A DNA stretch of 64,000 nt from Flavobacteriales bacterium. GTDB lineage: Bacteria > Bacteroidota > Bacteroidia > Flavobacteriales > Schleiferiaceae. Where the stretch lies: the NCBI GenBank assembly GCA_002707525.1, contig PAND01000005.1, forward strand, positions 1 to 64,000. Reading direction: 5' to 3'. Under the pieces are notes generated by a model. The model was not told where the DNA came from. It ran no database searches and worked only from the letters and a program-made list of their open reading frames with translations. A program made the position numbers and the translations under genes. Positions 1 to 64,000 of this stretch are shown here, piece by piece. Positions within the stretch are counted from its first letter, which is position 1. Each line of letters opens with the position of its first letter.

Positions 1-28
1 AAAAACCCCAGTATTTACTGGGGTTTTT
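1..28 (-). terminator. Intrinsic terminator, bidirectional
   Basis: A near-perfect inverted repeat with arms at 1-13 and 16-28 forms a CCCC/GGGG stem flanked by an A-run and a T-run, so it can work in both directions. It lies 2 bases past the stop codon of the minus-strand gene ending at 31. Confidence 0.85.
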
Positions 29-30
29 GT

Positions 31-639
31 TTATTCTACAATTACTTTTTTCTCAATGCTCCCATCGCTATAGATGTAAACCAAGAGTGTATTGGTTTTT
101 GGTGTTGTTTCCCTACCAAACAAGTCAACAACTTTGATTAATTCTTTTTGCTTAGGCGAAAGATTTTCGATTCCTAAAACATCGTTGATATCCAAGCCCG
201 GTTTCCAATCGTTGCGGAATTCCCACTTTCCCCAAGGAGATCCGGATGCATAAAATCCTGTTTTCCAATAGACTTGATCCTCAAACAAACAATTGATTGG
301 ATTGCCATTAGGCAAGACCGCCGAATCATTTTTTAGATATACGGAGACTGTCATAGAATCTGTAATTGCCACATTATGAGAAAAGTTACAAAACGCATCA
401 TCTACAATGGTGTCTTGAAATACTATATTACCTTGGGAGTCTGTGATATGCCAAGCGAATATGTTGTTTTCTTGTGGGTGGGTTAAATATTGACCTGAAT
501 GATAAATGCTCAGCGCAGTAGTGTCGGAGCCTACATTTATAGTCATTCCCAATTGATCACAAGGGAGACAAGTTGTCTGAGCGTTTACGGACTGAAAGAA
601 ACCTAGGACAAAGGCAGCAGCAGCTAAAGCATTTTTCAT
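31..639 (-). CDS. Secreted protein with T9SS-type C-terminal sorting domain
   Basis: A 202-residue protein. Residues 1-20 are a signal peptide ending SVNAQ. The last 35 or so residues (VVDLFGRET, then a short LLVYIYSDGS strand and KKVIVE) match the type A C-terminal signal of type IX secretion cargo, in which the tail is recognised by the outer-membrane translocon and cleaved. The middle (about 21-160) has four cysteines and no domain I recognise. The family knowledge supports export across both membranes to the surface or medium; the function is unknown. The ATG at 639 directly precedes the hydrophobic signal. It is transcribed alone, with a terminator at its 3' end. Confidence 0.75.
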   Translation of the reverse strand: MKNALAAAAFVLGFFQSVNAQTTCLPCDQLGMTINVGSDTTALSIYHSGQYLTHPQENNIFAWHITDSQGNIVFQDTIVDDAFCNFSHNVAITDSMTVSVYLKNDSAVLPNGNPINCLFEDQVYWKTGFYASGSPWGKWEFRNDWKPGLDINDVLGIENLSPKQKELIKVVDLFGRETTPKTNTLLVYIYSDGSIEKKVIVE

Positions 640-814
640 GTTTAAAATTTTTACGTTTTAGTATAATTGAACAATACATCAACTATATTAAACGATCTCA
701 CGCCTAGTGGTGAAAATCAAATAAACCGGTCTAAAGGGTAATAAATGGACTTGCCCTAGTCTAATCAGGAAACTAGGCTTAGCGAGGGGTTAAAATTTAA
801 CCCAATAGTCTGCC

Positions 815-1309
815 TTACTTATTCAAATCCACTCCGCTAAAGTGCTTTTTCAAGATGTATTTAAATTCTCTACGTTTAAGTTGCAGCGGTATTAGATCAT
901 CTTCTGCATCTTGAACAAAGATGGTCTTTCCAAAATGGGCATTCAATGTATCATCCATACCGTTCTGCCAAATAAGGGTTTTAACCAATCTGTCATTGTC
1001 AATGGCATACACATCCCAAGCTTGATACTCTTTATCATACACAGAGATGACCCAATGACCTGCGTATCTCTTGATTACCACGCCCTCATTAAGTTGAAGC
1101 ACCATGGCATCATCCTCGTCAGAGCCAATAATTAGTTGTTTCTTCTTTATAACAATTGCATCCTTTTGACCAAAAGCAGGGTAAGTACCTTGAATAGATT
1201 TGGGAAAAGAAGGTATCGCAGGCCACTTTATGGGCTGAGGATCCTCATAGTAGACAGTTTTGCATGAAACTATAAAAGCTGCTAATAGGACAATAATGAT
1301 TTTTTTCAT
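815..1309 (-). CDS. Predicted lipoprotein, function unknown
   Basis: A 164-residue protein. I start it at the ATG at 1309 rather than the upstream in-frame codon at 1345, because MKKIIIVLLAAFIVSC is a complete lipoprotein signal with lipobox cysteine 16. The mature part carries alternating beta strands (IVIKKKQLIIGS, VVIKRYAGHWVISVYDKEY) ending in a lysine-rich tail. I recognise no domain. It would be anchored in the outer or inner membrane. The 170 bases downstream contain two short inverted repeats without a T-run (about 752-777 and 787-803) but no clear terminator. Confidence 0.7.
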   Translation of the reverse strand: MKKIIIVLLAAFIVSCKTVYYEDPQPIKWPAIPSFPKSIQGTYPAFGQKDAIVIKKKQLIIGSDEDDAMVLQLNEGVVIKRYAGHWVISVYDKEYQAWDVYAIDNDRLVKTLIWQNGMDDTLNAHFGKTIFVQDAEDDLIPLQLKRREFKYILKKHFSGVDLNK

Positions 1310-1446
1310 TTTGAACTCTTTTAGGGTAAACGGAATATACCCCAATCTCTTGTAGCTTTAAAGAGTAATTTGAAAATTGTTAGAGATTACCAAGCAAAAT
1401 TTTACATTTCATTCAAAGAGAGTCCTAGAATCACTAACTTAACCTC

Positions 1447-1878
1447 ATGAAAAAAATCCTAATTACCGCATTGATTGTTTTTGCTAGTACAGCGGGCTAT
1501 GCACAAAAAATAAACGTTGATAAAGACTCCGGATTAATCACCGTTGATGGTCGCTCTTATGCCAAACTAATTAAAGAGAATGCCCCAGGCCAGCTAGGGA
1601 TTAATAAGAACTTCACTATTGCGAATTTAGCTGGTGATGAGCTGCTTTACTTTGTATTCACTCAAGAACCAGAGCGCAATAGAATGGGCTATGAGACAGG
1701 TAAGATTCTAACCTACTACACTCTAAATTTTATAAATAGCGGAGGGACTGGAAGAAGAAATGGAACTATGAGAGCCGGTGGAGCCGCAAAATTAGTTGGA
1801 AAAAACAAGCTCATTGTAGACGGTCAAATTGATCCGGCAGCAGAGAAGAAATTCTTACTCAAATACAGAAACAGATAA
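1447..1878 (+). CDS. Small secreted protein, function unknown
   Basis: A 143-residue protein with a signal peptide of about 19 residues (MKKILITALIVFASTAGYA then QK). The mature region begins with KINVDKDSGLITVDGRSYAKL, a beta-hairpin-like segment, and includes a Gly/Arg-rich stretch (SGGTGRRNGTMRAGGAA) around residue 100. No domain is recognised. It is a single-gene unit: a good intrinsic terminator follows at 1894. It is divergent from the lipoprotein gene starting at 1309, and the 137 bases between them must hold both promoters; a TACATTTC sequence there is one mismatch from the TAnnTTTG element. Confidence 0.7.
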   Translation: MKKILITALIVFASTAGYAQKINVDKDSGLITVDGRSYAKLIKENAPGQLGINKNFTIANLAGDELLYFVFTQEPERNRMGYETGKILTYYTLNFINSGGTGRRNGTMRAGGAAKLVGKNKLIVDGQIDPAAEKKFLLKYRNR

Positions 1879-1893
1879 TTCAGACAATACTTT

Positions 1894-1922
1894 AAAGCCC
1901 GATTTAGAATCGGGCTTTTTTA
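1894..1922 (+). terminator. Intrinsic terminator
   Basis: Arms AAAGCCCGATT and AATCGGGCTTT close a short loop and are followed by a T-run. It sits 16 bases past the stop of the small secreted protein gene. Confidence 0.9.
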
Positions 1923-1992
1923 TACCTCAGGTTTAAGTATTTCTTGTCAAACTCCCTGCGGTTTTAAACCATTGGCTTATTAAATGCGTTGA

Positions 1993-2526
1993 ATGAGCAT
2001 GCGTACTTTATTCTTTAGCTTAATCATGGTTTCCCACAACCTCACACTTTTTGATTTTTCGCAGGAGTCTTCCTTGCGAAATTGGGCGATTATTAATGAC
2101 GGCGTAATGGGAGGTCTTTCTCGCGGCCAATTGAAGTTATCTCCGGAAGGATACGGCAAATTTAGCGGCACCGTCTCTCTGGCAAACAATGGTGGATTTA
2201 CCTCCATCCGCTGTAACCTGCCGCCAACAGCTATTCCACAAGACGCAAAAATCTCGTTACGTATCAAAGGCGACGGTAAAGCATACCAGTTTCGGGTGCG
2301 TCACAAGCCTATGGCTTACCAAAGTTATATTTACGACTTCACTACATCCGGTGAATGGGAAACTATTGAGTTCCCTATAGCAGAAATGTATCCTCAGAGA
2401 TATGGGCGAAAACTCAATATGCCCAATTTCAATCATGAAAAGATGTGCGAATTCACCTTTCTTATTGCAAACAAGCGTAATGAAGAGTTTGAATTATTAA
2501 TAGACCAGGTTCATCTCACCAATTAA
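1993..2526 (+). CDS. CIA30 family protein
   Basis: A 177-residue protein. From residue 17 it reads LTLFDFSQESSLRNWAIINDGVMGGLSRG, the N-terminal signature of the CIA30 family (PF08547, complex I intermediate-associated protein 30), a galactose-binding-like beta-sandwich; the FSGTVSLANNGGFTSIR segment (about residue 53) is also typical. In mitochondria the family helps assemble NADH dehydrogenase; bacterial members are of unsettled role. The first 12 residues are hydrophobic, so either a short signal peptide is present or translation starts at the ATG at 2026. Its stop codon interlocks with that of the convergent gene (4-base overlap, TTAA). Confidence 0.8.
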   Translation: MSMRTLFFSLIMVSHNLTLFDFSQESSLRNWAIINDGVMGGLSRGQLKLSPEGYGKFSGTVSLANNGGFTSIRCNLPPTAIPQDAKISLRIKGDGKAYQFRVRHKPMAYQSYIYDFTTSGEWETIEFPIAEMYPQRYGRKLNMPNFNHEKMCEFTFLIANKRNEEFELLIDQVHLTN

Positions 2527-3113
2527 TATTGTCCAAAGTTTACTTGAGCGCCAAACTTGAGCATGTAAGAGGACTCCCAATCTTCAATCTGTACCAAACC
2601 TAAACCGCTGTAGAGATCTACTTGAACACCAAAGTACCATGGATTGGACTGGACAATAGAGAAAGACCATCCAGAAACGGGTTCTTCTCCTCTAAACAAT
2701 TCACCCATAACTTGAAATCCAACAGTGCTGTTTCGAATTCCCATCCAATCTATCCGTAGGCCTGCAGCTGAATGAAAAGTAGTCCGAGTAGCCCATTCAT
2801 CCCATCCTGGTCCGCCCATTATCTTTAGTTTTAACGGTTCCCACCTAGTTATGTATTCTATTGAAATTTCCGGACAGAGATAGATCAGCTGCTGAGAATT
2901 GTAGGTATTCATCAATTCCAAATCTTCCAAAACATAGTAGTTGACGCCTACCCCAAAAACAAAAGATTGACTATCCCAAAAGCTCAAACTTGTATACTTA
3001 TTTACCTGAGGTGCCTCCGCATTCAATCCGTTTTTTCGAACAATGGTTTGGGCACTCAATGAAGTTATGCTTAGTAATAAAACAACTAAGGTGATTTTTT
3101 TTCTAATGATCAT
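2523..3113 (-). CDS. Predicted outer-membrane beta-barrel-like protein
   Basis: A 196-residue protein with a cleavable signal peptide (MIIRKKITLVVLLLSITSLSA then Q). The mature sequence alternates short amphipathic strands with aromatic girdles (FVFGVGVNYYVL, AGLRIDWMGI, WYFGVQVDLYSG) and ends in FGAQVNFGQY, which resembles the closing strand of an outer-membrane barrel although the last residue is Tyr, not Phe. No specific family is recognised. Its ATG overlaps the stop of the isoaspartyl peptidase gene (ATGA), so it is translationally coupled as the last gene of a four-gene minus-strand operon. Confidence 0.6.
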   Translation of the reverse strand: MIIRKKITLVVLLLSITSLSAQTIVRKNGLNAEAPQVNKYTSLSFWDSQSFVFGVGVNYYVLEDLELMNTYNSQQLIYLCPEISIEYITRWEPLKLKIMGGPGWDEWATRTTFHSAAGLRIDWMGIRNSTVGFQVMGELFRGEEPVSGWSFSIVQSNPWYFGVQVDLYSGLGLVQIEDWESSYMLKFGAQVNFGQY

Positions 3114-4141
3114 TTTGAAAAGTTTGTTTTAATAAATGAGGGATCACCAAAAAGTTCCGTGAAATATTCAGGGGCTGAGCCACCCTCCACAACACCTGCC
3201 GCTCCCCTGAACATCCCGCTAGAATTAAAAGTCCAAGTCGCATTTCCTTTTGCATCTATGGCAATAAGGCCGCCATTACCCGCCTCTGAATTCAACACTT
3301 CAAAAATAACTTCATGCGCACTTTCCTCAATACTCAAATCTTGGTATTGCATCCGCGCATTCACCTGAAAGGCCGCATTATTTCGGATATAATATTCGCC
3401 ATGACCAGTGCAACTTACCGCCGCTCCTAGATTGTCTGCATAGGTTCCTGCACCAATGATGGGTACATCACCTACACGACCGTATTTCTTTCCCATCATA
3501 CCTCCAGTAGAGGTGCCTGCATACACGTTTCCTTGAGCATCTAAAACGACCACACCTACAGTGCCGTTTTTCTTCATCTCCTTCCAGCGCTGGTATTGCG
3601 CCGCTCGCTTTGACGTCAAAAAGTATTGGTTATCCACAAACTCATGATTTTTGGCCTTTGCAAATTCCTCCGCACCCGCACCAATGAGCAAGACATGCTC
3701 TGTTTCTTCCATTACCGCACGCGCCAATTTTGCAGGATTCTTAATGCGCTTCAATCCGGCAACAGCACCAGCCATTTTGGTAGAACCATCCATGACAGAG
3801 GCATCCAATTCTACTTCGCCTTGATCATTAAAAACAGCTCCAATTCCAGCATTAAAACGGGGGTCATTTTCAAGCATGGTTAGACAGCGAACCACAACAT
3901 CCAATCCATGTGCCTGAGCACTTAGCATATCATATCCTTCCTTCAACACAGCCTGCAGCGCAGAATCATATGCCACAATTTGCTCGTCGTTGTAGTACTT
4001 GCGCTCAATCCCACCAGCACCGCCATGAATTAAAATGGCGGACCCGTCAAAATGAAAGTTTTGCTGCCCCTGCGAATGCCCTATAGAGGTGAAGAGACTC
4101 AAAAAAAAGACAACAGTCTGTTTCACGTTTTTATGCCCCAT
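3110..4141 (-). CDS. Isoaspartyl peptidase / L-asparaginase, type 2 (Ntn hydrolase)
   Basis: A 343-residue enzyme that removes isoaspartyl residues from peptides and hydrolyses asparagine. Family hallmarks are IHGGAGG near residue 39, NDPRFNAGIGAVF near 92, ELDASVMDG near 111, and the autocatalytic cleavage site KNGTVGVVVLD, where Thr194 becomes the nucleophile of the beta subunit; GTSTGGMMGKKYGRVGD and the later GTYADN follow as expected. A signal peptide (about residues 1-24) places it in the periplasm. It lies 7 bases after the first Crp/Fnr-like gene and overlaps the next gene by 4, so all four are probably one operon. The length is normal for the family. Confidence 0.92.
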   Translation of the reverse strand: MGHKNVKQTVVFFLSLFTSIGHSQGQQNFHFDGSAILIHGGAGGIERKYYNDEQIVAYDSALQAVLKEGYDMLSAQAHGLDVVVRCLTMLENDPRFNAGIGAVFNDQGEVELDASVMDGSTKMAGAVAGLKRIKNPAKLARAVMEETEHVLLIGAGAEEFAKAKNHEFVDNQYFLTSKRAAQYQRWKEMKKNGTVGVVVLDAQGNVYAGTSTGGMMGKKYGRVGDVPIIGAGTYADNLGAAVSCTGHGEYYIRNNAAFQVNARMQYQDLSIEESAHEVIFEVLNSEAGNGGLIAIDAKGNATWTFNSSGMFRGAAGVVEGGSAPEYFTELFGDPSFIKTNFSK

Positions 4142-4148
4142 GTATTTT

Positions 4149-4745
4149 TTAGTCGATTTCGCTTTTCATTATTCTATGCATAGTACTCTTACTCACTCCA
4201 AAATAACACGCTATCTCCGTCTGAGAACAGTATTTTTCTATACCATTGAATCGTTCTTGGATATATTTCCAGTATTCAATTTTATCCATCATTTTCATCT
4301 TCATTAAACGAAGCTTGCGCATCTGCACATAATGTGACATGATATTCAACATGACACTCTGCATTGGTTTATTCTGGATTATATGTTCGCGCCACTTTGA
4401 ATGGCTCATGCGAAAGGCTGTACCATCTGTATTCATTGTAGCACCAGTTTTGGATGAACCACCCCACAACAAGGTATTCTCATCACATATAAAAATTCCG
4501 GGCTCTATCATACCGTTTAGCATTTTGGTACCGTCCTCCAATAACATTTTATCAAAGCCGTAACCTTCATGTATGAACCATATATACCCCTTCTTATCTC
4601 CCATTTTCCAGAGCGTTTCATCCGCCTTAAAATGAATAGGTCCCTCAAACGCCTCATTGAATTCAATCAAAAAATTCGTGGATTCGGATAGGCCAGTCAT
4701 CTCGCTCAAACGCTGCGCTATGAGGTAATCGTTTGGTTTAGCCAT
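4149..4745 (-). CDS. Crp/Fnr-family transcription regulator (second of a tandem pair)
   Basis: A 198-residue protein. Residues about 25-115 look like a cyclic-nucleotide-binding-type beta-roll (HFKADETLWKMGDKKGYIWFIHEGYG, then GMIEPGIFI), residues 115-155 form the long dimer helix, and 170-195 are a helix-turn-helix (CSQTEIACYFGVSKSTMHRIM). The roll lacks the canonical phosphate-binding Arg-Ser of Crp, so an effector cannot be predicted. The start overlaps the end of the other regulator by 8 bases, and the peptidase gene follows after 7 bases, which suggests joint regulation of the operon. Confidence 0.78.
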   Translation of the reverse strand: MAKPNDYLIAQRLSEMTGLSESTNFLIEFNEAFEGPIHFKADETLWKMGDKKGYIWFIHEGYGFDKMLLEDGTKMLNGMIEPGIFICDENTLLWGGSSKTGATMNTDGTAFRMSHSKWREHIIQNKPMQSVMLNIMSHYVQMRKLRLMKMKMMDKIEYWKYIQERFNGIEKYCSQTEIACYFGVSKSTMHRIMKSEID

Positions 4746-5415
4746 GGGTTAAAGCAATTTTCATAAATGACTTCAATGACGATTTTGAAATATCAAGATA
4801 ATTGGCAATATCCATCCTTGGAACTTTTTGAAGCAACCCATAATTTTCCTTTAACCAATTCACACTAAAGTACTTACAATCTAGTCCCAAGTTATTGATG
4901 TGTTCTTGGTACATGTATGTTGCCATTAATGAAGCCTGAACCAGTAAAACGGATGATAAATGAGGGTGAGATTGTTGCCATTTATCATCCTTAAGAGGCA
5001 GTAATAAGATTCGCGTATTATCATAGAACTGCCAAAAACTCCCTTGCTTATTGAATGCTTCTTCAATTTCAATGGATAACAATAAATCTCCTTTTTGGTA
5101 AAAGTGAGTGATAGAATCTAAGCCGTTAAAGTCATGCTTTACCCCAATGATCCCGCTAACTACTATTCCTATACATCCAGTAATATCTATATACTCGCCG
5201 GTAAATATGCCGCTTGGAAACGTGAATTCTTTAAGGTAAGGGTCCATATTGACATTAGTCATGAATTCCCTTTCTTTCGGATGGAGTAATGCAATTAACT
5301 TATCCTTCAATAGTTGAATATCTTCCTCTTTATGGGACATAGATAAACTTGACGTTAAACATTTGAATAGTTCTTCAAAGTATGGAAATTCCATCAGAAT
5401 GCGTCCAAAATACAT
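4738..5415 (-). CDS. Crp/Fnr-family transcription regulator (first of a tandem pair)
   Basis: A 225-residue protein with the same plan as its neighbour: N-terminal helix, beta-roll (FPSGIFTGEYIDITGCIGIVVSGIIGV, then HFYQKGDLLLSIE), long helix (about 150-175) and a C-terminal helix-turn-helix (VPRMDIANYLDISKSSLKSFM). The two proteins are clearly divergent rather than recent duplicates. Two starts are possible: ATG 5415, or ATG 5394 (MEFPYFEELF). The later start would leave the inverted repeat at 5410-5430 wholly upstream, where an operator would be expected. It heads the operon with the second regulator, the isoaspartyl peptidase and a beta-barrel protein. Confidence 0.75.
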   Translation of the reverse strand: MYFGRILMEFPYFEELFKCLTSSLSMSHKEEDIQLLKDKLIALLHPKEREFMTNVNMDPYLKEFTFPSGIFTGEYIDITGCIGIVVSGIIGVKHDFNGLDSITHFYQKGDLLLSIEIEEAFNKQGSFWQFYDNTRILLLPLKDDKWQQSHPHLSSVLLVQASLMATYMYQEHINNLGLDCKYFSVNWLKENYGLLQKVPRMDIANYLDISKSSLKSFMKIALTHG

Positions 5416-5430
5416 TCATTAATAATGTAT
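5410..5430. promoter_or_regulatory. Inverted repeat, candidate operator of the Crp/Fnr operon
   Basis: ATACATT (5410-5416) and AATGTAT (5424-5430) are exact 7-base inverted arms around a 7-base spacer. The two-fold symmetric shape and 21-base span suit a dimeric Crp/Fnr-type regulator. It overlaps the upstream candidate start of the first regulator gene and lies 16 bases before the internal one. Autoregulation is inference. Confidence 0.35.
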
Positions 5431-5556
5431 AACAACGTGTTTATTTTTTTGTAATAAGGTCAAAATGCAACAAATTCTAACCCTGAATGCTTCAATTTAG
5501 TGTCAAACAATAAACGCGGGTTACTAAAGCTAGTATTAACATCAAACACACTTTTT

Positions 5557-6384
5557 ATGAAAAGAATTTTACTATTAATTGGATTAACAATAGGTTTTGG
5601 CGCGCAAGCTCAGGTAGCTTGTACTCCAGATACCGCAGTACCTTCTATGGCTTCTATTGGCTATCCCTCATTAGAATGGTCCGGCATGTGGCTCAATGGT
5701 TCTGCACCATCTTTTGCGTGTGATAGTACGCAACCAATGATGAATCTAAGCGCCATAGTTGGACAGCCTTTTGATGCTACTTTCACAGGTATGCTGGGTG
5801 ATACTTTCCCGTCTGGTGGGTTACTCGTTCCCACTGTCCAATCGGCATTCCTGTATACTATTGCCTTCCCTACTTGGTTGACAATGGATGCTCAAGATTC
5901 CATTTTTTATCCTGGTCCAGCCAATAAAACGTGTATCAAGTTAACAGGGACTCCAACTTTAGCAGATACTACTTATTATATCCCTAGCGTTGGCGTGGAA
6001 AGCGGTTTTTGGACAAGCTGGTATCAAGTTCAAGGAAGTATGTTTGGTTTTCCAGCCATAGACACTTTTGGGTTTTGTCATAATGTACGTGTATTCAAAG
6101 ATTACACAGATTTGGATGATTTACCCATGGCCACAATGACTCTTGGACCAAACCCCGCTAGTGATTTCCTCAATGTGCATTTTAATCAAGCTATCGTCAA
6201 TGACGAATTCCTTGATCGCATTACGGTGTACAATGTTCTTGGTAACGCCATTGATTTGAAGCCTATGTATATGGCATCCAATAAGATTGGCTTTGACCTG
6301 AGTACTCTACCTGGCGGCAACTACTGGCTCACTATAGATGCAGGTAAAGGAGTATTGAGAGAAGAATTTATTGTGGTACACTAA
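5557..6384 (+). CDS. T9SS-secreted protein with C-terminal sorting domain
   Basis: A 275-residue protein. I start it at the ATG at 5557, because MKRILLLIGLTIGFGAQAQ is a complete signal peptide; the frame is open further upstream only from a GTG. Four cysteines lie in the mature part. Around residue 195 begins the sorting domain: ATMTLGPNPASDFLNVHF, then ITVYNVLG, then LSTLPGGNYWLTIDAG and EEFIVVH, the usual type A layout. The central region resembles secreted Flavobacteriia proteins with PSVGVESG-like repeats but I recognise no catalytic domain. It precedes two further secreted genes, the first after 16 bases, so the three are probably co-transcribed. Confidence 0.75.
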   Translation: MKRILLLIGLTIGFGAQAQVACTPDTAVPSMASIGYPSLEWSGMWLNGSAPSFACDSTQPMMNLSAIVGQPFDATFTGMLGDTFPSGGLLVPTVQSAFLYTIAFPTWLTMDAQDSIFYPGPANKTCIKLTGTPTLADTTYYIPSVGVESGFWTSWYQVQGSMFGFPAIDTFGFCHNVRVFKDYTDLDDLPMATMTLGPNPASDFLNVHFNQAIVNDEFLDRITVYNVLGNAIDLKPMYMASNKIGFDLSTLPGGNYWLTIDAGKGVLREEFIVVH

Positions 6385-6400
6385 AGGAGTACTGTAAATT

Positions 6401-7786
6401 ATGTTAATTAAAATGAACCCCAAGTCCTTAATTGTGCTTGGGGTACTTTTTCTACCCTTTTCTGTATTCAGTCAATTCGCATTTGAAGGACCCATTCCAC
6501 CTATTGACTCAGGGTACGGATCCTTTGGAAGCGACAGTGTAATACACGAATTCTTTACCATTGCTCCAGATTCTCTAAAGGAATGTGACGACACGGTAAG
6601 CGGAATTATTTCCTATCCTTACAACGCTTCAGGGGCACTCCCTGTTGTATTCAGCTTCCCTGGTGGATCCTACCGCAATTATGGTGACAGTGATTACTTC
6701 AAGGCCCAAAACTTTTATCAAAGTTTTGTAGCAAGTAATGGATATGTAGCTGCAACGGCGCAATACAATAGCACTTCAGGTAGTGACGAAGGATGCGCAT
6801 ATCACTGGACAGAAACATTGGTAAAAAACCGATCAAATCTTATTGATTCAACCCGAATAGGAATGAGAGGTTATAGTCTTGGAGCAGGAATAGCAAATTG
6901 GCTTTCTTTGACGCAATTCAATGATAGAAATTGGGGATCCAATGGACGCTTTGTTTGGCCAGATGCTGGTGCTAGCTTTATTGGATGGCATTGGGATTGG
7001 CCTAATGATATAGGTAGACAAACAGATAGCGGCCTTGCAGCCATGCCGGATGATGTCATCTATCTTATGACGCTGCATGATTTAGACAATGTAGCAGACC
7101 CAAGGTGCGGTATAGATATCTTCAACTTTATGGGTGTCCCTGACTCTAATAAGGAGTTTTATGTGATTAAAGGAGATACCATTGGTAATTACATTTATTG
7201 GGCTACTCACTTTACTCAGAGCACGTATGCAAAAGATTCATCACAATTCACAGCATACATCACCAAGCACGATGCTTTAGATTATTGGTTTGGCACTAGA
7301 ATGCTGCATGCAGCCATGGAGACGGCTTGGGGCAATGACCCTATGGCTCCTACAATTTGCCTAGGAAATGGAGATAGCCTGCAGACTCTTTGGGCCAATG
7401 GACAACTTCGCAGTCCTATAGTTTCCGATCAGCCTTGGATGACTTCATTTGAATCGTGGAATTCTGGTGCCGGTTATATGAATCCTTGTGAAGTCAGTTG
7501 GAACATGAGGCAATATGTAACCGCGAATGCATGTTTCACCCTTGATATTCCTGAATTGGAAGAACAAGAAAGCATTAAGTTATTTCCTAATCCATCTAGA
7601 ATTGGACAGGCCATAGAAATTGAAACGAATAAACTAATTAGCAAGGTAGAAGTATTTAACCTTCTTGGTCGAACGGTATTAATTACAGATCAAGAAACAT
7701 TCAAAATTGACCAATCCGGTACGTACATTCTTGGAATTCTCTTTGAAGACGGAACTACCACCGCGCTTAGATTCAATATCTTATAA
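6401..7786 (+). CDS. T9SS-secreted alpha/beta hydrolase-like protein, copy 1
   Basis: A 461-residue protein with a signal peptide (cleavage after VFSQ, about residue 25), an alpha/beta-hydrolase-like region and a T9SS sorting domain (from KLFPNPSRIG, with KVEVFNLLGRTV and SGTYILGILF). The nucleophile elbow is GYSLGAG (about residue 157), a GxSxG motif, following DSTRIGMRG, the usual strand before it. Other parts shared with copy 2 are WGSNGRFVWPDAGASFIG, DSGLAAMPDDV, YWATHF and DALDYW; the His in YWATHF is the best candidate for the triad His. Esterase, lipase or depolymerase activity is plausible but the substrate is unknown. AAGGAG lies 11 bases before ATG 6401; ATG 6413 is an alternative. 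Confidence 0.78.
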   Translation: MLIKMNPKSLIVLGVLFLPFSVFSQFAFEGPIPPIDSGYGSFGSDSVIHEFFTIAPDSLKECDDTVSGIISYPYNASGALPVVFSFPGGSYRNYGDSDYFKAQNFYQSFVASNGYVAATAQYNSTSGSDEGCAYHWTETLVKNRSNLIDSTRIGMRGYSLGAGIANWLSLTQFNDRNWGSNGRFVWPDAGASFIGWHWDWPNDIGRQTDSGLAAMPDDVIYLMTLHDLDNVADPRCGIDIFNFMGVPDSNKEFYVIKGDTIGNYIYWATHFTQSTYAKDSSQFTAYITKHDALDYWFGTRMLHAAMETAWGNDPMAPTICLGNGDSLQTLWANGQLRSPIVSDQPWMTSFESWNSGAGYMNPCEVSWNMRQYVTANACFTLDIPELEEQESIKLFPNPSRIGQAIEIETNKLISKVEVFNLLGRTVLITDQETFKIDQSGTYILGILFEDGTTTALRFNIL

Positions 7787-7795
7787 CGTAATACC

Positions 7796-9166
7796 ATGAA
7801 AAGATTTTTACTACAACTAACACTAGTTATTCCAACATTCTTGTCTGCTCAATTTGCTTATGAAGGACCTATCCCTCCTATAACTAGTGGTTATGGTGCT
7901 TTTGGGGATTCAACATTTACAAGTCAATTCTTTTATCTAGCTCCAGATACAACATTAGAATGTCAAGATACCATTCACGGCATAATCACCTTTCCAAACG
8001 GGATTCATTCTCCACGCCCTGTGGTTTTTAGGTTCCCCGGTGCCTCTAATGAAAATTTGAGCGACAGTGTATATTTCAGGGAGAGTCAATTTTATAGGGA
8101 ATTCGTAGCAAGCCATGGATACGTGAGTGTAACTATGCAGTGGAACTACGATAACAGTAATAATTACGGTTGTGCTTATCAAATGGTTCAAGAAATGGCT
8201 AGGCTCCATGCAGATAAAATAGATACTACACGTGTTGGTATACACGGGATGAGTGCGGGAGCAGCCATGAGTAATTGGATCAGTCTTAAAAAATTCGCGA
8301 CAGACGGTTGGGGATCCAACGGCAGGTTTGTTTGGCCAGATGCAGGGGCAAGTTTTATTGGATTCAGCAATGATTGGCCAAATGATATTGCCACTCAGAC
8401 AGATAGCGGCCTTGCCGCCATGCCAGATGACGTATTATACCTGATGACATTGTCAGACTGGGACCAAGTACCAGATCCTAGAACTTGCATAGACATGTAT
8501 AATTTTATGGGAGTGCCTGATTCGAATAAAGAATTCATGATTATTCGTGGGGACACCGTCAATAATTATGTCTACTGGGCTACTCATTTCACTACAAACA
8601 CCTATGATAATGATTCAAGCCAATTCAGTGTCTATGTCACTAAAAATGATGCTTTAGATTATTGGTTGGGTACACGCCTGCTTCACAGCCTTATGGAAGC
8701 GGCATGGAACGGCGATACCGCAGCAAGGAGGATATGTATGGGTAATGGAGACCCCACACAAACGACCATAGCCGGTGGCGCAATGAGGGGACCAATAGTT
8801 ACAGATCAACCTTGGATGACCATGTTTGCCTCATGGAATTCGGGTCAAGGTTATATGAATGCGTGCACTGTTCCTTGGAATATGCGTCAATACGTAACCG
8901 CTGATGCTTGTTTCAATCTAAGCGTACCTGAAATTGACCAGCACCCTCGCTTGAAAATTTATCCCAATCCTGCAGTATCTAACAGGCCTATAACTCTGGA
9001 GAGTACGATTGAAATCAGTCATATCAAGGTCATAGATGATCTTGGCCGTATGGTTGCAGAGTTTGATGAGCACGTGATAGAACTGCCTCAAAGTGGTCAA
9101 TATTTTCTAGGCATAACCTTTAGCAACGGGGAGCGAACGGCCACTAAATTGCTCATAACCGAATAA
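7796..9166 (+). CDS. T9SS-secreted alpha/beta hydrolase-like protein, copy 2
   Basis: A 456-residue paralogue of the preceding gene, starting 9 bases after its stop. It has the same plan: signal peptide (MKRFLLQLTLVIPTFLSAQ), the shared opening FAYEGPIPPITSGYGAFG, nucleophile elbow GMSAGAA (about residue 152), shared WGSNGRFVWPDAGASFIG and MGVPDSNKEF blocks, and a sorting domain beginning LKIYPNPAV. By eye roughly half the residues match copy 1, with divergence concentrated in the N-terminal third, so the duplication is old. A strong terminator follows at 9186. Both copies keep the nucleophile Ser, so both are probably active. Confidence 0.78.
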   Translation: MKRFLLQLTLVIPTFLSAQFAYEGPIPPITSGYGAFGDSTFTSQFFYLAPDTTLECQDTIHGIITFPNGIHSPRPVVFRFPGASNENLSDSVYFRESQFYREFVASHGYVSVTMQWNYDNSNNYGCAYQMVQEMARLHADKIDTTRVGIHGMSAGAAMSNWISLKKFATDGWGSNGRFVWPDAGASFIGFSNDWPNDIATQTDSGLAAMPDDVLYLMTLSDWDQVPDPRTCIDMYNFMGVPDSNKEFMIIRGDTVNNYVYWATHFTTNTYDNDSSQFSVYVTKNDALDYWLGTRLLHSLMEAAWNGDTAARRICMGNGDPTQTTIAGGAMRGPIVTDQPWMTMFASWNSGQGYMNACTVPWNMRQYVTADACFNLSVPEIDQHPRLKIYPNPAVSNRPITLESTIEISHIKVIDDLGRMVAEFDEHVIELPQSGQYFLGITFSNGERTATKLLITE

Positions 9167-9185
9167 CACTCGCCAACACTACGCT

Positions 9186-9214
9186 AAGACCCGCATTTTG
9201 CGGGTCTTTTTTTT
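9186..9214 (+). terminator. Intrinsic terminator
   Basis: Arms AAGACCCGCA and TGCGGGTCTT with a 4-base loop are followed by a run of T. It ends the secreted-hydrolase operon. Its T-run touches the GTG at 9221 that would otherwise be the longest start of alkB. Confidence 0.92.
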
Positions 9215-9241
9215 ATTTTAGTGGAAATATTTACTTCCACT

Positions 9242-10252
9242 ATGGGGAAATTCAGGTATTTATTTGTCTATACCTTACCGGTCCTTGCCATTATTAGCTT
9301 TCATTCACACGGAATTTGGTCCTACCTTCCCGTACTTGAAGCTTTTGTTCTGATCCCTATAATAGAGCTTATCACAAAACCCAACGTCACGAACTTAAGG
9401 GAAGAGAATCGTCTTGAGTTGAAAGACAACAGATACTATTTGTGGGCATTGCGAATTTCTATTCCAATACAAATATTTTGTGGTATTTATATGCTGTACC
9501 ACATTGATGGAGATATGGATGTGACCACAAGAATGGGCAGAGTTCTTTCTTACGGCGTTTTATGCGGGGTTATGGGAATTAACATTGCTCACGAATTGGG
9601 ACATAAAACAAATAGCTTAGACCAATTCCTAGCAAAAGTGCTTCTTACTACAACCCTCTACACTCATTTTTATATAGAGCACAATTACGGACATCACAAA
9701 AATGTGGGAACCCCTGAGGATGCTTCAACTGCTCGCAAGGGTGAATGGGTTTATCTATTCTGGATCAGGTCCATTGTGATGAGTTACCTCAGCGCATGGC
9801 GGATTGGTATTAAGCGCAGTAAAGGACGTATTCTAAGAAACGAGATGATGTATTACACCTTGGTACAACTAGCATTATTATTCACTATTAATAATCTTTT
9901 TGGAGGTACTGTGCTCATTGGGTTTATTGGGGCAAGTATCACGGGTTGGCTATTGCTAGAAACCGTTCAATACATTGAACATTATGGACTGATCAGAAAG
10001 AAATCGAGCACGTTTAGATACGAAAATGTTGAACCGCGGCACAGTTGGAATTCTAATCACATGTGGGGACGAGCCATTCTATTTGAACTGAGCAGGCACA
10101 GTGACCACCATTATCTGCCAAATAAAGGTTATCCCCTTTTGGATCACCACGAAGAGAGTCCCCAACTACCCACAGGATACCCTGGAATGATGCTATTAAG
10201 CCTAATTCCACCGCTTTACATGCATATAGTGGATGCAAAGATTCATCACTAA
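9242..10252 (+). CDS. alkB: Alkane 1-monooxygenase (AlkB), membrane di-iron hydroxylase
   Basis: A 336-residue integral-membrane enzyme that hydroxylates the terminal carbon of medium-chain alkanes using rubredoxin electrons and a di-iron centre. All the histidine boxes are present: HELGHK (residues 117-122), EHNYGHH (146-152), ELSRHSDHH (about 282-290), plus the AlkB-specific YIEHYGLIR (about 244-252), which separates it from fatty acid desaturases. About six membrane helices are visible. I start at ATG 9242; the GTG at 9221 would place the leader inside the terminator. No rubredoxin or rubredoxin reductase gene is in the window. It overlaps the convergent gene by 4 bases at the stop codons. 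Confidence 0.9.
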   Translation: MGKFRYLFVYTLPVLAIISFHSHGIWSYLPVLEAFVLIPIIELITKPNVTNLREENRLELKDNRYYLWALRISIPIQIFCGIYMLYHIDGDMDVTTRMGRVLSYGVLCGVMGINIAHELGHKTNSLDQFLAKVLLTTTLYTHFYIEHNYGHHKNVGTPEDASTARKGEWVYLFWIRSIVMSYLSAWRIGIKRSKGRILRNEMMYYTLVQLALLFTINNLFGGTVLIGFIGASITGWLLLETVQYIEHYGLIRKKSSTFRYENVEPRHSWNSNHMWGRAILFELSRHSDHHYLPNKGYPLLDHHEESPQLPTGYPGMMLLSLIPPLYMHIVDAKIHH

Positions 10253-11124
10253 GAATCAGGATTTTGCAATAACTTATAACGATTATGAATGGCGAGCATT
10301 CCTACTCCAAAGGCAACACCCAATAGAATGAGACTTTGACTTAGCAAACCTTCAGCAGTAAAGGAAAGTTTCAATAAAACTGTAGAAATAACAAACGAAG
10401 AATTTCTTATGATTACCGGAAAATTATCCGTGTAAAGCAGCGAAAGCAATAAAATAATCACATCTGAAACAATCAAGAAATTATAAAATTCTTCAAAGAA
10501 GATGTCGTTCACAGCAATCACATTTGCTTGCTCAATGTGGTTAAATGTGGGGACTACCCAATCAATGAAACTTTGTACACCAAGCACCACAAAAACAACA
10601 AAAAGAAGTAATGACAAATAATGCTTTGATTTGACAAATTGCTTCAATTTGATTCCTAGTTCTTTTTGTTCTTGAGCCTCAAATTCCGCGTACTTGAGGG
10701 TCCCGCTTAATTTGTAGAACCAATAGATCAAAACGAATAATAAGAATACGCTTAACAGATCTACTGAAAAAGCAATATTATGCTGGCTCATCCAAAACTT
10801 TTCTTGCAGATCAAGTACAGCCATGTCTTTAAACAATCCACGAATTAATATCAAAGCTATTACCTCATATTGCTTTGCTATATACAGCGTGGTGCTCCTT
10901 CGAAGGTAATAGATCATCAAGTATGCCTCATAAACAAGTAGAATACTAAACGGAGTATAAATGGCGCTTATGGGATCTTTTAATAAACCTGCCTCCATAC
11001 CGCCGGGGATATACGCCCGAAGTAGATGAAGTATCAGGTGAAAAATGAAACTAAAAATGGCTGCATACAACATCCATTTACCTAAAGTTTTTCTGAAATT
11101 ATATGTGAATACAGACATCTTCAT
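10249..11124 (-). CDS. Multi-pass membrane protein, function unknown
   Basis: A 291-residue protein with about seven predicted membrane helices, for example WMLYAAIFSFIFHLILHLL (near 17), LLSVFLLFVLIYWFYKL (near 125), YLSLLLFVVFVVLGVQSFI (near 165) and LIVSDVIILLLSLLY (near 215). A charged cytoplasmic loop (FEAQEQKELGIKLKQFVKSK) lies in the middle. No family is recognised. It is a single-gene unit, convergent with alkB (stop codons share CTAA), and the next gene is divergent. Confidence 0.7.
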   Translation of the reverse strand: MKMSVFTYNFRKTLGKWMLYAAIFSFIFHLILHLLRAYIPGGMEAGLLKDPISAIYTPFSILLVYEAYLMIYYLRRSTTLYIAKQYEVIALILIRGLFKDMAVLDLQEKFWMSQHNIAFSVDLLSVFLLFVLIYWFYKLSGTLKYAEFEAQEQKELGIKLKQFVKSKHYLSLLLFVVFVVLGVQSFIDWVVPTFNHIEQANVIAVNDIFFEEFYNFLIVSDVIILLLSLLYTDNFPVIIRNSSFVISTVLLKLSFTAEGLLSQSLILLGVAFGVGMLAIHNRYKLLQNPDS

Positions 11125-11224
11125 TGCAAATAATACTCAAAATCAACACATTACATTCATTTATGTTCAAATGGCCACCTTGAGCTTTTTCAATCTTGTG
11201 GTTATTTAAACTCTTCAGTATAGC

Positions 11225-11232
11225 TACCTTTG
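11225..11232 (+). promoter_or_regulatory. -7 promoter element for the ABC-F gene
   Basis: TACCTTTG fits the Bacteroidota -7 consensus TAnnTTTG and lies 21 bases before the ATG at 11254. It supports that ATG as the start. No clear -33 TTTG is seen at the usual distance. Confidence 0.5.
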
Positions 11233-11253
11233 CCGCGCATAAAAACGGCAATC

Positions 11254-12879
11254 ATGTTGAATGTTTCAAACGTTACGCTGCAATTTGGCAAGCGAGTATT
11301 ATTCGAAGACGTTAATATCAAATTCCACGGCGAAAGATGCTATGGGTTAATAGGCGCTAATGGAGCAGGTAAGTCTACATTTCTGAAAATATTAAGCAGT
11401 GAGGTAAGTCCGAATTCAGGTAGTGTGCATCTTGAAAGTGGGAAACGAATGTCCGTGCTGTCTCAAAATCACTTTGCCTTTGATGAAGAAACGGTATTGA
11501 ATACAGTAATACAAGGCAATGAGCCTCTTTGGAACCTTATGCAGAAAAAAGATGCAATCTACATGAAGCCTGATTTCAATGAGGAGGATGGGCTGATTGC
11601 GGCAGATTTAGAGGTTCAATTTGAAGAAATGGATGGTTGGAATGCAGAAAGTGATGCCGGTAATTTACTCAGTGGCTTGGGTATTTCTCCTAGCGATCAT
11701 CATACCTTAATGAAAGACTTACAAGGTTCTAAAAAGGTTCGCGTTCTTCTTGCTCAAGCCTTATTTGGAAACCCTGATATCCTCATCCTTGATGAGCCTA
11801 CTAACGATTTAGACCTAAAGACTATCTCTTGGCTAGAAGACTTTTTGATTGACTTTAGAAATACCGTGATTGTAGTAAGTCACGACCGACACTTTCTTGA
11901 CACAGTTTGCACACATATAGCAGATATAGACTTTAAGCGCATCAAACAATATACAGGTAATTACACCTTTTGGTACGAAAGCTCGCAATTAGCGCTTCGT
12001 CAAAGACAATCTGCCAATAAAAAAGCTGAGGATAAACGAAAAGAATTGCAAGAATTTATTTCACGATTCGCGGCCAATGCCTCCAAAAGCAAGCAAGCAA
12101 CTTCACGTAAAAAGATGTTGGATAAGATTAACGTTGATCAAATCCAAGCTTCCTCAAGAATGTATCCGGCCATTATTTTTGAACAAGAACGCGAAGCAGG
12201 CGATCAAATCTTGGAAGTTGATGGATTAGCCGCACATGACGAGCAAGGAAATATTCTATTTCAGAACTTAAGTTTCAAGCTAAATCGTGGTGATAAAGTT
12301 GCACTATTATCTGATGACCATAGAATCCTAACAGTACTCTATGAGATTCTTGCTGGAAATCAACAGCCCAGTGCAGGAACATTTGCATACGGCCAAACTA
12401 TTAAAAACGCCTATCTGCCCAATGAGAATGCAGAATTCTTTGATACCGAAGACAATCTCATGGATTGGCTTAGAGTATTTAGTCTTGAAAATAAAGACGA
12501 AGTATTTGTTAGAGGTTTCTTAGGTAAAATGCTCTTTTCAGGGGAGGAAGTTTTTAAAAGTGCAAGTGTACTTTCAGGAGGAGAAAAAGTGCGTTGTATG
12601 CTCAGTAGAATGATGCTCCAACATGCCAACTTGCTCTTTTTGGACGAACCAACGAATCACCTTGATCTTGAGAGTATTCAAGCCCTTAACAATGGTATGA
12701 AAGATTTTAAAGGAACCATGGTATTTAGTTCACATGATCATACTATCAACCAAACCGTTGCGAATAGAATCATTGAAATCTTTCCAAATGGTGTCATGGA
12801 TAAAATGGTAGAATATGATGATTACGTTAATAATGCCAAGATTAACGGCCAACGGGAACAGATGCTCAGTGTCTCATGA
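11254..12879 (+). CDS. ABC-F family ATPase (YbiT-like), ribosome-associated
   Basis: A 541-residue soluble protein with two ABC ATPase domains and no membrane part, as in translation-factor ABC-F proteins that act at the ribosomal E site. Domain 1 has an intact P-loop GANGAGKST (34-42) and Walker B LILDEPTNDLD, but its signature is LQGSKK rather than LSGG. A basic linker follows (about 250-310, RKELQEFISRF, SKQATSRKK). Domain 2 has an intact signature LSGGEKVR and Walker B LFLDEPTNHLD, but its P-loop is replaced by GDKVALLSDDHRILT with no GKS/T. The start at ATG 11254 fits the promoter element at 11225; the frame extends upstream only through a TTG. As I recall, close relatives in Flavobacteriia share this degeneracy. 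Confidence 0.88.
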   Translation: MLNVSNVTLQFGKRVLFEDVNIKFHGERCYGLIGANGAGKSTFLKILSSEVSPNSGSVHLESGKRMSVLSQNHFAFDEETVLNTVIQGNEPLWNLMQKKDAIYMKPDFNEEDGLIAADLEVQFEEMDGWNAESDAGNLLSGLGISPSDHHTLMKDLQGSKKVRVLLAQALFGNPDILILDEPTNDLDLKTISWLEDFLIDFRNTVIVVSHDRHFLDTVCTHIADIDFKRIKQYTGNYTFWYESSQLALRQRQSANKKAEDKRKELQEFISRFAANASKSKQATSRKKMLDKINVDQIQASSRMYPAIIFEQEREAGDQILEVDGLAAHDEQGNILFQNLSFKLNRGDKVALLSDDHRILTVLYEILAGNQQPSAGTFAYGQTIKNAYLPNENAEFFDTEDNLMDWLRVFSLENKDEVFVRGFLGKMLFSGEEVFKSASVLSGGEKVRCMLSRMMLQHANLLFLDEPTNHLDLESIQALNNGMKDFKGTMVFSSHDHTINQTVANRIIEIFPNGVMDKMVEYDDYVNNAKINGQREQMLSVS

Positions 12880-12950
12880 TTCAGTCATATTAGTATTTTA
12901 TAACTAAGGTTACTTTTTCCCTATTTTTCCATTAGTAAAATTTTAAAACC

Positions 12951-14189
12951 ATGAAAAGAACCTTATTACTCCTTGCTGCCGTTTTAATGACATCAGCTTC
13001 ATTCGCACAGCGAATGAAAAAAGAAAGACTAAACGTACAATACGTGCAGCCTCCTACTATTCATTTGGAGGACGGTATGGGTTTTCATAGCAACGTTATT
13101 TTAGATTACAAGGCAGAAATTGATGCTGAACTTGCAACAGCTGAAGAGGAGTACCAGCAAGCCTTGGCAGAATATCCAGAAAAAGAAGCGGCGGCAAAGG
13201 CAGTCCACGAAGAATTAGTAGCTAATTACGAACGGGACTTGGAGACATGGAATAGTAAAGGTTCATTAGGTAAAATAATTGAGAAGAAAGTACTTGAGAA
13301 CTCTAAACCGCAACCACCAAGACCTTATTATCCTCCAGCAAAGCCTCAGAAAAGAGCAGTGTCTCATCAAAAAGTTTTTAATGAGAGCCAACTATCCAGC
13401 ACGTATTGCCGAGTTGAAGGTTTAGAAGAGGATGCGGACGGAGTGGCAATAGAGGTTCATTTATTTGGTTTTGAAAATGATGACCCCGTTGTAGAGAAAA
13501 AGGAATTTAAAGAATTCAACAGCAAGACCAAACAAGAGACTACCGTAATTAAGTCTCATTGGGTATTCAATTACAGACACAGCATGACCTTGCGTGTGGT
13601 ACATCCAAATGGAAGTATCATTTTGGACGAAGTACCAAATAGTATTTCTGACTACAAGAAATTTGAAAGTGCGCTTGAAAAGCGGAGCTATCCGTCAACA
13701 AATTCAAACACATTTATTGAAAAGCTTCAGAACACCAGCGTTGAGAATAATTTAAAAACCATACAATGGTTAATCAATGATAAATTAGGTACTACAGAGC
13801 AAGCAAGAGATATTGAAGTGGTCTATGTAAATAACAAGAAGGGCAATTACGGCGACCTAGAAAATGCTATGTTTGATGCTAAAGAAGGTTACGGTATGTT
13901 ACTATCAAGACCTGAAGAAGCAAAGGAAAAACTGCAAAGTGCTATTCAAACATGGGAAGCTGCCCTTGAAGAGAGTGATATGGATGATAAAAAGGCCCGC
14001 ATCAACAAAAAAGTAGTTCCGGATTTATACAATAACGTTATCCTTGCCGCAATTTTAGTTCAAGATTTTGATAAAGCAGATGATCACTACAGTGCAACGC
14101 TAAGGTTGGACTTTGCAAACCGAGATGAGAGTAATTTAAACGAATTGAAACTCCTTAATGACGATTTAAGAGAGCGCCACGAAAAGTAA
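12951..14189 (+). CDS. Secreted protein with coiled-coil and helical-repeat regions, function unknown
   Basis: A 412-residue protein with signal peptide MKRTLLLLAAVLMTSASFA then Q. Residues about 50-110 are highly charged and helical (AELATAEEEYQQALAEYPEKEAAAK, cut here into its acidic repeats), followed by a proline-rich stretch (KPQPPRPYYPPAKP, near 120). A beta-rich middle (about 145-230) precedes a C-terminal helical region with TPR-like spacing (DAKEGYGMLLSRPEEAKEKL, then NNVILAAILVQDFDKADDHY). No catalytic motif is seen. It stands alone: 71 bases separate it from the ABC-F gene and a terminator follows at 14215. Confidence 0.65.
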   Translation: MKRTLLLLAAVLMTSASFAQRMKKERLNVQYVQPPTIHLEDGMGFHSNVILDYKAEIDAELATAEEEYQQALAEYPEKEAAAKAVHEELVANYERDLETWNSKGSLGKIIEKKVLENSKPQPPRPYYPPAKPQKRAVSHQKVFNESQLSSTYCRVEGLEEDADGVAIEVHLFGFENDDPVVEKKEFKEFNSKTKQETTVIKSHWVFNYRHSMTLRVVHPNGSIILDEVPNSISDYKKFESALEKRSYPSTNSNTFIEKLQNTSVENNLKTIQWLINDKLGTTEQARDIEVVYVNNKKGNYGDLENAMFDAKEGYGMLLSRPEEAKEKLQSAIQTWEAALEESDMDDKKARINKKVVPDLYNNVILAAILVQDFDKADDHYSATLRLDFANRDESNLNELKLLNDDLRERHEK

Positions 14190-14214
14190 GTGCGGTGATT
14201 TCTTGAATTGTTTG

Positions 14215-14247
14215 AAAGCCATCCCATAAGGATGGCTTTTTCTTTTT
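14215..14247 (+). terminator. Intrinsic terminator
   Basis: Arms AAAGCCATCC (14215-14224) and GGATGGCTTT (14230-14239) with a 5-base loop are followed by a T-rich run. It separates the secreted helical protein gene from the SulP gene. Confidence 0.9.
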
Positions 14248-14255
14248 ATTCCCCT

Positions 14256-14263
14256 TACTTTTG
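14256..14263 (+). promoter_or_regulatory. -7 promoter element for the SulP transporter gene
   Basis: TACTTTTG matches TAnnTTTG and lies 25 bases before the ATG at 14289, immediately after the preceding terminator. Confidence 0.5.
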
Positions 14264-14288
14264 CCGACTTCTAACACTCTTATACATC

Positions 14289-15896
14289 ATGAAGAAATTC
14301 TTCAACAACTTCGTAGGCAATCCCAAGAATGACATATTATCCGGTATAACCGTTGCTTTGGCTTTAGTTCCTGAAGCCGTTGCTTTTGCGTTTGTTGCAG
14401 GAATTGATCCCATAGTGGGCCTATATGGTGCCTTTATGATGGGGTTGATTACTTCGCTATTTGGCGGGCGTCCCGGTATGATATCAGGTGCTACTGGAGC
14501 AATGGCAGTAGTAATGGTGCATATTATCCAAAAAGGAAATGAAGTAGGTACAGAGGCTGCCATGGACAATCTTGGTTTGAGCTGGCTATTCATTACCCTA
14601 CTCCTTGTAGGTTGTATTCAAATATTAGCAGGGCTTTTTAGGCTTGGAAAATTTGTCCGACTTATTCCACACCCGGTAATGATGGGATTCGTTAATGGAC
14701 TTGCTATAGTCATATTTCTTAGTCAATTGGGGATGTTTACCAGAGTGATTGATGGACAGAAGAGCTGGATTCAAGGTGCGGAACTTTATACTATGTTAAG
14801 CCTAGTGGGTTTAACCATGCTCATTATGTGGCTCCTTCCAAAGGTCACTAAAGTGATACCCGCTGCACTTACCGGTATCATTGTAGTTGCAGCTATTGCT
14901 ATTGGAGGAGGATTTGAAGTCAGTACTGTAGGTTCATTTATTCGTGAAGGAGGGGGAGATGGCCTGCAAGCGGGGCTTCCTACGCTACAACTTGGAATAT
15001 TTGATGTGTTACATACTATGGAAGGGCATTGGTCAACCGTATTTTCAACGGCCTTTCTTCTTGCTGCTATTGGCCTAATTGAATCATTGATGACCCTAAA
15101 TCTAGTAGACGATTTAACTGAAACACGCGGATCTGGCAATAGGGAATGTGTTGCTCAAGGAAGTGCAAACCTTATTAACGGCTTATTTGGCGGTATGGGA
15201 GGATGTGCCATGATTGGGCAAAGCATCATTAATGTGAACTCTGGAGGACGGGGACGTTTATCTGGAGTGGTAGCAGCTTTGGGTCTATTATCATTCATCT
15301 TATTTGGTGCTCCTTTGATTGAGCAAATTCCTATAGCCGCTCTTGTTGGCGTGATGTTCATGGTAGTCATTGGTACCTTCGCATGGTCTAGTTTTAGGAT
15401 AATTGCTAAAATTCCAATTGCAGATGCCTTTGTTTTGATTGCAGTAAGTGCCATAACAGTTTGGCAAGATTTAGCCATTGCAGTAATTGCAGGTGTTATC
15501 ATGAGTGCCTTAAAGTTTGCTTGGGACAATGCGGTGCGCATTCGTGCAAGAAAAAGAATCAAAGAAGATGGGACTAAAGTGTATGAAATTTGGGGTCCCC
15601 TTTTCTTTGGTTCTACGCAGAGCTTTGCCAGCAAGTTTGATGTGAAAAATGATCCTAAAAAAATAGAAATCGATTTTATGGAATCAAGGGTTAGCGATCA
15701 TAGTGGCATTGAAGCTCTTGAACGGATGATAGACAAATATCTGGATAGCGGAAAGGATATACTATTAACTCATCTTAGCCCAGATTGCCAGATTCTACTC
15801 AACAAGGCAAATCCGAATTTTGGTAAATACATCCAAAGTTCCATAGAAGATCCTAGATACCATGTGGTCACCGACCTCATGGATGCGGAAGTTTAA
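14289..15896 (+). CDS. SulP (SLC26) family anion transporter with STAS domain
   Basis: A 535-residue inner-membrane protein. The ATG at 14289 (MKKFFNNFVGNPKNDILSG) is used because the upstream frame runs through the terminator. SulP marks are the N-terminal DILSGITVALALVPEAVAFA, GLYGAFMMGLITSLFGGRPGMISGATGAM, the HPVMMGFVNGLA block and the MGGCAMIGQSIINVNSGGRG block of the core. About twelve membrane segments precede a C-terminal STAS domain (about 435-535) with VSDHSGIEALERM, the usual Asp/Ser helix region. The family carries sulfate, bicarbonate or dicarboxylates; the substrate is not decided by the sequence. It is a single-gene unit. Confidence 0.9.
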   Translation: MKKFFNNFVGNPKNDILSGITVALALVPEAVAFAFVAGIDPIVGLYGAFMMGLITSLFGGRPGMISGATGAMAVVMVHIIQKGNEVGTEAAMDNLGLSWLFITLLLVGCIQILAGLFRLGKFVRLIPHPVMMGFVNGLAIVIFLSQLGMFTRVIDGQKSWIQGAELYTMLSLVGLTMLIMWLLPKVTKVIPAALTGIIVVAAIAIGGGFEVSTVGSFIREGGGDGLQAGLPTLQLGIFDVLHTMEGHWSTVFSTAFLLAAIGLIESLMTLNLVDDLTETRGSGNRECVAQGSANLINGLFGGMGGCAMIGQSIINVNSGGRGRLSGVVAALGLLSFILFGAPLIEQIPIAALVGVMFMVVIGTFAWSSFRIIAKIPIADAFVLIAVSAITVWQDLAIAVIAGVIMSALKFAWDNAVRIRARKRIKEDGTKVYEIWGPLFFGSTQSFASKFDVKNDPKKIEIDFMESRVSDHSGIEALERMIDKYLDSGKDILLTHLSPDCQILLNKANPNFGKYIQSSIEDPRYHVVTDLMDAEV

Positions 15897-15962
15897 TCGC
15901 CGGTTTCACTGCATTTAGTCAGGGTTGCTCACTTTATACTATGTGCAAAAAAACCAATTTAT

Positions 15963-16050
15963 AGCGTTAAAAACTTATTTAGAACAGGGTTTATTGAGTG
16001 TTTTTACTTATTTTTGCGTCTTATTTTACTACGCAACCACTTTTAACGCT
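15963..16050. repeat. 10-base inverted repeat flanking the LruC gene promoter
   Basis: AGCGTTAAAA (15963-15972) and TTTTAACGCT (16041-16050) are exact inverted copies, 68 bases apart. Similar sequence continues outside the arms (ATTTATAGCG on the left, CGCTAAAT on the right, equal apart from a 2-base insertion). The -7 element at 16009 lies between them and the ATG is 8 bases after the right arm. It may be a pair of half-operators or a looped site. Confidence 0.5.
16009..16016 (+). promoter_or_regulatory. -7 promoter element for the LruC lipoprotein gene
   Basis: TATTTTTG matches TAnnTTTG and lies 42 bases before ATG 16059. Just after it, TTGCG (16014-16018) and CGCAA (16032-16036) form a further small inverted repeat in the expected leader. 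Confidence 0.4.
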
Positions 16051-16058
16051 AAATCCTC

Positions 16059-17861
16059 ATGTTATTTTTACGCAACCTAGGCCAATCCATTGGCATGCTG
16101 AGCTTGTTAGTTTTATTCAGCTGTGAAAAAGATTCGCATTTAAGCGAACTTACAATTACTGAATCTTCCAATAGTCAAGTGACCACCAACTTTGATTTCT
16201 CAATGCATCAAAGCGTTGAATTCATTACCCAATCTTGGGAAGACCACTCTGAGCTTGAATTGATTGACATCTTTAACCTAAACGGAATTAAGATTGGTCA
16301 GCTCTCTATGAAAAACACAAATCTTGAGATTAATCTTCCTAAGGCAAAGTCTTCCGTACGAATTGTTTACCGATACAGAGACGGCAGCGACTTTACTGAA
16401 TTACTCCCAATAGAGCATAAAACGGTCTTTATAGCCACAGAGGACATAACGGCACGAGCCACAGCAATTAGCACTTCAACCACACAATCGGCGTTTAAAT
16501 CGTCCTCTTCACCAGTATGCCATACCTGTATTACTATTTTAAACAATGCCAGCGGTGAGACTCCGTTTATCTCCAGCGGCCTCAAAGTACTTTCAGAATC
16601 AGCCGTACCCTATTGGCACCATACTGATGGTGAAGTGGAAATCCATGTCTCAGGAACTCAAGGTGTTCCTTCACATCACGGAAGGCAGTTTATTGAAATA
16701 AATGCAAGTAGTGATGATGGTACTTTATATAGAGAAGCATGTCTGGTTCCAGGATCAACAATTGGGTATTCTATTTGGCACAGAGGCAGAAGAGGAGTTG
16801 ATGCTGCCATTATCAAAATTGGTGGAAGTTTGGCTGCAGCCGCGGCAAAAGACACCATGATAACAGACAATACTAATTGGGTAGAATATACCGGAACCTA
16901 TACTGTTCCTGCTGGAGAGACTACAACCATATTTGCTTTTGAAGCTCTTTTCAGCGCTCAAGGGGTGAATGATTATAGAGAAGGAAACTTTGTTGATCAC
17001 TTTCAACTAACGTGTATTTCAAATGATTCAGACCTTGACGGGATAAGTGATGAAAATGATGAATTCCCTAACGATATTTTGAGAAGCGGTATTGTATTTA
17101 GCGACACTTCAACTTTGGCCGTAGAGGACTTGTGGCCATATAAAGGTGATTACGATTTCAACGATTTAGTGGCTCCATACAGTTATAAAGCAATCACCAA
17201 TGCATCCAATGAGGTTGTTGATCTTGTTATCTATTACGAGATCAAAGCGCGCGGTGGTGCTAGCCAAATTGGTTTGGGCTTCAGCCTCCCAGCAAATCCT
17301 GATAAGGTAGCATCAATCTCCGGCCAATACCTCAATTCTGGATACCTTAATACTGCAATAAACGGAACCGAATCCGGGACCAATTCTTCTGAGCTTCATT
17401 TCTTTGTAGAAGACAACGTAGCCCGTCAAATTGACGGTTGGAATACCTTTGCAAATCATTCCATCTACCCATCCAGTGCAGACAGTATTAATATCCTGTT
17501 CAACGAGCCAAACAATATAAGCATGTTGGCAAATCTGAATCCTTTTGTGGTAATAAATCAAGACAGAGGTAAAGAAATTAGAACTATTGATCAGCTGCCG
17601 TCTTCTTTGGTAAATAGTGAATTATTTGGCACTGGTGACGATGATAGTAATCCTATTTCTAATCAATATTTCAGAACCGTGGATGGACTACCATGGATGC
17701 TTAATATTCCTGGAAACTTTAATTGGACTACAGAAAACACGAACATAGAAGATGGGTACCTCAACTTTAGAAATTGGTATGTATCTAAAGGCGAAGTGCA
17801 CGAATCTTGGCATGACGATTCTAACCCTGAAAATGTAAATCAAGGGAGACTATTCAATTAG
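16059..17861 (+). CDS. LruC-domain lipoprotein
   Basis: A 600-residue lipoprotein: signal MLFLRNLGQSIGMLSLLVLFSC with the lipobox Cys at 22. Residues about 25-130 are a beta-sandwich-like region. Residues about 150-315 contain a domain resembling carbohydrate- or matrix-binding jelly rolls (INASSDDGTLYREACLVPG, TGTYTVPAGETTTIFAFEA). A calcium-binding type repeat (DSDLDGISDENDEFPND, about 323-339) leads into the LruC domain (DUF4842), recognised by EDLWPYKGDYDFNDLV (356-371) and the closing NFNWTTENTNIEDGYLNF. LruC proteins of Bacteroidota are surface lipoproteins of unclear role. It stands alone behind its own promoter region. Confidence 0.82.
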   Translation: MLFLRNLGQSIGMLSLLVLFSCEKDSHLSELTITESSNSQVTTNFDFSMHQSVEFITQSWEDHSELELIDIFNLNGIKIGQLSMKNTNLEINLPKAKSSVRIVYRYRDGSDFTELLPIEHKTVFIATEDITARATAISTSTTQSAFKSSSSPVCHTCITILNNASGETPFISSGLKVLSESAVPYWHHTDGEVEIHVSGTQGVPSHHGRQFIEINASSDDGTLYREACLVPGSTIGYSIWHRGRRGVDAAIIKIGGSLAAAAAKDTMITDNTNWVEYTGTYTVPAGETTTIFAFEALFSAQGVNDYREGNFVDHFQLTCISNDSDLDGISDENDEFPNDILRSGIVFSDTSTLAVEDLWPYKGDYDFNDLVAPYSYKAITNASNEVVDLVIYYEIKARGGASQIGLGFSLPANPDKVASISGQYLNSGYLNTAINGTESGTNSSELHFFVEDNVARQIDGWNTFANHSIYPSSADSINILFNEPNNISMLANLNPFVVINQDRGKEIRTIDQLPSSLVNSELFGTGDDDSNPISNQYFRTVDGLPWMLNIPGNFNWTTENTNIEDGYLNFRNWYVSKGEVHESWHDDSNPENVNQGRLFN

Positions 17862-18019
17862 AATTCACTATTCGCATAAACGGTGTGATTGATTCTATAA
17901 TTCAGCCCTGAGCTTGATTGCTTGGGGCTGATGTTATCCCGGATATGAGGAATCTGAAATAATTCAAGTATTTGGTTTTTAAGTTCTTAACTTAAGCGGA
18001 ACTTTAAAACTAAATCGTT

Positions 18020-19120
18020 ATGAAAAAACTAGGATTACTCCTAATCTCGCTTGCATTTGTACAATGCGCTGCTCCATCCCTTAATGAAAAAGAGGTTGAG
18101 GAATTTGTGGTGAGCCATTACACTGAAAAAGTGGGCTACGAAGCCGCTGTTGAAGGCTTCAAAGCAGATATTGGTAAGGACTTTACCATGATGCATACCC
18201 TGTGGGGAGGCTCAAGATTATTTCCAATTGAAAATGTTGAGGCCGATTGGTTTTATGAAGATTCTGTCACTGTAGAAGTCTTTGACATTTATATCAATGG
18301 CGGTACAGCCGTGGTTATGGGATCTGATTCTTATTGGATTGACGGTGTAAGAACCGGAAAATCAAGATTCAATGGTACAGTAATTAAAGAAGATGGTAAT
18401 CTAGTTTGGAAACGCTACTCCTATGCTCAAGAAAATCAGCGTGCTATGGATATGGTGTGGCCATCAGTGGAAGGGGAAGGAAGCCTTGACGCCTATAATG
18501 ATATGCGCTATGCCATGGTAAACCTCCGTAATTCAGACGGAATGGCCATTTCTGATTCTTTAGTTGCCGCTTATCCTGATTGGGCCAGTGCGCATTTAGG
18601 GCAATTACATTACTACATTCTAGCTAATGATGAAGCTAACTTAAGAGCAGCCTTGGCAGCAGCTCAGAGTAAATTAGAAGGGGCAAGCCTTGCAGAAAAG
18701 ACACTTATTAGCGCTTATAACCCGGATTTGACCAGAGAAGAACGCAGAGAAGTACTTGCTAAGGCCATTAGCTTTGCCGGTGATGATCCGCTTTTGAAAT
18801 TCTGGTATACATGGACTTTAGATAGTAATGAAGAAAAAATTGCCGTTCTAGAATCTGGTTTGAATCGTTTTCCAGAGAGTAGTGTATTGAACAACATGAT
18901 TGCCTATGTCCACATGGATGATGACAACATGGAGGCGGCTCAACATCACCTAAACGTTTACATGCGCATTCATCCTGACGAGCCTAATGCTTACGACAGT
19001 ATGGGAGATTTATATGTAGAGATGGGCGACGTTGAAGGTGCTAAAGAAATGTATTCTAAAGCTGCTCAAATGCATCCCGACTTTGCAGAGGTTAGTACCG
19101 CAAAAGCTGCGGAGCTGTAA
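18020..19120 (+). CDS. TPR-containing lipoprotein with N-terminal NTF2-like domain
   Basis: A 366-residue lipoprotein with signal MKKLGLLLISLAFVQC and Cys16. Residues about 25-145 resemble an NTF2/SnoaL-like cone fold (MMHTLWGGSRLFPIENVEADWFY, cut here; then VFDIYINGGTAVVMGSDSYW and SRFNGTVIKEDGNLVWKRY). From about 180 helical repeats follow, clearest as TPRs at the end (NMIAYVHMDDDNMEAAQHHL, PNAYDSMGDLYVEMGDVEGA, KEMYSKAAQMHPDF). The arrangement suggests a periplasmic binding or scaffolding protein. The 158 bases before it hold one hairpin (17903-17930) without a T-run and no TAnnTTTG element. A terminator follows. Confidence 0.75.
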   Translation: MKKLGLLLISLAFVQCAAPSLNEKEVEEFVVSHYTEKVGYEAAVEGFKADIGKDFTMMHTLWGGSRLFPIENVEADWFYEDSVTVEVFDIYINGGTAVVMGSDSYWIDGVRTGKSRFNGTVIKEDGNLVWKRYSYAQENQRAMDMVWPSVEGEGSLDAYNDMRYAMVNLRNSDGMAISDSLVAAYPDWASAHLGQLHYYILANDEANLRAALAAAQSKLEGASLAEKTLISAYNPDLTREERREVLAKAISFAGDDPLLKFWYTWTLDSNEEKIAVLESGLNRFPESSVLNNMIAYVHMDDDNMEAAQHHLNVYMRIHPDEPNAYDSMGDLYVEMGDVEGAKEMYSKAAQMHPDFAEVSTAKAAEL

Positions 19121-19142
19121 CCACACAATTGGTATTAAAACA

Positions 19143-19173
19143 AAAACCCCGCAAATTGTATTTGCGGGGTTTT
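19143..19173. terminator. Bidirectional intrinsic terminator
   Basis: Arms AAAACCCCGCAAAT and ATTTGCGGGGTTTT enclose a 3-base loop. It can end both the TPR lipoprotein gene on the plus strand and the tRNA-Arg transcript on the minus strand, whose 3' end is 11 bases away. Confidence 0.92.
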
Positions 19174-19183
19174 CTCTTAAAAG

Positions 19184-19257
19184 TGACCGAGGAAGGATTC
19201 GAACCCTCAACCTTCTGATCCGTAGTCAGAAATTCTATCCAGTTGAACTACTCGGCC
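19184..19257 (-). tRNA. tRNA-Arg (anticodon ACG)
   Basis: Read on the minus strand, a 74-base cloverleaf runs from GGCCGAG to CTCGGTC plus discriminator A. The acceptor stem pairs over 7 positions with one G-U. The anticodon arm is TCTGA-CTACGGA-TCAGA, giving loop anticodon ACG (Arg, CGU after inosine editing). The T arm holds GGTTCGAATCC. The CCA end is not encoded. No integrase or duplicated 3' end lies nearby, so it shows no sign of use as an attachment site. Confidence 0.95.
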
Positions 19258-19364
19258 AACCTTGCCCTTGCGGGACGGCAAATATATAGCAAAATCTTAG
19301 GCAGCCATAAGCGGATTTGGATTTTTTAAGGATAAATTTCTGAAGTTTTATCTGCTTGAAAAGA

Positions 19365-19634
19365 TTACTGAATCTCTACAGTCAATCCTACGTCAAGTAT
19401 TAAATCTGCCTTTTCACGAAGCTGTATATAGGACCCTGACATGATTTGACACTTGCCCTTGTAATGAGTAATCCAAGCACATTGTTCAGCTTGTTCTTCG
19501 TTATGATTACAAACTGCGCAGAGCACATCTATAACAAAATCAAAAGAGTTTTCATGGTCATTAAATAAGACCAATGATTGTTCTTTTAAGACGACAGCGT
19601 CTGAATTGGGCTGTAACTTTTCTTCTGTACTCAT
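19365..19634 (-). CDS. clpS: ATP-dependent Clp protease adaptor ClpS
   Basis: An 89-residue protein. After about 18 variable residues it has the ClpS core: LVLFNDHENSFDFVIDVL (the ND plus D/E N-degron pocket region), then EQAEQCAWITHYKGKCQIMSG (cut here) and a final beta strand ADLILDVGLTVEIQ. ClpS brings N-degron substrates to ClpA/ClpC. The His of the usual Cys/Ala-x-x-x-His segment is present as ITHYKGK. It is downstream of prmA and the 1462-residue gene on the same strand but has its own -7 element (19639), 101 bases after the large gene starts the other side; it is probably a separate unit. Confidence 0.85.
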   Translation of the reverse strand: MSTEEKLQPNSDAVVLKEQSLVLFNDHENSFDFVIDVLCAVCNHNEEQAEQCAWITHYKGKCQIMSGSYIQLREKADLILDVGLTVEIQ

Positions 19635-19638
19635 ACTG

Positions 19639-19646
19639 CAAATTTA
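19639..19646 (-). promoter_or_regulatory. -7 promoter element for clpS, very close to the start
   Basis: On the minus strand the sequence TAAATTTG (complement of 19639-19646) ends 4 bases before the clpS ATG at 19634. If functional, the transcript would be almost leaderless. The same TAAATTTGC arrangement is seen before pyrR. Confidence 0.4.
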
Positions 19647-19735
19647 GTTGAAGTATGCGTAGAAAAAACGGGAACGAGAGAGTCTTTTCCAAATAAGTCA
19701 TTCATACTAACCATCTGATGCTTCGTCTTAGCCCC

Positions 19736-22700
19736 TTATTCTTTTCTGCCAAACCGTCTTTCAAGGAGCAAAATTTTTCCTTTTCCTGCCAGATTGTAGG
19801 TAAACGCGGGCTGGTCTCTCTTGGCAGCAATACTCCTGTCTTTTGGCTTTGCTCCCAAAATACCCGCATTAAATTCTTCATCACTACTTCTTAGACTCAT
19901 TACAGTTCCCTTGAAAGCGATATAAAAGAAATCTGTTCCATTATCCAGGTAAAGTACAATTTCACTGCCTCTTCTTCTCTCCTTAATCTCTACCAAACAA
20001 TCTACCTCTGCAAAGATGGGCATGTTGTAGATATTCTGGATATATGCCTTACCATCTCCTCTAAAACTCTTGTAGCGTCCACTGTACTCCAATTCAATTC
20101 CACTCATTACCAAGCTCTTTCTAAGCTCTTTTGGGAATCTACCTTCGTTTTCAATAGTAGCTAAATTTTCAAGGAATTCACCTCCTGACTTCTGCCCTAA
20201 AAGGCTATACACCCCCTGGACATATGCCTTATCATCACTGCGTTTGGATCCTGAACCATCTGTGAACAGTCCACCTACAAATTCCCAACTGTCCTTGTCT
20301 ACAGGAGCGTCAAGAGTCCATACGCCATCCATGGTGACATCATCCTTATTAAGGTCGTGTCTAACCTCTCCTGCCATCTGCATATCAACTGCTCCTGTGT
20401 TTTGAAACATATTGATAGGGCCGTTTGCGTATAATTCACAGTCGTAATTGTAAAATATGAGGTAGGGGTCTGGAACGGTGTAGTCCTTTAATTTTTCATA
20501 GGTAGTGATTACATAACCCTGCTCCTCATTGTCATAAAACAATACACCTGTGGCAGACAACAACTCAATATCCGCTCTGTCTGCATATTTAGACAAGAAA
20601 TTACTATGACCTCCCAAGCTGTCTTGTGAAATATAGATACCGTTAAACGTATTGTCTCGCAGTTGATCTGGATCGTTTTCTGGTAGTTCTATGACAATGT
20701 CTGAAGGGTCTATATAGCTCGCTATATCAAACCAAGTGGTCTGCAAGTTCTTACAACTGTTTTGAATGAGAATGGATCCCTTAAAAAACATGGGTTCTTG
20801 ATCTGCCTCCAATTGAACATTTCCACGGTAGCCAAAATAGGGGCTTATAGAAAATTCGTCTTTTTCCTCAATTTCCGCTAGACCAATGGTCATACCGCTT
20901 GTATCAGGCTTGATACTCTGGAATGCAATGGGCCAGGTGGATTCTTCCTCATCCAAATAATCGTACATACCATTTGCTGTGTACCGGTATTTACCGCGTA
21001 TCCGAGTAGTTGCATCGTAAAAGGTATGGAGCTTTGAAAACCTATTCGCAATGATTTGTGATTTTTCTAAGGGATCCATGGCGGCGTTCTTTCGGATGAC
21101 CACATAACCGCTATCTGGCAGGATCCGTGAATCTGCAACATCAATTTCCGGGACATCAAAAGCTTCCAAAATACTAGGAGACAGGTCAAACCGTGCAAAT
21201 CCAGCGCTGAAATCAAGGCTGTCTTGCAGCGGATGCGTACTAACTAGATACGCTTCATCATCCAAATTATGCTTGATGTCCACTTTGGATTGGTCAATCT
21301 GCCATTCTGCATGATCCATGTAGGCCATGTATTGATTCGCAGGAAACTCTATAAAACTTGAAGGATCGTTCTTATCAAAAATACCTTCACGTGCATCAAA
21401 ATCTACATTTGCTGAACTATTAAGCATCTGAAACGCCCACTGCTCATCACTCAAGGCCGTTTTGACTCGGAAATCTTGATCTGCACTTTCAAAAGATCGC
21501 CGGTAGAAGGAATAGCCTTCAACTTTACTTTGGTGCTTAGCCGTTAAATAACGAATTTCTCCCGTGCCAAAAAGTCCTTTTGGACCATACGTGAGATCTC
21601 CCTCTGCCAACACATTCTCTGTACCATACATCTCAAAAGAAACGTCCCGTGACCTAGCTTCTAAATAATCATTGTAAGGATACCAATGAAATGGATTATT
21701 ACGTCCAATTGCTTCAGGATAGCCTTTATCCGTAAAGCCCTCCTCTATATTAAAGTTGGTTGCCCTGCCCATTGCATCATCTGGGAACATTAAAATATCC
21801 GGACTCACCGTTATACTCTGCAAGTACTCTATGCGTCCTTCCGCATGAAGTCCTTCATTAGATAATTCTATCTGACCTCCAAACGTTCCTTTGCCCTTGT
21901 AATTGGGAATAGACGGTAAAATGGTGGAGAAACCCAGAGAATAATCAGGCATAACCTTGAGAGGCTGGGGAAATACTGGGAAAATATCTGCACTGTGAAA
22001 GGTGGCGTCAAACAGTAAACCGTCTGTTGTTGTGTTATCCAAACTATCTATTGTGAACGGCTCAACGGCCATGTAGAATCTAGATCTATCGTAAATTCCA
22101 TTATGAATCCTTCTATCATCGTAATACACAAAAGAACTATTCAGTGCCTGGAAAATGGGGTATTCCGGATAAAATTCCCTAGAGCTCTTGTTGTTGGGTT
22201 GGTCTATCAATAGTTGGCCTTGAAGGTCCTGAAGCACTGTTTGCACATCTACAAGTGCCGCTCGTTCTCCAGGTGGAGGATTGAATTCTCTAACTTTAAA
22301 TCGCATTGAATCAATCTGCGGCATATCTATCCTGAACCCTTGATAATCAAAGGTGTAACCTTGACCCCAATAATTGAACAGTCCTGCGTTGATGCGTCCG
22401 TCAAAAATGAAGTCCACATCTTTCTTCATGGTAATTCTTCCACCCCGCGGGTAGAGGTTGACTTGCTGAGAATCACTAACCGCAATCCTTCCTACACCAG
22501 CAATATCCATATCGTAATTGAGCAAGGAAATTTGCGCATTACTGCCTTGACCTATTCTCGAAATAAATTGAATAACATCATAATCGCGCTCTCCTGTCCA
22601 GTTTTGGAGGTACTCAAATAATCGGTCGGAAAGCGATATGGTTTGTTTATCCACATCAAATTCTGCAAAACCTTGAATAGACATTTCAAATAGAAAACGC

Positions 22701-24124
22701 TCGCCTTCCTCTTTAGCCATTCTAAGTGCGTAAATGAGTTCGGATACAGGCATATCGCTGAACCCAAAAGCATAAGATGCATTTTTCAACTCTTCCAGAG
22801 GATGTGTCTGTTGCAATCCCGCAATTTGCTCCATCCGAGAATTTCGAAAGTATTGTTTGCTTTCAAAGACCGCTGCTTGCTGAGAACCTAAATTCAAGTT
22901 GCGAAGATTGATTTTAGCTGTTCCTTGATTCCAAAGTAGTTGATCTACATTAATACTCATATTATGGTAGGAATCTGTCCAAGAACTTAAACCAAGACCC
23001 GTTTTGTAGCGAATGATGCGCACTTGACCCGAGCGCGGATCAAACCGCAATTCGCAATAAGGATGATAAATACTGTCTTCACCTAAATGAGCCGTTACTT
23101 CCACCCTTCCAGAACTTAAGAGGGAGTCGCGAAACAGAAACCTGCCGCTCCTAAGGGTGATAATGGTGTCTTTGTTATAAGTAAATTGAACCTTAGCCAT
23201 TGCACTATCAGGAGACAGACCGTAATAATTGGGGCCTACCACACCCAAACCACCTCTAAAATGTACTTCAGGATATACATTTGGGAGGAGGAAGTCGCTT
23301 TTATAACTCGCAAATTTGGGGTATTGAGAATTTCGCTGGCCCCTAGCACTTAAACGTTCTTCAAATACTCCTTTTAAGGGCTCACTATAGAGTTCTGGAG
23401 AGTATAGTACTGCTGAATCTGCCTTAAAGTATCCTTGGCGGGTATCTAAACTCCATTGGGATAATTCACCGTAAATCTCGTCTTCACTTTTACCCACTCT
23501 GCCCCAAAATACAATACCGCCCTCTGCGGAAAGTAGTCCCTTACGTGGATAGAAAAGAGCCGTGGACCCCATGATGATGGTACTATCTTCACGGAATCGA
23601 CCAATGATGTCTCCTTCTCCAATAACAAAGTAGAGTTCATCCTCATCAAAGCGCATGGTCCACTCACTGAATGGTGCCTTCCAAATTAGCGTATTGTTAT
23701 TGTAAAAGTTTCGCTTGATTATATTTACATAAAGCTGGGAAACATAGTCCTTACTTCGTGCAGAGGGGTTTGATGTAATAAAGGTATTGAGGTGTAAGAG
23801 CACTTTCTCCAATGTACCGTATTCTTCATAGGTGCTCACATGACTCGTTATTCGGAATAGTTCCTCCCAAGGCTTGGATTGCGTAATTCGCTTGCGCAAC
23901 ATCTGGTTGCACAAGGTTATCCATTGCTCCTGCATTTCCTCCTCTATTGCGTATTGAATATTTGGAAGTAAACTGTCTGTAAAAAGAACTCTATCTTCTT
24001 TGGTAAGCGTGATGAGTTCAAGGAATTCCTGAGAAAACACTTCAACGGATGAAAAGCGAACGACCTTCTGCGCGCTCAATTGAAGCGACAGCAAAAATGC
24101 CAAAAGCCATCCGCATCTTCTCAT
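19736..24124 (-). CDS. Giant secreted beta-rich protein, function unknown
   Basis: A 1462-residue protein with signal peptide MRRCGWLLAFLLSLQLSAQ. I recognise no named domain. After a helical segment (about 40-140) the rest is almost entirely short beta strands with alternating polar and hydrophobic residues, many of the form yGxgxIxYLT or FxAxxadIxpxF, which recalls OstA/LptA- or TamB/AsmA-type extended periplasmic beta sheets. Examples are GLLSAEGGIVFWGRVG (near 197), IAVSDSQQVNLYPRGGRITM (near 550) and GLFGTGEIRYLTAKHQSKVE (near 860). It ends in a basic tail (LLLERRFGRKE). Its ATG overlaps the prmA stop by one base (TAATG), so it is translationally coupled to prmA. Export is confident; function is not known. 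Confidence 0.8.
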   Translation of the reverse strand: MRRCGWLLAFLLSLQLSAQKVVRFSSVEVFSQEFLELITLTKEDRVLFTDSLLPNIQYAIEEEMQEQWITLCNQMLRKRITQSKPWEELFRITSHVSTYEEYGTLEKVLLHLNTFITSNPSARSKDYVSQLYVNIIKRNFYNNNTLIWKAPFSEWTMRFDEDELYFVIGEGDIIGRFREDSTIIMGSTALFYPRKGLLSAEGGIVFWGRVGKSEDEIYGELSQWSLDTRQGYFKADSAVLYSPELYSEPLKGVFEERLSARGQRNSQYPKFASYKSDFLLPNVYPEVHFRGGLGVVGPNYYGLSPDSAMAKVQFTYNKDTIITLRSGRFLFRDSLLSSGRVEVTAHLGEDSIYHPYCELRFDPRSGQVRIIRYKTGLGLSSWTDSYHNMSINVDQLLWNQGTAKINLRNLNLGSQQAAVFESKQYFRNSRMEQIAGLQQTHPLEELKNASYAFGFSDMPVSELIYALRMAKEEGERFLFEMSIQGFAEFDVDKQTISLSDRLFEYLQNWTGERDYDVIQFISRIGQGSNAQISLLNYDMDIAGVGRIAVSDSQQVNLYPRGGRITMKKDVDFIFDGRINAGLFNYWGQGYTFDYQGFRIDMPQIDSMRFKVREFNPPPGERAALVDVQTVLQDLQGQLLIDQPNNKSSREFYPEYPIFQALNSSFVYYDDRRIHNGIYDRSRFYMAVEPFTIDSLDNTTTDGLLFDATFHSADIFPVFPQPLKVMPDYSLGFSTILPSIPNYKGKGTFGGQIELSNEGLHAEGRIEYLQSITVSPDILMFPDDAMGRATNFNIEEGFTDKGYPEAIGRNNPFHWYPYNDYLEARSRDVSFEMYGTENVLAEGDLTYGPKGLFGTGEIRYLTAKHQSKVEGYSFYRRSFESADQDFRVKTALSDEQWAFQMLNSSANVDFDAREGIFDKNDPSSFIEFPANQYMAYMDHAEWQIDQSKVDIKHNLDDEAYLVSTHPLQDSLDFSAGFARFDLSPSILEAFDVPEIDVADSRILPDSGYVVIRKNAAMDPLEKSQIIANRFSKLHTFYDATTRIRGKYRYTANGMYDYLDEEESTWPIAFQSIKPDTSGMTIGLAEIEEKDEFSISPYFGYRGNVQLEADQEPMFFKGSILIQNSCKNLQTTWFDIASYIDPSDIVIELPENDPDQLRDNTFNGIYISQDSLGGHSNFLSKYADRADIELLSATGVLFYDNEEQGYVITTYEKLKDYTVPDPYLIFYNYDCELYANGPINMFQNTGAVDMQMAGEVRHDLNKDDVTMDGVWTLDAPVDKDSWEFVGGLFTDGSGSKRSDDKAYVQGVYSLLGQKSGGEFLENLATIENEGRFPKELRKSLVMSGIELEYSGRYKSFRGDGKAYIQNIYNMPIFAEVDCLVEIKERRRGSEIVLYLDNGTDFFYIAFKGTVMSLRSSDEEFNAGILGAKPKDRSIAAKRDQPAFTYNLAGKGKILLLERRFGRKE

Positions 24125-24954
24125 TACTTCTCCATTTTAATGCTTCTCCATTGCCCACGTTCTTTAATTCCCACATAGCTAAGCCCAGCTTCTTCAGCCG
24201 CGCTGCGCAAGGTTGGAATATTCTCTTCATAGAATCCACTAAAGAAAATAGTACCGCCTTTTTTCAAAGATTGAACATATGATTTCATGTCTGCCAACAA
24301 AACGTTAAGGTTGATATTGGCACAAATAGTATCATACAACCCTTCAATTGCTTCTGCCCCACCAATAGTAGCTGTCATCTTTGATTGATTGCGTCTGGCA
24401 TTCTCCAAGGTATTTTCAATGCACCAGGTATCCACATCTATTCCATGCACGTTGGATGCACCGCGCATTTCCGCAAGTATACCAAGAATTCCCGTTCCAC
24501 AACCCATGTCAAGGACCCGCTGCCCATTGGTATCTGTCTCCAAAAGCCATTGAATCATCATGTGAGTAGTTTGGTGGTGTCCGGTTCCAAAAGACATTTT
24601 AGGCTCTATGAGCATGGGGTATTCAAAACCTGTTTGCTCCTGATGAAAAGGAGCACGAATGTATACGCGACCGTCTACCTCAATGGGATCAAAATTATTT
24701 TCCCATTCGGCATTCCAATTAACCTGTTCAATCTCATCTATAGTATAACTTGACGTGACACCCTCCCATTGTAACGCGCCTTGAAGAGAATCTCTTTTAA
24801 AGTCTTCCTTGATGATGTATGCCTCAAAACCATCTTGATTTTCTGAAAAACTCTCAAAACCTAAAGCGCCAAGCTGGGCAATAAAAAGGTCTCTAAAAGG
24901 TTCCAAAGGCTCAACTTTTACGGCTACTTCAATATAAACAGGAGTCTCTGACAT
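24124..24954 (-). CDS. prmA: Ribosomal protein L11 methyltransferase
   Basis: A 276-residue SAM-dependent enzyme that trimethylates ribosomal protein L11. The N-terminal third is the L11-binding ferredoxin-like region (EVAVKVEPLEPFRDLFIAQL). The catalytic part has PKMSFGTGHHQTTHMMIQWL, the SAM motif VLDMGCGTGILGILAEM (about 143-159), GIDVDTWCIENTLENA, and ICANINLNVLLADM, the PrmA form of motif IV (NILAxxL-like). It lies 3 bases after tpiA in the same operon and overlaps the following giant gene by one base. Confidence 0.92.
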   Translation of the reverse strand: MSETPVYIEVAVKVEPLEPFRDLFIAQLGALGFESFSENQDGFEAYIIKEDFKRDSLQGALQWEGVTSSYTIDEIEQVNWNAEWENNFDPIEVDGRVYIRAPFHQEQTGFEYPMLIEPKMSFGTGHHQTTHMMIQWLLETDTNGQRVLDMGCGTGILGILAEMRGASNVHGIDVDTWCIENTLENARRNQSKMTATIGGAEAIEGLYDTICANINLNVLLADMKSYVQSLKKGGTIFFSGFYEENIPTLRSAAEEAGLSYVGIKERGQWRSIKMEK

Positions 24955-24957
24955 ACG

Positions 24958-25728
24958 TTATGCGTTCGTTCTTGCCTTAATGATGCCGGTAAAATCTTCC
25001 GCATTCAAAGAAGCACCGCCTATCAATCCACCGTCAATATCGGCCTGAGCAAATAATTCTGCAGCATTTCCCGGCTTGCAAGACCCACCATATAGTATAG
25101 ATATGTTTTCTGCGGTTTCCGCATCAAAGCGTTCTACCAACCAAGCACGAATTCCTGCATGAACCTCCTGAGCCTGCTCCGGAGTAGCTACTTCTCCAGT
25201 TCCTATGGCCCAAACCGGCTCGTAAGCCAATATAATATTGTCCATGTCATCTGCAATAAAGCCTTCAAGACCTTCCGCACATTGGTGCAGAATCACCGCC
25301 ATGAAGTTTCCCGATTGACGCTCTTCCAAGGTCTCACCAATGCAGTAGATTGCCGCAAGTTCGTTATTCAACGCCTGACTAATCTTAGTTTTACAACTTC
25401 CATTAGATTCACCAAAATACTGACGACGCTCACTATGTCCAATGATGATGGCGTCCACATCTAAACTAGACAGCATAGGAGCGCTAATTTCCCCTGTAAA
25501 GGCACCGTTATCTTCTTCATGAACATTCTGCGCTGCCACAGCGATATACTCATTATCAACCAAGGCACCTACTACGTCACTTAAGTACAAAGAGGGAGGC
25601 GTGATAATTACGCCAGTTTCTCCAACTACCTCTTGATTCAAAGTACTTTTTAGTCCCTCTACTAAGTCCATGGCCTCCGCGTAGGTTGTGTTCATTTTCC
25701 AGTTTCCAGCTACGATTCTACGTCTCAT
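24958..25728 (-). CDS. tpiA: Triosephosphate isomerase
   Basis: A 256-residue TIM barrel that interconverts dihydroxyacetone phosphate and glyceraldehyde 3-phosphate in glycolysis. Visible active-site parts are NWKMN (Asn9-Lys11 region), IIGHSERRQYFGES (electrophilic His), AYEPVWAIGTGEVATPEQ (catalytic Glu and loop 6) and ILYGGSCKPGNA with GGLIGGASL (phosphate site). Length and motifs are complete. It is 24 bases downstream of the permease gene and 3 bases upstream of prmA. Confidence 0.97.
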   Translation of the reverse strand: MRRRIVAGNWKMNTTYAEAMDLVEGLKSTLNQEVVGETGVIITPPSLYLSDVVGALVDNEYIAVAAQNVHEEDNGAFTGEISAPMLSSLDVDAIIIGHSERRQYFGESNGSCKTKISQALNNELAAIYCIGETLEERQSGNFMAVILHQCAEGLEGFIADDMDNIILAYEPVWAIGTGEVATPEQAQEVHAGIRAWLVERFDAETAENISILYGGSCKPGNAAELFAQADIDGGLIGGASLNAEDFTGIIKARTNA

Positions 25729-25752
25729 TATTATTGTTTTTGATGTGTAATT

Positions 25753-26757
25753 TTAAAATAATTCTGCCCTTACCCTTGGATCCAAAATAGCATAGGCAAT
25801 ATCTACTAATGTGGTAATGATTACAAAGACTGTTGCTATGACCAAAACGCACCCCATTGTCACTGGCAAATCTCGCGTATTTAATGCTTCTACCAATAGT
25901 TTTCCCATTCCATTCCATCCAAAAATAATCTCCACGAATACAGCTCCCGCTAATAGAGATGCGAACCATCCGCTGACCGTTGTAATTATTGGATTACTGG
26001 CAACCGGCAAAATGTGACGCAACAGTACCCTTCTCTCCGGAACACCTTTAGCTCGAGCCGTGCGCACAAAGTCCATGGTATTCACCTCCAGAACACTTTT
26101 TCTTGTTAATTGTACTATTACTCCTACAGGACGGATCCCTAAAGTCAAGGCCGGAAGCAATAAATTCTTGAGCTGCAAGTATCGCTCACCGGTATAATCG
26201 TCAACTACATATAAGGAACCCGTCAAATTAAGTCCCGTCCAAGGACCCAATAAAAAGGCAAAAACCCAAGCCATAAGGACCGCTGTAAAAAATGAGGGAA
26301 GACTCATGCCTAATGAACTCAAGGTAGTTAGTGTTCCGTCCAGCCAGTTGCCTTCATTATATGCAGCTATAATTCCAAGAAATACGCCTACGATCACGGC
26401 AACCCCAATTGAAGTAGCCGCCAATAAGGCAGTATTGGGGAAAGTTGATCCTATTAATGCACTAACACTTTGACCTTGGCGCTGAAAACTTTCTCCAAGA
26501 TCTGGCACCGCCATCTTTAACCCGTCCTCCATATCTACTGGAAGAATTCTACCCAAATAATTCACATATTGAACAGCAATTGGTTTATCCAATCCGTATT
26601 TAACTCTAACCGCGGCAAGAGCCTCTGGATCTTCTCTTTTCCCAAGCATCATCTGAGCACTATCACCAGGTATAATGGTGAAAAGAAAGAAAACAAGCGT
26701 AGCTACACCCCATAATGTTAGTAACGCCAGTACTATTTTCCTCCCTGCAAACGCCAT
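25753..26757 (-). CDS. ABC transporter permease, DppB/OppB type
   Basis: A 334-residue inner-membrane protein. I use the ATG at 26757 (MAFAGRKIVLALLTLWGVAT), because it overlaps the preceding stop as TAATG and begins the standard DppB N-terminus; the frame is open to 26820 but that part reads like the tail of the neighbour. Marks are FTIIPGDSAQMMLGKR, the periplasmic loop, six membrane segments, and the coupling motif EVNTMDFVRTARAKGVPERRVLLRHIL (split here: the EAA-like loop, ARAKG). No partner permease, ATPase or binding protein gene is adjacent; in this cluster the permease typically stands alone. Confidence 0.9.
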   Translation of the reverse strand: MAFAGRKIVLALLTLWGVATLVFFLFTIIPGDSAQMMLGKREDPEALAAVRVKYGLDKPIAVQYVNYLGRILPVDMEDGLKMAVPDLGESFQRQGQSVSALIGSTFPNTALLAATSIGVAVIVGVFLGIIAAYNEGNWLDGTLTTLSSLGMSLPSFFTAVLMAWVFAFLLGPWTGLNLTGSLYVVDDYTGERYLQLKNLLLPALTLGIRPVGVIVQLTRKSVLEVNTMDFVRTARAKGVPERRVLLRHILPVASNPIITTVSGWFASLLAGAVFVEIIFGWNGMGKLLVEALNTRDLPVTMGCVLVIATVFVIITTLVDIAYAILDPRVRAELF

Positions 26758-27875
26758 TACTTTGGACTGTCGTTGTGATGGTGTTTTTTGATTACTGTTC
26801 CTTCTTTGAGGATAACCCAACCGGGATTAGAACGAACCATGGTCTTGAGCGTTGTTTCATCAGTAAATCCAAACGGCGTTTGCTCAGTAACACCATATGC
26901 TGCAAAGTCTGAAATATTAGAGGCAGTCAATACAATGTATGGTATCCCCTGAGTGGCAAGGTTTTCCATGGTAGGCATAACATGAGCCCAACCCTTCTCT
27001 GATGTTTTTGAATGGTTATAAGCCACTAAAAGCCAAACCTCATCTAGCGCTAATATGCTATCCGTAATATCATTGTTGCGCTCAGTCATTATACCAAAGT
27101 CATGGACAGGCGGCTCATAGCCCTCTGCAACTTTAATGGTCTTACTCAATTCTGAAACTATGGTCCATTCCTTCTTCTCCCACCATTTTTCGCTTATGTA
27201 GACAGTAGACTTGATTTCTTTGCGCGATCCAGTTTCATTTTGCATGGTGTAAATGACCTCATATCTGGGAGGTTCCAATCCTAATTCTTCTGCCGACTTC
27301 ATTCCTTCAATGATACTTAATCCCTCAGCATAAGGTCTAAAGTCTTTTGCAGGTAAATGATTCATCACTTGGTAGGTGAAAAGGATACTAAAACCTAATC
27401 CAATGACCATCACTAAAATAGACGCAAACTTTGGAACCTTATCAAAAATTTGTTTTTCACCCCACCATAGGATTAGAATTAGTATGGATAGTACTACATC
27501 TTTAGAAAAACTCTCCCAAGGCGTAAGCGGTATGGCATCACCAAAACAACCACAGTCTGTTACTTGATTGTAGTAGGCACTCCAGAAGGTAAGAAAGGTA
27601 AAAAATCCAATCATAGCGCTTAATAGAATAAGTACCATTCTTTTCCACAAACCCAACAGCAAAGCCAAACCTAGCAATACCTCTACTGCAACTAACAATA
27701 TAGATATGGGCAAAGCAAAAGGCTCAAATATGGGCATATTGAGTACTTCTTCACTAAAATATTCTTCCAATTTGAAGCTAAAACCCACTGGGTCGTTCAT
27801 CTTGACCAAACCAGAAAAAATAAAGAGCCCCCCAACAAACAGTTGGGAAATTCTAACGATTGCAGTCTTTAACAT
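26757..27875 (-). CDS. BT_3928-family protein: DoxX-like membrane domain plus thioredoxin-like tail
   Basis: A 372-residue protein. Residues about 1-150 are four membrane helices of the DoxX/MauE type (RISQLFVGGLFIFSGLVKMN, ALPISILLVAVEVLLGLALL), with the conserved DCGCFGD motif near residue 107. The rest (about 230-370) resembles a thioredoxin fold without a CxxC (EVWLLVAYNHSKTSEKGWAH, then GIPYIVLTAS and NPGWVILKEGTV). I prefer the ATG at 27875, one base after the DUF1599 stop; ATG 27893 is possible. A role in envelope redox or respiration is suggested by DoxX/MauE relatives but unproven. It is the second gene of the minus-strand cluster. Confidence 0.85.
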   Translation of the reverse strand: MLKTAIVRISQLFVGGLFIFSGLVKMNDPVGFSFKLEEYFSEEVLNMPIFEPFALPISILLVAVEVLLGLALLLGLWKRMVLILLSAMIGFFTFLTFWSAYYNQVTDCGCFGDAIPLTPWESFSKDVVLSILILILWWGEKQIFDKVPKFASILVMVIGLGFSILFTYQVMNHLPAKDFRPYAEGLSIIEGMKSAEELGLEPPRYEVIYTMQNETGSRKEIKSTVYISEKWWEKKEWTIVSELSKTIKVAEGYEPPVHDFGIMTERNNDITDSILALDEVWLLVAYNHSKTSEKGWAHVMPTMENLATQGIPYIVLTASNISDFAAYGVTEQTPFGFTDETTLKTMVRSNPGWVILKEGTVIKKHHHNDSPK

Positions 27876-27876
27876 G

Positions 27877-28419
27877 CTATGCTGATTTTTCAATAAACTT
27901 AATTAATGCGAAAACACTGTAATTGATCATATCTAGGTAGTTTGCATCTAGACCTTCACTTACCAATGTTTTTCCTTGATTATCTTCTATCTGCTTGACG
28001 CGCAGAAGCTTTTGTATGATCAAATCTGTAAAGCTCGAAACCCGCATATCACGCCAAGCTTCGCCATAGTCGTGATTCTTCTTCAACATAAGTTCTTTGG
28101 CTTCGTTGGCTTTTTCCAAATATGCAGAGGAAGCTTCTTCCCAATTCATATCAGGCTGTTCTGCAATGCCTTTTTCCATTTGAATAAGCGCCATGATACT
28201 GTAGTTCAAAATACCAATGAACTCGCCTTCAAGGGGATCATTAACCAACTGTTCACCTTTCTGCTCAATACTTCTTAGCCGTTGCGCCTTAATAAATATT
28301 TGATCGGTCAAAGACGGCAGGCGCAAAATTCGCCAAGCAGTCCCATAATCTTTACCCTTCTTTTCAAAAAGTCCGTGACATTTAGAAAGCACGGTATCGA
28401 ATTGTTCAGCTGTATTCAT
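27877..28419 (-). CDS. DUF1599 protein with internal duplication
   Basis: A 180-residue protein made of two similar halves: KGKDYGTAWRILRLPSLTDQ (about 21-40) and KNHDYGEAWRDMRVSSFTDL (about 115-134), each followed by a KxxRxxxIE helix (QRLRSIEQ, LRVKQIED) and a YSIMALIQM / YSVFALIKF helix. This matches the DUF1599 family common in Bacteroidota; the function is unknown. It is the first gene of the cluster running to tpiA and prmA and is divergent from folP across 38 bases. Confidence 0.88.
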   Translation of the reverse strand: MNTAEQFDTVLSKCHGLFEKKGKDYGTAWRILRLPSLTDQIFIKAQRLRSIEQKGEQLVNDPLEGEFIGILNYSIMALIQMEKGIAEQPDMNWEEASSAYLEKANEAKELMLKKNHDYGEAWRDMRVSSFTDLIIQKLLRVKQIEDNQGKTLVSEGLDANYLDMINYSVFALIKFIEKSA

Positions 28420-28423
28420 TTCT

Positions 28424-28431
28424 TAGCTTTG
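28424..28431 (+). promoter_or_regulatory. -7 promoter element for folP-cdaA
   Basis: TAGCTTTG matches TAnnTTTG and lies 26 bases before the folP ATG. ATTG at 28401-28404 is 19 bases upstream, the expected place of the -33 element. It lies inside the short divergent gap and touches the first codons of the DUF1599 gene on the other strand. Confidence 0.5.
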
Positions 28432-28457
28432 CTTCTAGAACGAAGATACGAAGAACA

Positions 28458-29336
28458 ATGCAGGAGTTTTTGCTAAAGGTAGAAGGGACAATTCACACCT
28501 TATCCACACCGTGCGTGATGGGAATACTCAACATAACGCCCGACTCATTCTACAAAGAAAGCCGTATAGCCCTTCCCGCAGAGGCGGCCAAACGCGCTGA
28601 AGAGATGCTCATTAACGGCGCAAAAATCATTGATATTGGAGGGTATTCTTCGCGGCCCGGTGCTGCGCCCGTTACCCTTGAACAGGAATGGGACCGACTC
28701 AAGGAAGTTATTCCCGCAGTTCGCAGTGTGGTAAATAAGTATGCAGGCACGTTTATTTCTATAGATACATTTAGAGCTTCTGTTGCAGAAAAAGCTATTG
28801 ACGCCGGTGCGCACATAGTCAACGATATCAGCGGCGGTAACTTAGACGATAGAATGTATGAAGTAGTTGCTAAACTCAAATGTCCTTACATACTAATGCA
28901 CATGCAGGGCGATCCAGCTAACATGCAAAAAAATCCGAGCTACACGCATGTAACTCAAGACATTGTAAAATTCTTTAGTGAGCGGCTGCCTAAACTCCAT
29001 GATATGGGAATCCATGATACTATTGTGGATGTAGGTTTTGGATTTGGTAAAACGGTGGAACATAATTACCAGCTTTTACGTGAATTACATGCATTTCAGC
29101 TTTTAGGCAGACCTATCCTATCTGGCATTAGCCGAAAAAGTATGATATACAACGTATTGAGGAATACAGCTGAAAATAGTCTTAATGGTACAACTGCACT
29201 TCATATGGCAGCACTATTACAAGGAAGCAACATCCTGAGAGTACATGATGTGAAAGAAGCAATGGAAACCATTACCTTGTTTACTCAATTAATGCCGGAA
29301 GGTATTAACCATCTATTACAACCATGGGAGCGTTAA
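28458..29336 (+). CDS. folP: Dihydropteroate synthase
   Basis: A 292-residue TIM-barrel enzyme joining p-aminobenzoate to the pterin pyrophosphate in folate synthesis. Signatures are VMGILNITPDSFYKES (near 20), IDIGGYSSRPGAAPV (near 58), ISIDTFRASVAEKAI (near 100), VNDISGG (near 120), PYILMHMQGDP (near 146), DVGFGFGKTVEHNY (near 191) and GISRKSMI (near 222). The set is complete. The end overlaps cdaA by 13 bases, so the two genes are co-transcribed, the usual arrangement in Bacteroidota. Confidence 0.97.
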   Translation: MQEFLLKVEGTIHTLSTPCVMGILNITPDSFYKESRIALPAEAAKRAEEMLINGAKIIDIGGYSSRPGAAPVTLEQEWDRLKEVIPAVRSVVNKYAGTFISIDTFRASVAEKAIDAGAHIVNDISGGNLDDRMYEVVAKLKCPYILMHMQGDPANMQKNPSYTHVTQDIVKFFSERLPKLHDMGIHDTIVDVGFGFGKTVEHNYQLLRELHAFQLLGRPILSGISRKSMIYNVLRNTAENSLNGTTALHMAALLQGSNILRVHDVKEAMETITLFTQLMPEGINHLLQPWER

Positions 29337-30100
29337 ATTTCGGGGTGCTAGATGCACTAGATATCATTATAGCTGCTTTTCTCCTGTTCCAAATTTACAG
29401 GCTGTTAAAAGGTACTGCAGCAATAAGAATACTTCTTGGAATGGTGGCTATTTATCTCTTGTACAGGTTGGTACAATTGTTAGAGATGCGTCTGCTTTCA
29501 GAATTTCTAGGTTCCTTTATGGGTGCTGGGTTAATTATACTCATTATCGTATTCCAGCAAGAAATCAGAAAATTTCTTTTAGTGGTGGGTTCGGCGACTT
29601 TTACACGGCGTGAGGGTTTACGGAACTTGTTAAAAATTGGCGCAGAAGACGAAAAAGCCAAAGCAGATGTAGATGCTATAGTAAGTGCAATGGTGGAATT
29701 AGCTCAAACTAAAACAGGAGCATTACTTGTGATAAAAAGAAAAGACCCTCTTGGATCTTTTGCTGCTTCTGGCAGTGCTATAAATGCAGACCTCAGCAAA
29801 ATTTTGATAGAGAGTATATTCTTTAAAAATGCCCCCTTACACGACGGAGCAACCATTGTTGAAGGACACACCATAATTGCCTCTGGTGCTGTGCTGCCAC
29901 TCTCTGAGCGAAGCGAGCTTCCCACAAGATTCGGGTTGAGACACCGAGCTGCTGCAGGCATATCTGAGAGGACCGATGCCTTAGCGCTCACTGTGAGTGA
30001 AGAAACAGGAAACATCCATATTTTTCATAACGGCGATTTTGAATTGATTCTCTCCGAAGACTTAACTGTACGTCTAGCTCAACTTCTCCAAGAAAAATAA
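29324..30100 (+). CDS. cdaA: Diadenylate cyclase CdaA
   Basis: A 258-residue membrane-bound enzyme that makes c-di-AMP from two ATP. Three membrane helices fill residues about 8-78, followed by the DAC domain with DGA (174-176, in LHDGATIVEG) and RHR (206-208, in GLRHRAAAGISE), the two catalytic motifs. The length equals the family norm. It follows folP with an overlap and its 3' end overlaps the convergent ComEC-like gene by 27 bases. No CdaR or c-di-AMP phosphodiesterase is in the window. Confidence 0.95.
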   Translation: MGALNFGVLDALDIIIAAFLLFQIYRLLKGTAAIRILLGMVAIYLLYRLVQLLEMRLLSEFLGSFMGAGLIILIIVFQQEIRKFLLVVGSATFTRREGLRNLLKIGAEDEKAKADVDAIVSAMVELAQTKTGALLVIKRKDPLGSFAASGSAINADLSKILIESIFFKNAPLHDGATIVEGHTIIASGAVLPLSERSELPTRFGLRHRAAAGISERTDALALTVSEETGNIHIFHNGDFELILSEDLTVRLAQLLQEK

Positions 30101-31135
30101 TAATCTTTCCGCTGCGTTTATTACTTGCTTCCATGCAAATGCATACCATTCTTTTGCACAGTCAGGCAGTACCCTCCCAAGAGTCAAAAGAGGTATTCCT
30201 GCCCAAATCATAAAGGTTATTAACGGCACAACAAGGAGGTTACCTGCTAAAAAATAGGTGCTTGACCCTCCAAAGGTCCCTTGAACAAGAGGCAACGTTG
30301 CAGACCACGCAGCCAATGAAATCTGAACCGGTACAAAGAACCACTTGCCCGAACTACTATTAACCTTATAGCTATACTGCAGCAGCAGCTGTTCAGCCTT
30401 ATTTCTTTTCAATACTAGAAGAATTGCAAATACCGCAGTATAACTAAGCTGAAATGAAATGCTTTGTGGTGCTTGAGGATTGACAAAATAATGACCAATA
30501 GCCACCAGCATTGGAAAGTGCAATGAAGAAGTGGCTGAATGTCTTATCGCTGCAAAACGTGCAAAAAAAAACATCCAAACCGCTCGAAGTACAGAGGCGC
30601 TGCCGCCTACCAGTATTGCATAACTATAAAGAATGAAAAACTGTACCATGAGCGTCCATATTCTATTTATTGGGCTTTTCGCCCAATAAAATAGTGGCCT
30701 CATACAAATCACCCAAAAACCAATATGAAAACCACTAATTGCCAAAACATGCGCAATACCTAAACTTCTGAATAATTCATAGGTTTCTGTATCAAGATGT
30801 TCCTTCTGCCCTAACAGGATGGCCTGCAAAAAATGGTGATAGTCCCCTATGGCGACTTCTGAAATATGTGCAGAAAATAGACCGCGACCGGCAGCAATAA
30901 TTGTACTGAATTCTGCATGAATCTCAAAGGGATACCAATAACGCCAAGATTCGTAATCCCTAAGAAGGAGAAGCAAGGAAAGACTCAATACTAAGACTGA
31001 TAGGTCGTAACGAATCTTACGCCAACTTTTTGGGAACAAAATTGCTCCTATGAGGATACTCAAATCAATGTTCCAAGCTTTATGTAACGCGGAAAACATG
31101 CAGATGAAGAATAACGAGCGAAGGGTCATGCCCAT
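30074..31135 (-). CDS. ComEC/Rec2-type competence channel protein, short form
   Basis: A 353-residue multi-pass membrane protein. The core competence domain (PF03772) is clear from RSLGIAHVLAISGFHIGFWV (near 125-144), ASVLRAVWMFFFARFA (near 182), NPQAPQSISFQLSYTAVFAI (near 219) and a late LAGNLLVVPLITFMIWAGIP block. Full-length ComEC proteins are about 650-800 residues with an N-terminal OB-fold domain (DUF4131) and often a C-terminal metallo-beta-lactamase domain. Here only short sequence precedes the core and no hydrolase follows; the stop is at 30074 and no lactamase frame continues downstream. It may be a natural minimal form with the rest elsewhere or absent. Confidence 0.8.
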   Translation of the reverse strand: MGMTLRSLFFICMFSALHKAWNIDLSILIGAILFPKSWRKIRYDLSVLVLSLSLLLLLRDYESWRYWYPFEIHAEFSTIIAAGRGLFSAHISEVAIGDYHHFLQAILLGQKEHLDTETYELFRSLGIAHVLAISGFHIGFWVICMRPLFYWAKSPINRIWTLMVQFFILYSYAILVGGSASVLRAVWMFFFARFAAIRHSATSSLHFPMLVAIGHYFVNPQAPQSISFQLSYTAVFAILLVLKRNKAEQLLLQYSYKVNSSSGKWFFVPVQISLAAWSATLPLVQGTFGGSSTYFLAGNLLVVPLITFMIWAGIPLLTLGRVLPDCAKEWYAFAWKQVINAAERLLFFLEKLS

Positions 31136-31179
31136 TAAATTGCAGCATTAGAAGACGCAAAAACAAAAATATTGGAGAA

Positions 31180-32319
31180 CTATAACTTATGGACAGACTC
31201 GAATTCGAGCTTTTGGAAATAAAAGTCTAAAATCTCTTTCCAAGAAAAAGCGCCTTGAGCCATACGCATTGCACCTTGTTGGGACATGCCTACACCATGA
31301 CCGAATCCAAAACCTTCTAAATGGACCACGTCCTCTTGAACGGATGGAATGAAATATGTGCTGCGCAGTTTGAAGTGGCGACGTAAGGTTTCTAATTTGA
31401 ACGGAGTAGAATCAACCGTATACTTCGTAAGTCTTCCTTCTGGGAGGGCGGCAAAATAGAGCGCCCAGTCTTTAGTCATTCCGTTCTTGAAAAAGTAAGC
31501 ATTCCAATCAGAAACAGGAATATCCTTGGTCCACTGGTATTTACTTTCCTTTTTACTAAAGGGATCTATTACAGCTCGGCAGTAGGGTAATTCTTGGCTC
31601 CATACTTCATGCGGCAGCACTGTTTGTCCGCCGGAATTACTATGATAGAAGCCAATAATTGGCTTTCCATTATAAGTAGCTAGCGTATCTTTTGTCTGCG
31701 TCACAGCCTCCATGATGATTGCCGCGTGATTGCCGTGAGGTACTCCTTTAAATGCTTGTGAGCTCTGGTCGTCTTTAATATGATATCCGTCCTGTTTATG
31801 CTTGGCCATGTTCGTGATGAGCCATGTCCGAGCCAGTACCGCCTGGGCTTTATGATATTCAGGTTCAGATGACATTCCTCCTTCAGCTTCTACAACCCCA
31901 GCAATATATTCTTTAACAGGGACTTGAACTATAGCCTCCAGGTAAATCAAGTTTGGACGTATGGTGACCATCCCCAGATAGGGCCTTGTCGCAGTCCAAT
32001 TCTTTTTGCGTAAAACACGCATTTCTATGGTATCGCTAGTAGAAAAGATGATAGAATCACATCCCGCCCTATTGAGCCTTAAATCCCCACGAAAAGTATA
32101 AAGGGGGTGCACATCATCCTCGCCATATTCCATAATGAAGGTGCTATCAGGCGTGTACGCTGTTAATGTAAAAGAGCCTCCTTTAACCTTGATTTGCATG
32201 CGACTGTATTCTTGTTCGGCAAAAGTCAATACTCTAGGCCCAGAGGAATAGGCCTTTACCTTCTGTCCGTATCCAGCAACTGAGCAGCAAAGCAAAAAAA
32301 ATAAAAAAAGGTTTCTCAT
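31180..32319 (-). CDS. SpoIID/LytB-domain protein (murein transglycosylase-like)
   Basis: A 379-residue secreted protein with signal peptide MRNLFLFFLLCCSVAGYGQ. The SpoIID region spans about 125-375: VPVKEYIAGVVEAEGGMSSE, KAQAVLARTWLITNM, GFYHSNSGGQTVLPHEVW and the closing GFGFGHGVGMSQQGAMRMAQ. The acidic residue in VEAEGG matches the catalytic position of SpoIID lytic transglycosylases. In non-sporulating Bacteroidota such proteins are thought to trim peptidoglycan. It follows lpxB by 1 base, so it is in the surE-98aa-lpxB operon. Confidence 0.9.
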   Translation of the reverse strand: MRNLFLFFLLCCSVAGYGQKVKAYSSGPRVLTFAEQEYSRMQIKVKGGSFTLTAYTPDSTFIMEYGEDDVHPLYTFRGDLRLNRAGCDSIIFSTSDTIEMRVLRKKNWTATRPYLGMVTIRPNLIYLEAIVQVPVKEYIAGVVEAEGGMSSEPEYHKAQAVLARTWLITNMAKHKQDGYHIKDDQSSQAFKGVPHGNHAAIIMEAVTQTKDTLATYNGKPIIGFYHSNSGGQTVLPHEVWSQELPYCRAVIDPFSKKESKYQWTKDIPVSDWNAYFFKNGMTKDWALYFAALPEGRLTKYTVDSTPFKLETLRRHFKLRSTYFIPSVQEDVVHLEGFGFGHGVGMSQQGAMRMAQGAFSWKEILDFYFQKLEFESVHKL

Positions 32320-32320
32320 T

Positions 32321-33385
32321 TTAATCGTTCAATAGTGCTAAAATACGAGGGACGGCGTCTTTGATCAAACTACGCTTTCCCATACGGGAATGAAGTCTTT
32401 GTATATCAATCAATTGTTCACTTGGTGATGATTCTATCAATACTCTAAGGTTCTTCACAGTTACGTCGCCTTGCAAAAATTCAGGGACAATTGCTTGATC
32501 CATAATGAGATTAGGAAGAGACATGTAACGAACCTTTACTAATAGTTTTGCAATAGCAAGTGACACAGCGTTTGCCTTATAGACAACAGCTTGCGGAATA
32601 CCCAATAGCGCAATTTCCAGAGAAGCTGTGCCGCTGCATGTAAGCGCAAATTCAGCGCCCTGAGTGACTTCAACAATCTCCCGATCTTCAATTATGATAT
32701 TGTCCTCAAGTACGCCTTTTGGCCAGCGATCGCGCACAGAAGGGGCTCGCACCACATGAAATGTATACTCAGTTAATTCTTTAGCAAGAGCATTAAAAAC
32801 GGGGATTAAGCGAGTGATTTCTTGAACTCGAGACCCTGGTAAAAGCACTATTTTCTTGCTCGCAGGTAGGTAATGATTCAAGTCTACATATTTCTCCATG
32901 AGGGGATTTCCAACATAATGTATTTCCTCGCCTTTGGAAGCATACCAACTTTCTTCAAATGGCAAAATGCTCAGTACCTCATCTGAATGCTGCATTAAAG
33001 CATCTAATCTACGTTCCTTCCAGGCCCATATTTTGGGAGGAATAAAATAGACTACCCTCATTCCTTTACCTTTTGCCCATTCGGCTATACGTAAATTAAA
33101 ACCTGCGTAATCCACTAAAATCAGTACTTGCGTGCCAAATTCCTGAATATCTTTTTTTACTTGATTGGACAGTTTTAAAATAGTTTTAACCTTTAGAGCA
33201 ACTTCCACAAATCCCATAAACGGTTGTCCAGGTAAATCAAACCACTGCTTCATGCCCGCGGCAGTCATTTGCGAACCGCCCCACCCTGCTTGTTCCATTT
33301 TTGGATTAGCCTCATGAAGCGCGCGCACTAAAGACGCCGCTTGTAAATCACCTGAAGGCTCACCAGCTATCCAAAAAACTTTCAT
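32321..33385 (-). CDS. lpxB: Lipid-A-disaccharide synthase
   Basis: A 354-residue GT19 glycosyltransferase that joins UDP-2,3-diacylglucosamine to lipid X in lipid A synthesis at the inner membrane. Signatures are WIAGEPSGDLQAASLVRAL (near 5), GFVEVALKVKTIL (near 60), YFIPPKIWAWKERR (near 118), VLSILPFEESWY, YVGNPLMEKY, LLPGSRVQEI (near 180) and CSGTASLEIALLGIPQAVVYK (split; near 248). It lies directly after a 98-residue membrane protein gene with the stop and start adjacent. Confidence 0.96.
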   Translation of the reverse strand: MKVFWIAGEPSGDLQAASLVRALHEANPKMEQAGWGGSQMTAAGMKQWFDLPGQPFMGFVEVALKVKTILKLSNQVKKDIQEFGTQVLILVDYAGFNLRIAEWAKGKGMRVVYFIPPKIWAWKERRLDALMQHSDEVLSILPFEESWYASKGEEIHYVGNPLMEKYVDLNHYLPASKKIVLLPGSRVQEITRLIPVFNALAKELTEYTFHVVRAPSVRDRWPKGVLEDNIIIEDREIVEVTQGAEFALTCSGTASLEIALLGIPQAVVYKANAVSLAIAKLLVKVRYMSLPNLIMDQAIVPEFLQGDVTVKNLRVLIESSPSEQLIDIQRLHSRMGKRSLIKDAVPRILALLND

Positions 33386-33682
33386 TTATCTGAGAATGAA
33401 TTGAAACAATATTATAGCCGCCACAGAAGGCAAACAGCTCAATAAAATTCCCCGTGCCACGCGATCTTTTTCAAAATTGATAGCTGTAAAAAACAACACG
33501 GCATTAATGATTACCCCAAAAGTGATAGCACGCATCACCACAAGACGCCATGCCGGGTTATCAATGTCCCCAATATCAGCAAGCATGGGGTAATTATCAA
33601 TCGCAATTGCTATGCTAAAAATAGGCGCACCTATACCAACAAAAAAACCAGCGAAATAATCTATTAATTTTCTATTCTTCAA
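33386..33682 (-). CDS. Small membrane protein, function unknown
   Basis: A 98-residue protein with three predicted membrane helices (DYFAGFFVGIGAPIFSIAI, RAITFGVIINAVLFFTA, LLSCLPSVAAIILFQFIL). It sits between surE (overlap of 11 bases) and lpxB (no gap), an arrangement that suggests co-translation with the lipid A gene. I recognise no family. Confidence 0.75.
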   Translation of the reverse strand: MKNRKLIDYFAGFFVGIGAPIFSIAIAIDNYPMLADIGDIDNPAWRLVVMRAITFGVIINAVLFFTAINFEKDRVARGILLSCLPSVAAIILFQFILR

Positions 33683-34445
33683 AATCCCATTGATTTAATG
33701 CAGAAACGGCATGATGCGCAGTAAGATCAACCGTTATAGGCACCACAGTAATATATCCTTCATCCAAAGCTGCGATATCCGTATCCTCTCCATTGTCGTA
33801 GTTAACAAACTTTCCAGTGAGCCAGTAATACGGACGGCCAAATGGATCAATCCGTTCATCTAATTCTTCTTCCCAATTACCTATAGCCATGCGACAGACT
33901 CGAATTCCTTTATAAGGAACTTTGGTATTCTCAGGGATATTCACATTTAAACAAGTACCTGTTGTCAATCCATTTTCAATAACCTTGGAAATGATTTTAT
34001 GAATCGCTGGTTTGGCTGCTTCAAAACTTGCCTCCCAAGAAAACTCACACAAACTAAACCCTATGGACGGTATTCTCTCCAACGCGCCCTCAACGGCAGC
34101 ACTCATTGTACCGCTGTAAATAACATTTATAGACGCATTTGAACCATGATTTATTCCACTTAGAATCAAATCGGGACGGCGCGGTAAAACTTTATTAATG
34201 GCCAATTTCACACAATCTGCAGGTGTCCCGCTAACCTTAAATTCTTTTTGTGGCCCTGTGCTCTTTACCTCGTTTACTCTGAGACTAACATCTAACGAAA
34301 TAGCATGTCCTTTTCCACTCATTGGACTATCCGGTGCCACCACCCACACCTCACCAAAGTGATTTGCAATATCTGTAAGAACTTTTATTCCAGGTGCAGA
34401 AATACTGTCATCATTCGTAACCAGAATTAGAGGCTTTTTTGTCAT
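33672..34445 (-). CDS. surE: 5'/3'-nucleotidase SurE
   Basis: A 257-residue metal-dependent nucleotidase. The N-terminus LILVTNDDSISAPGIKVLTD holds the metal-binding Asp12-Asp13; the usual following Gly is Ser here. Other family parts are VVAPDSPMSGKGHAIS (near 37), VSGTPADCVKLAINKV (near 71), PDLILSGINHGSNASINVIYSGTM (split; near 91) and SIGFSLCEFSWEA. It heads an operon with the small membrane protein, lpxB and the SpoIID gene. Confidence 0.94.
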   Translation of the reverse strand: MTKKPLILVTNDDSISAPGIKVLTDIANHFGEVWVVAPDSPMSGKGHAISLDVSLRVNEVKSTGPQKEFKVSGTPADCVKLAINKVLPRRPDLILSGINHGSNASINVIYSGTMSAAVEGALERIPSIGFSLCEFSWEASFEAAKPAIHKIISKVIENGLTTGTCLNVNIPENTKVPYKGIRVCRMAIGNWEEELDERIDPFGRPYYWLTGKFVNYDNGEDTDIAALDEGYITVVPITVDLTAHHAVSALNQWDFEE

Positions 34446-34464
34446 CTTTAGAATCGATTTATGT

Positions 34465-34472
34465 CAAAGTTA
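34465..34472 (-). promoter_or_regulatory. -7 promoter element for the surE-lpxB operon
   Basis: On the minus strand TAACTTTG matches TAnnTTTG and ends 19 bases before the surE ATG at 34445. No clear -33 match is seen. Confidence 0.45.
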
Positions 34473-34536
34473 CATGGAAACACTTCGCGGCATAAGTTTT
34501 GAACCTTGTTTATAACGAAATTTTAATAACATCCTT

Positions 34537-35214
34537 ATGCTCGTATTGATTATCCTATTTATTGTTGCCGGCCTTGTAGTGCAGCAAAGACTAAAAGCCA
34601 AATTCAAAAAATATTCAAAAGAGGCCTTGAGCAATGGCATGTCTGGTGCAGAAATCGCTCAAAGAATGCTGGACGATCACGGAATTCACGACGTTCGTAT
34701 TGAAAGCGTTGCAGGAAAATTAACAGACCACTACAACCCCGCTAATAAAACAGTCAACTTAAGTCCTGATGTGTATTCAGGAAGGAGTGTTTCATCTGCG
34801 GCAGTAGCTGCTCATGAAGTTGGACACGCCGTTCAACACGCTCAAAGTTACCGGTGGTTGGAAATGCGTTCCCAGCTTGTCCCAATGGTACAATTTAGCG
34901 GACGGATCATGAATATTGTCATTTGGTCTATGATTCTAGGTGTTGGTTTCTTAGGAATATTTGGAGTAAATACGGCAATATGGGTTTTGATTGCAGCGCA
35001 ATTGGCGATCACCACGTTTTCACTCGTTACACTTCCGGTAGAATATGATGCATCTAATCGTGCTCTTGCATGGCTCACAACAAGCGGTTTAATTACTACT
35101 GATGAACATGCTAAAGCCGATGACGCTTTGAGTTGGGCAGCACGTACCTATCTTGTAGCTGCATTAGCTTCAATGGCCCAATTAGCTTATTACTTTACAC
35201 TTCTGCGCGATTAA
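34537..35214 (+). CDS. Membrane zinc metallopeptidase (YugP-like, PF04298)
   Basis: A 225-residue integral-membrane protease. The zinc motif AAHEVGHAVQHAQ has His93, Glu94 and His97. The N-terminal helix (LVLIILFIVAGLVV) and helices around 115-165 and 200-220 anchor it. SGAEIAQRMLDDHGI and LTDHYNPANKTVNLSPDVY are typical of the family, as is the late LPVEYDASNRALAWL, which supplies the third metal ligand (Glu/Asp). The biological substrate is not known. It is a single-gene unit ended by a strong terminator at 35235. Confidence 0.92.
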   Translation: MLVLIILFIVAGLVVQQRLKAKFKKYSKEALSNGMSGAEIAQRMLDDHGIHDVRIESVAGKLTDHYNPANKTVNLSPDVYSGRSVSSAAVAAHEVGHAVQHAQSYRWLEMRSQLVPMVQFSGRIMNIVIWSMILGVGFLGIFGVNTAIWVLIAAQLAITTFSLVTLPVEYDASNRALAWLTTSGLITTDEHAKADDALSWAARTYLVAALASMAQLAYYFTLLRD

Positions 35215-35234
35215 CAAATGTGCAAATTGAATAC

Positions 35235-35272
35235 AAAAACCCCCGTTTGGCACAGCCACACGGGGGTTTTTG
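35235..35272. terminator. Bidirectional intrinsic terminator
   Basis: Arms AAAAACCCCCGT (35235-35246) and ACGGGGGTTTTT (35260-35271) pair over 12 bases around a 13-base loop. It separates the convergent zinc peptidase and bshB1 genes. Confidence 0.92.
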
Positions 35273-35297
35273 ATTAACCATAATTTATTACTTGGGG

Positions 35298-36014
35298 CTA
35301 CTGCAAATCATTTAAATTGCCCACACCTACTTGTCTAACAGCAATCAAGGGCTCCGCATAATCTGCTCCAATTACTCTTCCCCAATCCTGAGCTCGTGCA
35401 ATGACCGATTGGAAGAACCTTTCGCTAGAAATAACCGTTTGAGGCTCCTTGCTATCCGGATTAAAGAATTGACTTTTATGCGCTCGTATGGAAGCCATTT
35501 TCTTCTCAAAGCCACTACTTATATCCACTATAAGTTGAGATTCCAAATTATAGAATTGCAAATACTTGTACATATTTTTTGGACGCCACGGTTCAAGTTT
35601 ATCACCGTCTGCCTCCAATTGAATTTTATGCAATCCTGCTAAAAAACAGGCTTCTTCTACCAATCTAGAAGCTCTACCGTGATCCGGATGACGATCTGTA
35701 GGAGCATTCATTAGGACCACATTTGGCCTATACTTACGAATCATTGTAGCCACGGCCAACTGACTTTCATGGGAGTAATCCACTTGACCATCTGGCATAC
35801 CTAGATTTTCTCGAACTGCACAACCTAATATCTCAGCGGCCGCTTTTGCTTCGTGCAATCTGATTTCAGAAGTCCCTCTTGTCCCAAGCTCTCCTCTGGT
35901 TAAATCCACGATACCGGTAGTTAAACCTTTTGCTGCGTGAGTGGCAAGAATGCCTCCGGCACCTAATTCAACATCATCTGGATGCGCCCCAAAAGCAAGG
36001 ATATCTAATTTCAT
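35298..36014 (-). CDS. bshB1: Bacillithiol biosynthesis deacetylase BshB1
   Basis: A 238-residue zinc deacetylase that removes acetate from GlcNAc-malate in bacillithiol synthesis. The LmbE-type metal motif is FGAHPDDVELGAGG (His11, Asp13, Asp14), followed by DLTRGELGTRGTSEIRLHEA (near 38), LGMPDGQVDY (near 71) and NAPTDRHPDHGRAS (near 103) with the third ligand His. The 5-base gap after the glutathione peroxidase gene shows they share a transcript. BshA and BshC are not in the window. Confidence 0.94.
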   Translation of the reverse strand: MKLDILAFGAHPDDVELGAGGILATHAAKGLTTGIVDLTRGELGTRGTSEIRLHEAKAAAEILGCAVRENLGMPDGQVDYSHESQLAVATMIRKYRPNVVLMNAPTDRHPDHGRASRLVEEACFLAGLHKIQLEADGDKLEPWRPKNMYKYLQFYNLESQLIVDISSGFEKKMASIRAHKSQFFNPDSKEPQTVISSERFFQSVIARAQDWGRVIGADYAEPLIAVRQVGVGNLNDLQ

Positions 36015-36019
36015 AGCTG

Positions 36020-36595
36020 TTATTTTCCAGCTGCGAAGTTGGTGATTTCTGTACTAAGAGGATTCATTCGGCTATCATAATGCGCAATCCATTGACCGTT
36101 TTCATCAATCATAAACTTATTAAAGTTCCAGCTCACTTTGGCGTCATCAATACCGTTTTGACTTTTATTACAAAGCCATTGATAGACCTCATGGCCTTTG
36201 TTTTTGTTGGTTTTAACCTTGGCCATCATTTGAAATGTTACCCCATAATTCTTACTGCAAAAAGATTTGATATCTGCAGCAGATCCTGGTTCCTGAAATC
36301 CAAAATCATTCGCCGGGAATCCAAGAACTACAAAATCTTTCCCTCCATATTGTTCGTGTAATTTTTGGAGTTGTTCGTATTGAGGAGTATAGCCGCATTT
36401 TGAAGCTACGTTTACAATTAGAACGCGTTTTCCTTTGAGCTGCTCAAAGGAAAAATCTGCTCCGTCAATTGTTGACGCTTGTAAAGAATAAAAATCCGTG
36501 GATTCCATAGTGTCTTTTGAATTGGATGATTGAGTCATTTGTATTGGTTCGTTAACACACGCAAGTAAAGCAATAGAAAATAAAAGGTATTTCAT
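36020..36595 (-). CDS. Glutathione-peroxidase-family protein, predicted lipoprotein
   Basis: A 191-residue thiol peroxidase. The peroxidatic Cys is in NVASKCGYTPQYEQL (near 66), a second conserved segment is GFPANDFGFQEPG (near 95), the resolving Cys is in SFCSKNYGVTFQMM (near 113), and the Trp is in VSWNFNKFMID (near 155). The N-terminus MKYLLFSIALLAC is a lipobox, and a 25-residue polar spacer follows, so the enzyme is probably tethered in the periplasm. Bacterial members of this family usually use thioredoxin; its operon with bshB1 makes bacillithiol-linked recycling worth considering, as inference only. Confidence 0.9.
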   Translation of the reverse strand: MKYLLFSIALLACVNEPIQMTQSSNSKDTMESTDFYSLQASTIDGADFSFEQLKGKRVLIVNVASKCGYTPQYEQLQKLHEQYGGKDFVVLGFPANDFGFQEPGSAADIKSFCSKNYGVTFQMMAKVKTNKNKGHEVYQWLCNKSQNGIDDAKVSWNFNKFMIDENGQWIAHYDSRMNPLSTEITNFAAGK

Positions 36596-36646
36596 TTGAT
36601 AAGGATTTAATACAATAGAACAAGAATGAACTGCTAAAGTTTGTAT

Positions 36647-36654
36647 TAAATTTG
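36647..36654 (+). promoter_or_regulatory. -7 promoter element for the ccm operon
   Basis: TAAATTTG matches TAnnTTTG and lies 18 bases before the ccmB ATG at 36673. It supports that ATG over the in-frame TTG at 36652, which falls inside the element. Confidence 0.5.
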
Positions 36655-36672
36655 AAGATTCTTCAATACCCC

Positions 36673-37326
36673 ATGTTAAAGATTGGTTTACTTCTTCAAC
36701 GATACGCGAAACAAGAGCTCAGAAATTCCAATGCAATTTTCTCTCTTGGACTGTATCTTATTGGTATTACCTATCTCATTTACCTGCTTGGAGGCAGCAA
36801 CGCCTCTGATAATTCATGGAACACTTTACTTTGGGTGGTTGTGTTTTTTGCGTCCATAATGCAGGCAAGTCGAAGTTTTGAATTTGAAAGCGGTGATTAT
36901 TTCTACTATTATCAAAGTATAGCTGGCCCTAAAGAAACAATTGTAGCTAAACTCATTTATAACAGCTTATATATGTTATTCCTCTCAGGAATCGCGTGGG
37001 GCTTGTTTAGTTTATTCTATGGTAATGAAGTTTACCAACCCATTGTTTTTGCCATAGGGCTAGGGCTAGGTTGCATAGGGTTTAGTATCATTCTAACACT
37101 AGCCAACGGGATTGCTGAACGCTCAGGGAGAAACGCCACGTTGAGCACCATTTTAGCCTTGCCGTTGACGCTTCCTATTTTAAAATTAGTAAGTACCATA
37201 AATATGTATGCAATGGTAGGCGCGCCTTTTGATGAAACAGCTACAATCATTGGTTCACTTGTGACATTAGATATTGCAATTGGCCTTCTTGCCTACATCC
37301 TCTTTCCGTATCTTTGGCAGGATTAA
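36673..37326 (+). CDS. ccmB: Heme exporter membrane subunit CcmB
   Basis: A 217-residue membrane protein of the CcmABCD heme-handling transporter for cytochrome c maturation (System I). Six helices are visible. The family signature region is SFEFESGDYFYYYQSIAGP with ETIVAKLIYN (near 80-105), and later GIAERSGRNATLSTILALPL with PILKLV (near 146-175). The promoter element at 36647 fixes the start at ATG 36673. The partner ATPase gene ccmA is not in the window; in Bacteroidota it is commonly elsewhere. Confidence 0.9.
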   Translation: MLKIGLLLQRYAKQELRNSNAIFSLGLYLIGITYLIYLLGGSNASDNSWNTLLWVVVFFASIMQASRSFEFESGDYFYYYQSIAGPKETIVAKLIYNSLYMLFLSGIAWGLFSLFYGNEVYQPIVFAIGLGLGCIGFSIILTLANGIAERSGRNATLSTILALPLTLPILKLVSTINMYAMVGAPFDETATIIGSLVTLDIAIGLLAYILFPYLWQD

Positions 37327-37334
37327 AATTCCCT

Positions 37335-37985
37335 ATGCAACAAACAGTTTACAAAGTTATTGGAGTAGTATTGGTACTGTACAGTCTCATCTTTGGCCTG
37401 TTAACCTCCATACCTGACTTACCTATCATTGAAGAAAGCATTAGAAACCTGTTTTACCACGTAAGTATGTGGTTTGCGATGGTGGCTATGATGGCGGGAA
37501 GTTTTGCTTATTCCATAGTATTCTTGAGGAGGGAAAACCTTCATGCTGACCGTAGAACAGCAGCACTTACAGAAACGGGAATGCTCTTCGCATTTCTGGG
37601 CCTATTTACGGGAATGATCTGGGCACGATTTACCTGGGGAGCCTGGTGGACCAATGATCCCAAGCTTAATGGCAGTGCTATAACCATTCTCATTTATTTA
37701 GCTTTTTTCATTTTGCGAAATGGGATAGAAGATCAGCGAAAAAAAGCAAGAATTAGCGCAGTCTACAACATTTTCGCCTTTGTGATGATGATTGTTTTCA
37801 TTGGTATTTTACCACGAATGACGGACAGCTTGCATCCCGGTAATGGGGGCAATCCTGGCTTTAACTCCTATGATTTGGATAATCGACTTAGATTAATCTT
37901 TTATCCAGCGGTTATTGGATGGATTCTAATTGGAACTTGGATCGCTTCTTTGCGTTACAGAATAAAGAACTTAAGCATTACATGA
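37335..37985 (+). CDS. ccmC: Heme-handling protein CcmC (CcsA-type)
   Basis: A 216-residue membrane protein with six helices that passes heme to CcmE. The tryptophan-rich WWD-type motif is GMIWARFTWGAWWTNDPKLNG (split; near 96-116), and the flanking heme-ligand histidines are plausible in LFYHVSMWFAM (near 37) and DSLHPGN (near 160). I use ATG 37335 (MQQTVYKVIG), 8 bases after the ccmB stop; the frame runs further upstream only through a TTG inside ccmB. Confidence 0.92.
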   Translation: MQQTVYKVIGVVLVLYSLIFGLLTSIPDLPIIEESIRNLFYHVSMWFAMVAMMAGSFAYSIVFLRRENLHADRRTAALTETGMLFAFLGLFTGMIWARFTWGAWWTNDPKLNGSAITILIYLAFFILRNGIEDQRKKARISAVYNIFAFVMMIVFIGILPRMTDSLHPGNGGNPGFNSYDLDNRLRLIFYPAVIGWILIGTWIASLRYRIKNLSIT

Positions 37986-38170
37986 AAAATCTCTTTCTGA
38001 CCCTTACGGCCATGGCGCCAATATCGCTTTTAGCTCAATCCAAAAACTTCATGTACAGCGAAGGAAAAATTTATGTGGTTATCGCTGTAATTGCCGTTAT
38101 TTTCCTTGGATTAGCAGGGTATTTGTATCGAATGGATCGTAAAATTTCAGCCTTGGAAAATGAAAAATAA
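37982..38170 (+). CDS. ccmD: CcmD-family small membrane protein
   Basis: A 62-residue protein starting at ATG 37982, which overlaps the ccmC stop as ATGA. It has an N-terminal hydrophobic segment and a single strong membrane helix (IYVVIAVIAVIFLGLAGYLY) followed by the charged tail RMDRKISALENEK, as in CcmD, which links CcmC and CcmE. The initial hydrophobic region (LFLTLTAMAPISLLAQ) looks like a signal peptide, which is common in Bacteroidota CcmD. The 3' end overlaps ccmE by 11 bases. Confidence 0.82.
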   Translation: MKNLFLTLTAMAPISLLAQSKNFMYSEGKIYVVIAVIAVIFLGLAGYLYRMDRKISALENEK

Positions 38171-38555
38171 TCAAATTGCAATCATCATTGCCATTGCCAT
38201 TCTAATTGGATATTCCTTGGTCCGTCTGGGCAACAGTTCCACCTACAGCAGTTTTGAAGATGCTGTAGCGCTGAATGGCGAAAAAACTACGGTAATTGGC
38301 TTTTTAGATTTGGAAGGAAATATGGATTTTAACCCAAAAACCGTTCAATTCTCCTTTTCTGCCAAAGACAAAAAAGGCAACGTTAGCAAGGTTATTTACA
38401 ACCAACCCAAACCTCAGGATTTTGAACGTTCTGAAGAAATAACCATGACCGGGTATGCAACAGATAGCGCGTTTATCGCTACTGAAATTTTAATGAAGTG
38501 CCCTTCAAAGTACAACGAACAGAACGAGGTAGACTCGGACAAGATTTACAAATAA
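38160..38555 (+). CDS. ccmE: Cytochrome c maturation heme chaperone CcmE, CxxxY type
   Basis: A 131-residue membrane-anchored periplasmic OB-fold protein that carries heme from CcmC to CcmF. One N-terminal helix (IAIIIAIAILIGYSLV) precedes the beta-barrel. The heme-attachment motif is CPSKY (Cys114, Tyr118) instead of the HxxxY of enterobacteria. The Cys form is known in archaea, deltaproteobacteria and related systems. The window contains all of ccmB-C-D-E-F in order with short overlaps. Confidence 0.92.
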   Translation: MKNNQIAIIIAIAILIGYSLVRLGNSSTYSSFEDAVALNGEKTTVIGFLDLEGNMDFNPKTVQFSFSAKDKKGNVSKVIYNQPKPQDFERSEEITMTGYATDSAFIATEILMKCPSKYNEQNEVDSDKIYK

Positions 38556-38558
38556 ACT

Positions 38559-40961
38559 ATGGAATACGTTGGCGAACACCTTTGGGCCGCTAACCTTGGA
38601 AGGGGACTCACTGCATTGTCTTTTACCATGGCGTTGCTTTCAACCTTTGCCTATTATGCAAAAGGTCAAGATTGGAAAAAATTAGGAAGGTTTGCCTTCC
38701 GTGTTCATGCAGTATCTCTTTTTGGTCTAATTGGAACATTATTTTTCATAATGGCCAACCATTACTTTGAATTTGACTATGTGTGGAAACACACCTCCTT
38801 GGACTTGCCGGCGCGCTATTTATTTTCTGCATTTTGGGAAGGACAGGAGGGCTCTTTTCTGCTTTGGATGTTTTGGAATGCAGTCCTCGGATTTATTTTA
38901 ACCTACAGTGCAAAGTCTTTTGAAGGGCCCGTGGTTGGAGTCTTTGCAGCCGTACAAGCTTTTCTAGTAAGTATGGTATTGGGCGTATACATAGGTGATA
39001 TGCACATTGGTTACAGTCCATTCATTCTAGTGCGTGAACTCCAAGACAACGTGGGTTTGCCGTGGACTCAGTTCTCAGATTACCTCACCCGATTCCCAAA
39101 TTTTGCGGACGGATCAGGATTGAATCCGTTACTTCAGAATTATTGGATGACTATACATCCTCCAACTCTTTTCCTTGGGTTTGCCTCAACCCTGGTTCCA
39201 TTCAGTTATGCTGTAGCTGGATTACTCCGCAAAGACTATAAAAGCTGGATCAATAGCGCGCTTATTTGGAGTTTTTTCTCTGTAGGAATACTTGGAGTTG
39301 GCATTCTCATGGGCGGAGCTTGGGCATACGAAGCATTGAGTTTTGGTGGATTTTGGGCTTGGGACCCTGTTGAAAACACCTCTTTAGTTCCATGGCTCAC
39401 CATGGCAGCAGGTGCACATTTGCTTCTGATACAAAGAAATAAGGGAGGGGTTGTTCCCTCTGCATTATTCATGCTTATACTCACCTTTCTCTTGGTACTT
39501 TACTCTACGTTCTTGACACGATCCGGGGTTTTAGGTGATAGTTCTGTGCACGCCTTTGTAGACTTAGGATTAAGCGGGCAATTGCTCATTTATCTGCTCT
39601 TCTTCAGTATTGGCTCTCTTGTTCTATTGCTTATCCGTTATAAGGGACTACCCAAAAAAGTAAAAGAAGACCGCATGGACAGCCGTGAGTTTTGGATGTT
39701 CATTGGCGCCTTAACACTGCTGATAAGTGGGCTACAAATCACACTGAGCACCTCCTACCCTGTCTTTAATAAACTTTTTGGTCCGGATGGACTAATGACA
39801 CTTTACAACAAAGACAAAGTCTTGAGTGACCCTATTGATCACTATAATGCCATCCAAGTCCCCTTTGCAATTGTCATTGTATTACTTATTGGCGCAGGTC
39901 AATTTTTATCCTATAGAAGTACTTCTACTTCGCTATTTTTTAAACGTCAAATTCTCACGCTAGCCATAACTACTATTGGTGCACTTCTAAGCTCATGGGC
40001 ACTAGGAATGTGGAACCCAATGTACCTTTTACTCCTTTGGGCATCCTATTATGCGATCATAGGAAATCTTGAGTTTCTTATTCGATGGGCAAAAGGTAAC
40101 TGGAATGTAGCAGGATCAACTGTAGCGCATGTTGGATTTGGTTTAATCATTGCTGGTTCGCTTATCTCAAATGCGAATAAGGATGTGATTTCAAAGAACA
40201 ATACCTTTATCCATGAGGAATTTCCTGCAAACGAAAATCTACTTATTCATGAAGGTGATACCGTTCAAATGGGCGATTACTGGGTAAGTTGGACCGGGCA
40301 GGATGAGGAAGGTTACTACCTCAACTATAATCTTGAATTTTTCCAAGAAAGTGATGGAAAACTTGAGGGCTCATTTAACCTACAGCCCCGCATTCAGCTC
40401 AATGAAAAAATGGGAAATGTAGCAGAGCCTTCCACAAAACATTTTTTAAGTAAGGATATCTACACTCATGTTACCTATGCTGATTTACGCTCAGCGTCAG
40501 AAAAAGGAGATGAAGAATGGAAGAACCAGTTCGATTTGGAACTCTTGCAAGGTGAAAGCCATTTTCTTTACGGTAAATACAAGATTCAATTAGACACCTT
40601 AGTAGTTGAAGCTCCTAATTCTGACGGTGAATTGGACTATGTTGTTTTAGGTGCAGGCATCAGCGTTCGCACCATGCAGGACAGCCTATACAAGGTAATG
40701 CCTGTATATGCAGTTCAAGGCGATAAAGCCAATCATGTGGATGCTGAAATTCAAGAATTGGGCTTAAAATTTCGATTTGAGCGAATTAACTACGAAACCA
40801 ATAAGCCGGTAATTTCGGCAAAGGAGCGTATTGAGGAAGAGGAACCTTTTATACTCATTAAAGCGGAAGTTTTTCCATGGATCAATTTACTTTGGCTGGG
40901 GTCTTTGCTGATAGCTGTGGGTACTTGTATTGCCATAGTTACTAGAATAAGAAGGTCATGA
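38559..40961 (+). CDS. ccmF: Cytochrome c heme lyase subunit CcmF
   Basis: An 800-residue membrane protein attaching heme to apocytochrome c. About fourteen helices are visible. The WWD domain is GGFWAWDPVENTSLVPWL (near 262-279), with heme-ligand histidines in MTIHPPTLFLGF (near 197), THVGF-like AHVGFGL (near 525) and others. A large periplasmic domain spans about 550-770 (LLIHEGDTVQMGDYWVSW and RIQLNEKMGNVAEPSTKHFL). The length is typical of Bacteroidota CcmF. It lies 3 bases after ccmE and overlaps the next gene by 4. Confidence 0.93.
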   Translation: MEYVGEHLWAANLGRGLTALSFTMALLSTFAYYAKGQDWKKLGRFAFRVHAVSLFGLIGTLFFIMANHYFEFDYVWKHTSLDLPARYLFSAFWEGQEGSFLLWMFWNAVLGFILTYSAKSFEGPVVGVFAAVQAFLVSMVLGVYIGDMHIGYSPFILVRELQDNVGLPWTQFSDYLTRFPNFADGSGLNPLLQNYWMTIHPPTLFLGFASTLVPFSYAVAGLLRKDYKSWINSALIWSFFSVGILGVGILMGGAWAYEALSFGGFWAWDPVENTSLVPWLTMAAGAHLLLIQRNKGGVVPSALFMLILTFLLVLYSTFLTRSGVLGDSSVHAFVDLGLSGQLLIYLLFFSIGSLVLLLIRYKGLPKKVKEDRMDSREFWMFIGALTLLISGLQITLSTSYPVFNKLFGPDGLMTLYNKDKVLSDPIDHYNAIQVPFAIVIVLLIGAGQFLSYRSTSTSLFFKRQILTLAITTIGALLSSWALGMWNPMYLLLLWASYYAIIGNLEFLIRWAKGNWNVAGSTVAHVGFGLIIAGSLISNANKDVISKNNTFIHEEFPANENLLIHEGDTVQMGDYWVSWTGQDEEGYYLNYNLEFFQESDGKLEGSFNLQPRIQLNEKMGNVAEPSTKHFLSKDIYTHVTYADLRSASEKGDEEWKNQFDLELLQGESHFLYGKYKIQLDTLVVEAPNSDGELDYVVLGAGISVRTMQDSLYKVMPVYAVQGDKANHVDAEIQELGLKFRFERINYETNKPVISAKERIEEEEPFILIKAEVFPWINLLWLGSLLIAVGTCIAIVTRIRRS

Positions 40962-41641
40962 AAATTGCCATTATAGGGAAGGGAAACCTTGGCACGCACC
41001 TTTATAATGCGTTGAAGGCTCAGGCCAGCGTGCAATGGTTTGCAAAGGACTATCCGACTTCTATTATTGCAGATATTGTCATTGTGAGTGTCTCAGATCA
41101 TGCTACTGCTGCAGTATGCAAGGAGATAGATGCAAGTCTTGTGGTACATACCGCAGGCGTAATTCCTCAGGTAAAGAAGGATAATGCCGGCGTGTTTTAC
41201 CCCCTATTCAGCTTCACAAAAGGTGCTTTAGTTCAGTGGGAAAACATCCCTATTCTCATTGAAACGGCAGAAGAACAAAATCTAAGTATTCTTAAAAAAA
41301 TTGTAGAGCTACTTGGGGCAAAACCCTATTCAATGAGCAGTGCAGAAAGGACCAATATCCATACCGCAGCGGTAATAGTCAATAATTTCACAAATCATCT
41401 TTATACCCTAGCAGAGGACTATTGCCGGCACCACGAACTTCCTTTTGAAGTTCTACATGCCATCATGAAACAAGGACCAGAAAAAGCGATTAAATTAGGG
41501 GCCAAACAGGCGCAAACAGGCCCAGCCATTCGCGGTGACAGTGGTACTATTCTAGATCATATGGAGTCTATTGATCAAGAGGATATCAAAATATTGTACA
41601 AACTTTTAAGTACTAGTATTCGCAACAGACATGAATTATAA
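40958..41641 (+). CDS. Rossmann-fold and DUF2520 protein
   Basis: A 227-residue protein. The N-terminus MKIAIIGKGNLGTHLYNAL is a dinucleotide-binding GxGxxG (GKGNLG), and DIVIVSVSDHATAAV and VVHTAGVIPQ continue the Rossmann fold. The C-terminal half, with NIHTAAVIVNNFTNHLYTLA and GPAIRGDSGTILDHM, is DUF2520, as in predicted NAD(P)-dependent oxidoreductases of the 6-phosphogluconate dehydrogenase group. The substrate is unknown. It is embedded between ccmF and kdsC with overlaps on both sides. Confidence 0.88.
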   Translation: MKIAIIGKGNLGTHLYNALKAQASVQWFAKDYPTSIIADIVIVSVSDHATAAVCKEIDASLVVHTAGVIPQVKKDNAGVFYPLFSFTKGALVQWENIPILIETAEEQNLSILKKIVELLGAKPYSMSSAERTNIHTAAVIVNNFTNHLYTLAEDYCRHHELPFEVLHAIMKQGPEKAIKLGAKQAQTGPAIRGDSGTILDHMESIDQEDIKILYKLLSTSIRNRHEL

Positions 41642-42149
41642 AGAGCTTTTTATAGATATCACCACAGTAGTTCTAGACGTAGACGGAGTATTGACAAATG
41701 GAGAAATTTTACTGATTCCTGGTATGCAACCAGTACGTAAAATGCATTCTAAGGACGGATACGCGTTACAACTAGCTATTCGAAACGGTATTAGAGTGGC
41801 CATCATAACCGGCGGGTCATCGCCAGAAGTTAAAACAAGGTTAGAAAGCGCGGGTATCAAGGATATTTATTTAGGCGCATCCAACAAAATAGAAGCCTAT
41901 GAAGATCTCAAAATGTGCTATGACCTCAAGGATGAAGAAATATTATATATGGGAGACGACCTACCCGACTATGATGTTATGAATCTTGTTGGCCTAGCAG
42001 CGGCTCCTCAGGACGCTGCTCCAGAAATCAAATCCATTGCACAATATGTTAGCCCAATCAAGGGAGGTGAGGGTTGTGTTAGAGACGTGCTCGAGCAACT
42101 GTTGAAAATACAAGGTAAGTGGGCACGCCGTCAAGACAGAACTTGGTAA
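41631..42149 (+). CDS. KdsC-like HAD phosphatase (Kdo 8-phosphate phosphatase)
   Basis: A 172-residue HAD enzyme without a cap. Motif I is VVLDVDGVLTNGEILL (Asp nucleophile near 15), motif II is AIITGGSSPEV (near 59), motif III Lys is in LGASNKIEAYEDL (near 81), and motif IV is YMGDDLPDYDVM (near 104). The C-terminal SPIKGGEGCVRDVLEQLL resembles the tail of KdsC. It would release phosphate from Kdo 8-phosphate for lipopolysaccharide; the family also contains sialic acid phosphatases, so the substrate is a judgement. Its stop codon lies within a promoter-like sequence. Confidence 0.87.
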   Translation: MNYKELFIDITTVVLDVDGVLTNGEILLIPGMQPVRKMHSKDGYALQLAIRNGIRVAIITGGSSPEVKTRLESAGIKDIYLGASNKIEAYEDLKMCYDLKDEEILYMGDDLPDYDVMNLVGLAAAPQDAAPEIKSIAQYVSPIKGGEGCVRDVLEQLLKIQGKWARRQDRTW

Positions 42150-42154
42150 ATTTG
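42147..42154 (+). promoter_or_regulatory. -7 promoter element overlapping the kdsC-like stop codon
   Basis: TAAATTTG matches TAnnTTTG and starts with the TAA stop of the preceding gene. It lies 23 bases before the TTG start at 42178, so the small membrane protein gene may have its own promoter. Confidence 0.35.
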
Positions 42155-42177
42155 ATAATAAGTGATTATACTCCAAT

Positions 42178-42582
42178 TTGTTAAAAGCAAAGGAAGAAAT
42201 ACAGTTAGAATCAAGACTAAAGGAAGTCAATATATCTATCACAACGCTAGAAAGTGCAGATCCTAATCATCCAGCTCTGTATCATTTAAGGAGCGAAAAA
42301 AAATGGATGGAGCAGCGCTTGAAGAAAAGTTTTTGGTACGATTTAGTTTGGAAGTTCACAAGGCTCAAAGGCTTAGTCCTTATGAGCACACTTGGCGTAC
42401 GCATTTGGTACGCAACAAGGATTAGACAAAATCCATTTTACAGAATACTAATAGTGATTTTTGGCTCATTTATGTTACTTGTTATGATTATATACCAATT
42501 GAGAAAGGTATTCGGGCTTGATTTTTTTCCCAATTCAGATAGCCCCATTGATGAATGGATTCTTGGCATCTTTGGATTATAA
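42178..42582 (+). CDS. Small membrane-anchored protein, TTG start, function unknown
   Basis: A 134-residue protein. A charged N-terminal helix (LKAKEEIQLESRLKEVNISI) is followed by a single membrane helix (ILIVIFGSFMLLVMIIYQL, near 90-108). The start is TTG 42178: the frame has a stop at 42163 and no ATG or GTG before residue 43 (M of MEQRL). A -7 element fits this start. No family is recognised. It precedes maf by 27 bases. Confidence 0.6.
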   Translation: MLKAKEEIQLESRLKEVNISITTLESADPNHPALYHLRSEKKWMEQRLKKSFWYDLVWKFTRLKGLVLMSTLGVRIWYATRIRQNPFYRILIVIFGSFMLLVMIIYQLRKVFGLDFFPNSDSPIDEWILGIFGL

Positions 42583-42609
42583 TAGCTTCCAAATAAAAGT
42601 ACGCTTGGT

Positions 42610-43185
42610 ATGAAACTCAATAAACAATTAGTCCTTGGTTCCAAAAGCCCCAGAAGAGCATCTCTGTTAAAAGAAATGGGATTTGATTTCAAAATTCTAG
42701 TCACCGATGCTGACGAGAATGCCCCCTTGCATCTTAACGGAGAAGAAACAGCTCTTTGGATCTCCGAGCAAAAAGCTTTAGCACTTCAACCTAAACTAAA
42801 ACATCACGAATTAGGCATCACATCAGATACCGAGGTGTGGCTGGGAAATAAACGATACGGCAAGGCTTCCAATAAAGAAGCAGCCTTCCAAATGATTAAA
42901 TCGCTAAGTGGCAAGACGCATCAAGTCATTACAGGCCTTACATTAAGTACAACGGAGGACATAACATCCTATTGCTCAGTAGTTCAAGTCACTTTAGCTG
43001 ATATTACCGCTGAAGAAATAGAATATTATGTTAATCAATTTAAACCCTTTGACAAAGCCGGGGCTTACGGCATTCAAGAATGGATTGGTCATACCATGGT
43101 CACCTCCATTCAAGGTGAATACAACGCGGTTGTAGGCTTACCCACCACAACACTTTATAAAGCCCTTAAGCAATTTAAAATTTAA
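42610..43185 (+). CDS. maf: Maf-family nucleotide pyrophosphatase
   Basis: A 191-residue house-cleaning enzyme hydrolysing non-canonical or modified NTPs such as dTTP/UTP or methylated forms. Marks are LVLGSKSPRRASLLKEMG (near 7), ITSDTEVWLG (near 75, the TxDT catalytic Asp), GKASNKEAAFQMIKSLSGKTHQV (split; near 88) and PFDKAGAYGIQEWIG (near 143). Motif order and length are complete. It is convergent with ilvE; their stop codons share the four bases 43182-43185 (TTAA). Confidence 0.93.
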   Translation: MKLNKQLVLGSKSPRRASLLKEMGFDFKILVTDADENAPLHLNGEETALWISEQKALALQPKLKHHELGITSDTEVWLGNKRYGKASNKEAAFQMIKSLSGKTHQVITGLTLSTTEDITSYCSVVQVTLADITAEEIEYYVNQFKPFDKAGAYGIQEWIGHTMVTSIQGEYNAVVGLPTTTLYKALKQFKI

Positions 43186-44243
43186 GCGGTCTCCGTAACA
43201 GATAAATCAATCATCCAAGAGTATTTATCCTCACTTCTTCCCATTCGAATATCGTTAAGAATACGTTTGATTTCCATAGCTTTACCATCCGTAGGAACAG
43301 GAATAGAAAAATCCTCGCCGTTATATCCAATAGTATCAATCTGACTTACGACTGCGGCTGTGCCCATTCCAAAAGCTTCCTTGAGATTACCTTCACGAGC
43401 AGCTTTGATAATTTCATCTACCGTGATAGGACGTTCTTGGATAGACCAACCTTGGTCTTTTACAAGCTGTATAATGGAACGTCGCGTTACTCCGGCTAAG
43501 ATTCTATCCGTTAAAGGTGGCGTTAAGAAGGTATCACCAACCAATAGCATTAAATTCATTGTTCCGCTCTCCTCTATAAACTTATGCTCTTTGTGGTCGG
43601 TCCAAATTACCTGATTGTACCCTTCTTCTATCGCTTTAGAGGTAGGATAAAATGATCCTCCATAATTTCCAGCAGCCTTAGTAAATCCAATTCCACCGCT
43701 AGTAGCGCGCGTAAACTCTTGTTCAATTTTAACTTTCACGGTTCCACTGTAATAGGGTCCCACAGGAGAAGTTATGATACAAAAGGTATAATCATCGCTT
43801 TGACGTGCAGCAATAAATTCAGAGGATGCAAATAAAAACGGTCGTATGTATAAGCTGTGGTCTTCTGCATTTGGAACCCAGTCTGCATCTATTTCTAATA
43901 ACTTCTTTAGGCCTCCCATGAATAAATCCTGCGGAATTTGAGGCATCATTAAGCGATCTGCACTTTTGTTAAGTCTAGCAAAATTATCCAATGGACGAAA
44001 CATACTTACGGAGCCGTCGTCTTTGCGGTAAGCTTTCATTCCTTCAAATGCGCTTTGTCCATAGTGCAAGGCATGTAAACCATAAGAAAACTCTAATTGG
44101 CCGTAAGGACGAATCTCGGCCTCCTGCCATTGCCCGTTTTTAAAGTGACAAACGAGCATGTGATCCGACATATTTTTACCAAAAGGAAGGTTTGAAAAAT
44201 CGATGTTTGATCTGCGGCTCTCTTTGGTCAACTCTATTTTCAT
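43182..44243 (-). CDS. ilvE: Branched-chain amino acid aminotransferase
   Basis: A 353-residue PLP enzyme of the fold IV class interconverting Val, Leu and Ile with their keto acids. Signatures are GLHALHYGQSAFEGMKAYR (near 51), RPFLFASSE (near 129), GGIGFTKAAGNYGGSF (near 178, with the PLP Lys), and EESGTMNLMLLVGDTFLTPP (near 222) with ILAGVTRRSII. It is the long (BCAT2-like) form used by Bacteroidota. A -7 element lies upstream at 44265. It is a single-gene unit. Confidence 0.96.
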   Translation of the reverse strand: MKIELTKESRRSNIDFSNLPFGKNMSDHMLVCHFKNGQWQEAEIRPYGQLEFSYGLHALHYGQSAFEGMKAYRKDDGSVSMFRPLDNFARLNKSADRLMMPQIPQDLFMGGLKKLLEIDADWVPNAEDHSLYIRPFLFASSEFIAARQSDDYTFCIITSPVGPYYSGTVKVKIEQEFTRATSGGIGFTKAAGNYGGSFYPTSKAIEEGYNQVIWTDHKEHKFIEESGTMNLMLLVGDTFLTPPLTDRILAGVTRRSIIQLVKDQGWSIQERPITVDEIIKAAREGNLKEAFGMGTAAVVSQIDTIGYNGEDFSIPVPTDGKAMEIKRILNDIRMGRSEDKYSWMIDLSVTETA

Positions 44244-44264
44244 CTTCTGCTTTCTTTAAGACGA

Positions 44265-44272
44265 CAAATGTA
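44265..44272 (-). promoter_or_regulatory. -7 promoter element for ilvE
   Basis: On the minus strand TACATTTG matches TAnnTTTG and lies 21 bases before the ilvE ATG at 44243. Confidence 0.45.
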
Positions 44273-44348
44273 CTAATTTTGAAGGTGTAATTCATCTAGG
44301 CTCAATACCAAAAAATAAAGTATCAAGCCGATTTAATAAATATTTCAA

Positions 44349-44858
44349 ATGAAGCATTTTCTTATTGCAAGCCTTTCAACTATCCTGATGATTTCTTGCC
44401 AATCTTCTAATTCAGAGAAGCAAGTTTCTGAAAAAACGTCAGTTCAAGAATACGCATACTTTGGTGATAGCACCTTTACCATAGAAGACGCAATGAGTGC
44501 TAAAACTATTGTAGAATCCTTTCAAACAAAAGGAGACACAATGTTTGGGACAGTAGCGGGAGAAATCACCAAAGTTTGCACAGTAAAGGGATGTTGGATG
44601 CAAACTGCTATTGATTCGAATACTAATTTATTCGTTGATTACGACTATGAATTCCTTCTTCCCACCAATAGTCAAGGTCAAAACATGGTCATGACAGGAT
44701 ACGCGTATTGGGACAGCACAACTGTGGCAGAGCTCCGTCATTACGCAGAGGACAGAGGCGCATCTGAAGAAGAAATAGCAGCTATTACTGTACCTACAGG
44801 CGATGTGAAATTCAAAGCTACAGGAGTAAAAATTGCGATATCCACCAGTGATGAATAA
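44349..44858 (+). CDS. DUF4920 lipoprotein
   Basis: A 169-residue lipoprotein with signal MKHFLIASLSTILMISC and Cys17. The rest matches DUF4920: an OB-like beta-barrel with GTVAGEITKVCTVKGCWMQ (near 64-82), where the paired Cys of VCTVKGCW resemble a metal- or redox-active pair, then YDYEFLLPTNSQGQNMVMTG and VKFKATGVKI. The function is unknown. It overlaps the next gene, a heme-c lipoprotein, by 8 bases, so they are translationally coupled. Confidence 0.86.
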   Translation: MKHFLIASLSTILMISCQSSNSEKQVSEKTSVQEYAYFGDSTFTIEDAMSAKTIVESFQTKGDTMFGTVAGEITKVCTVKGCWMQTAIDSNTNLFVDYDYEFLLPTNSQGQNMVMTGYAYWDSTTVAELRHYAEDRGASEEEIAAITVPTGDVKFKATGVKIAISTSDE

Positions 44859-45288
44859 AATTATTGCTGTAGCACTAATCGCTGTTTTTATATGCTCTTG
44901 TTCGGCTGTTGATTCAAAAGAGCAAAGCAAGTCCAATTGGAAACCTGAAATGGACCAACCCAGTGAGCTCGCATCCATCATGCGTTCGCTGAATGATGAG
45001 GCTTTAATACGCAAAAAAAGTCTTGAAAATGGAGAACTATCGCAAGCAAACTCCAAGCTCATTTTTAAGATGATTACAGCTGAACCCACGGAACCTCACA
45101 TGGTTGGTCCTGCCTTTGCTCCTCACACAGAGGCCTTTATTGCAAGCTATGGTCAATTGAATACGGCAACAGACGTTGCCGCTCAGATTGATGCGCACAA
45201 TAACTTGGTAAAAAGCTGTGTTGCCTGTCATATGAATTTCTGCCAGGGCCCCATTCCTCGAATAGAGAAATTATATGTGAATATATGA
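44851..45288 (+). CDS. Cytochrome c lipoprotein, CxxCH near the C-terminus
   Basis: A 145-residue protein starting at ATG 44851 (MNKIIAVALIAVFICSC, lipobox Cys17). One heme-c motif CVACH (123-127) lies 18 residues before the end, and the preceding helices (ASIMRSLNDEALIRKKSL, AFIASYGQLNTATDVAAQ) resemble the four-helix bundle of class II (c'-type) cytochromes, in which the heme motif is C-terminal. It would be an electron carrier or gas-binding sensor tethered to the membrane. The class II assignment is inference. It overlaps mnmD by 4 bases. Confidence 0.8.
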   Translation: MNKIIAVALIAVFICSCSAVDSKEQSKSNWKPEMDQPSELASIMRSLNDEALIRKKSLENGELSQANSKLIFKMITAEPTEPHMVGPAFAPHTEAFIASYGQLNTATDVAAQIDAHNNLVKSCVACHMNFCQGPIPRIEKLYVNI

Positions 45289-45935
45289 TTGAACCCAGTT
45301 CCAGGAAGTTTACAACGTCGGCCGACGGTAGTTTGACCATCTGGGTTCCTAAACTGGACGAACACTATCACAGTATTCATGGTGCCTTAACAGAAAGTCA
45401 ACACGTTTTTATTGATGCTGGACTTCATGCCATCTCCAAGAAAGAAATCAACCTGCTTGAAGTTGGTTTAGGAACCGCACTAAATGCACGACTAACATGT
45501 GAGCAGCGAAAAGACAGGGAAATAAATTATTTGGCACTTGAGAAATTTCCCTTGAACAGCGAAGAAATTCAAAAAGTGAAAGAAGCAGGTGGTAATAAAG
45601 AGGCTGAAATCCTAGCTATTGAATCAGGAAAACCAGTTGAAATTGAAGAAGGCTTTACTTTTGAATTAAGCACTATTGATGTGAGGAAATTCAATTGGAT
45701 TACTCCCCGTTTTGATTTAGTTTATTTCGATGCTTTTGCACCAAGCGCTCAACCTGAGCTTTGGAGTGAAGATATATTTCAAAGCCTTTTTGATGCCATG
45801 CATTCAGGAGGTGCCTTAGTTACTTATTGCGCTAAAGGGGTAGTTAAAAGAACGCTAAAGAAAGTGGGATTCGAAGTAGAGGCACTACCTGGCCCACCGC
45901 GTAAAAGAGAAATGACTCGAGCATGGAAAAGATGA
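45285..45935 (+). CDS. mnmD: MnmD-like tRNA (5-methylaminomethyl-2-thiouridine) methyltransferase
   Basis: A 216-residue SAM-dependent enzyme. The N-terminal TTSADGSLTIWVPKLDEHYHSIHGALTESQHVFIDAGL (parts) is the DUF752 signature that leads the catalytic domain, followed by LLEVGLGTALNARL (near 58, SAM site), the acidic YLALEKFPL loop, FDLVYFDAFAPSAQPELWSE (near 143) and GGALVTYCAKGVVKR (near 170). It is the standalone methyltransferase, without the fused FAD oxidase domain of MnmC. It modifies the wobble uridine of certain tRNAs. It is in an operon with the preceding lipoproteins and a NUDIX gene. Confidence 0.88.
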   Translation: MIEPSSRKFTTSADGSLTIWVPKLDEHYHSIHGALTESQHVFIDAGLHAISKKEINLLEVGLGTALNARLTCEQRKDREINYLALEKFPLNSEEIQKVKEAGGNKEAEILAIESGKPVEIEEGFTFELSTIDVRKFNWITPRFDLVYFDAFAPSAQPELWSEDIFQSLFDAMHSGGALVTYCAKGVVKRTLKKVGFEVEALPGPPRKREMTRAWKR

Positions 45936-46357
45936 TTGCATTCAATGCAAGATGTTATGCCATCATTAAATCACAGAACAATCGGGTCCTTGTGATGAAG
46001 GAAAGATGGCACGGAGTAGATTTACAAAAGTTTCCCGGAGGAGGGCTAGAATTAGGCGAAGGCCTTTTGGAATGTATCAGCAGGGAAATTGAAGAAGAGT
46101 TTCGTTACAGCCAAACGTTAGAGTACGTTCACTGCTTCACTCCAACGGATTGTTTTTCATCTAGATTTAAGCCACGGGAGCAATTGCTGTTAAATTATTT
46201 TACCAATACTGAGGCGGCTCAAGAGGATCAATGGGAACTTATAGCTAATGATGAAAATTTGTTGGGAATTCAATGGCTTGAATTGACTAAAGAAAATGCG
46301 TATTGGTTCACTTTGGACAGTGATAAAAATGCTTTTTTGAGCCTTTTAAGTTCCTAA
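45932..46357 (+). CDS. NUDIX hydrolase
   Basis: A 141-residue protein. The NUDIX box is GGGLELGEGLLECISREIEEEF (split; near 36-57), complete with the catalytic EExxE. The rest is the usual alpha/beta/alpha sandwich. The substrate is undetermined. I start at ATG 45932, which overlaps the mnmD stop as ATGA; ATG 45923 (three residues longer) is also possible. Its stop overlaps the convergent gene by 12 bases. Confidence 0.88.
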   Translation: MIAFNARCYAIIKSQNNRVLVMKERWHGVDLQKFPGGGLELGEGLLECISREIEEEFRYSQTLEYVHCFTPTDCFSSRFKPREQLLLNYFTNTEAAQEDQWELIANDENLLGIQWLELTKENAYWFTLDSDKNAFLSLLSS

Positions 46358-46915
46358 TCGGCGGCTTACCACTTGCCGAAGCTTATCATATAATAGCTCT
46401 GGTTTTTTTGTTCTCCATTCCCAATAATCTAAATCTCCGCCAAGGATAAAATATTGGTCTAGGCCGTAGGTAGTCAATTCTTGGACAACGTGCTCCCTTA
46501 AATTTAAAAAAGCCATCCAACCGTGGGGCACTTCTTCCAACCATTCTTCGTAATAGTCTGTAATATCTGCATGGAAATTGAGAATATTTTCTCCAATCAA
46601 AATAAACTTATCTATACCGAGGGGTATCATTTCGTCTACCATATCTCTCTTCAAACGCATGATATCATTATGCACAGCATCATTCCATTCACCTAAGAAT
46701 TCAATGACGCAATACCCTATTTCATATTCCACATATAGCACTTTAACGAATAGCGTTTCACAGCCAATAGAATCCCATTGAGGATGAATGACGTGATCGT
46801 AAATGTGGTCTGTGTAATAAACCTCGCTATTGCAATAACCGTAAAACGGACTTTGAGGATCATCACTTGCTATATAGAGATGCCGCCAATTGAAATAAGG
46901 CTCAATAGTATGCAT
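46346..46915 (-). CDS. Conserved protein of unknown function
   Basis: A 189-residue soluble protein. It opens HTIEPYFNWRHLYIASDDPQ and contains the motifs FYGYCNSEVYYTDHIYDHVIHPQWD (parts), ETLFVKVLYVEYEIGYCVIEFLGEWNDAVHNDI (parts) and FILIGENILNFHADITDYYEEWLEE. I know similar proteins as conserved hypotheticals in Flavobacteriia but no function is established. It is rich in aromatic and acidic residues with no signal peptide or membrane segment. It is divergent from the TIGR01777 gene across a short palindrome. Confidence 0.75.
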   Translation of the reverse strand: MHTIEPYFNWRHLYIASDDPQSPFYGYCNSEVYYTDHIYDHVIHPQWDSIGCETLFVKVLYVEYEIGYCVIEFLGEWNDAVHNDIMRLKRDMVDEMIPLGIDKFILIGENILNFHADITDYYEEWLEEVPHGWMAFLNLREHVVQELTTYGLDQYFILGGDLDYWEWRTKKPELLYDKLRQVVSRRLGT

Positions 46916-46930
46916 TCAAAAAAGAATTAG

Positions 46931-46944
46931 TTGTTATGTAACAA
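46931..46944. promoter_or_regulatory. Palindrome in a divergent promoter region
   Basis: TTGTTATGTAACAA has 6-base inverted arms TTGTTA and TAACAA around TG. It lies in the 71-base gap between the divergent genes that start at 46915 and 46987, 16 and 43 bases from their starts. An operator function is inference. Confidence 0.3.
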
Positions 46945-46986
46945 AACTTCCTCAGTATTGTTAATCTATTCATAGCATAAATCCTC

Positions 46987-47889
46987 ATGGCAGTTTTTAC
47001 AATTACGGGAGCAACCGGATCAGTCGGAAAGGAGATCGTAAAGCATCTCTTAGTAATGGGTCACGAAGTACGTATACTTAGTACTAGAAAAAATTTGGAC
47101 TGGAAAGGGGCCTCCACCTATTTTTGGAATCCCTCCTATGGGGAAATTGATGATCTAGCGCTTGAAGGCTGTGACCACCTCATCCATTTAGCCGGGGCAT
47201 CTGTGAGTAAACGCTGGACAGCTCCATATAAAGCTGAAATCAATGACTCTAGAGTGTACACATCTAAAGTGCTTTTAGACTCCATAAACAGAGTGCAAAA
47301 GGGTCCTAAATCTTGCGTTAGCGCGAGTGCTATAGGTTATTATGGCAGCTCACAATCTTCACTCTTTACAGAACACACACCTCCAGCCAGTGATTTCCTT
47401 GCATCCGTTACAGAGAATTGGGAACGCTACACCAAGATGTTCGCCTCACCAGAAAGACGAAGTATTCAATTGCGTATTGGGATTGTTTTAGATAAAGGTG
47501 CTGGAGTTTTAGGGAAATTAGTCCCGTTAGCCAAAGCTGGCATTGCCTCCCCATTAGGAACTGGAAAGCAATGGACAAGCTGGATACATGTTGAAGACCT
47601 TGCCAAAATGTTTGTTTATTGCGCAATTTCAGATGTGGTTAGTGGTCCTTACAATGCCGTTGCATCTACTCCGCTATCCAACAGATCTTTCACTAAAAAA
47701 ATCTGTAAGGTGCTAAGAAGACCAATGATATTACCATCGGTTCCTGCATTTATATTAAAACTAGTATTAGGTGAAATGGCAACTCTTGCCCTAATGAGTC
47801 AGAAAGTAAGTAATGCCAAAATTCTTGAAGCCGGATTCGTATTTACTCACGAAGATCTTGAATCTGCACTGCACAAAACATTGAAATAA
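46987..47889 (+). CDS. TIGR01777-family NAD(P)-binding epimerase-like protein
   Basis: A 300-residue extended SDR protein of the YfcH type. Marks are FTITGATGSVGKEIVKHLL (GxxGxxG, near 3), IDDLALEGCDHLIHLAGASVS (near 56), RVYTSKVLLDSI (near 92), SASAIGYYGSS (near 118), QLRIGIVLDKGAGVLGKLVPL (split; near 160) and GTGKQWTSWIHVEDLA (near 190). The C-terminal part is the DUF1731 domain. The function of the family is not established. A strong terminator follows. Confidence 0.92.
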   Translation: MAVFTITGATGSVGKEIVKHLLVMGHEVRILSTRKNLDWKGASTYFWNPSYGEIDDLALEGCDHLIHLAGASVSKRWTAPYKAEINDSRVYTSKVLLDSINRVQKGPKSCVSASAIGYYGSSQSSLFTEHTPPASDFLASVTENWERYTKMFASPERRSIQLRIGIVLDKGAGVLGKLVPLAKAGIASPLGTGKQWTSWIHVEDLAKMFVYCAISDVVSGPYNAVASTPLSNRSFTKKICKVLRRPMILPSVPAFILKLVLGEMATLALMSQKVSNAKILEAGFVFTHEDLESALHKTLK

Positions 47890-47917
47890 AAAAGCCCCGC
47901 GAATGCGGGGCTTTTTT
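47888..47917. terminator. Bidirectional intrinsic terminator
   Basis: Arms AAAAAAGCCCCGC (47888-47900) and GCGGGGCTTTTTT (47905-47917) are exact. It separates the convergent TIGR01777 and YceI genes and overlaps the stop codon of the first. Confidence 0.95.
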
Positions 47918-47941
47918 AATCTATTGCAAGACGTGAGCCTA

Positions 47942-48604
47942 TTACATGGTGTATACCGCGTTTAAATCAAAGTTCAATTCAATAGTATGGTCTATTAATT
48001 TCTCTTTTAAAGATTCAGCGATTGATGCATCATTTTCGTCATGATATTTCACATCCCATTTTGTACGGTCTATACCGAACGTTGGAGCACTAAAACTGAC
48101 CGCCGCATCATCTACAGCAATATTTGCGGGGAATTCAATACTGTGGGTAATACCGCGAATAGTAAGGTTACCAATCACACTACTATTTGTAGCATCACCT
48201 TCTGTTTCTTTGACATTTACAATTTCAAATTGTGCGGTTGGAAAACTATCTACAAAGAAAAAATCTTGAGATTTCAGATGACCTACCAAATAGCCTCTCT
48301 TTCCTTGATCTTCAATGTCTGTGTTTTCAATGGAATTCATGTCAATAACTACTGAACCGCCTACAACCTTACCGTCACTAACTTTAAAGGAACCGTCTGA
48401 AATACCAATATTCCCAACATGTTCATCATTTATTAATTTTTTAAAACCTCTCCATGCGATTGTGGAGGAATCCACTTCATAAGTAGTCGTTTCCGTTACA
48501 GCATTTACTTCTTGAGCATCGCCAGTAGTTACTTCTGATGCTTTATCTCCAGCACAACTCACAATTAGTAGAGACGTAGCTATAAACATTGAAATTTTCT
48601 TCAT
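47942..48604 (-). CDS. YceI-family lipoprotein
   Basis: A 220-residue lipoprotein with signal MKKISMFIATSLLIVSC and Cys17. The YceI lipocalin-like barrel spans about 45-215: EVDSSTIAWRGFKKLINDEHVG, GSFKVSDGKVVGGSVVIDMNSI, HLKSQDFFFVDSFPTAQFEI and VIGNLTIRGITHSIEFP, then the TFGIDRTKWDVKY segment. YceI proteins bind isoprenoids such as polyprenyl chains. It stands alone with its own -7 element at 48635. Confidence 0.9.
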   Translation of the reverse strand: MKKISMFIATSLLIVSCAGDKASEVTTGDAQEVNAVTETTTYEVDSSTIAWRGFKKLINDEHVGNIGISDGSFKVSDGKVVGGSVVIDMNSIENTDIEDQGKRGYLVGHLKSQDFFFVDSFPTAQFEIVNVKETEGDATNSSVIGNLTIRGITHSIEFPANIAVDDAAVSFSAPTFGIDRTKWDVKYHDENDASIAESLKEKLIDHTIELNFDLNAVYTM

Positions 48605-48634
48605 TGTATCTGTTTAAGTAGTTAATTATGGGCA

Positions 48635-48642
48635 CAAAATTA
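48635..48642 (-). promoter_or_regulatory. Promoter (-7 and -33) of the YceI gene
   Basis: On the minus strand TAATTTTG matches TAnnTTTG, 30 bases before the ATG at 48604. A GTTG (complement of 48661-48664) lies 18 bases upstream, close to the expected -33 TTTG. This is one of the better two-part matches in the window. Confidence 0.5.
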
Positions 48643-48681
48643 CCCTAATGTTTGTTGTAACAACTAAATAGTAAAAAAAGT

Positions 48682-49854
48682 TTAGGTATTGTATATTCTT
48701 TTTCGCAATCTAATTGCTAAAACACTAACAACAAGCGTAATAGACCCTGCAAGAACATAAGGATAAGTAAAGTGAAGGCCATAAGCAGCACCACCAATTG
48801 CAGGTCCAAGCACTCTCGCAAGGGAACCAACACTCTGATTTGTACCAAGAACTTTTCCCTGGGCATCTTCCGGCGCGTAGGAAGTTAAAAGACTGCTTAC
48901 TGTAGGGGTGAGTAATGCATTACCGAATGATAAAAGCGTCATAGAAACCAATTCTAGATAAAATCTATCGGTAGGAACAAAAGGCATAGAAAAAAGTCCA
49001 ATAGCGACCAGAAGGGTGCCAAAAAACAGCAAATTACGTTCGCCAAACCAGGTGTTAAAATAACCTATTAACCCTCCTTGAATGATCACAGCCAAGAACC
49101 CAATGTAGGCAAATGTATACCCTATGTGCAATTCGCTTAATCCAAAATGCTCCGACCAAAGTAAGGTAGATGTAATCTGCATCATACTAAAGCCAAGTAC
49201 ATAAACAAAGTTTATAGTGAAGAGTGAACTAATTTCAGAAGAGGCTCTAAATCGAATGATATCCTTAAATGGATTCGGAAATAGCGCGATTGATTTTGCA
49301 CGTTCTTTAAGAGTCTCCCCTAAAAAGAAGTAGGCTAACACTAGATTCATAAAACTCAATCCCGCTGCGAAATAACCCACACCACTCACTCCGTAATATT
49401 CGTTAATCAAGCCACCAATAGATGGTCCAAATATGAAGCCTAGGCCAAAAGCAGCTCCTATGATTCCAAATGCCTTGGTACGTTTTTCTTTTGGAACCAC
49501 ATCACTAATATATGCTTGAGCCACACTTAAATTGGCTGCGCCAAATCCTTTGAGCATTCTTGTCGCAAATAGTAACCATAACACAGTAGCATTCGCAAAT
49601 AGCACATAGGCTACCGTCATAATTGCAATGCTTATTAACATAATAGGCCTTCTACCAAACCGATCACTTAGGCCGCCCCAAAAACTCGCGAAAATAAATT
49701 GCATGATACTAAAGCTCGTACCCAACAATCCAACCATAGCATCTGTTGCTCCCAATTCTTTAGCATAGATTGGCAAAATGGGAATGATCAAGCCAAAACC
49801 CATCAAGTCCATGAATATGGTAAAGAAAAGTACTACAAGCGCCTTATTCCTCAT
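48682..49854 (-). CDS. MFS drug-type exporter (TetA/TCR-like)
   Basis: A 390-residue protein with twelve predicted membrane helices. Motif A is FWGGLSDRFGRRPIML (near 60), the antiporter motif C is GAAFGLGFIFGPSIGGLI (near 132), and FTIFMDLMGFGLIIPILPIYA opens it. It resembles the TetA tetracycline-type proton antiporters common in Bacteroidota chromosomes; the drug or substrate is not indicated. It overlaps rnz by 11 bases as the last gene of the mpl-pyrR-pyrB-rnz operon. Confidence 0.88.
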   Translation of the reverse strand: MRNKALVVLFFTIFMDLMGFGLIIPILPIYAKELGATDAMVGLLGTSFSIMQFIFASFWGGLSDRFGRRPIMLISIAIMTVAYVLFANATVLWLLFATRMLKGFGAANLSVAQAYISDVVPKEKRTKAFGIIGAAFGLGFIFGPSIGGLINEYYGVSGVGYFAAGLSFMNLVLAYFFLGETLKERAKSIALFPNPFKDIIRFRASSEISSLFTINFVYVLGFSMMQITSTLLWSEHFGLSELHIGYTFAYIGFLAVIIQGGLIGYFNTWFGERNLLFFGTLLVAIGLFSMPFVPTDRFYLELVSMTLLSFGNALLTPTVSSLLTSYAPEDAQGKVLGTNQSVGSLARVLGPAIGGAAYGLHFTYPYVLAGSITLVVSVLAIRLRKRIYNT

Positions 49855-50806
49855 CCTTACTTGCTCTTAGGTTCTTCACCGTCATGCCGTTGTTCGAAAC
49901 CTTATAACAGTGTAATTCTCTAGCGCGTAATGTATTTGGAAATACGGTTTTAGCCTCTGTCTCAAATTGATCTAGATTTCTATAACGTGCACTAAAATGA
50001 CCAATAATCAAATGTGAAGTCTGAGCCTCTTTGGCAACCGTTGCTGCCTCAATTGCTGTAGCATGCATGGTCAGTTTTGCGCGCTCCAACTTATCCTCAC
50101 AAAAAGTACTCTCATGATATAGCAGCGTAACCTCTTGAACGTATTTGGAAGTTTCAGGAACATACATTGTATCCGATGCGAAAGCGTAACTCAATGGTTT
50201 TGGAGGATCAAAAGTTAACTCGTTGTTCGGGATTACAGCTCCATTTTCAGCTGTCCAATCCTTCCCATCCTTAATCCAATGGTAATCGCATATTGGAATA
50301 CTTAGTTCATCTGCACGTTCCTTATTCAAACTACGTTTTTGGGGCTTCTCTTCAAACTTGAATCCTGTAGTTGCGATTCGATGCTTCAATGGAAAACTAG
50401 ATACAATGTATGTCTCCGTCTCTAAAATAACCTGAGGCACTTTGTGTTGGGTAACTATAAAAGAAATAGGGTAACCCGTAAAGGTTCCCGCTGCTCGAAA
50501 TTGTGCAAGGATAATCTCCTTTAATTTTGGCGGACCAAAGATTGTTAATGGGGTAGTTCTGCCCAGTAGATGAAAACTACTTAATAGCCCTACTAGCCCA
50601 AAAAAATGATCACCGTGCAGGTGAGAAATGAAAATATTATTGATTCTAGAGAACTTTGTTTTAGATCTGCGCAATTGCTTTTGTGCGCCCTCACCACAAT
50701 CAATTAAAAAATAGTGCTCTCTCATCTTTAATAGTTGAGAGGTTGTGTAACTATTAGAGGTAGGTGTCGCACTTGCCGCACCAAGAACAACCAACTCGAA
50801 ACTCAT
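49844..50806 (-). CDS. rnz: Ribonuclease Z
   Basis: A 320-residue tRNA 3'-end endonuclease of the metallo-beta-lactamase fold. The zinc motif is FISHLHGDHFFG (His62, His64, Asp66, His67), the N-terminus ELVVLGAASATPTSNSYTTS and DCGEGAQKQL are typical, and the late ASDTMYV plus HESTFCED plus LIIGHFSARYR (near 276) supply the other ligands. A short extra C-terminal tail (about 15 residues) goes beyond the normal end. It starts one base into the pyrB stop (TAATG). Confidence 0.94.
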   Translation of the reverse strand: MSFELVVLGAASATPTSNSYTTSQLLKMREHYFLIDCGEGAQKQLRRSKTKFSRINNIFISHLHGDHFFGLVGLLSSFHLLGRTTPLTIFGPPKLKEIILAQFRAAGTFTGYPISFIVTQHKVPQVILETETYIVSSFPLKHRIATTGFKFEEKPQKRSLNKERADELSIPICDYHWIKDGKDWTAENGAVIPNNELTFDPPKPLSYAFASDTMYVPETSKYVQEVTLLYHESTFCEDKLERAKLTMHATAIEAATVAKEAQTSHLIIGHFSARYRNLDQFETEAKTVFPNTLRARELHCYKVSNNGMTVKNLRASKDEE

Positions 50807-51744
50807 TAAGAAGTACCCAATTTGCGCTTTTCAGCTAATAGGTAAAGCACGGCCATTCTCACTGCAACGCCATTTTCGACTTGTTCTAGAATAATTGAAT
50901 GTTCGCTATCTGCAACTTCTGAGGTTATTTCTACTCCGCGGTTTATAGGACCGGGGTGCATCACAACAATAGGTGTATCTAAAGCATCTAAATGCTCCAT
51001 TGTCAAACCGTATTGTGCTCTGTATTCCGCTATGGAGGGAAAATATTTAAGGTCCTGTCTTTCATGTTGAACACGTAGCATATTTGCAACGTCACACCAC
51101 TCAATTGCCGTCTGTAAATTATGTTCCACACGCACTCCAAGCGTGTGCATGTATTTGGGTATTAAAGTGGTCGGACCGCATACCATGACTTCTGCGCCCA
51201 TTTTTTGCAGTAGTAAAACATTTGAGAGCGCTACTCGACTATGGACAATATCTCCGATAATGGCGATTTTGAGGCCCTGCAATGCACCAAGTTTCTCACG
51301 AATAGAGAAAGCATCTAGTAATGCCTGGCTAGGATGCTCGTGAGCTCCATCACCTGCATTAATGATAGATGCATCCACATGCTGGCTCAAAAACTCTGCA
51401 GCTCCAGGGTTTGGGTGACGCATAACCACCATATCCACTTTCATAGATAGAATGTTGTTGACGGTATCTATAAGCGTCTCCCCTTTTTTAACTGAAGAGG
51501 AACCGGCAGAGAAATTAACCACATCTGCACTAAGACGTTTTTCTGCTAACTCAAAGGATAATCGTGTTCGAGTACTATTTTCAAAAAATAGATTCGCAAT
51601 GGTAATGTCTCGCAGTGTGGGAACCTTCTTTATAGGCCGATTCAAGACCTCTTTAAATTCTTTGGCAGTGTCTAGAATAAGTTGAATATCCTCTTTATCA
51701 AGATGTTTGATACCCAACAAATGATTCACTGATAATTCGCTCAT
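50806..51744 (-). CDS. pyrB: Aspartate carbamoyltransferase catalytic subunit
   Basis: A 312-residue enzyme catalysing the first committed step of pyrimidine synthesis. Motifs are FFENSTRTRLSFELAEKRL (near 53, carbamoyl phosphate), MRHPNPGAAEF (near 108), INAGDGAHEHPSQALLDAFS (near 129) and MHPGPINRGVEI (near 263). No regulatory subunit gene pyrI is adjacent. It overlaps pyrR by 4 bases (ATGA) and is coupled to rnz. Confidence 0.96.
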   Translation of the reverse strand: MSELSVNHLLGIKHLDKEDIQLILDTAKEFKEVLNRPIKKVPTLRDITIANLFFENSTRTRLSFELAEKRLSADVVNFSAGSSSVKKGETLIDTVNNILSMKVDMVVMRHPNPGAAEFLSQHVDASIINAGDGAHEHPSQALLDAFSIREKLGALQGLKIAIIGDIVHSRVALSNVLLLQKMGAEVMVCGPTTLIPKYMHTLGVRVEHNLQTAIEWCDVANMLRVQHERQDLKYFPSIAEYRAQYGLTMEHLDALDTPIVVMHPGPINRGVEITSEVADSEHSIILEQVENGVAVRMAVLYLLAEKRKLGTS

Positions 51745-52286
51745 GAAGTTGGTTCCGTTAGTAATACTGCATCTCTACCATTAATTTCCTTCCATAATAC
51801 CTCAACACGTTGAGATTCAATAGAATCAACTTGTCTTCCTTTGTAGTCAGGTTGAATGGGTAAATCCCGTGAAAATCTGCGGTCAATTAATGTGAGCAAC
51901 TCCATTTTAGCAGGGCGCCCAAAACTTAAAATAGCATCCATGGCAGCACGAACGCTTCTTCCTGTGTAGAGGACATCATCTATAAAAACCACCTTTTGAT
52001 CTTCCACTAGAAAATCAATTTTAGTTTTATTTGGTTGCAAATGGCCCTCTCTTCGTCTAAAATCGTCCCTGTAAAATGTAATATCCAATAAACCAGTCCG
52101 GATATTTTTTACGTTGTACTCATTTTCTAGGAGACGAACAATTCTTTCAAGTACCTGTGCACCTCTAGGCTGTAGACCAATGAGAATAGATTCTGAAAAA
52201 TCACCATGATTCTCAACAAGCTTACAACACAACCTATTTAAGGTAATGTTTAGCTCCCTGGAGTTTATGATTTCCCTTTTGCTCAT
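51741..52286 (-). CDS. pyrR: PyrR bifunctional pyrimidine regulator / uracil phosphoribosyltransferase
   Basis: A 181-residue PRTase. The PRPP motif is VVFIDDVLYTGRSVRAAMDAIL (split; near 99), and LIGLQPRGAQVLERIV (near 37) and LIDRRFSRDLPIQPDYKGRQVDS (parts; near 137) complete the family pattern. In Firmicutes PyrR controls pyr attenuation by binding leader RNA. Here the -7 element lies 4 bases before the ATG, so an RNA leader is unlikely at this gene and the regulatory role is uncertain. Genes before and after are mpl and pyrB. Confidence 0.92.
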   Translation of the reverse strand: MSKREIINSRELNITLNRLCCKLVENHGDFSESILIGLQPRGAQVLERIVRLLENEYNVKNIRTGLLDITFYRDDFRRREGHLQPNKTKIDFLVEDQKVVFIDDVLYTGRSVRAAMDAILSFGRPAKMELLTLIDRRFSRDLPIQPDYKGRQVDSIESQRVEVLWKEINGRDAVLLTEPTS

Positions 52287-52290
52287 GCAG

Positions 52291-52298
52291 CAAATTTA
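52291..52298 (-). promoter_or_regulatory. -7 promoter element for pyrR, very close to the start
   Basis: On the minus strand TAAATTTG ends 4 bases before the pyrR ATG at 52286, inside the 16-base gap after mpl. The sequence (TAAATTTGCTGCATG) is similar to the one before clpS. A CAAA (TTTG on the minus strand) at 52314-52317 is 15 bases upstream, short of the usual spacing. Confidence 0.35.
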
Positions 52299-52302
52299 CT
52301 GA

Positions 52303-53640
52303 TTAATATGAAGCAAATACTTCGTCAAAATTCAACCCGGAAAAATTACCGCTACTCATCATGACAACGGCATTTTTGCCTCCTGCATTCAACAAAGCTG
52401 CAGCCAATTCTTCTTTATTATCAAAAACTCTCACTCCCGTACCAAATGATGCACGAACATCTTCACTACTCAATGCCGGTAGCTTTTTGTGTGCTACAGC
52501 TTGCGGAGAATAATATACCCACTTGTCATCTGCAGGTGCCAAAACTCCGTCATAAAGAGGCAAAAATTCAGGGTTTAAGCTACTAAAGGTATGAAGTTCT
52601 AAAACTACACGAACCTTACCATATTGTTCTGTCAAAGCGGCTACAGCAGCCTTTACTTTAGAGGGTGCATGGGCAAAATCTCTAAACACAGGGACATGAA
52701 GTCCAGCTATGCGTTCCATCCTATTTTGAGCACCTTTAAAACTGGTCATGGCATCATGAAACTCATCTTCTTGCAGCCCCATCTCCAGACATATCCAGCG
52801 AGCGGCTTCTAGATTACTAAGATTATGCTTTCCGAATACTTGAAGCGGCAAAGCACCTTCTTCTGTTTCAATATAAGTGATACCATCCTCAATGAAATGA
52901 GTAGGTAACGCATAAGGAAAACGCTTTACAGGAGCATTGCTATTTTCTACAAGTTCCCTAAGGACCTCATCATTCTCATTGTAGATTAAGGCGCCCCCTG
53001 GCTCAATGGAATCAATATACTTTCTAAATTGTTCCACGTAAGAATTAAAAGTTGGAAACACATTGATATGGTCCCAAGCAATTCCCGTGATAACTGTAAT
53101 ATTTGGTCTATAGAGATGGAATTTGGGTCGTAAGTCTATTGGAGAACTCAAATATTCATCGCCTTCCATAACCATAAACTCTGAGTCACTTTCAAGTTCC
53201 ACCATGCAGTCGAAACCGGCAAGCTGCGCGCCCACCATGTAATTTACAGACAGATCAGCGTGTTGCATAGCATGAAGCACCATTGCCGTTGTTGTGGTTT
53301 TTCCGTGAGAACCGGCAATTACTACCCTAGTCATTTCCTTACTTACTTCATACAGGAATTCAGGATAAGAGAAGATATTTATACCTAATTCTTGTCCACG
53401 AATAAGCTCTGGATTGTCCTTTCTAGCATGCATTCCAAGGATAATCGCATCCAATTCCTTAACAACATTACTTGCTTGCCAACCCTCTTCTTCTGGTAAT
53501 AGCCCTACCTTTTTAAGTCTAGATTTAGAAGGTTCGAATATTTGATCGTCAGAGCCTGTTATTTGATGGCCGGAATTGTGCAGCGCAATGGCAAGATTAT
53601 GCATTGCAGAACCTCCTATGGCAATAAAATGTATTCTCAT
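52303..53640 (-). CDS. mpl: UDP-N-acetylmuramate:L-Ala-gamma-D-Glu-meso-DAP ligase (Mpl)
   Basis: A 445-residue Mur-ligase-family enzyme that recycles murein tripeptide onto UDP-MurNAc. The N-terminus MRIHFIAIGGSAMHNLAIAL carries the IGGSAM form that separates Mpl from MurC (IGGIGM). ATP site: VVIAGSHGKTTTTAMVLHAM (near 108). GITGIAWDHINVFP-like VITGIAWDHINVFPT (near 181) and FGKHNLSNLEAARWI, plus FRDFAHAPSKVKAAVAAL (near 315), are typical. It abuts the preceding secreted-protein gene with no gap. Confidence 0.93.
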   Translation of the reverse strand: MRIHFIAIGGSAMHNLAIALHNSGHQITGSDDQIFEPSKSRLKKVGLLPEEEGWQASNVVKELDAIILGMHARKDNPELIRGQELGINIFSYPEFLYEVSKEMTRVVIAGSHGKTTTTAMVLHAMQHADLSVNYMVGAQLAGFDCMVELESDSEFMVMEGDEYLSSPIDLRPKFHLYRPNITVITGIAWDHINVFPTFNSYVEQFRKYIDSIEPGGALIYNENDEVLRELVENSNAPVKRFPYALPTHFIEDGITYIETEEGALPLQVFGKHNLSNLEAARWICLEMGLQEDEFHDAMTSFKGAQNRMERIAGLHVPVFRDFAHAPSKVKAAVAALTEQYGKVRVVLELHTFSSLNPEFLPLYDGVLAPADDKWVYYSPQAVAHKKLPALSSEDVRASFGTGVRVFDNKEELAAALLNAGGKNAVVMMSSGNFSGLNFDEVFASY

Positions 53641-55206
53641 TTACTCTTCGAAATAAAGGTTACCAAACCGAATACGCGATCCACGCAAAGACAAGAGAAC
53701 AGCACCGTCATAACCTTGATTGGCTGAATGTGAGAATTTAGGTGTTACTCGAAATTTTTCACGCTTGTTCCTATTCAAAACAGTATAAGTCATACGAGCA
53801 TCATGCGATAGACTAACCATAACAAGCGTACCGTTCTTTGCATTAGTCACAGGCCGCAGCGTTTTCTTACCCCAACGTTTTGCATTTTTCTTGTGGTCGT
53901 TATATACAAAATGCAACCCGTCATCATTCACCGTGAAGGTATACCCCAAGTACAGACCACCGTCATTTACAGATGTTTGTCTTTTTGGTATATGAGCGTA
54001 CCAATCAACCTCTCCTTCTTTATCAATACTTAGGACTACGATATCATTGTAATGATAATAATAAGTAGTGGTAGTTGCTCCTCTTCCTGTTTGTTGCGTT
54101 ACCACGCGAACCTCATAATCTTCCGCAATCGCATATACTCCGCCATCAGGCCTTGGTAAGAATTGTCTAAATACAAAGTCACGTCTTATTCCGCGTCCTC
54201 TTCTTGCCCGAAACCTGTTAAACTGTGCTACAAATTCTCCCGAAAACGGGTTCATATTTGAGCTTACCAACTCGCCCGTTGTTTGATTAATAGAAATATA
54301 AAAAGCCCCGTCCATGTCATAACTGTTTCTATTACCATAAAAACCCGAAACGGCCATTTCATTGCCCTTTAAGTCGCATTCAATTCCTACAGACTGTACG
54401 GCCACATTTTTAAGACCAAGGTTAAACTCTGTAATCTGATTATCCTCCCCAGCACCTATTCTCAATAGTTTGTACTCAATATTTTTCCCTGTTGTTCTAG
54501 CAATGCCGAATCTGCTGTCAAATGCACTTAAAACAAAAATATCCCCTGAATTAGTTAAGTCAAAAACCAAAACATTAAAATTTCTATCCGCATAGGTCAA
54601 TTCTATATCTGCATTCCATAATTCTTCCAGGTTCTTTGAATAGACACGAACGTAAAAATTCTCACTACCCCCTCGCTGATCCGGCGGTGCCGTAAAGACA
54701 GCGAATTTGGAACCGTCATGAGACGCGCGGATAGCGAAATCGCCTTCGAAGCGCCTTCTAGAATCAAAAGTCTCTATCAACTTTGGCTCGCTTAGATTTG
54801 CTAACGTATCTAACGTTCTAACTAGGAGATATTTTTCATCTGTCTGCGGATGGTAACTTTCATAAAACAAGAACTGTATATCACCTAGCATAAGACCTTG
54901 TTTGAAAACTACTTTTCTACCGTTCCATTCCCATCTAGGATTTTTTAATAACCATTCTTCGCTTAAATCAAAGCGGTTGTAATAGGCAAAGTATTCGTCT
55001 CTAGCACCAGAAAGAACAGAGTTTGTTCCCTTGCGATAAGTAAAGAAACCTGTCTCCCCTGCCTGCAGTATTCTATCAAATTTTGCATTCCGAGTATTGT
55101 ATTCTGGACTCCATTCAACAATGGGATATGAACCTTGACTATGTGCGTTTGTTAGGCATAAACTGAACAACAAGGTGATAAGCCAAGAGCGCATTTTAAT
55201 CTTCAT
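53641..55206 (-). CDS. Secreted beta-propeller-like protein, function unknown
   Basis: A 521-residue protein. I start at ATG 55206 (MKIKMRSWLITLLFSLCLTNAHSQ, parts); the frame extends to 55230. The signal peptide ends at NAHSQ. The mature part has repeated strands of the type DGSKFAVFTAPPD, GDIFVLSAFDSRFG, GNEMAVSGFYGNR and GGVYAIAEDYEV, spaced about 60-70 residues apart, which suggests a propeller. Basic patches occur near 330 (FRARRGRGIRRDF). No named family is recognised. It heads the mpl-pyrR-pyrB-rnz-MFS operon and is divergent from a beta-barrel gene. Confidence 0.68.
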   Translation of the reverse strand: MKIKMRSWLITLLFSLCLTNAHSQGSYPIVEWSPEYNTRNAKFDRILQAGETGFFTYRKGTNSVLSGARDEYFAYYNRFDLSEEWLLKNPRWEWNGRKVVFKQGLMLGDIQFLFYESYHPQTDEKYLLVRTLDTLANLSEPKLIETFDSRRRFEGDFAIRASHDGSKFAVFTAPPDQRGGSENFYVRVYSKNLEELWNADIELTYADRNFNVLVFDLTNSGDIFVLSAFDSRFGIARTTGKNIEYKLLRIGAGEDNQITEFNLGLKNVAVQSVGIECDLKGNEMAVSGFYGNRNSYDMDGAFYISINQTTGELVSSNMNPFSGEFVAQFNRFRARRGRGIRRDFVFRQFLPRPDGGVYAIAEDYEVRVVTQQTGRGATTTTYYYHYNDIVVLSIDKEGEVDWYAHIPKRQTSVNDGGLYLGYTFTVNDDGLHFVYNDHKKNAKRWGKKTLRPVTNAKNGTLVMVSLSHDARMTYTVLNRNKREKFRVTPKFSHSANQGYDGAVLLSLRGSRIRFGNLYFEE

Positions 55207-55264
55207 AAATTTCAGTAAAGTTTTGTACATTGATGAAGATACACCTCCCTAACGAATTAATTAA

Positions 55265-56020
55265 ATGAATATGAATAGATTTCTAGTTGCATTGGCTTTT
55301 CTAGGATTTTTAGGTGTTGAGGCTAATGCCCAAGCAGTAATAGTTAGAAAAAGACAACTAAATACTGACTCCGGGACGAACCCCTCTGTTCGTTACAGTC
55401 CCTCTAGTTCTTCCTCTAGAATTGGCAACATGTATTACAGCAGATACAATCATGCGATTAAGATTAGCCCTGCCGCATTAATTGCTGGAGAAATCCCTAT
55501 ATCCTACGAACTTAAAGTAAGTGATTACCTAACGGTAGAAGCAGGATTAGGTATAACAACATACAATGTGACGGAAGATTTAATTCGTGGTTATAGTGTT
55601 CGAGGGGATGGCGAAACGGTAAGTAAAGTCAGTTATTCCACATTATTTAATACCAAATTTTTTCCCGAAGGCAACTCATTTCAAGACGGATATTATATCG
55701 CCTTCAATTTGAATCTTCGCAATTATGTACAAGATTTCACTACGTTAGATAATTTTGGAACTGATACTACTGTAAATGAATTTTTTAGATGGGCAGATAT
55801 CGGGTTTACCACTGGCCTGCAAAGTAGGCCGTCGGAAAAGATGATTATTGATTGGTATATTGGAGCCGGAATAAGACAAAAAAACAGGTCTACCACAGAC
55901 TATGAACAAGTTTTTGACCCTATAAGTGGTATCTATCAAGGTCAATACATCCTACAGCAGAAGACATCGGTAGCACCTGCGCTTTTAGGCGGTGTAAAAA
56001 TTAGCTTGTTGTTCAGGTAA
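55265..56020 (+). CDS. Predicted outer-membrane beta-barrel protein
   Basis: A 251-residue protein with signal peptide MNMNRFLVALAFLGFLGVEANA then Q. The N-terminal mature part is serine-rich (SPSSSSSRIG near 45), after which amphipathic strands follow (AIKISPAALIAGEIPISYEL, YLTVEAGLGITTYN, GYYIAFNLNLRNYVQDF, WYIGAGIRQKNRST) and the protein ends in GGVKISLLFR. The strand pattern fits a small outer-membrane barrel of the DUF3575/OmpA-like size class. Function unknown. It abuts the convergent MbnP-like gene with no spacer. Confidence 0.65.
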   Translation: MNMNRFLVALAFLGFLGVEANAQAVIVRKRQLNTDSGTNPSVRYSPSSSSSRIGNMYYSRYNHAIKISPAALIAGEIPISYELKVSDYLTVEAGLGITTYNVTEDLIRGYSVRGDGETVSKVSYSTLFNTKFFPEGNSFQDGYYIAFNLNLRNYVQDFTTLDNFGTDTTVNEFFRWADIGFTTGLQSRPSEKMIIDWYIGAGIRQKNRSTTDYEQVFDPISGIYQGQYILQQKTSVAPALLGGVKISLLFR

Positions 56021-56716
56021 TCACTCTACAGATATAGAGAAAGATGAAATCACTTGGTCACTGACCAGTTCTGCAGTGGCATACGTATTGACTGTAGTAT
56101 GCGTGAATCCATTATTTTCCAGAGAAACAGCACTAAGAAGTCGGTCTAAATCCAATTGAATAACAACATGGTCACCAGGGTTAATTTGCACCTTATAGAG
56201 GGCCACTCGGTATAAATCATCTGTGCCTGTATGCCAAATAATTGAGCTGTTTGAACCTGCGTTACTCAAATCGCCGGAATCATTGAATCGACCTTCAACT
56301 TTCAAAAACCTGTATTTAGAGGCCCAAGTCCAATACATAGCAAAAGCACTGCTAAGTGGATGACTGGTTTCAAAAGTGGTAGGATCCATACTATTCAATT
56401 GCTTTGGAACCCCAAGACTAAAGCTGAATTCGTCATGAGACTTATCTACAGCCAGGGTATAATTACTATACAGGCTATCGCTAGGATCTATAAAAAGTAC
56501 TTCACTAAGCATTCGGTCTCCTAAGTACATTTCAGAAATGTAGAAATGGAATAAATCAATGGCAATTGCAGTATCTCCTTTGTTAAAAGGAGTGCTATTT
56601 AGATAAGGAATATCGTCTTGAATAAGCTGAAATTCAATTGTGATTTCTTTTTCTTGAGGTCTACAACTAAATAAAGATAATAGTGCAGCAAAAAAGGCTA
56701 TTACAGGAGTTTTCAA
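56021..56716 (-). CDS. MbnP-like lipoprotein, copy 1
   Basis: A 231-residue lipoprotein with signal MKTPVIAFFAALLSLFSC and Cys18. It matches the MbnP family (copper-protein partner of methanobactin clusters, widespread in Bacteroidota): IAIDLFHFYISEMYLGD (near 51), HPLSSAFAMYWTWASKYRFLKVEGRF (parts; near 115) and YRVALYKVQINPGDHVVIQLDLDRLL (parts; near 167). In the studied system the partner MbnH, a di-heme enzyme, oxidises a Trp of MbnP. No MbnH-type gene is in the window. It lies 3 bases after copy 2. Confidence 0.78.
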   Translation of the reverse strand: MKTPVIAFFAALLSLFSCRPQEKEITIEFQLIQDDIPYLNSTPFNKGDTAIAIDLFHFYISEMYLGDRMLSEVLFIDPSDSLYSNYTLAVDKSHDEFSFSLGVPKQLNSMDPTTFETSHPLSSAFAMYWTWASKYRFLKVEGRFNDSGDLSNAGSNSSIIWHTGTDDLYRVALYKVQINPGDHVVIQLDLDRLLSAVSLENNGFTHTTVNTYATAELVSDQVISSFSISVE

Positions 56717-56719
56717 ATA

Positions 56720-57481
56720 CTAAAGTTTAAAAACGAATTCACTCTTCAAGTTATCACTCAAGATTTGTGCTTTATTGTAGTCACTCATATCTCCAGGATC
56801 AGAATTTATCTCAGGAGTTGTGGAAGGCTGTAGTCCAAGGAATAGCTTGTCAATATCTAAGTTCAAAATGAAAAACACGCCCATGTTTGCGCCAACACTA
56901 AAGTTCCGTTTTTCACTCCTATCTATGACCATGTCCTCAGTGGCAATTCTCCATGTGAACGTGCTCTTTGGCGTTGTAAATGTTGAATCTGCCGGATCAA
57001 ATACGCGTCCTTCCAATTGAAAAAAGCTATGACCTAAATTTGGACCGTTCCACATGTGGCCTTTGGACAATGGATTTGTTGCATCAAGTGTTTCGGGAGC
57101 ACTATAGGCTCTTGCACTATCTAACCCAATATGGTAATTTAATCTACCATTGTAAGAACCTTGAGCTAATTGAGCAAGCTTCACCTCCGAAGTAGTGAGT
57201 AAATCAATCACTGTTAAGTCATTTTCTGTTCGCGTAGTATCCTGTTCATCATAACTCACGAATTCAGCTCCACTTAGCGTAATGTATGCGTGAGAAAGCT
57301 TGATGAAATCACCGTTGATTTGATAGAGCGTATTTGTATCTGCAATATTGCCGTCAAAATACTTGTAAGCACGTATGTAAATATTTCGGTCGTCTAAGGC
57401 CGCCGGATCAATGATATCTATCTCTCTTTCACACGAGGTAAAGGCAACAATGGCCGCAAGGATAACTAGGATTTTTTTCAT
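56720..57481 (-). CDS. MbnP-like lipoprotein, copy 2
   Basis: A 253-residue lipoprotein with signal MKKILVILAAIVAFTSC and Cys17. It has the same overall plan as copy 1: FIKLSHAYITLSGAEFVSY (near 68), NYHIGLDSARAYSAP, NPLSKGHMWNGPNLGHSFFQLEGRVFD (parts; near 140) and GVFFILNLDIDKLFLGL (near 203). The MYWTW of copy 1 is replaced by MWNGP, so the central aromatic cluster differs. It is coupled to the acyltransferase gene upstream (TAATG). It is less like MbnP than copy 1, so the family call is tentative. Confidence 0.65.
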   Translation of the reverse strand: MKKILVILAAIVAFTSCEREIDIIDPAALDDRNIYIRAYKYFDGNIADTNTLYQINGDFIKLSHAYITLSGAEFVSYDEQDTTRTENDLTVIDLLTTSEVKLAQLAQGSYNGRLNYHIGLDSARAYSAPETLDATNPLSKGHMWNGPNLGHSFFQLEGRVFDPADSTFTTPKSTFTWRIATEDMVIDRSEKRNFSVGANMGVFFILNLDIDKLFLGLQPSTTPEINSDPGDMSDYNKAQILSDNLKSEFVFKL

Positions 57482-58227
57482 TATTCTTTAATTTTCAAAA
57501 ACTCTGGAGCTTGCTCTATAGCTACCATTATTTGATCTAATAAATCGTCATTCTCTTTGGTAAAATCTAACTCCAATGGTTCCTTAAAGGTAATAGTTAA
57601 AAGATTACCTGTGCTCTTCACTAACATACCCGTTTTGTCGAATGCTCGACGAAAACCATTTATGACCACTGGAACAACCACTGGATTCAACTCTCTAATC
57701 AAGTGTACCGTGCCTCTTCTACCTTTTACAAAGGGCCGAGTGGTGCCTTGAGGAAAGGTAATGGTCCATCCCGTCTCCATGGCCTTTTTAATATTCGCTA
57801 TATCCTTAGGATCAACGCCTCTATTTATTTGCTTACCTGACTCACGCCACGTTCTTTTGATGCTCACACTACCGGCATACTGCATCAATTTTGGCAACAA
57901 CCCTTTTTTCATTGTTTCAGCGGCAGCTATAAAAAACACATTTAACTTAGGTCTAAATAGCGTAAAGAAAGGGACGCGATTGTAGACCTTATTCTCTGTG
58001 GCATTGAACACTTGGTATAGTGCGCTAACATCCGCAAAATAAGTCTGATGATTACTAACGAACAACACACCGCGCTTTGGAAGCCCTTTCAGCTTATCTC
58101 CTCCAATGATTTGTATTGAATTTATCCTAAAAAACCTATACCAGGTAATAATACCAAAAACAAAAATGACCACCCTCTTAATGAAAAGATTGTATCCAAA
58201 ACTGTCTTGTTTAAATGGATTTAGCAC
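57481..58227 (-). CDS. PlsC-type acyltransferase with atypical motifs
   Basis: A 248-residue protein with one N-terminal hydrophobic helix (VVIFVFGIITWYRFF). It belongs to the 1-acylglycerol-3-phosphate acyltransferase superfamily: VLFVSNHQTYFADVSALY (near 54) and TFPQGTTRPFVKGRRGTVHL (near 157) and VVPVVINGFRRAFDKTG. Two catalytic motifs are altered: the HxxxxD motif is H60-x5-D66, and FPEGTR is FPQGTT. Whether it keeps lysophosphatidate acyltransferase activity is open. As far as I recall, related Bacteroidota proteins share NHQTYFADV, so this may be a separate subfamily. It is followed by two MbnP-like genes in one operon. Confidence 0.82.
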   Translation of the reverse strand: MLNPFKQDSFGYNLFIKRVVIFVFGIITWYRFFRINSIQIIGGDKLKGLPKRGVLFVSNHQTYFADVSALYQVFNATENKVYNRVPFFTLFRPKLNVFFIAAAETMKKGLLPKLMQYAGSVSIKRTWRESGKQINRGVDPKDIANIKKAMETGWTITFPQGTTRPFVKGRRGTVHLIRELNPVVVPVVINGFRRAFDKTGMLVKSTGNLLTITFKEPLELDFTKENDDLLDQIMVAIEQAPEFLKIKE

Positions 58228-58250
58228 ACGGATTTATTTCTGTTGCTTGG

Positions 58251-58258
58251 CAAATATA
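58251..58258 (-). promoter_or_regulatory. -7 promoter element for the acyltransferase-MbnP operon
   Basis: On the minus strand TATATTTG matches TAnnTTTG and ends 23 bases before the acyltransferase ATG at 58227, in the 35-base gap after the NUDIX gene. A TTG (complement of 58281-58283) is 22 bases upstream. Confidence 0.4.
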
Positions 58259-58262
58259 AACC

Positions 58263-58874
58263 TTAAGAAAGTAGCGCTGCCAATCTAGCTGTAATGATTG
58301 CCGTTGCCCCCCAGATCATCTCCTCTTCCCAAACATAGGCAGGTACTTTCATCTTCCCCATCTTAGTAGGTACTTTAACCGAGTCAACTAATTCGCCAGT
58401 AAGAATCATATTTAAGGGAACTGAAAAAGTATAGGCTACTTCCTTGGTTTCCAAGATTAAATCATGCTTTTGTTCTGCAAAACTCACAAACGGATAGACT
58501 AAAAAGTTGGAGGGAGGTATATACAGAGGTGACATTTCCTTTACAATTTGGAACATACTACTTTTCAGTCCCACCTCTTCTTCGGCCTCTCTTATTGCGG
58601 TATGCTCAAAATCAGCATCTACCGTTTCTCTTTTACCTCCAGGAAAACTAACCTGACCGCCATGCGTCCCCTCGTACGCGGGTCTTTTCATATATAAGAT
58701 TTCGAGATCTTTTTGCCCTTGAAAAACATGCACTAATACAGCTGCCTTATTGGCTTTTTTTAGAGTCTGGGCAGATGGCTTCACTAATTTTCTATACCAA
58801 GGCATCATAGAATGAGCCATGGAAAAATCATCATTAGATTTTTGTATTCGGTTTATAAATTCTGACGCCGTCAT
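58263..58874 (-). CDS. NUDIX CoA pyrophosphatase
   Basis: A 203-residue protein. The CoA-type NUDIX signature is GTHGGQVSFPGGKRETVDAD (near 68), followed by the catalytic HTAIREAEEEVGL (near 90). The preceding VHVFQGQKDLEILYMKR and the later PPSNFLVYPFVSF fit the CoAse group, which splits coenzyme A. It is divergent from oxyR and upstream of the acyltransferase operon. Confidence 0.9.
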   Translation of the reverse strand: MTASEFINRIQKSNDDFSMAHSMMPWYRKLVKPSAQTLKKANKAAVLVHVFQGQKDLEILYMKRPAYEGTHGGQVSFPGGKRETVDADFEHTAIREAEEEVGLKSSMFQIVKEMSPLYIPPSNFLVYPFVSFAEQKHDLILETKEVAYTFSVPLNMILTGELVDSVKVPTKMGKMKVPAYVWEEEMIWGATAIITARLAALLS

Positions 58875-58921
58875 AAAGACGAAATTAGGCTAGAAGAGGA
58901 TTCTCATTGAACTTTATGGGT

Positions 58922-58929
58922 TATTTTTG
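58922..58929 (+). promoter_or_regulatory. -7 promoter element for oxyR
   Basis: TATTTTTG matches TAnnTTTG and lies 31 bases before the TTG start codon at 58961. Confidence 0.45.
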
Positions 58930-58960
58930 TTATCTATCAAAAATCTCAATCTCATAAGTC

Positions 58961-59890
58961 TTGACTATTACACAACTCCGCTATATCATTGCCGTTGACA
59001 ATCACCGGCACTTCGCACGGGCTGCTGAAGCATGCTTTGTTACTCAACCAACCTTAAGCATGCAAATCCAAAAATTGGAAGAAGAATTGGACATCCTAAT
59101 TTTTGATCGTTCAAAGCAACCTATTGTCCCCACACCCTTAGGCCTAAAAATCCTAGCTCAGGCGAGAAAAGTACTTCAAGAAGCCGCTATTCTTGAACAT
59201 ATGTCTAAACAAATAAAAGGGACGTTTCAAGGCGAACTTCGTCTTGCTGTAATACCTACAGTTGCACCAAGTTTACTGCCAAGGTTTTTGGTGGAGTTCA
59301 ACAAGGCCTATCCAAAAATAAAATTGTTCGTTGAAGAAATGAAGACGTCCGATATGATTGAAGCGTTGCGTAAAGACCGAATAGATGTTGGTATCGCAGC
59401 AACACCATTGGAAGAAAAAGGAGTCGTAGAAAAACCATTATATCACGAACCATTTGTTGCTTTTGTGCCCAGTTACCACCGTATGGCAAAGGATAAATTT
59501 TTGTTAGCCTCTGAAATTAACCCTGAGGAGCTATTATTGCTAAATGAAGGTCATTGTTTTCGAAATAGTGTGTTATCCCTTTGTAATTCTATCAACCTCA
59601 ATTCAGAGGGCATCCACATGGAAAGTGGTCATTTTGATACCCTTGTTAAATTGGCGGATAAAGGGATGGGCATGACTTTGTTACCTTACTTAACAGGTAT
59701 AGACCTCAACGATAGGTATAAGAGTTACGTGAAACCCATTGCGGAACCTACTCCTACGAGGCAGGTAAGTCTTATTTATTCTAGAGCTCAACTCAAGTTA
59801 GAGTGGATAGAAGCGCTTGGCGAGACTATAAAGAAGCATTTACCTAAAAAAGTATTGCAGCAACCTGAACATGTGGTTAGCCCACTGTAA
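58961..59890 (+). CDS. oxyR: Peroxide-sensing LysR regulator OxyR, TTG start
   Basis: A 309-residue regulator. The N-terminal helix-turn-helix reads TITQLRYIIAVDNHRHFARA then CFVTQPTLSMQIQKLEEEL, the OxyR type of LysR. The redox pair is Cys199 and Cys208 (GHCFRNSVLSLC), with the same spacing (C-x8-C) and the same numbering as in E. coli OxyR, so disulfide sensing is very likely. The start is TTG 58961, because an in-frame stop lies at 58955 and no ATG or GTG fits. It overlaps the convergent SLC13 gene by 14 bases. Confidence 0.93.
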   Translation: MTITQLRYIIAVDNHRHFARAAEACFVTQPTLSMQIQKLEEELDILIFDRSKQPIVPTPLGLKILAQARKVLQEAAILEHMSKQIKGTFQGELRLAVIPTVAPSLLPRFLVEFNKAYPKIKLFVEEMKTSDMIEALRKDRIDVGIAATPLEEKGVVEKPLYHEPFVAFVPSYHRMAKDKFLLASEINPEELLLLNEGHCFRNSVLSLCNSINLNSEGIHMESGHFDTLVKLADKGMGMTLLPYLTGIDLNDRYKSYVKPIAEPTPTRQVSLIYSRAQLKLEWIEALGETIKKHLPKKVLQQPEHVVSPL

Positions 59891-61283
59891 GGAGTACGTA
59901 TCCAAGAAGGGTTAACAATATCAAAGCGGCAATATTTAAGATGAATCCTCTAATCATCATATAGCGTACCGTCAGCCTACCCGTAGAAAACACAATTGCA
60001 TTAGGAGGCGTGGCCATTGGCAACATGAAAGCACAACTTGCACCTAAAACAAGTGGAATACTCAAAATCTCCATGGACCACCCAAAAGTGATGGACAAAC
60101 TAAAAACCAACGGCATCAATGCGCTCACTAAAGCCATATTACTCAATAGTTCCGTAGCAAAGACGCCCAACATTGCCATAATAAAAACCCAGATAATAAG
60201 AGGGATCTCACCCAAAGACTGCATACTTGACTCTAACATTCCAAACCATTGACTTTGCTGCAGGGTTCCAGCCAAAGCAAGTCCTCCACCAAAAAGAACT
60301 AGAATACCCCAAGGTAGCTTAGAGGTTGCCTCCCAATCCACAATAGTCGATCCTTTCTCACCAATAACTGTAAATAACAACAACGCCGCGATCAAAGAAA
60401 TACCGGTGTCCGACCAATGTATGTGCTCACTAATTCCGCCCAAATAAGGTCTTACTATCCATAAAATTGCCGTGACAACAAAAATCAGCGCCACCCGCTT
60501 CTGGACACGGCTGATAGCTCCAAGTTTTTCCCATTCATTTGCGAGAAAATCAGCGGTGCCCTCCTCCGTTATGCTTGAAAACTCCACACCACGAAAACTT
60601 CGCGACAGAATAACGAATGCTACGATACCCATGCTAATAGCGGCAGAAAGGCCAATTGGAAGCCATTCTACAAAACCTATTTCTCGATCAAAATTTTCAC
60701 TTAAAAACCCTGCAAAAATCATATTAGGCGGCGTGCCAATTAAAGTGGCCATCCCACCAATATTCGCAGCCCATGCAACAGATAAGAGCAAGGGGCGCTC
60801 TACCTTTACAGATACATTCTTAGGCAGAACAGACAACACGCTCGTAACGATCGGAAGCATCATAATAGAAGTTGCTGTGTTACTAATCCACATGGACATA
60901 AAGCCTGTACTAAGCATGAAACCCGCAAGTAAACCCCGCCCTTCTGTTCCTGTTTTACGTAAAATCCAAAGGGCAATTCTATAATGTAAATTGGTCTGTT
61001 CTAATGCCCTTGCAAGGACAAATCCTCCAAAAAACAAGTACACAAGAGGATGTGCATAATAGCTTGACATACTTTTTGCCTCCATAATCCCAAATAAAGG
61101 AAAAAGCAATAGCGGCAACAACGCTGTTACTGCCAAGTGCACCGTTTCGGAAATCCACCACATGAGCATCCAAAAGGTGATACCAAGAAGTATAAAGTGT
61201 GATTCAAAGCCGCCGATTGTAGCAGTAAATAGTGCTACGATTGGTCCAAGAAAGCGAATTAAGACTGTACTTTTGATACTCAT
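59877..61283 (-). CDS. SLC13/DASS-family sodium symporter
   Basis: A 468-residue membrane protein starting at ATG 61283 (MSIKSTVLIRFLGPIVALFT); the frame extends to 61319 through rdgB sequence. DASS marks are FWMLMWWISETVHLAVTALLP (split; near 35), MWISNTATSIMMLPI (near 120, first SNT), GTPPNMIFAGF (near 180), ELLSNMALVSALMPLVFSL (near 387, SNA), and PLVLGASCAFMLPMATPPNAIVFSTG (parts; near 414, the ASCAFMLPMATPPN signature). It carries dicarboxylates or sulfate with sodium. It is a single-gene unit, divergent from rdgB by 12 bases. Confidence 0.92.
   Translation of the reverse strand: MSIKSTVLIRFLGPIVALFTATIGGFESHFILLGITFWMLMWWISETVHLAVTALLPLLLFPLFGIMEAKSMSSYYAHPLVYLFFGGFVLARALEQTNLHYRIALWILRKTGTEGRGLLAGFMLSTGFMSMWISNTATSIMMLPIVTSVLSVLPKNVSVKVERPLLLSVAWAANIGGMATLIGTPPNMIFAGFLSENFDREIGFVEWLPIGLSAAISMGIVAFVILSRSFRGVEFSSITEEGTADFLANEWEKLGAISRVQKRVALIFVVTAILWIVRPYLGGISEHIHWSDTGISLIAALLLFTVIGEKGSTIVDWEATSKLPWGILVLFGGGLALAGTLQQSQWFGMLESSMQSLGEIPLIIWVFIMAMLGVFATELLSNMALVSALMPLVFSLSITFGWSMEILSIPLVLGASCAFMLPMATPPNAIVFSTGRLTVRYMMIRGFILNIAALILLTLLGYVLLTVG
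61268..61275 (+). promoter_or_regulatory. -7 promoter element for rdgB inside the SLC13 start
   Basis: TACTTTTG matches TAnnTTTG, 20 bases before the rdgB ATG at 61296. It falls inside codons 3-6 of the divergent SLC13 gene, so transcription of rdgB would begin within that gene's start region. Confidence 0.4.
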
Positions 61284-61295
61284 TCTACAAAGTTT

Positions 61296-61865
61296 ATGAG
61301 ATTGGTTTTTGCCACCCACAATGCGGGTAAGTTACGAGAGGTTAAGGAATTAATTGGACACAAATACAAAGTTATTGGTCTAAGCGATCTTGGTGATCAT
61401 GAGGACATCCCTGAAAACGAACCTAACCTGGAGGGAAATGCATTATTCAAAGCACGTGTGATATGGAATAAATACGGAACACCCTGCTTTTCGGACGATA
61501 CAGGTTTAGAGGTAGATGCTTTAAATGGTGCACCAGGTGTGATTAGCGCAAGATATGCAGGTGAAGCAAGAGACCCTCAAGCGAACATGGATAAGATTCT
61601 TTCTGCTCTAGAATTTGAGAAAAAAAGAACGGCACAATTTCGTACTGCTATTGCACTTATTCTAGACGGTAAGGAACATGTTTTTGAAGGGATTGTAAAA
61701 GGAACAATAGCAACGCAGCGCCAAGGAGTTAAGGGCTTTGGCTATGACCCTATTTTCATACCCGAAGGGCATAATCGGAGTTTTGCTCAAATGGATAACG
61801 CAGAGAAAAACAGTATGAGTCATAGAGGACGTGCCATCTCTAAACTCGTAGACTTCCTTATCTAA
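61296..61865 (+). CDS. rdgB: Non-canonical purine NTP pyrophosphatase
   Basis: A 189-residue ITP/XTP pyrophosphatase. The N-terminus MRLVFATHNAGKLREVKELI is the Ham1 signature, with PCFSDDTGLEVDALNGAPGVISARYAG (parts; near 65, catalytic Asp), FEGIVKGTIA (near 127) and GFGYDPIFIPEGH with SMSHRGRAISKL (near 148 and 173). It is complete. Its stop shares CTAA with that of rsmD (4-base overlap). Confidence 0.95.
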   Translation: MRLVFATHNAGKLREVKELIGHKYKVIGLSDLGDHEDIPENEPNLEGNALFKARVIWNKYGTPCFSDDTGLEVDALNGAPGVISARYAGEARDPQANMDKILSALEFEKKRTAQFRTAIALILDGKEHVFEGIVKGTIATQRQGVKGFGYDPIFIPEGHNRSFAQMDNAEKNSMSHRGRAISKLVDFLI

Positions 61866-62410
61866 TCTTCATTCTCTTCAGATCGAGAAAAGAAACTAAA
61901 ATTCACGTGTCCATAACGACGGTGTTCCCTGAAACCCGGTAAATGACTTAGATCAGTCTGATCACTATGCTCAATAATGGCTTCGCCCACCTCAGTTAAA
62001 AGTTCATGCTCCATTATGCCGCGTGCTAAATCTTCATAATGCTCATAATCGTAGGGGGGATCTGCAAAAACAATGTCGTACTGAGTTGAATTTCGTCTAA
62101 CCCATTGCAAGGCATCAGCCTGAACGGCTTGAATATCCGCTTCTAAATCATCGGAGATTTTCGAAATGAATCGGACACACTCTCTATGCATATCTACTGC
62201 AACTATTTCTTGTGCGCCTCTTGAAGCAAACTCATAGCTAATATTACCTGTACCTGAAAATAAATCCAGTACACGTAGGTCTTCAAAGTAAAATCTATTG
62301 TTTAGGATATTAAACAAACTCTCCTTACCAAAATCCGTTGTAGGACGGGACGGCAGATTTTTAGGGGCCTTAATGCGCTTACTGCGCCACTTTCCGCTGA
62401 TTATCCTCAT
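61862..62410 (-). CDS. rsmD: 16S rRNA (guanine966-N2)-methyltransferase
   Basis: A 182-residue SAM-dependent enzyme that methylates G966 of 16S rRNA. The order is MRIISGKWRSKRIKAP, RPTTDFGKESLFNIL, VLDLFSGTGNISYEFASRGA (SAM site near 48), and the catalytic VFADPPYDYEHY (DPPY near 115). It overlaps the DUF3822 gene by 4 bases (ATGA), as is common in Bacteroidota. Confidence 0.95.
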   Translation of the reverse strand: MRIISGKWRSKRIKAPKNLPSRPTTDFGKESLFNILNNRFYFEDLRVLDLFSGTGNISYEFASRGAQEIVAVDMHRECVRFISKISDDLEADIQAVQADALQWVRRNSTQYDIVFADPPYDYEHYEDLARGIMEHELLTEVGEAIIEHSDQTDLSHLPGFREHRRYGHVNFSFFSRSEENED

Positions 62411-63189
62411 ATTCTCAGTAATGCGCCAAACGAAGCTATATCTACCTCATTCATAGCAGAACTAACTTTCACGTATTTAGAAACCTTGATCCCTTCTACA
62501 TTGAAAAAATAAGGCTTAACGAATGCTCTGTATGCGCTATGAGCTACTCCAGTTATTTCAAGGTGAAGCGTTTCCCTATTCCACTTCAATTGTTCTGTAA
62601 TATTTCCAAGATGGTATAGCAAATCTTCCTTTGACTCAATAGGCAAGTTATTAACTAGATAGATCTTCTTACCTTCCAAGGCGTAAAAATTGGCGGTCCT
62701 TCCACCCAAATCAACCCAAATCTTTTTGCCTTTAGATTGGCTCATTTTTTCAAGCTGCAATAGCCAATTGTGCTCGATTTCTTGTTCTTTAATCTCGGAT
62801 GAAGTCAAAAATGCAGCAGCCTTGCATTCTAATTTATTAAAAGAAAATATTTTATTTGCCTTTTGGCCTAATAGATGCTTGGTCCATCCCAAATCTTTGG
62901 GCATTAATGGCGCGGGCAACAAGGTGGATGAAGCAAAATCACTAGCCAAAACAACCTTTCCCGGAATTTGCGGAAAGAATGACATTACCTCTTGGAAAGG
63001 TTCTACAGACAAATCAGAACCCGGTAAACACCCAATCATGTACAGCTGATTCGTAGTTGAGTTTTTAACTAAAAAAGAAAGTCCATCCTGCTCACGCAAG
63101 ATGGACAATGTGCAATTTTCCGCCTTTGCCGATTCAAAGGCTGGATCAATATTAGTCTGCTTTACAGTATGAGTTCTCGTAATTACCAC
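62407..63189 (-). CDS. DUF3822 protein
   Basis: A 260-residue protein with an actin/hexokinase-like (ASKHA) feel: VDLGGRTANFYALEGKKIYLVN near 158-180 and later HLEITGVAHSAYRAFVKPYF. It matches DUF3822, a family seen almost only in Bacteroidota next to rsmD. Its function is unknown. The start used is GTG 63189, which overlaps the preceding gene by 38 bases; no nearby ATG or TTG allows a shorter overlap without losing conserved-looking sequence, so the start is uncertain. Confidence 0.82.
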   Translation of the reverse strand: MVITRTHTVKQTNIDPAFESAKAENCTLSILREQDGLSFLVKNSTTNQLYMIGCLPGSDLSVEPFQEVMSFFPQIPGKVVLASDFASSTLLPAPLMPKDLGWTKHLLGQKANKIFSFNKLECKAAAFLTSSEIKEQEIEHNWLLQLEKMSQSKGKKIWVDLGGRTANFYALEGKKIYLVNNLPIESKEDLLYHLGNITEQLKWNRETLHLEITGVAHSAYRAFVKPYFFNVEGIKVSKYVKVSSAMNEVDIASFGALLRI

Positions 63190-63784
63190 TAATTGTTGGT
63201 TCTGTTAATGACCCAATAGTAAGAGAATTATTTTCAGCCTTACCATATGCTTGTGGGAAGTTTTCCGCAATATCTGCAAAAATTACTTTGTATGGAGCGC
63301 TTACTTCAAAGGTGGCGACATCAACACCGTTTTTATTTATTTCTGAAGCATCCATGCTAAAAGAAGAGTCCGTACCAGAAATATGTCGCAATGATTCTGC
63401 CATGAATCCTTCGCCAAAAAGCTGCATACTTACTTTCTCTTGACCAAGTACTCTGATCATTACGGAATCCTTATTCATTTCCTTCTGATAAATCTTATCA
63501 TAATACATGAAAGATGTATCCTTTCTCTCAATGATACTTATGAATCCGGTATCAACAAAACCCACCAGTTCTTGAATTGAGGCGCAATAACTGCCCATCT
63601 CACTCTTATAAGCCAATTGAGCTTCACGAATATTTTCTAATTGCTCTGTAATATCACACAATCTTGAGCGCTCAATACGCTGAAACTTGATGGGTTGCAT
63701 AATACTTTGGTAGATTCGTATGGTCAAAAACAGACACGCTACGATGAGAACTGCTTTAATTCCGAGTTGTACCTTTGAATTCAT
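63152..63784 (-). CDS. Membrane-anchored protein, function unknown
   Basis: A 210-residue protein with one N-terminal membrane helix (VLIVACLFLTIRIYQSIM, near 12) followed by an extracytoplasmic part. The segment LENIREAQLAYKSEMGSYCA with IQELVGFVDTG resembles pilin-like secretion proteins after their N-terminal helix, but no prepilin peptidase site is visible. Two Cys at 43 and 67 and a final Cys near the end may form disulfides. It is the first gene before DUF3822 and rsmD and is divergent from the helicase gene. Confidence 0.7.
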   Translation of the reverse strand: MNSKVQLGIKAVLIVACLFLTIRIYQSIMQPIKFQRIERSRLCDITEQLENIREAQLAYKSEMGSYCASIQELVGFVDTGFISIIERKDTSFMYYDKIYQKEMNKDSVMIRVLGQEKVSMQLFGEGFMAESLRHISGTDSSFSMDASEINKNGVDVATFEVSAPYKVIFADIAENFPQAYGKAENNSLTIGSLTEPTISGNYENSYCKAD

Positions 63785-63830
63785 TGTAATTGTTCACGAT
63801 TAATCGCTTCAAAACTACAATATTTTTTAA

Positions 63831-64000
63831 TTGCTTACACCGCAATCCACATACGCAGATCTAAAAGGCTTTTTCCCATTCGAACCGACTGAGGACCAAG
63901 ATACTTTGCTTAAAAAGTTAGCTCTTTACCTAAGTGTTAAACGCATCCATCCTGAGGTACTCATTGTTAAAGGATATGCAGGGACGGGAAAAACAACCAT
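63831..64000 (+). CDS. RecD-like helicase, 5' end only
   Basis: The window ends inside this gene after 56 residues. It reads STYADLKGFFPFEPTEDQDT, then LALYLSVKRIHPEVLIVKGY and the P-loop GYAGTGKTT at the very end. This matches the start of the Bacteroidota AAA helicases related to RecD/exonuclease V alpha. The start appears to be TTG 63831, because a stop (TAA) immediately precedes it at 63828 and no ATG or GTG exists in the first 50 residues. Only the nucleotide-binding start is visible. Confidence 0.72.
   Translation, partial: MLTPQSTYADLKGFFPFEPTEDQDTLLKKLALYLSVKRIHPEVLIVKGYAGTGKTT

Follow-up and report, generated by a model that had tools for sequence, protein, structure and literature searches.

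A very large, so far unnamed and probably secreted protein family of Bacteroidia as a candidate lipid bridge across the periplasm

Introduction

The closest described systems are the lipopolysaccharide (LPS)-carrying jellyrolls of LptA, LptH, LptC and LptD-N, which are periplasmic and carry a cleaved signal. In E. coli, LptA has 185 residues. The LptA-like protein of Bacteroidota, OstA_2, is mostly 500-700 residues long, and its N-termini resemble signal peptides. TamB and AsmA are held by a membrane anchor, and TamB open frames in the genomes analysed mostly encode 1300-1800 residues. To our knowledge, the route of non-LPS lipids to the outer membrane has been little studied in Bacteroidota.

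Here we analyse a protein encoded in the window, the whole 64,000-nucleotide stretch of DNA under study. It is a single chain of 1462 residues, hereafter the giant protein, and represents a very large, so far unnamed and probably secreted protein family. It resembles the Lpt jellyrolls in its amphipathic strands, in at least three stretches predicted to fold as jellyrolls (Z 9.7-11.1) and in a probable periplasmic location after signal cleavage. In contrast to them, it has a duplicated unit, a winged-helix-like insert, helical ends and no sequence match, and its gene was not seen beside lpt genes. With TamB and AsmA it shares a similar size and, presumably, an extended periplasm-spanning sheet, whereas its signal appears to be of the cleaved type and the fold matches listed for it go to Lpt proteins.

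Results

Locus and conservation

The open reading frame coordinates and Pfam matches bear out an earlier note on this DNA, which had described a 4.4 kb gene between prmA and clpS with a TAATG start (Table 1). The prmA frame ends at 24124, so that the final A of its TAA is also the first base of the giant-gene ATG. On the minus strand, no terminator-like stem was listed between the giant gene and clpS. The neighbours of the gene are tpiA, prmA, plsY and clpS, and its recognised recurrent neighbour clusters contain no lpt gene.

Table 1. Coordinates in the window of the giant gene, its neighbours and the predicted elements of its product
Feature	Position	Strand	Basis or remark
Giant Lpt-like protein CDS	19736..24124	minus	1462 aa, ATG start, stop codon counted in
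prmA	24124..24954	minus	Pfam PrmA 1.7e-44; stop overlaps giant-gene ATG; conserved upstream neighbour
tpiA	24958..25728	minus	Pfam TIM; second conserved upstream neighbour
clpS	19365..19634	minus	Pfam ClpS 3.3e-15; downstream of giant gene
Terminator-like stem, 15 pairs	19142..19174	minus	After clpS
Putative signal peptide, residues 1-18	24071..24124	minus	Hydrophobic N-terminus; conserved Q19 next
N-terminal all-helical domain, residues ~30-135	23720..24037	minus	AlphaFold secondary structure
Predicted jellyroll repeat copy 1 part 1, residues 265-411	22892..23332	minus	LptC fold match 6mit_C; repeat of 808-954
Winged-helix-like insert, residues ~425-514	22583..22852	minus	Rio2/MarR matches, Z 8.9 and below
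Predicted jellyroll repeat copy 1 part 2, residues 516-604	22313..22579	minus	LptC fold match 3my2; repeat of 968-1071
Predicted jellyroll repeat copy 2 part 1, residues 808-954	21263..21703	minus	LptA fold match 2r1a_G; profile repeat
Predicted jellyroll repeat copy 2 part 2, residues 968-1071	20912..21223	minus	Profile self-comparison
C-terminal helical stretch, residues ~1277-1327	20144..20296	minus	AlphaFold model

In 54 of 62 testable loci, the gene immediately upstream is prmA. With starts set by a hydrophobicity heuristic, 18 of these 54 junctions overlap (by a single base in three cases), 29 show a gap of 0-30 nt and seven a larger one. The earlier note had also proposed that translation of the gene is tied to that of prmA. 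The neighbourhood is indeed conserved, but the exact TAATG overlap is not; the case for translational tying is therefore weak, and the overlap is no conserved device. In four genomes with no giant-protein match, prmA directly precedes clpS.

A search of the same genome returned one match only for the giant protein, and the window protein as query gave no plasmid match. Among class-level (Bacteroidia) genomes, 211 of 247 have a match, absence meaning that profiles A1 or A3 detected nothing at E 0.001, a search that a very divergent copy could escape. The giant protein is thus not a local oddity and is found in many families of Bacteroidia. A phylum-wide search gave 11/296, a count with no bearing on occurrence outside the class, the sample seemingly consisting of very complete genomes, many of them from a family (f3) that does not have the gene. 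Relatives throughout the class are likewise encoded by long open frames, which, together with a dN of 0.115 against a dS of 2.44 in the comparison with L028, indicates that the frame is no chance one; in the three other pairs dS was saturated and gave no estimate. Protein length is mostly constant, with a median of 1476 in 88 sequences.

The N-terminus is hydrophobic and is followed by Q19, present in 58/58 rows of alignment A2 and in 84 of the 88 rows of a wider alignment, with gaps in the remaining four. This is what the Bacteroidetes Q-rule for signal peptidase I substrates predicts (PMC5837995), and Q19 therefore fits such a substrate. The clear signal peptide noted earlier is thus supported, and the giant protein is probably secreted and its signal cleaved. 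At E 0.1, the NCBIfam matches obtained with 33 members included no curated model of a T9SS C-terminal tail.

Sequence-family searches

No Pfam or NCBIfam family covers the giant protein in the 33 members searched, in agreement with the earlier failure to recognise a domain. The Pfam families OstA, OstA_2, LptC and LptD matched 0/33 members, and PF04357, the TamB C-terminal domain, likewise 0/33. When the giant-protein profile was compared with the Bacteroidota OstA_2 family, 0/315 window pairs reached E 1e-3. Profile comparison with E. coli LptA, LptC and LptD-N gave no match, although accepted Lpt pairs likewise scored low there (OstA_2-LptA, E 1.3e-3).

We rejected membership by sequence, as the matches in Pfam, NCBIfam and PDB sequences were weak, sub-cut-off or of no consistent kind. 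Among them, Cupin_3 at residues 144-197 (E 0.0023; 18 bits, below the 23.5 cut-off) occurred in 1/33 members and CsgE in 2/33 (best E 0.02). Titles and abstract openings of the papers listed in literature searches on prmA/clpS, LptA/OstA-like proteins and TamB in Bacteroidetes/Bacteroidota contained no description of the giant protein.

Predicted structure

Two AlphaFold models had mean pLDDT values of 91.2 (pTM 0.70) and 89.7 (pTM 0.60); at pTM 0.6-0.7 the relative placement of the units is uncertain. The models show about 93 strands. The almost continuous short strands described earlier are mostly right, with 683 of 1462 residues in strands, except that 240 are helical, concentrated in the N-terminal domain, the winged-helix-like insert and the C-terminal stretch at ~30-135, ~425-514 and ~1277-1327. 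Hydrophobic/polar alternation within strands exceeds that of within-strand shuffles (z 6.8; 0/2000 reach the value). Amphipathic strands are common to any beta protein.

VIA searches ranked Lpt proteins highest by Z, namely LptA 2r1a (11.1), LptH 4uu4 (10.3) and LptC 6mit_C (10.0) and 3my2 (9.7), with nothing but Lpt proteins in the 15 best rows (first model) and the 11 best (second model). The best of these take in nearly the whole LptA or LptC domain at an rmsd near 3. LptA 2r1a_G aligns with residues 835-960 (rmsd 2.8, 116 aligned of 135), LptC 6mit_C with residues 271-423 (rmsd 3.0, 130 aligned) and LptC 3my2 with residues 517-670 (rmsd 3.2, 116 aligned).

In Foldseek, the top nine rows of the first model were LptD chains, and LptC 6mit_C had a probability of 0.99 (E 0.021). 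For the second model, LptA 2r19 had a probability of 0.99 (E 0.26), and the top row, above LptD, was teneurin-2 (E 2.2e-6, probability 0.44, TM 0.07). Across the two models, the LptD rows had TM-scores of just 0.06-0.18. The Lpt assignment thus leans mainly on the Z-scores, Foldseek alone giving low TM-scores and one unrelated top row. VIA also matched the second model to the unrelated CPAP TCP10 domain (Z 9.1, rmsd 9.1) and to OspA (Z up to 5.9). Long alignments to LptD had an rmsd of 14-57, and in the model the giant chain ends in helices, with no barrel strand such as would belong to the C-terminal outer-membrane barrel of LptD. The PDB rows listed contained no repeating-groove structure of the AsmA/TamB, VPS13 or any other type, which does not exclude such a fold. 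Residues ~19-250 and 1232-1462 were barely reached by the fold searches.

Taken together, the models predict an Lpt-type jellyroll (beta-taco) fold in at least three stretches. Of the strand-pattern analogy drawn in the earlier note, the OstA/LptA half holds at fold level, with LptA, LptH, LptC and LptD at the top by Z, whereas the TamB/AsmA half found no family match. The same note had set a continuous sheet against separate globular domains; in the models, strands extend along the greater part of the chain, and the jellyroll stretches may form a single groove.

Profile self-comparison points to an internal duplication, in which residues 265-604 recur at 808-1071 with E near 1e-8. Repeat offsets are ~447-458 (E to 2.8e-8), 540-551 (7.6e-8) and 91 (2.8e-9), and the shift from ~543 to ~447 is consistent with an insert of ~96 residues in the first copy, although some repeat alignments extend back into residues 455-515. 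Under E 1e-3 there were 41/496 window pairs, against 0/496 for reversed profiles; the windows overlap, so that pairs are not independent. Among the families shown by a DNA repeat search there were just short two- or three-copy ones, and the duplication is thus visible at profile level alone. The match of the winged-helix-like insert (Z 8.9) comes close to values that common arrangements reach.

Lpt and TamB parts in genomes with and without the gene

The source genome has matches to LptF/G, LptC, OstA_2 (at G000:C17:89173) and TamB (the sole PF04357 match, at C17:72605), all away from the giant locus. Most genomes have two or three LptF/LptG matches, whether or not the giant gene is present, and an extra LptFG pair accompanying the gene was rejected on these similar counts.

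A second TamB occurs in 17/29 genomes without the giant gene versus 5/40 with it, a confounded hint that it compensates for loss of the gene. No TamB gain is seen in either of the two within-family contrasts, in f30 (G309 has the gene, G388 lacks it) and in f35 (G423 has it, G314 lacks it), and the association may be phylogenetic in origin.

Discussion

We consider it somewhat better than an even chance that the giant protein resides in the periplasm in soluble form, folds into a long Lpt-like jellyroll spanning the gap between inner and outer membrane, and carries lipid. The supported parts of this reading are the widely conserved gene, the conserved locus, the Lpt-type fold in the models and the duplication. 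The chain would form a very long jellyroll of the LptA/LptC/LptD-N type, built by duplication of a ~250-340-residue unit inside one chain, with the N-terminal helical domain and the winged-helix-like insert as likely docking modules. At two strands per layer and 0.48 nm per layer, the geometry of such jellyrolls, 93 strands give an estimated length of ~22 nm. In one piece, the protein would correspond to the LptA oligomer, most likely linking inner and outer membrane, with lipid handed along a hydrophobic trough, and would act beside the canonical Lpt set of the genome, not in its place. The joining of the units into one trough, the spanning of the periplasm and the carriage of lipid, as well as the identity of that lipid and the partners, are inferred. 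A more specific version, in which the protein is a further lipid conduit of Bacteroidia that works apart from both the LPS machine and TamB, and its loss in several lineages is compensated by a second TamB, is less probable than not.

It is unlikely that the giant protein is instead an extra part of LPS transport, an extended bridge or aligning scaffold within the LptB2FG-LptC-OstA_2-LptD machine. The fold matches go specifically to Lpt parts, no extra LptFG pair comes with the gene, and an LptC match is missing more often without the gene (7/29 genomes versus 2/40 with it), which could hint at an Lpt link. Against this, genomes without the gene retain LptF/G (28/29), OstA_2 (28/29) and mostly LptC (22/29), suggesting that LPS export does not need it, and the recognised recurrent clusters around the gene, which sits with tpiA, prmA, plsY and clpS, include no lpt gene.

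Somewhat less probable still is a role in the periplasm as scaffold or chaperone in the assembly of outer-membrane proteins or lipoproteins; the jellyroll stack would then be a long edge-strand platform with no lipid trough. The giant protein is large and repetitive, with helical and winged-helix-like modules that may serve for docking. In F. johnsoniae, where TamB is essential, depleting TamL increased the lipoproteins of the outer membrane, and a role in lipid is argued against in that study (PMC12045153), so that envelope bridges of this phylum need not carry lipid. By Z, however, the match is to the lipid-carrying Lpt jellyrolls. That the giant protein is instead structural or located on the cell surface and takes no part in transport, its Lpt likeness being a common beta-meander arrangement, is improbable: sequence homology to Lpt proteins was not found, and teneurin, CPAP TCP10 and OspA appear among the matches, but the Lpt alignments are close to whole-domain at a far lower rmsd than that of CPAP, and mostly constant length, sequence constraint and the lack of a T9SS tail model match also count against it.

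The predicted repeated units, shaped like lipopolysaccharide-carrying proteins, make the giant protein a candidate for a lipid bridge from inner to outer membrane. As a class-wide large protein with a predicted Lpt-type fold and no family name, it is a concrete candidate for non-LPS lipid transport, and its gene offers a fixed genomic address and natural absences that can be used for comparison.

Genomic context and distribution of the giant gene

In the window, the start codon of the giant gene shares one base, the final base of the prmA stop, as the earlier note had read. Pfam confirmed the identities of prmA and tpiA upstream and of clpS downstream. A strong terminator-like stem lies 3' of clpS, and among the stems listed none falls on the same strand in the interval between the giant gene and clpS. 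The window's own genome holds one match to the giant gene.

Coordinates of the giant gene and of features in and around it
Feature	Position	Strand	Remarks
Giant gene CDS	19736..24124	minus	ORF, 1462 residues
Winged-helix-like fold	22583-22852		Rio2/MarR matches, Z up to 8.9; insert within one of the copies of the repeated jellyroll unit of a probably secreted protein
tpiA, ABC permease (BPD_transp_1), MauE/DoxX-like gene, DUF1599 gene	24958-28419		Set retained with prmA at many loci
DUF4842-domain protein	16059-17861	opposite	600 aa; past clpS

Across 63 loci, one of them cut at a contig edge, prmA is the immediate upstream gene, in the same orientation, at 54 of the 62 testable, and tpiA occupies position -1 or -2 in 46 of 63. 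The proposed coupling to prmA holds as adjacency, but the exact one-base stop-start overlap occurs in just 3 of the 54 loci. On the downstream side of the suggested prmA-clpS neighbourhood, clpS lies within three genes in 17 of 59 loci where the sequence runs on for 1.4 kb or more, and plsY in 19; Pfam matched the plsY family in both examples tested and ClpS in one. The plsY product makes a lipid precursor. The nearness of plsY is weak functional evidence, because prmA also adjoins plsY at L128, a locus in a genome that lacks the giant gene.

The genomes G002, G030, G039 (family f3) and G003 (f4) gave no match, and in all four clpS comes straight after prmA, which fits the junction that clean loss of the giant gene would leave. 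In other no-match genomes, different genes come after prmA. A convincing prmA match was absent in G010, G020, G028, G314, G319, G329 and G375 (none, or a short stretch at E 3e-5 to 4e-5); G375 keeps the giant gene.

Searched with an 11-row profile, 117 of 296 order-level genomes (Flavobacteriales) and 211 of 247 class-level genomes (Bacteroidia; 115 of 136 genera) contain the giant protein. All 18 close relatives with names are MAGs, labeled Flavobacteriales, Cryomorphaceae, Schleiferiaceae, Crocinitomicaceae or Bacteroidetes. Families f3, f6 and f16 supply 12 of the 20 order genomes listed without a match, a list that leaves out 159 others; the 20 include G278, a 94% complete member of the window's own family. 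The median length is 1476 residues (88 aligned sequences; 5th-95th percentile 1293-1598, some cut by contig or locus ends), and a few families attain 1700-1850. One relative (G490:C274:23394-26939) has a TGA within its open frame; the copy may be broken, the assembly wrong at this point or the genetic code a different one.

Sequence constraint and probable secretion

Neither Pfam nor NCBIfam gave a credible match in any of 33 diverse members, and a PDB sequence search with a 58-row profile returned nothing credible (best E 0.38). Constraint is strong in one close pair, the giant gene and its relative L028 (dN 0.115, dS 2.44), the comparison that yielded a dS estimate; L001, L003 and L005 yielded none. 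Q19 is kept in all 58 rows of the alignment and in 84 of 88 rows of a wider one, the other four being gaps. This conservation fits cleavage by signal peptidase I under the Bacteroidetes Q-rule for substrates of this enzyme (PMC5837995). C1124 and C1229 are cysteine in 56 of the 58 rows and in 75 of the 88 rows of the wider alignment; these residues, which are not universal, perhaps form a disulfide.

Predicted structure and internal duplication

AlphaFold models of two overlapping fragments, 19-960 and 480-1462, built from 68-row alignments, reached mean pLDDT values of 91.2 and 89.7. Their secondary structure is identical at 468 of 481 shared positions, and they contain 93 strands of at least three residues. 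The OstA/LptA-like character suggested earlier was supported at the level of fold in these models: the best second-look matches of the first were LptA (Z 11.1, rmsd 2.8, 116 aligned, residues 835-960), LptH (Z 10.3), LptC (Z 10.0, rmsd 3.0, 130 aligned, residues 271-423) and LptD. LptD headed the list for the second model (Z 10.3, but rmsd 57), and those LptD matches whose rmsd is 14-57 are meaningless past single-domain scale; LptA followed (Z 10.2, rmsd 3.3, residues 835-967), with LptC lower (Z 9.7, rmsd 3.2, residues 517-670). Counting against an Lpt fold are matches of the second model to the CPAP TCP10 domain (Z 9.1 at rmsd 9.1) and OspA (Z 5.9), and teneurin-2, which ranked first by Foldseek alone (TM 0.07).

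Profile self-comparison matched 41 of 496 window pairs (E < 1e-3), the two windows of a pair never overlapping; when one side was reversed, the count was 0 of 496. The 41 matches are not independent, since neighboring windows overlap. Residues 265-411 pair with 808-954, and 516-604 with 968-1071. The offset falls from ~543 to ~447 across the winged-helix-like insert, and some alignments extend back to residue 455. Further self-matches join 740-796 with 831-890 (E 2.8e-9), 169-279 with 542-666 (E 1.4e-4) and, over a short stretch, 479-501 with 1187-1209 (E 9e-4). Each repeat copy matches Lpt structures on its own, which strengthens the case for this fold.

Relation to Lpt and TamB proteins

The models thus look like Lpt jellyrolls in fold, a likeness distinct from membership by descent. 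In sequence, by contrast, profile comparisons gave no match to the Bacteroidota OstA_2 family or to E. coli LptA, LptC and LptD-N, a weak test in which OstA_2 and LptA themselves reach just E 1.3e-3. Fold likeness by itself gives no function, as the structure-search tool itself cautions.

We surveyed 69 chosen genomes, 40 with and 29 without the giant gene. LptF/G was matched in 68, and OstA_2 in 66; for both, this includes 28 of the 29 genomes that lack the giant gene. LptC was matched in 60: 38 of 40 with the giant gene (missing in G009 and G375) and 22 of 29 without (missing in G003, G019, G028, G031, G039, G040 and G319). A role for the giant protein within LPS export itself appears unlikely. 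The OstA_2 match is missing in G022 and G323, both with the giant gene, where OstA may be divergent or truly absent.

Two TamB proteins, counted by hand as distinct ORFs, are present in 17 of the 29 genomes that lack the giant gene versus 5 of the 40 that carry it, and in 17 of 22 versus 4 of 21 among genomes of 3.0-5.5 Mb, counts that are phylogenetically confounded because related genomes are not independent. The second TamB is often ~1700 aa. In two within-family contrasts, TamB was unchanged. In F. johnsoniae and C. canimorsus, according to a study of TamL and TamB (PMC12045153), both of these proteins are essential; F. johnsoniae TamB2 is not, and TamB2/TamL2 occur in 20 of 30 species. 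The study also argues against a lipid role for TamL.

Proposed function

The giant protein occurs across the class at a conserved locus, is internally duplicated and is confidently predicted to contain Lpt-type jellyroll units. It would be secreted and cleaved, its units may stack as one trough of ~22 nm, and its helical ends and winged-helix-like insert could serve as docking sites for partners. Such docking sites would also suit a scaffold for protein assembly, which we consider somewhat less probable than a part in LPS export. A purely structural role seems very improbable. We lean, a little beyond even chances, towards a lipid bridge, holding back because of the teneurin-2 and CPAP matches and the LptC counts; the giant protein would then offer a single trough along which lipid may pass.
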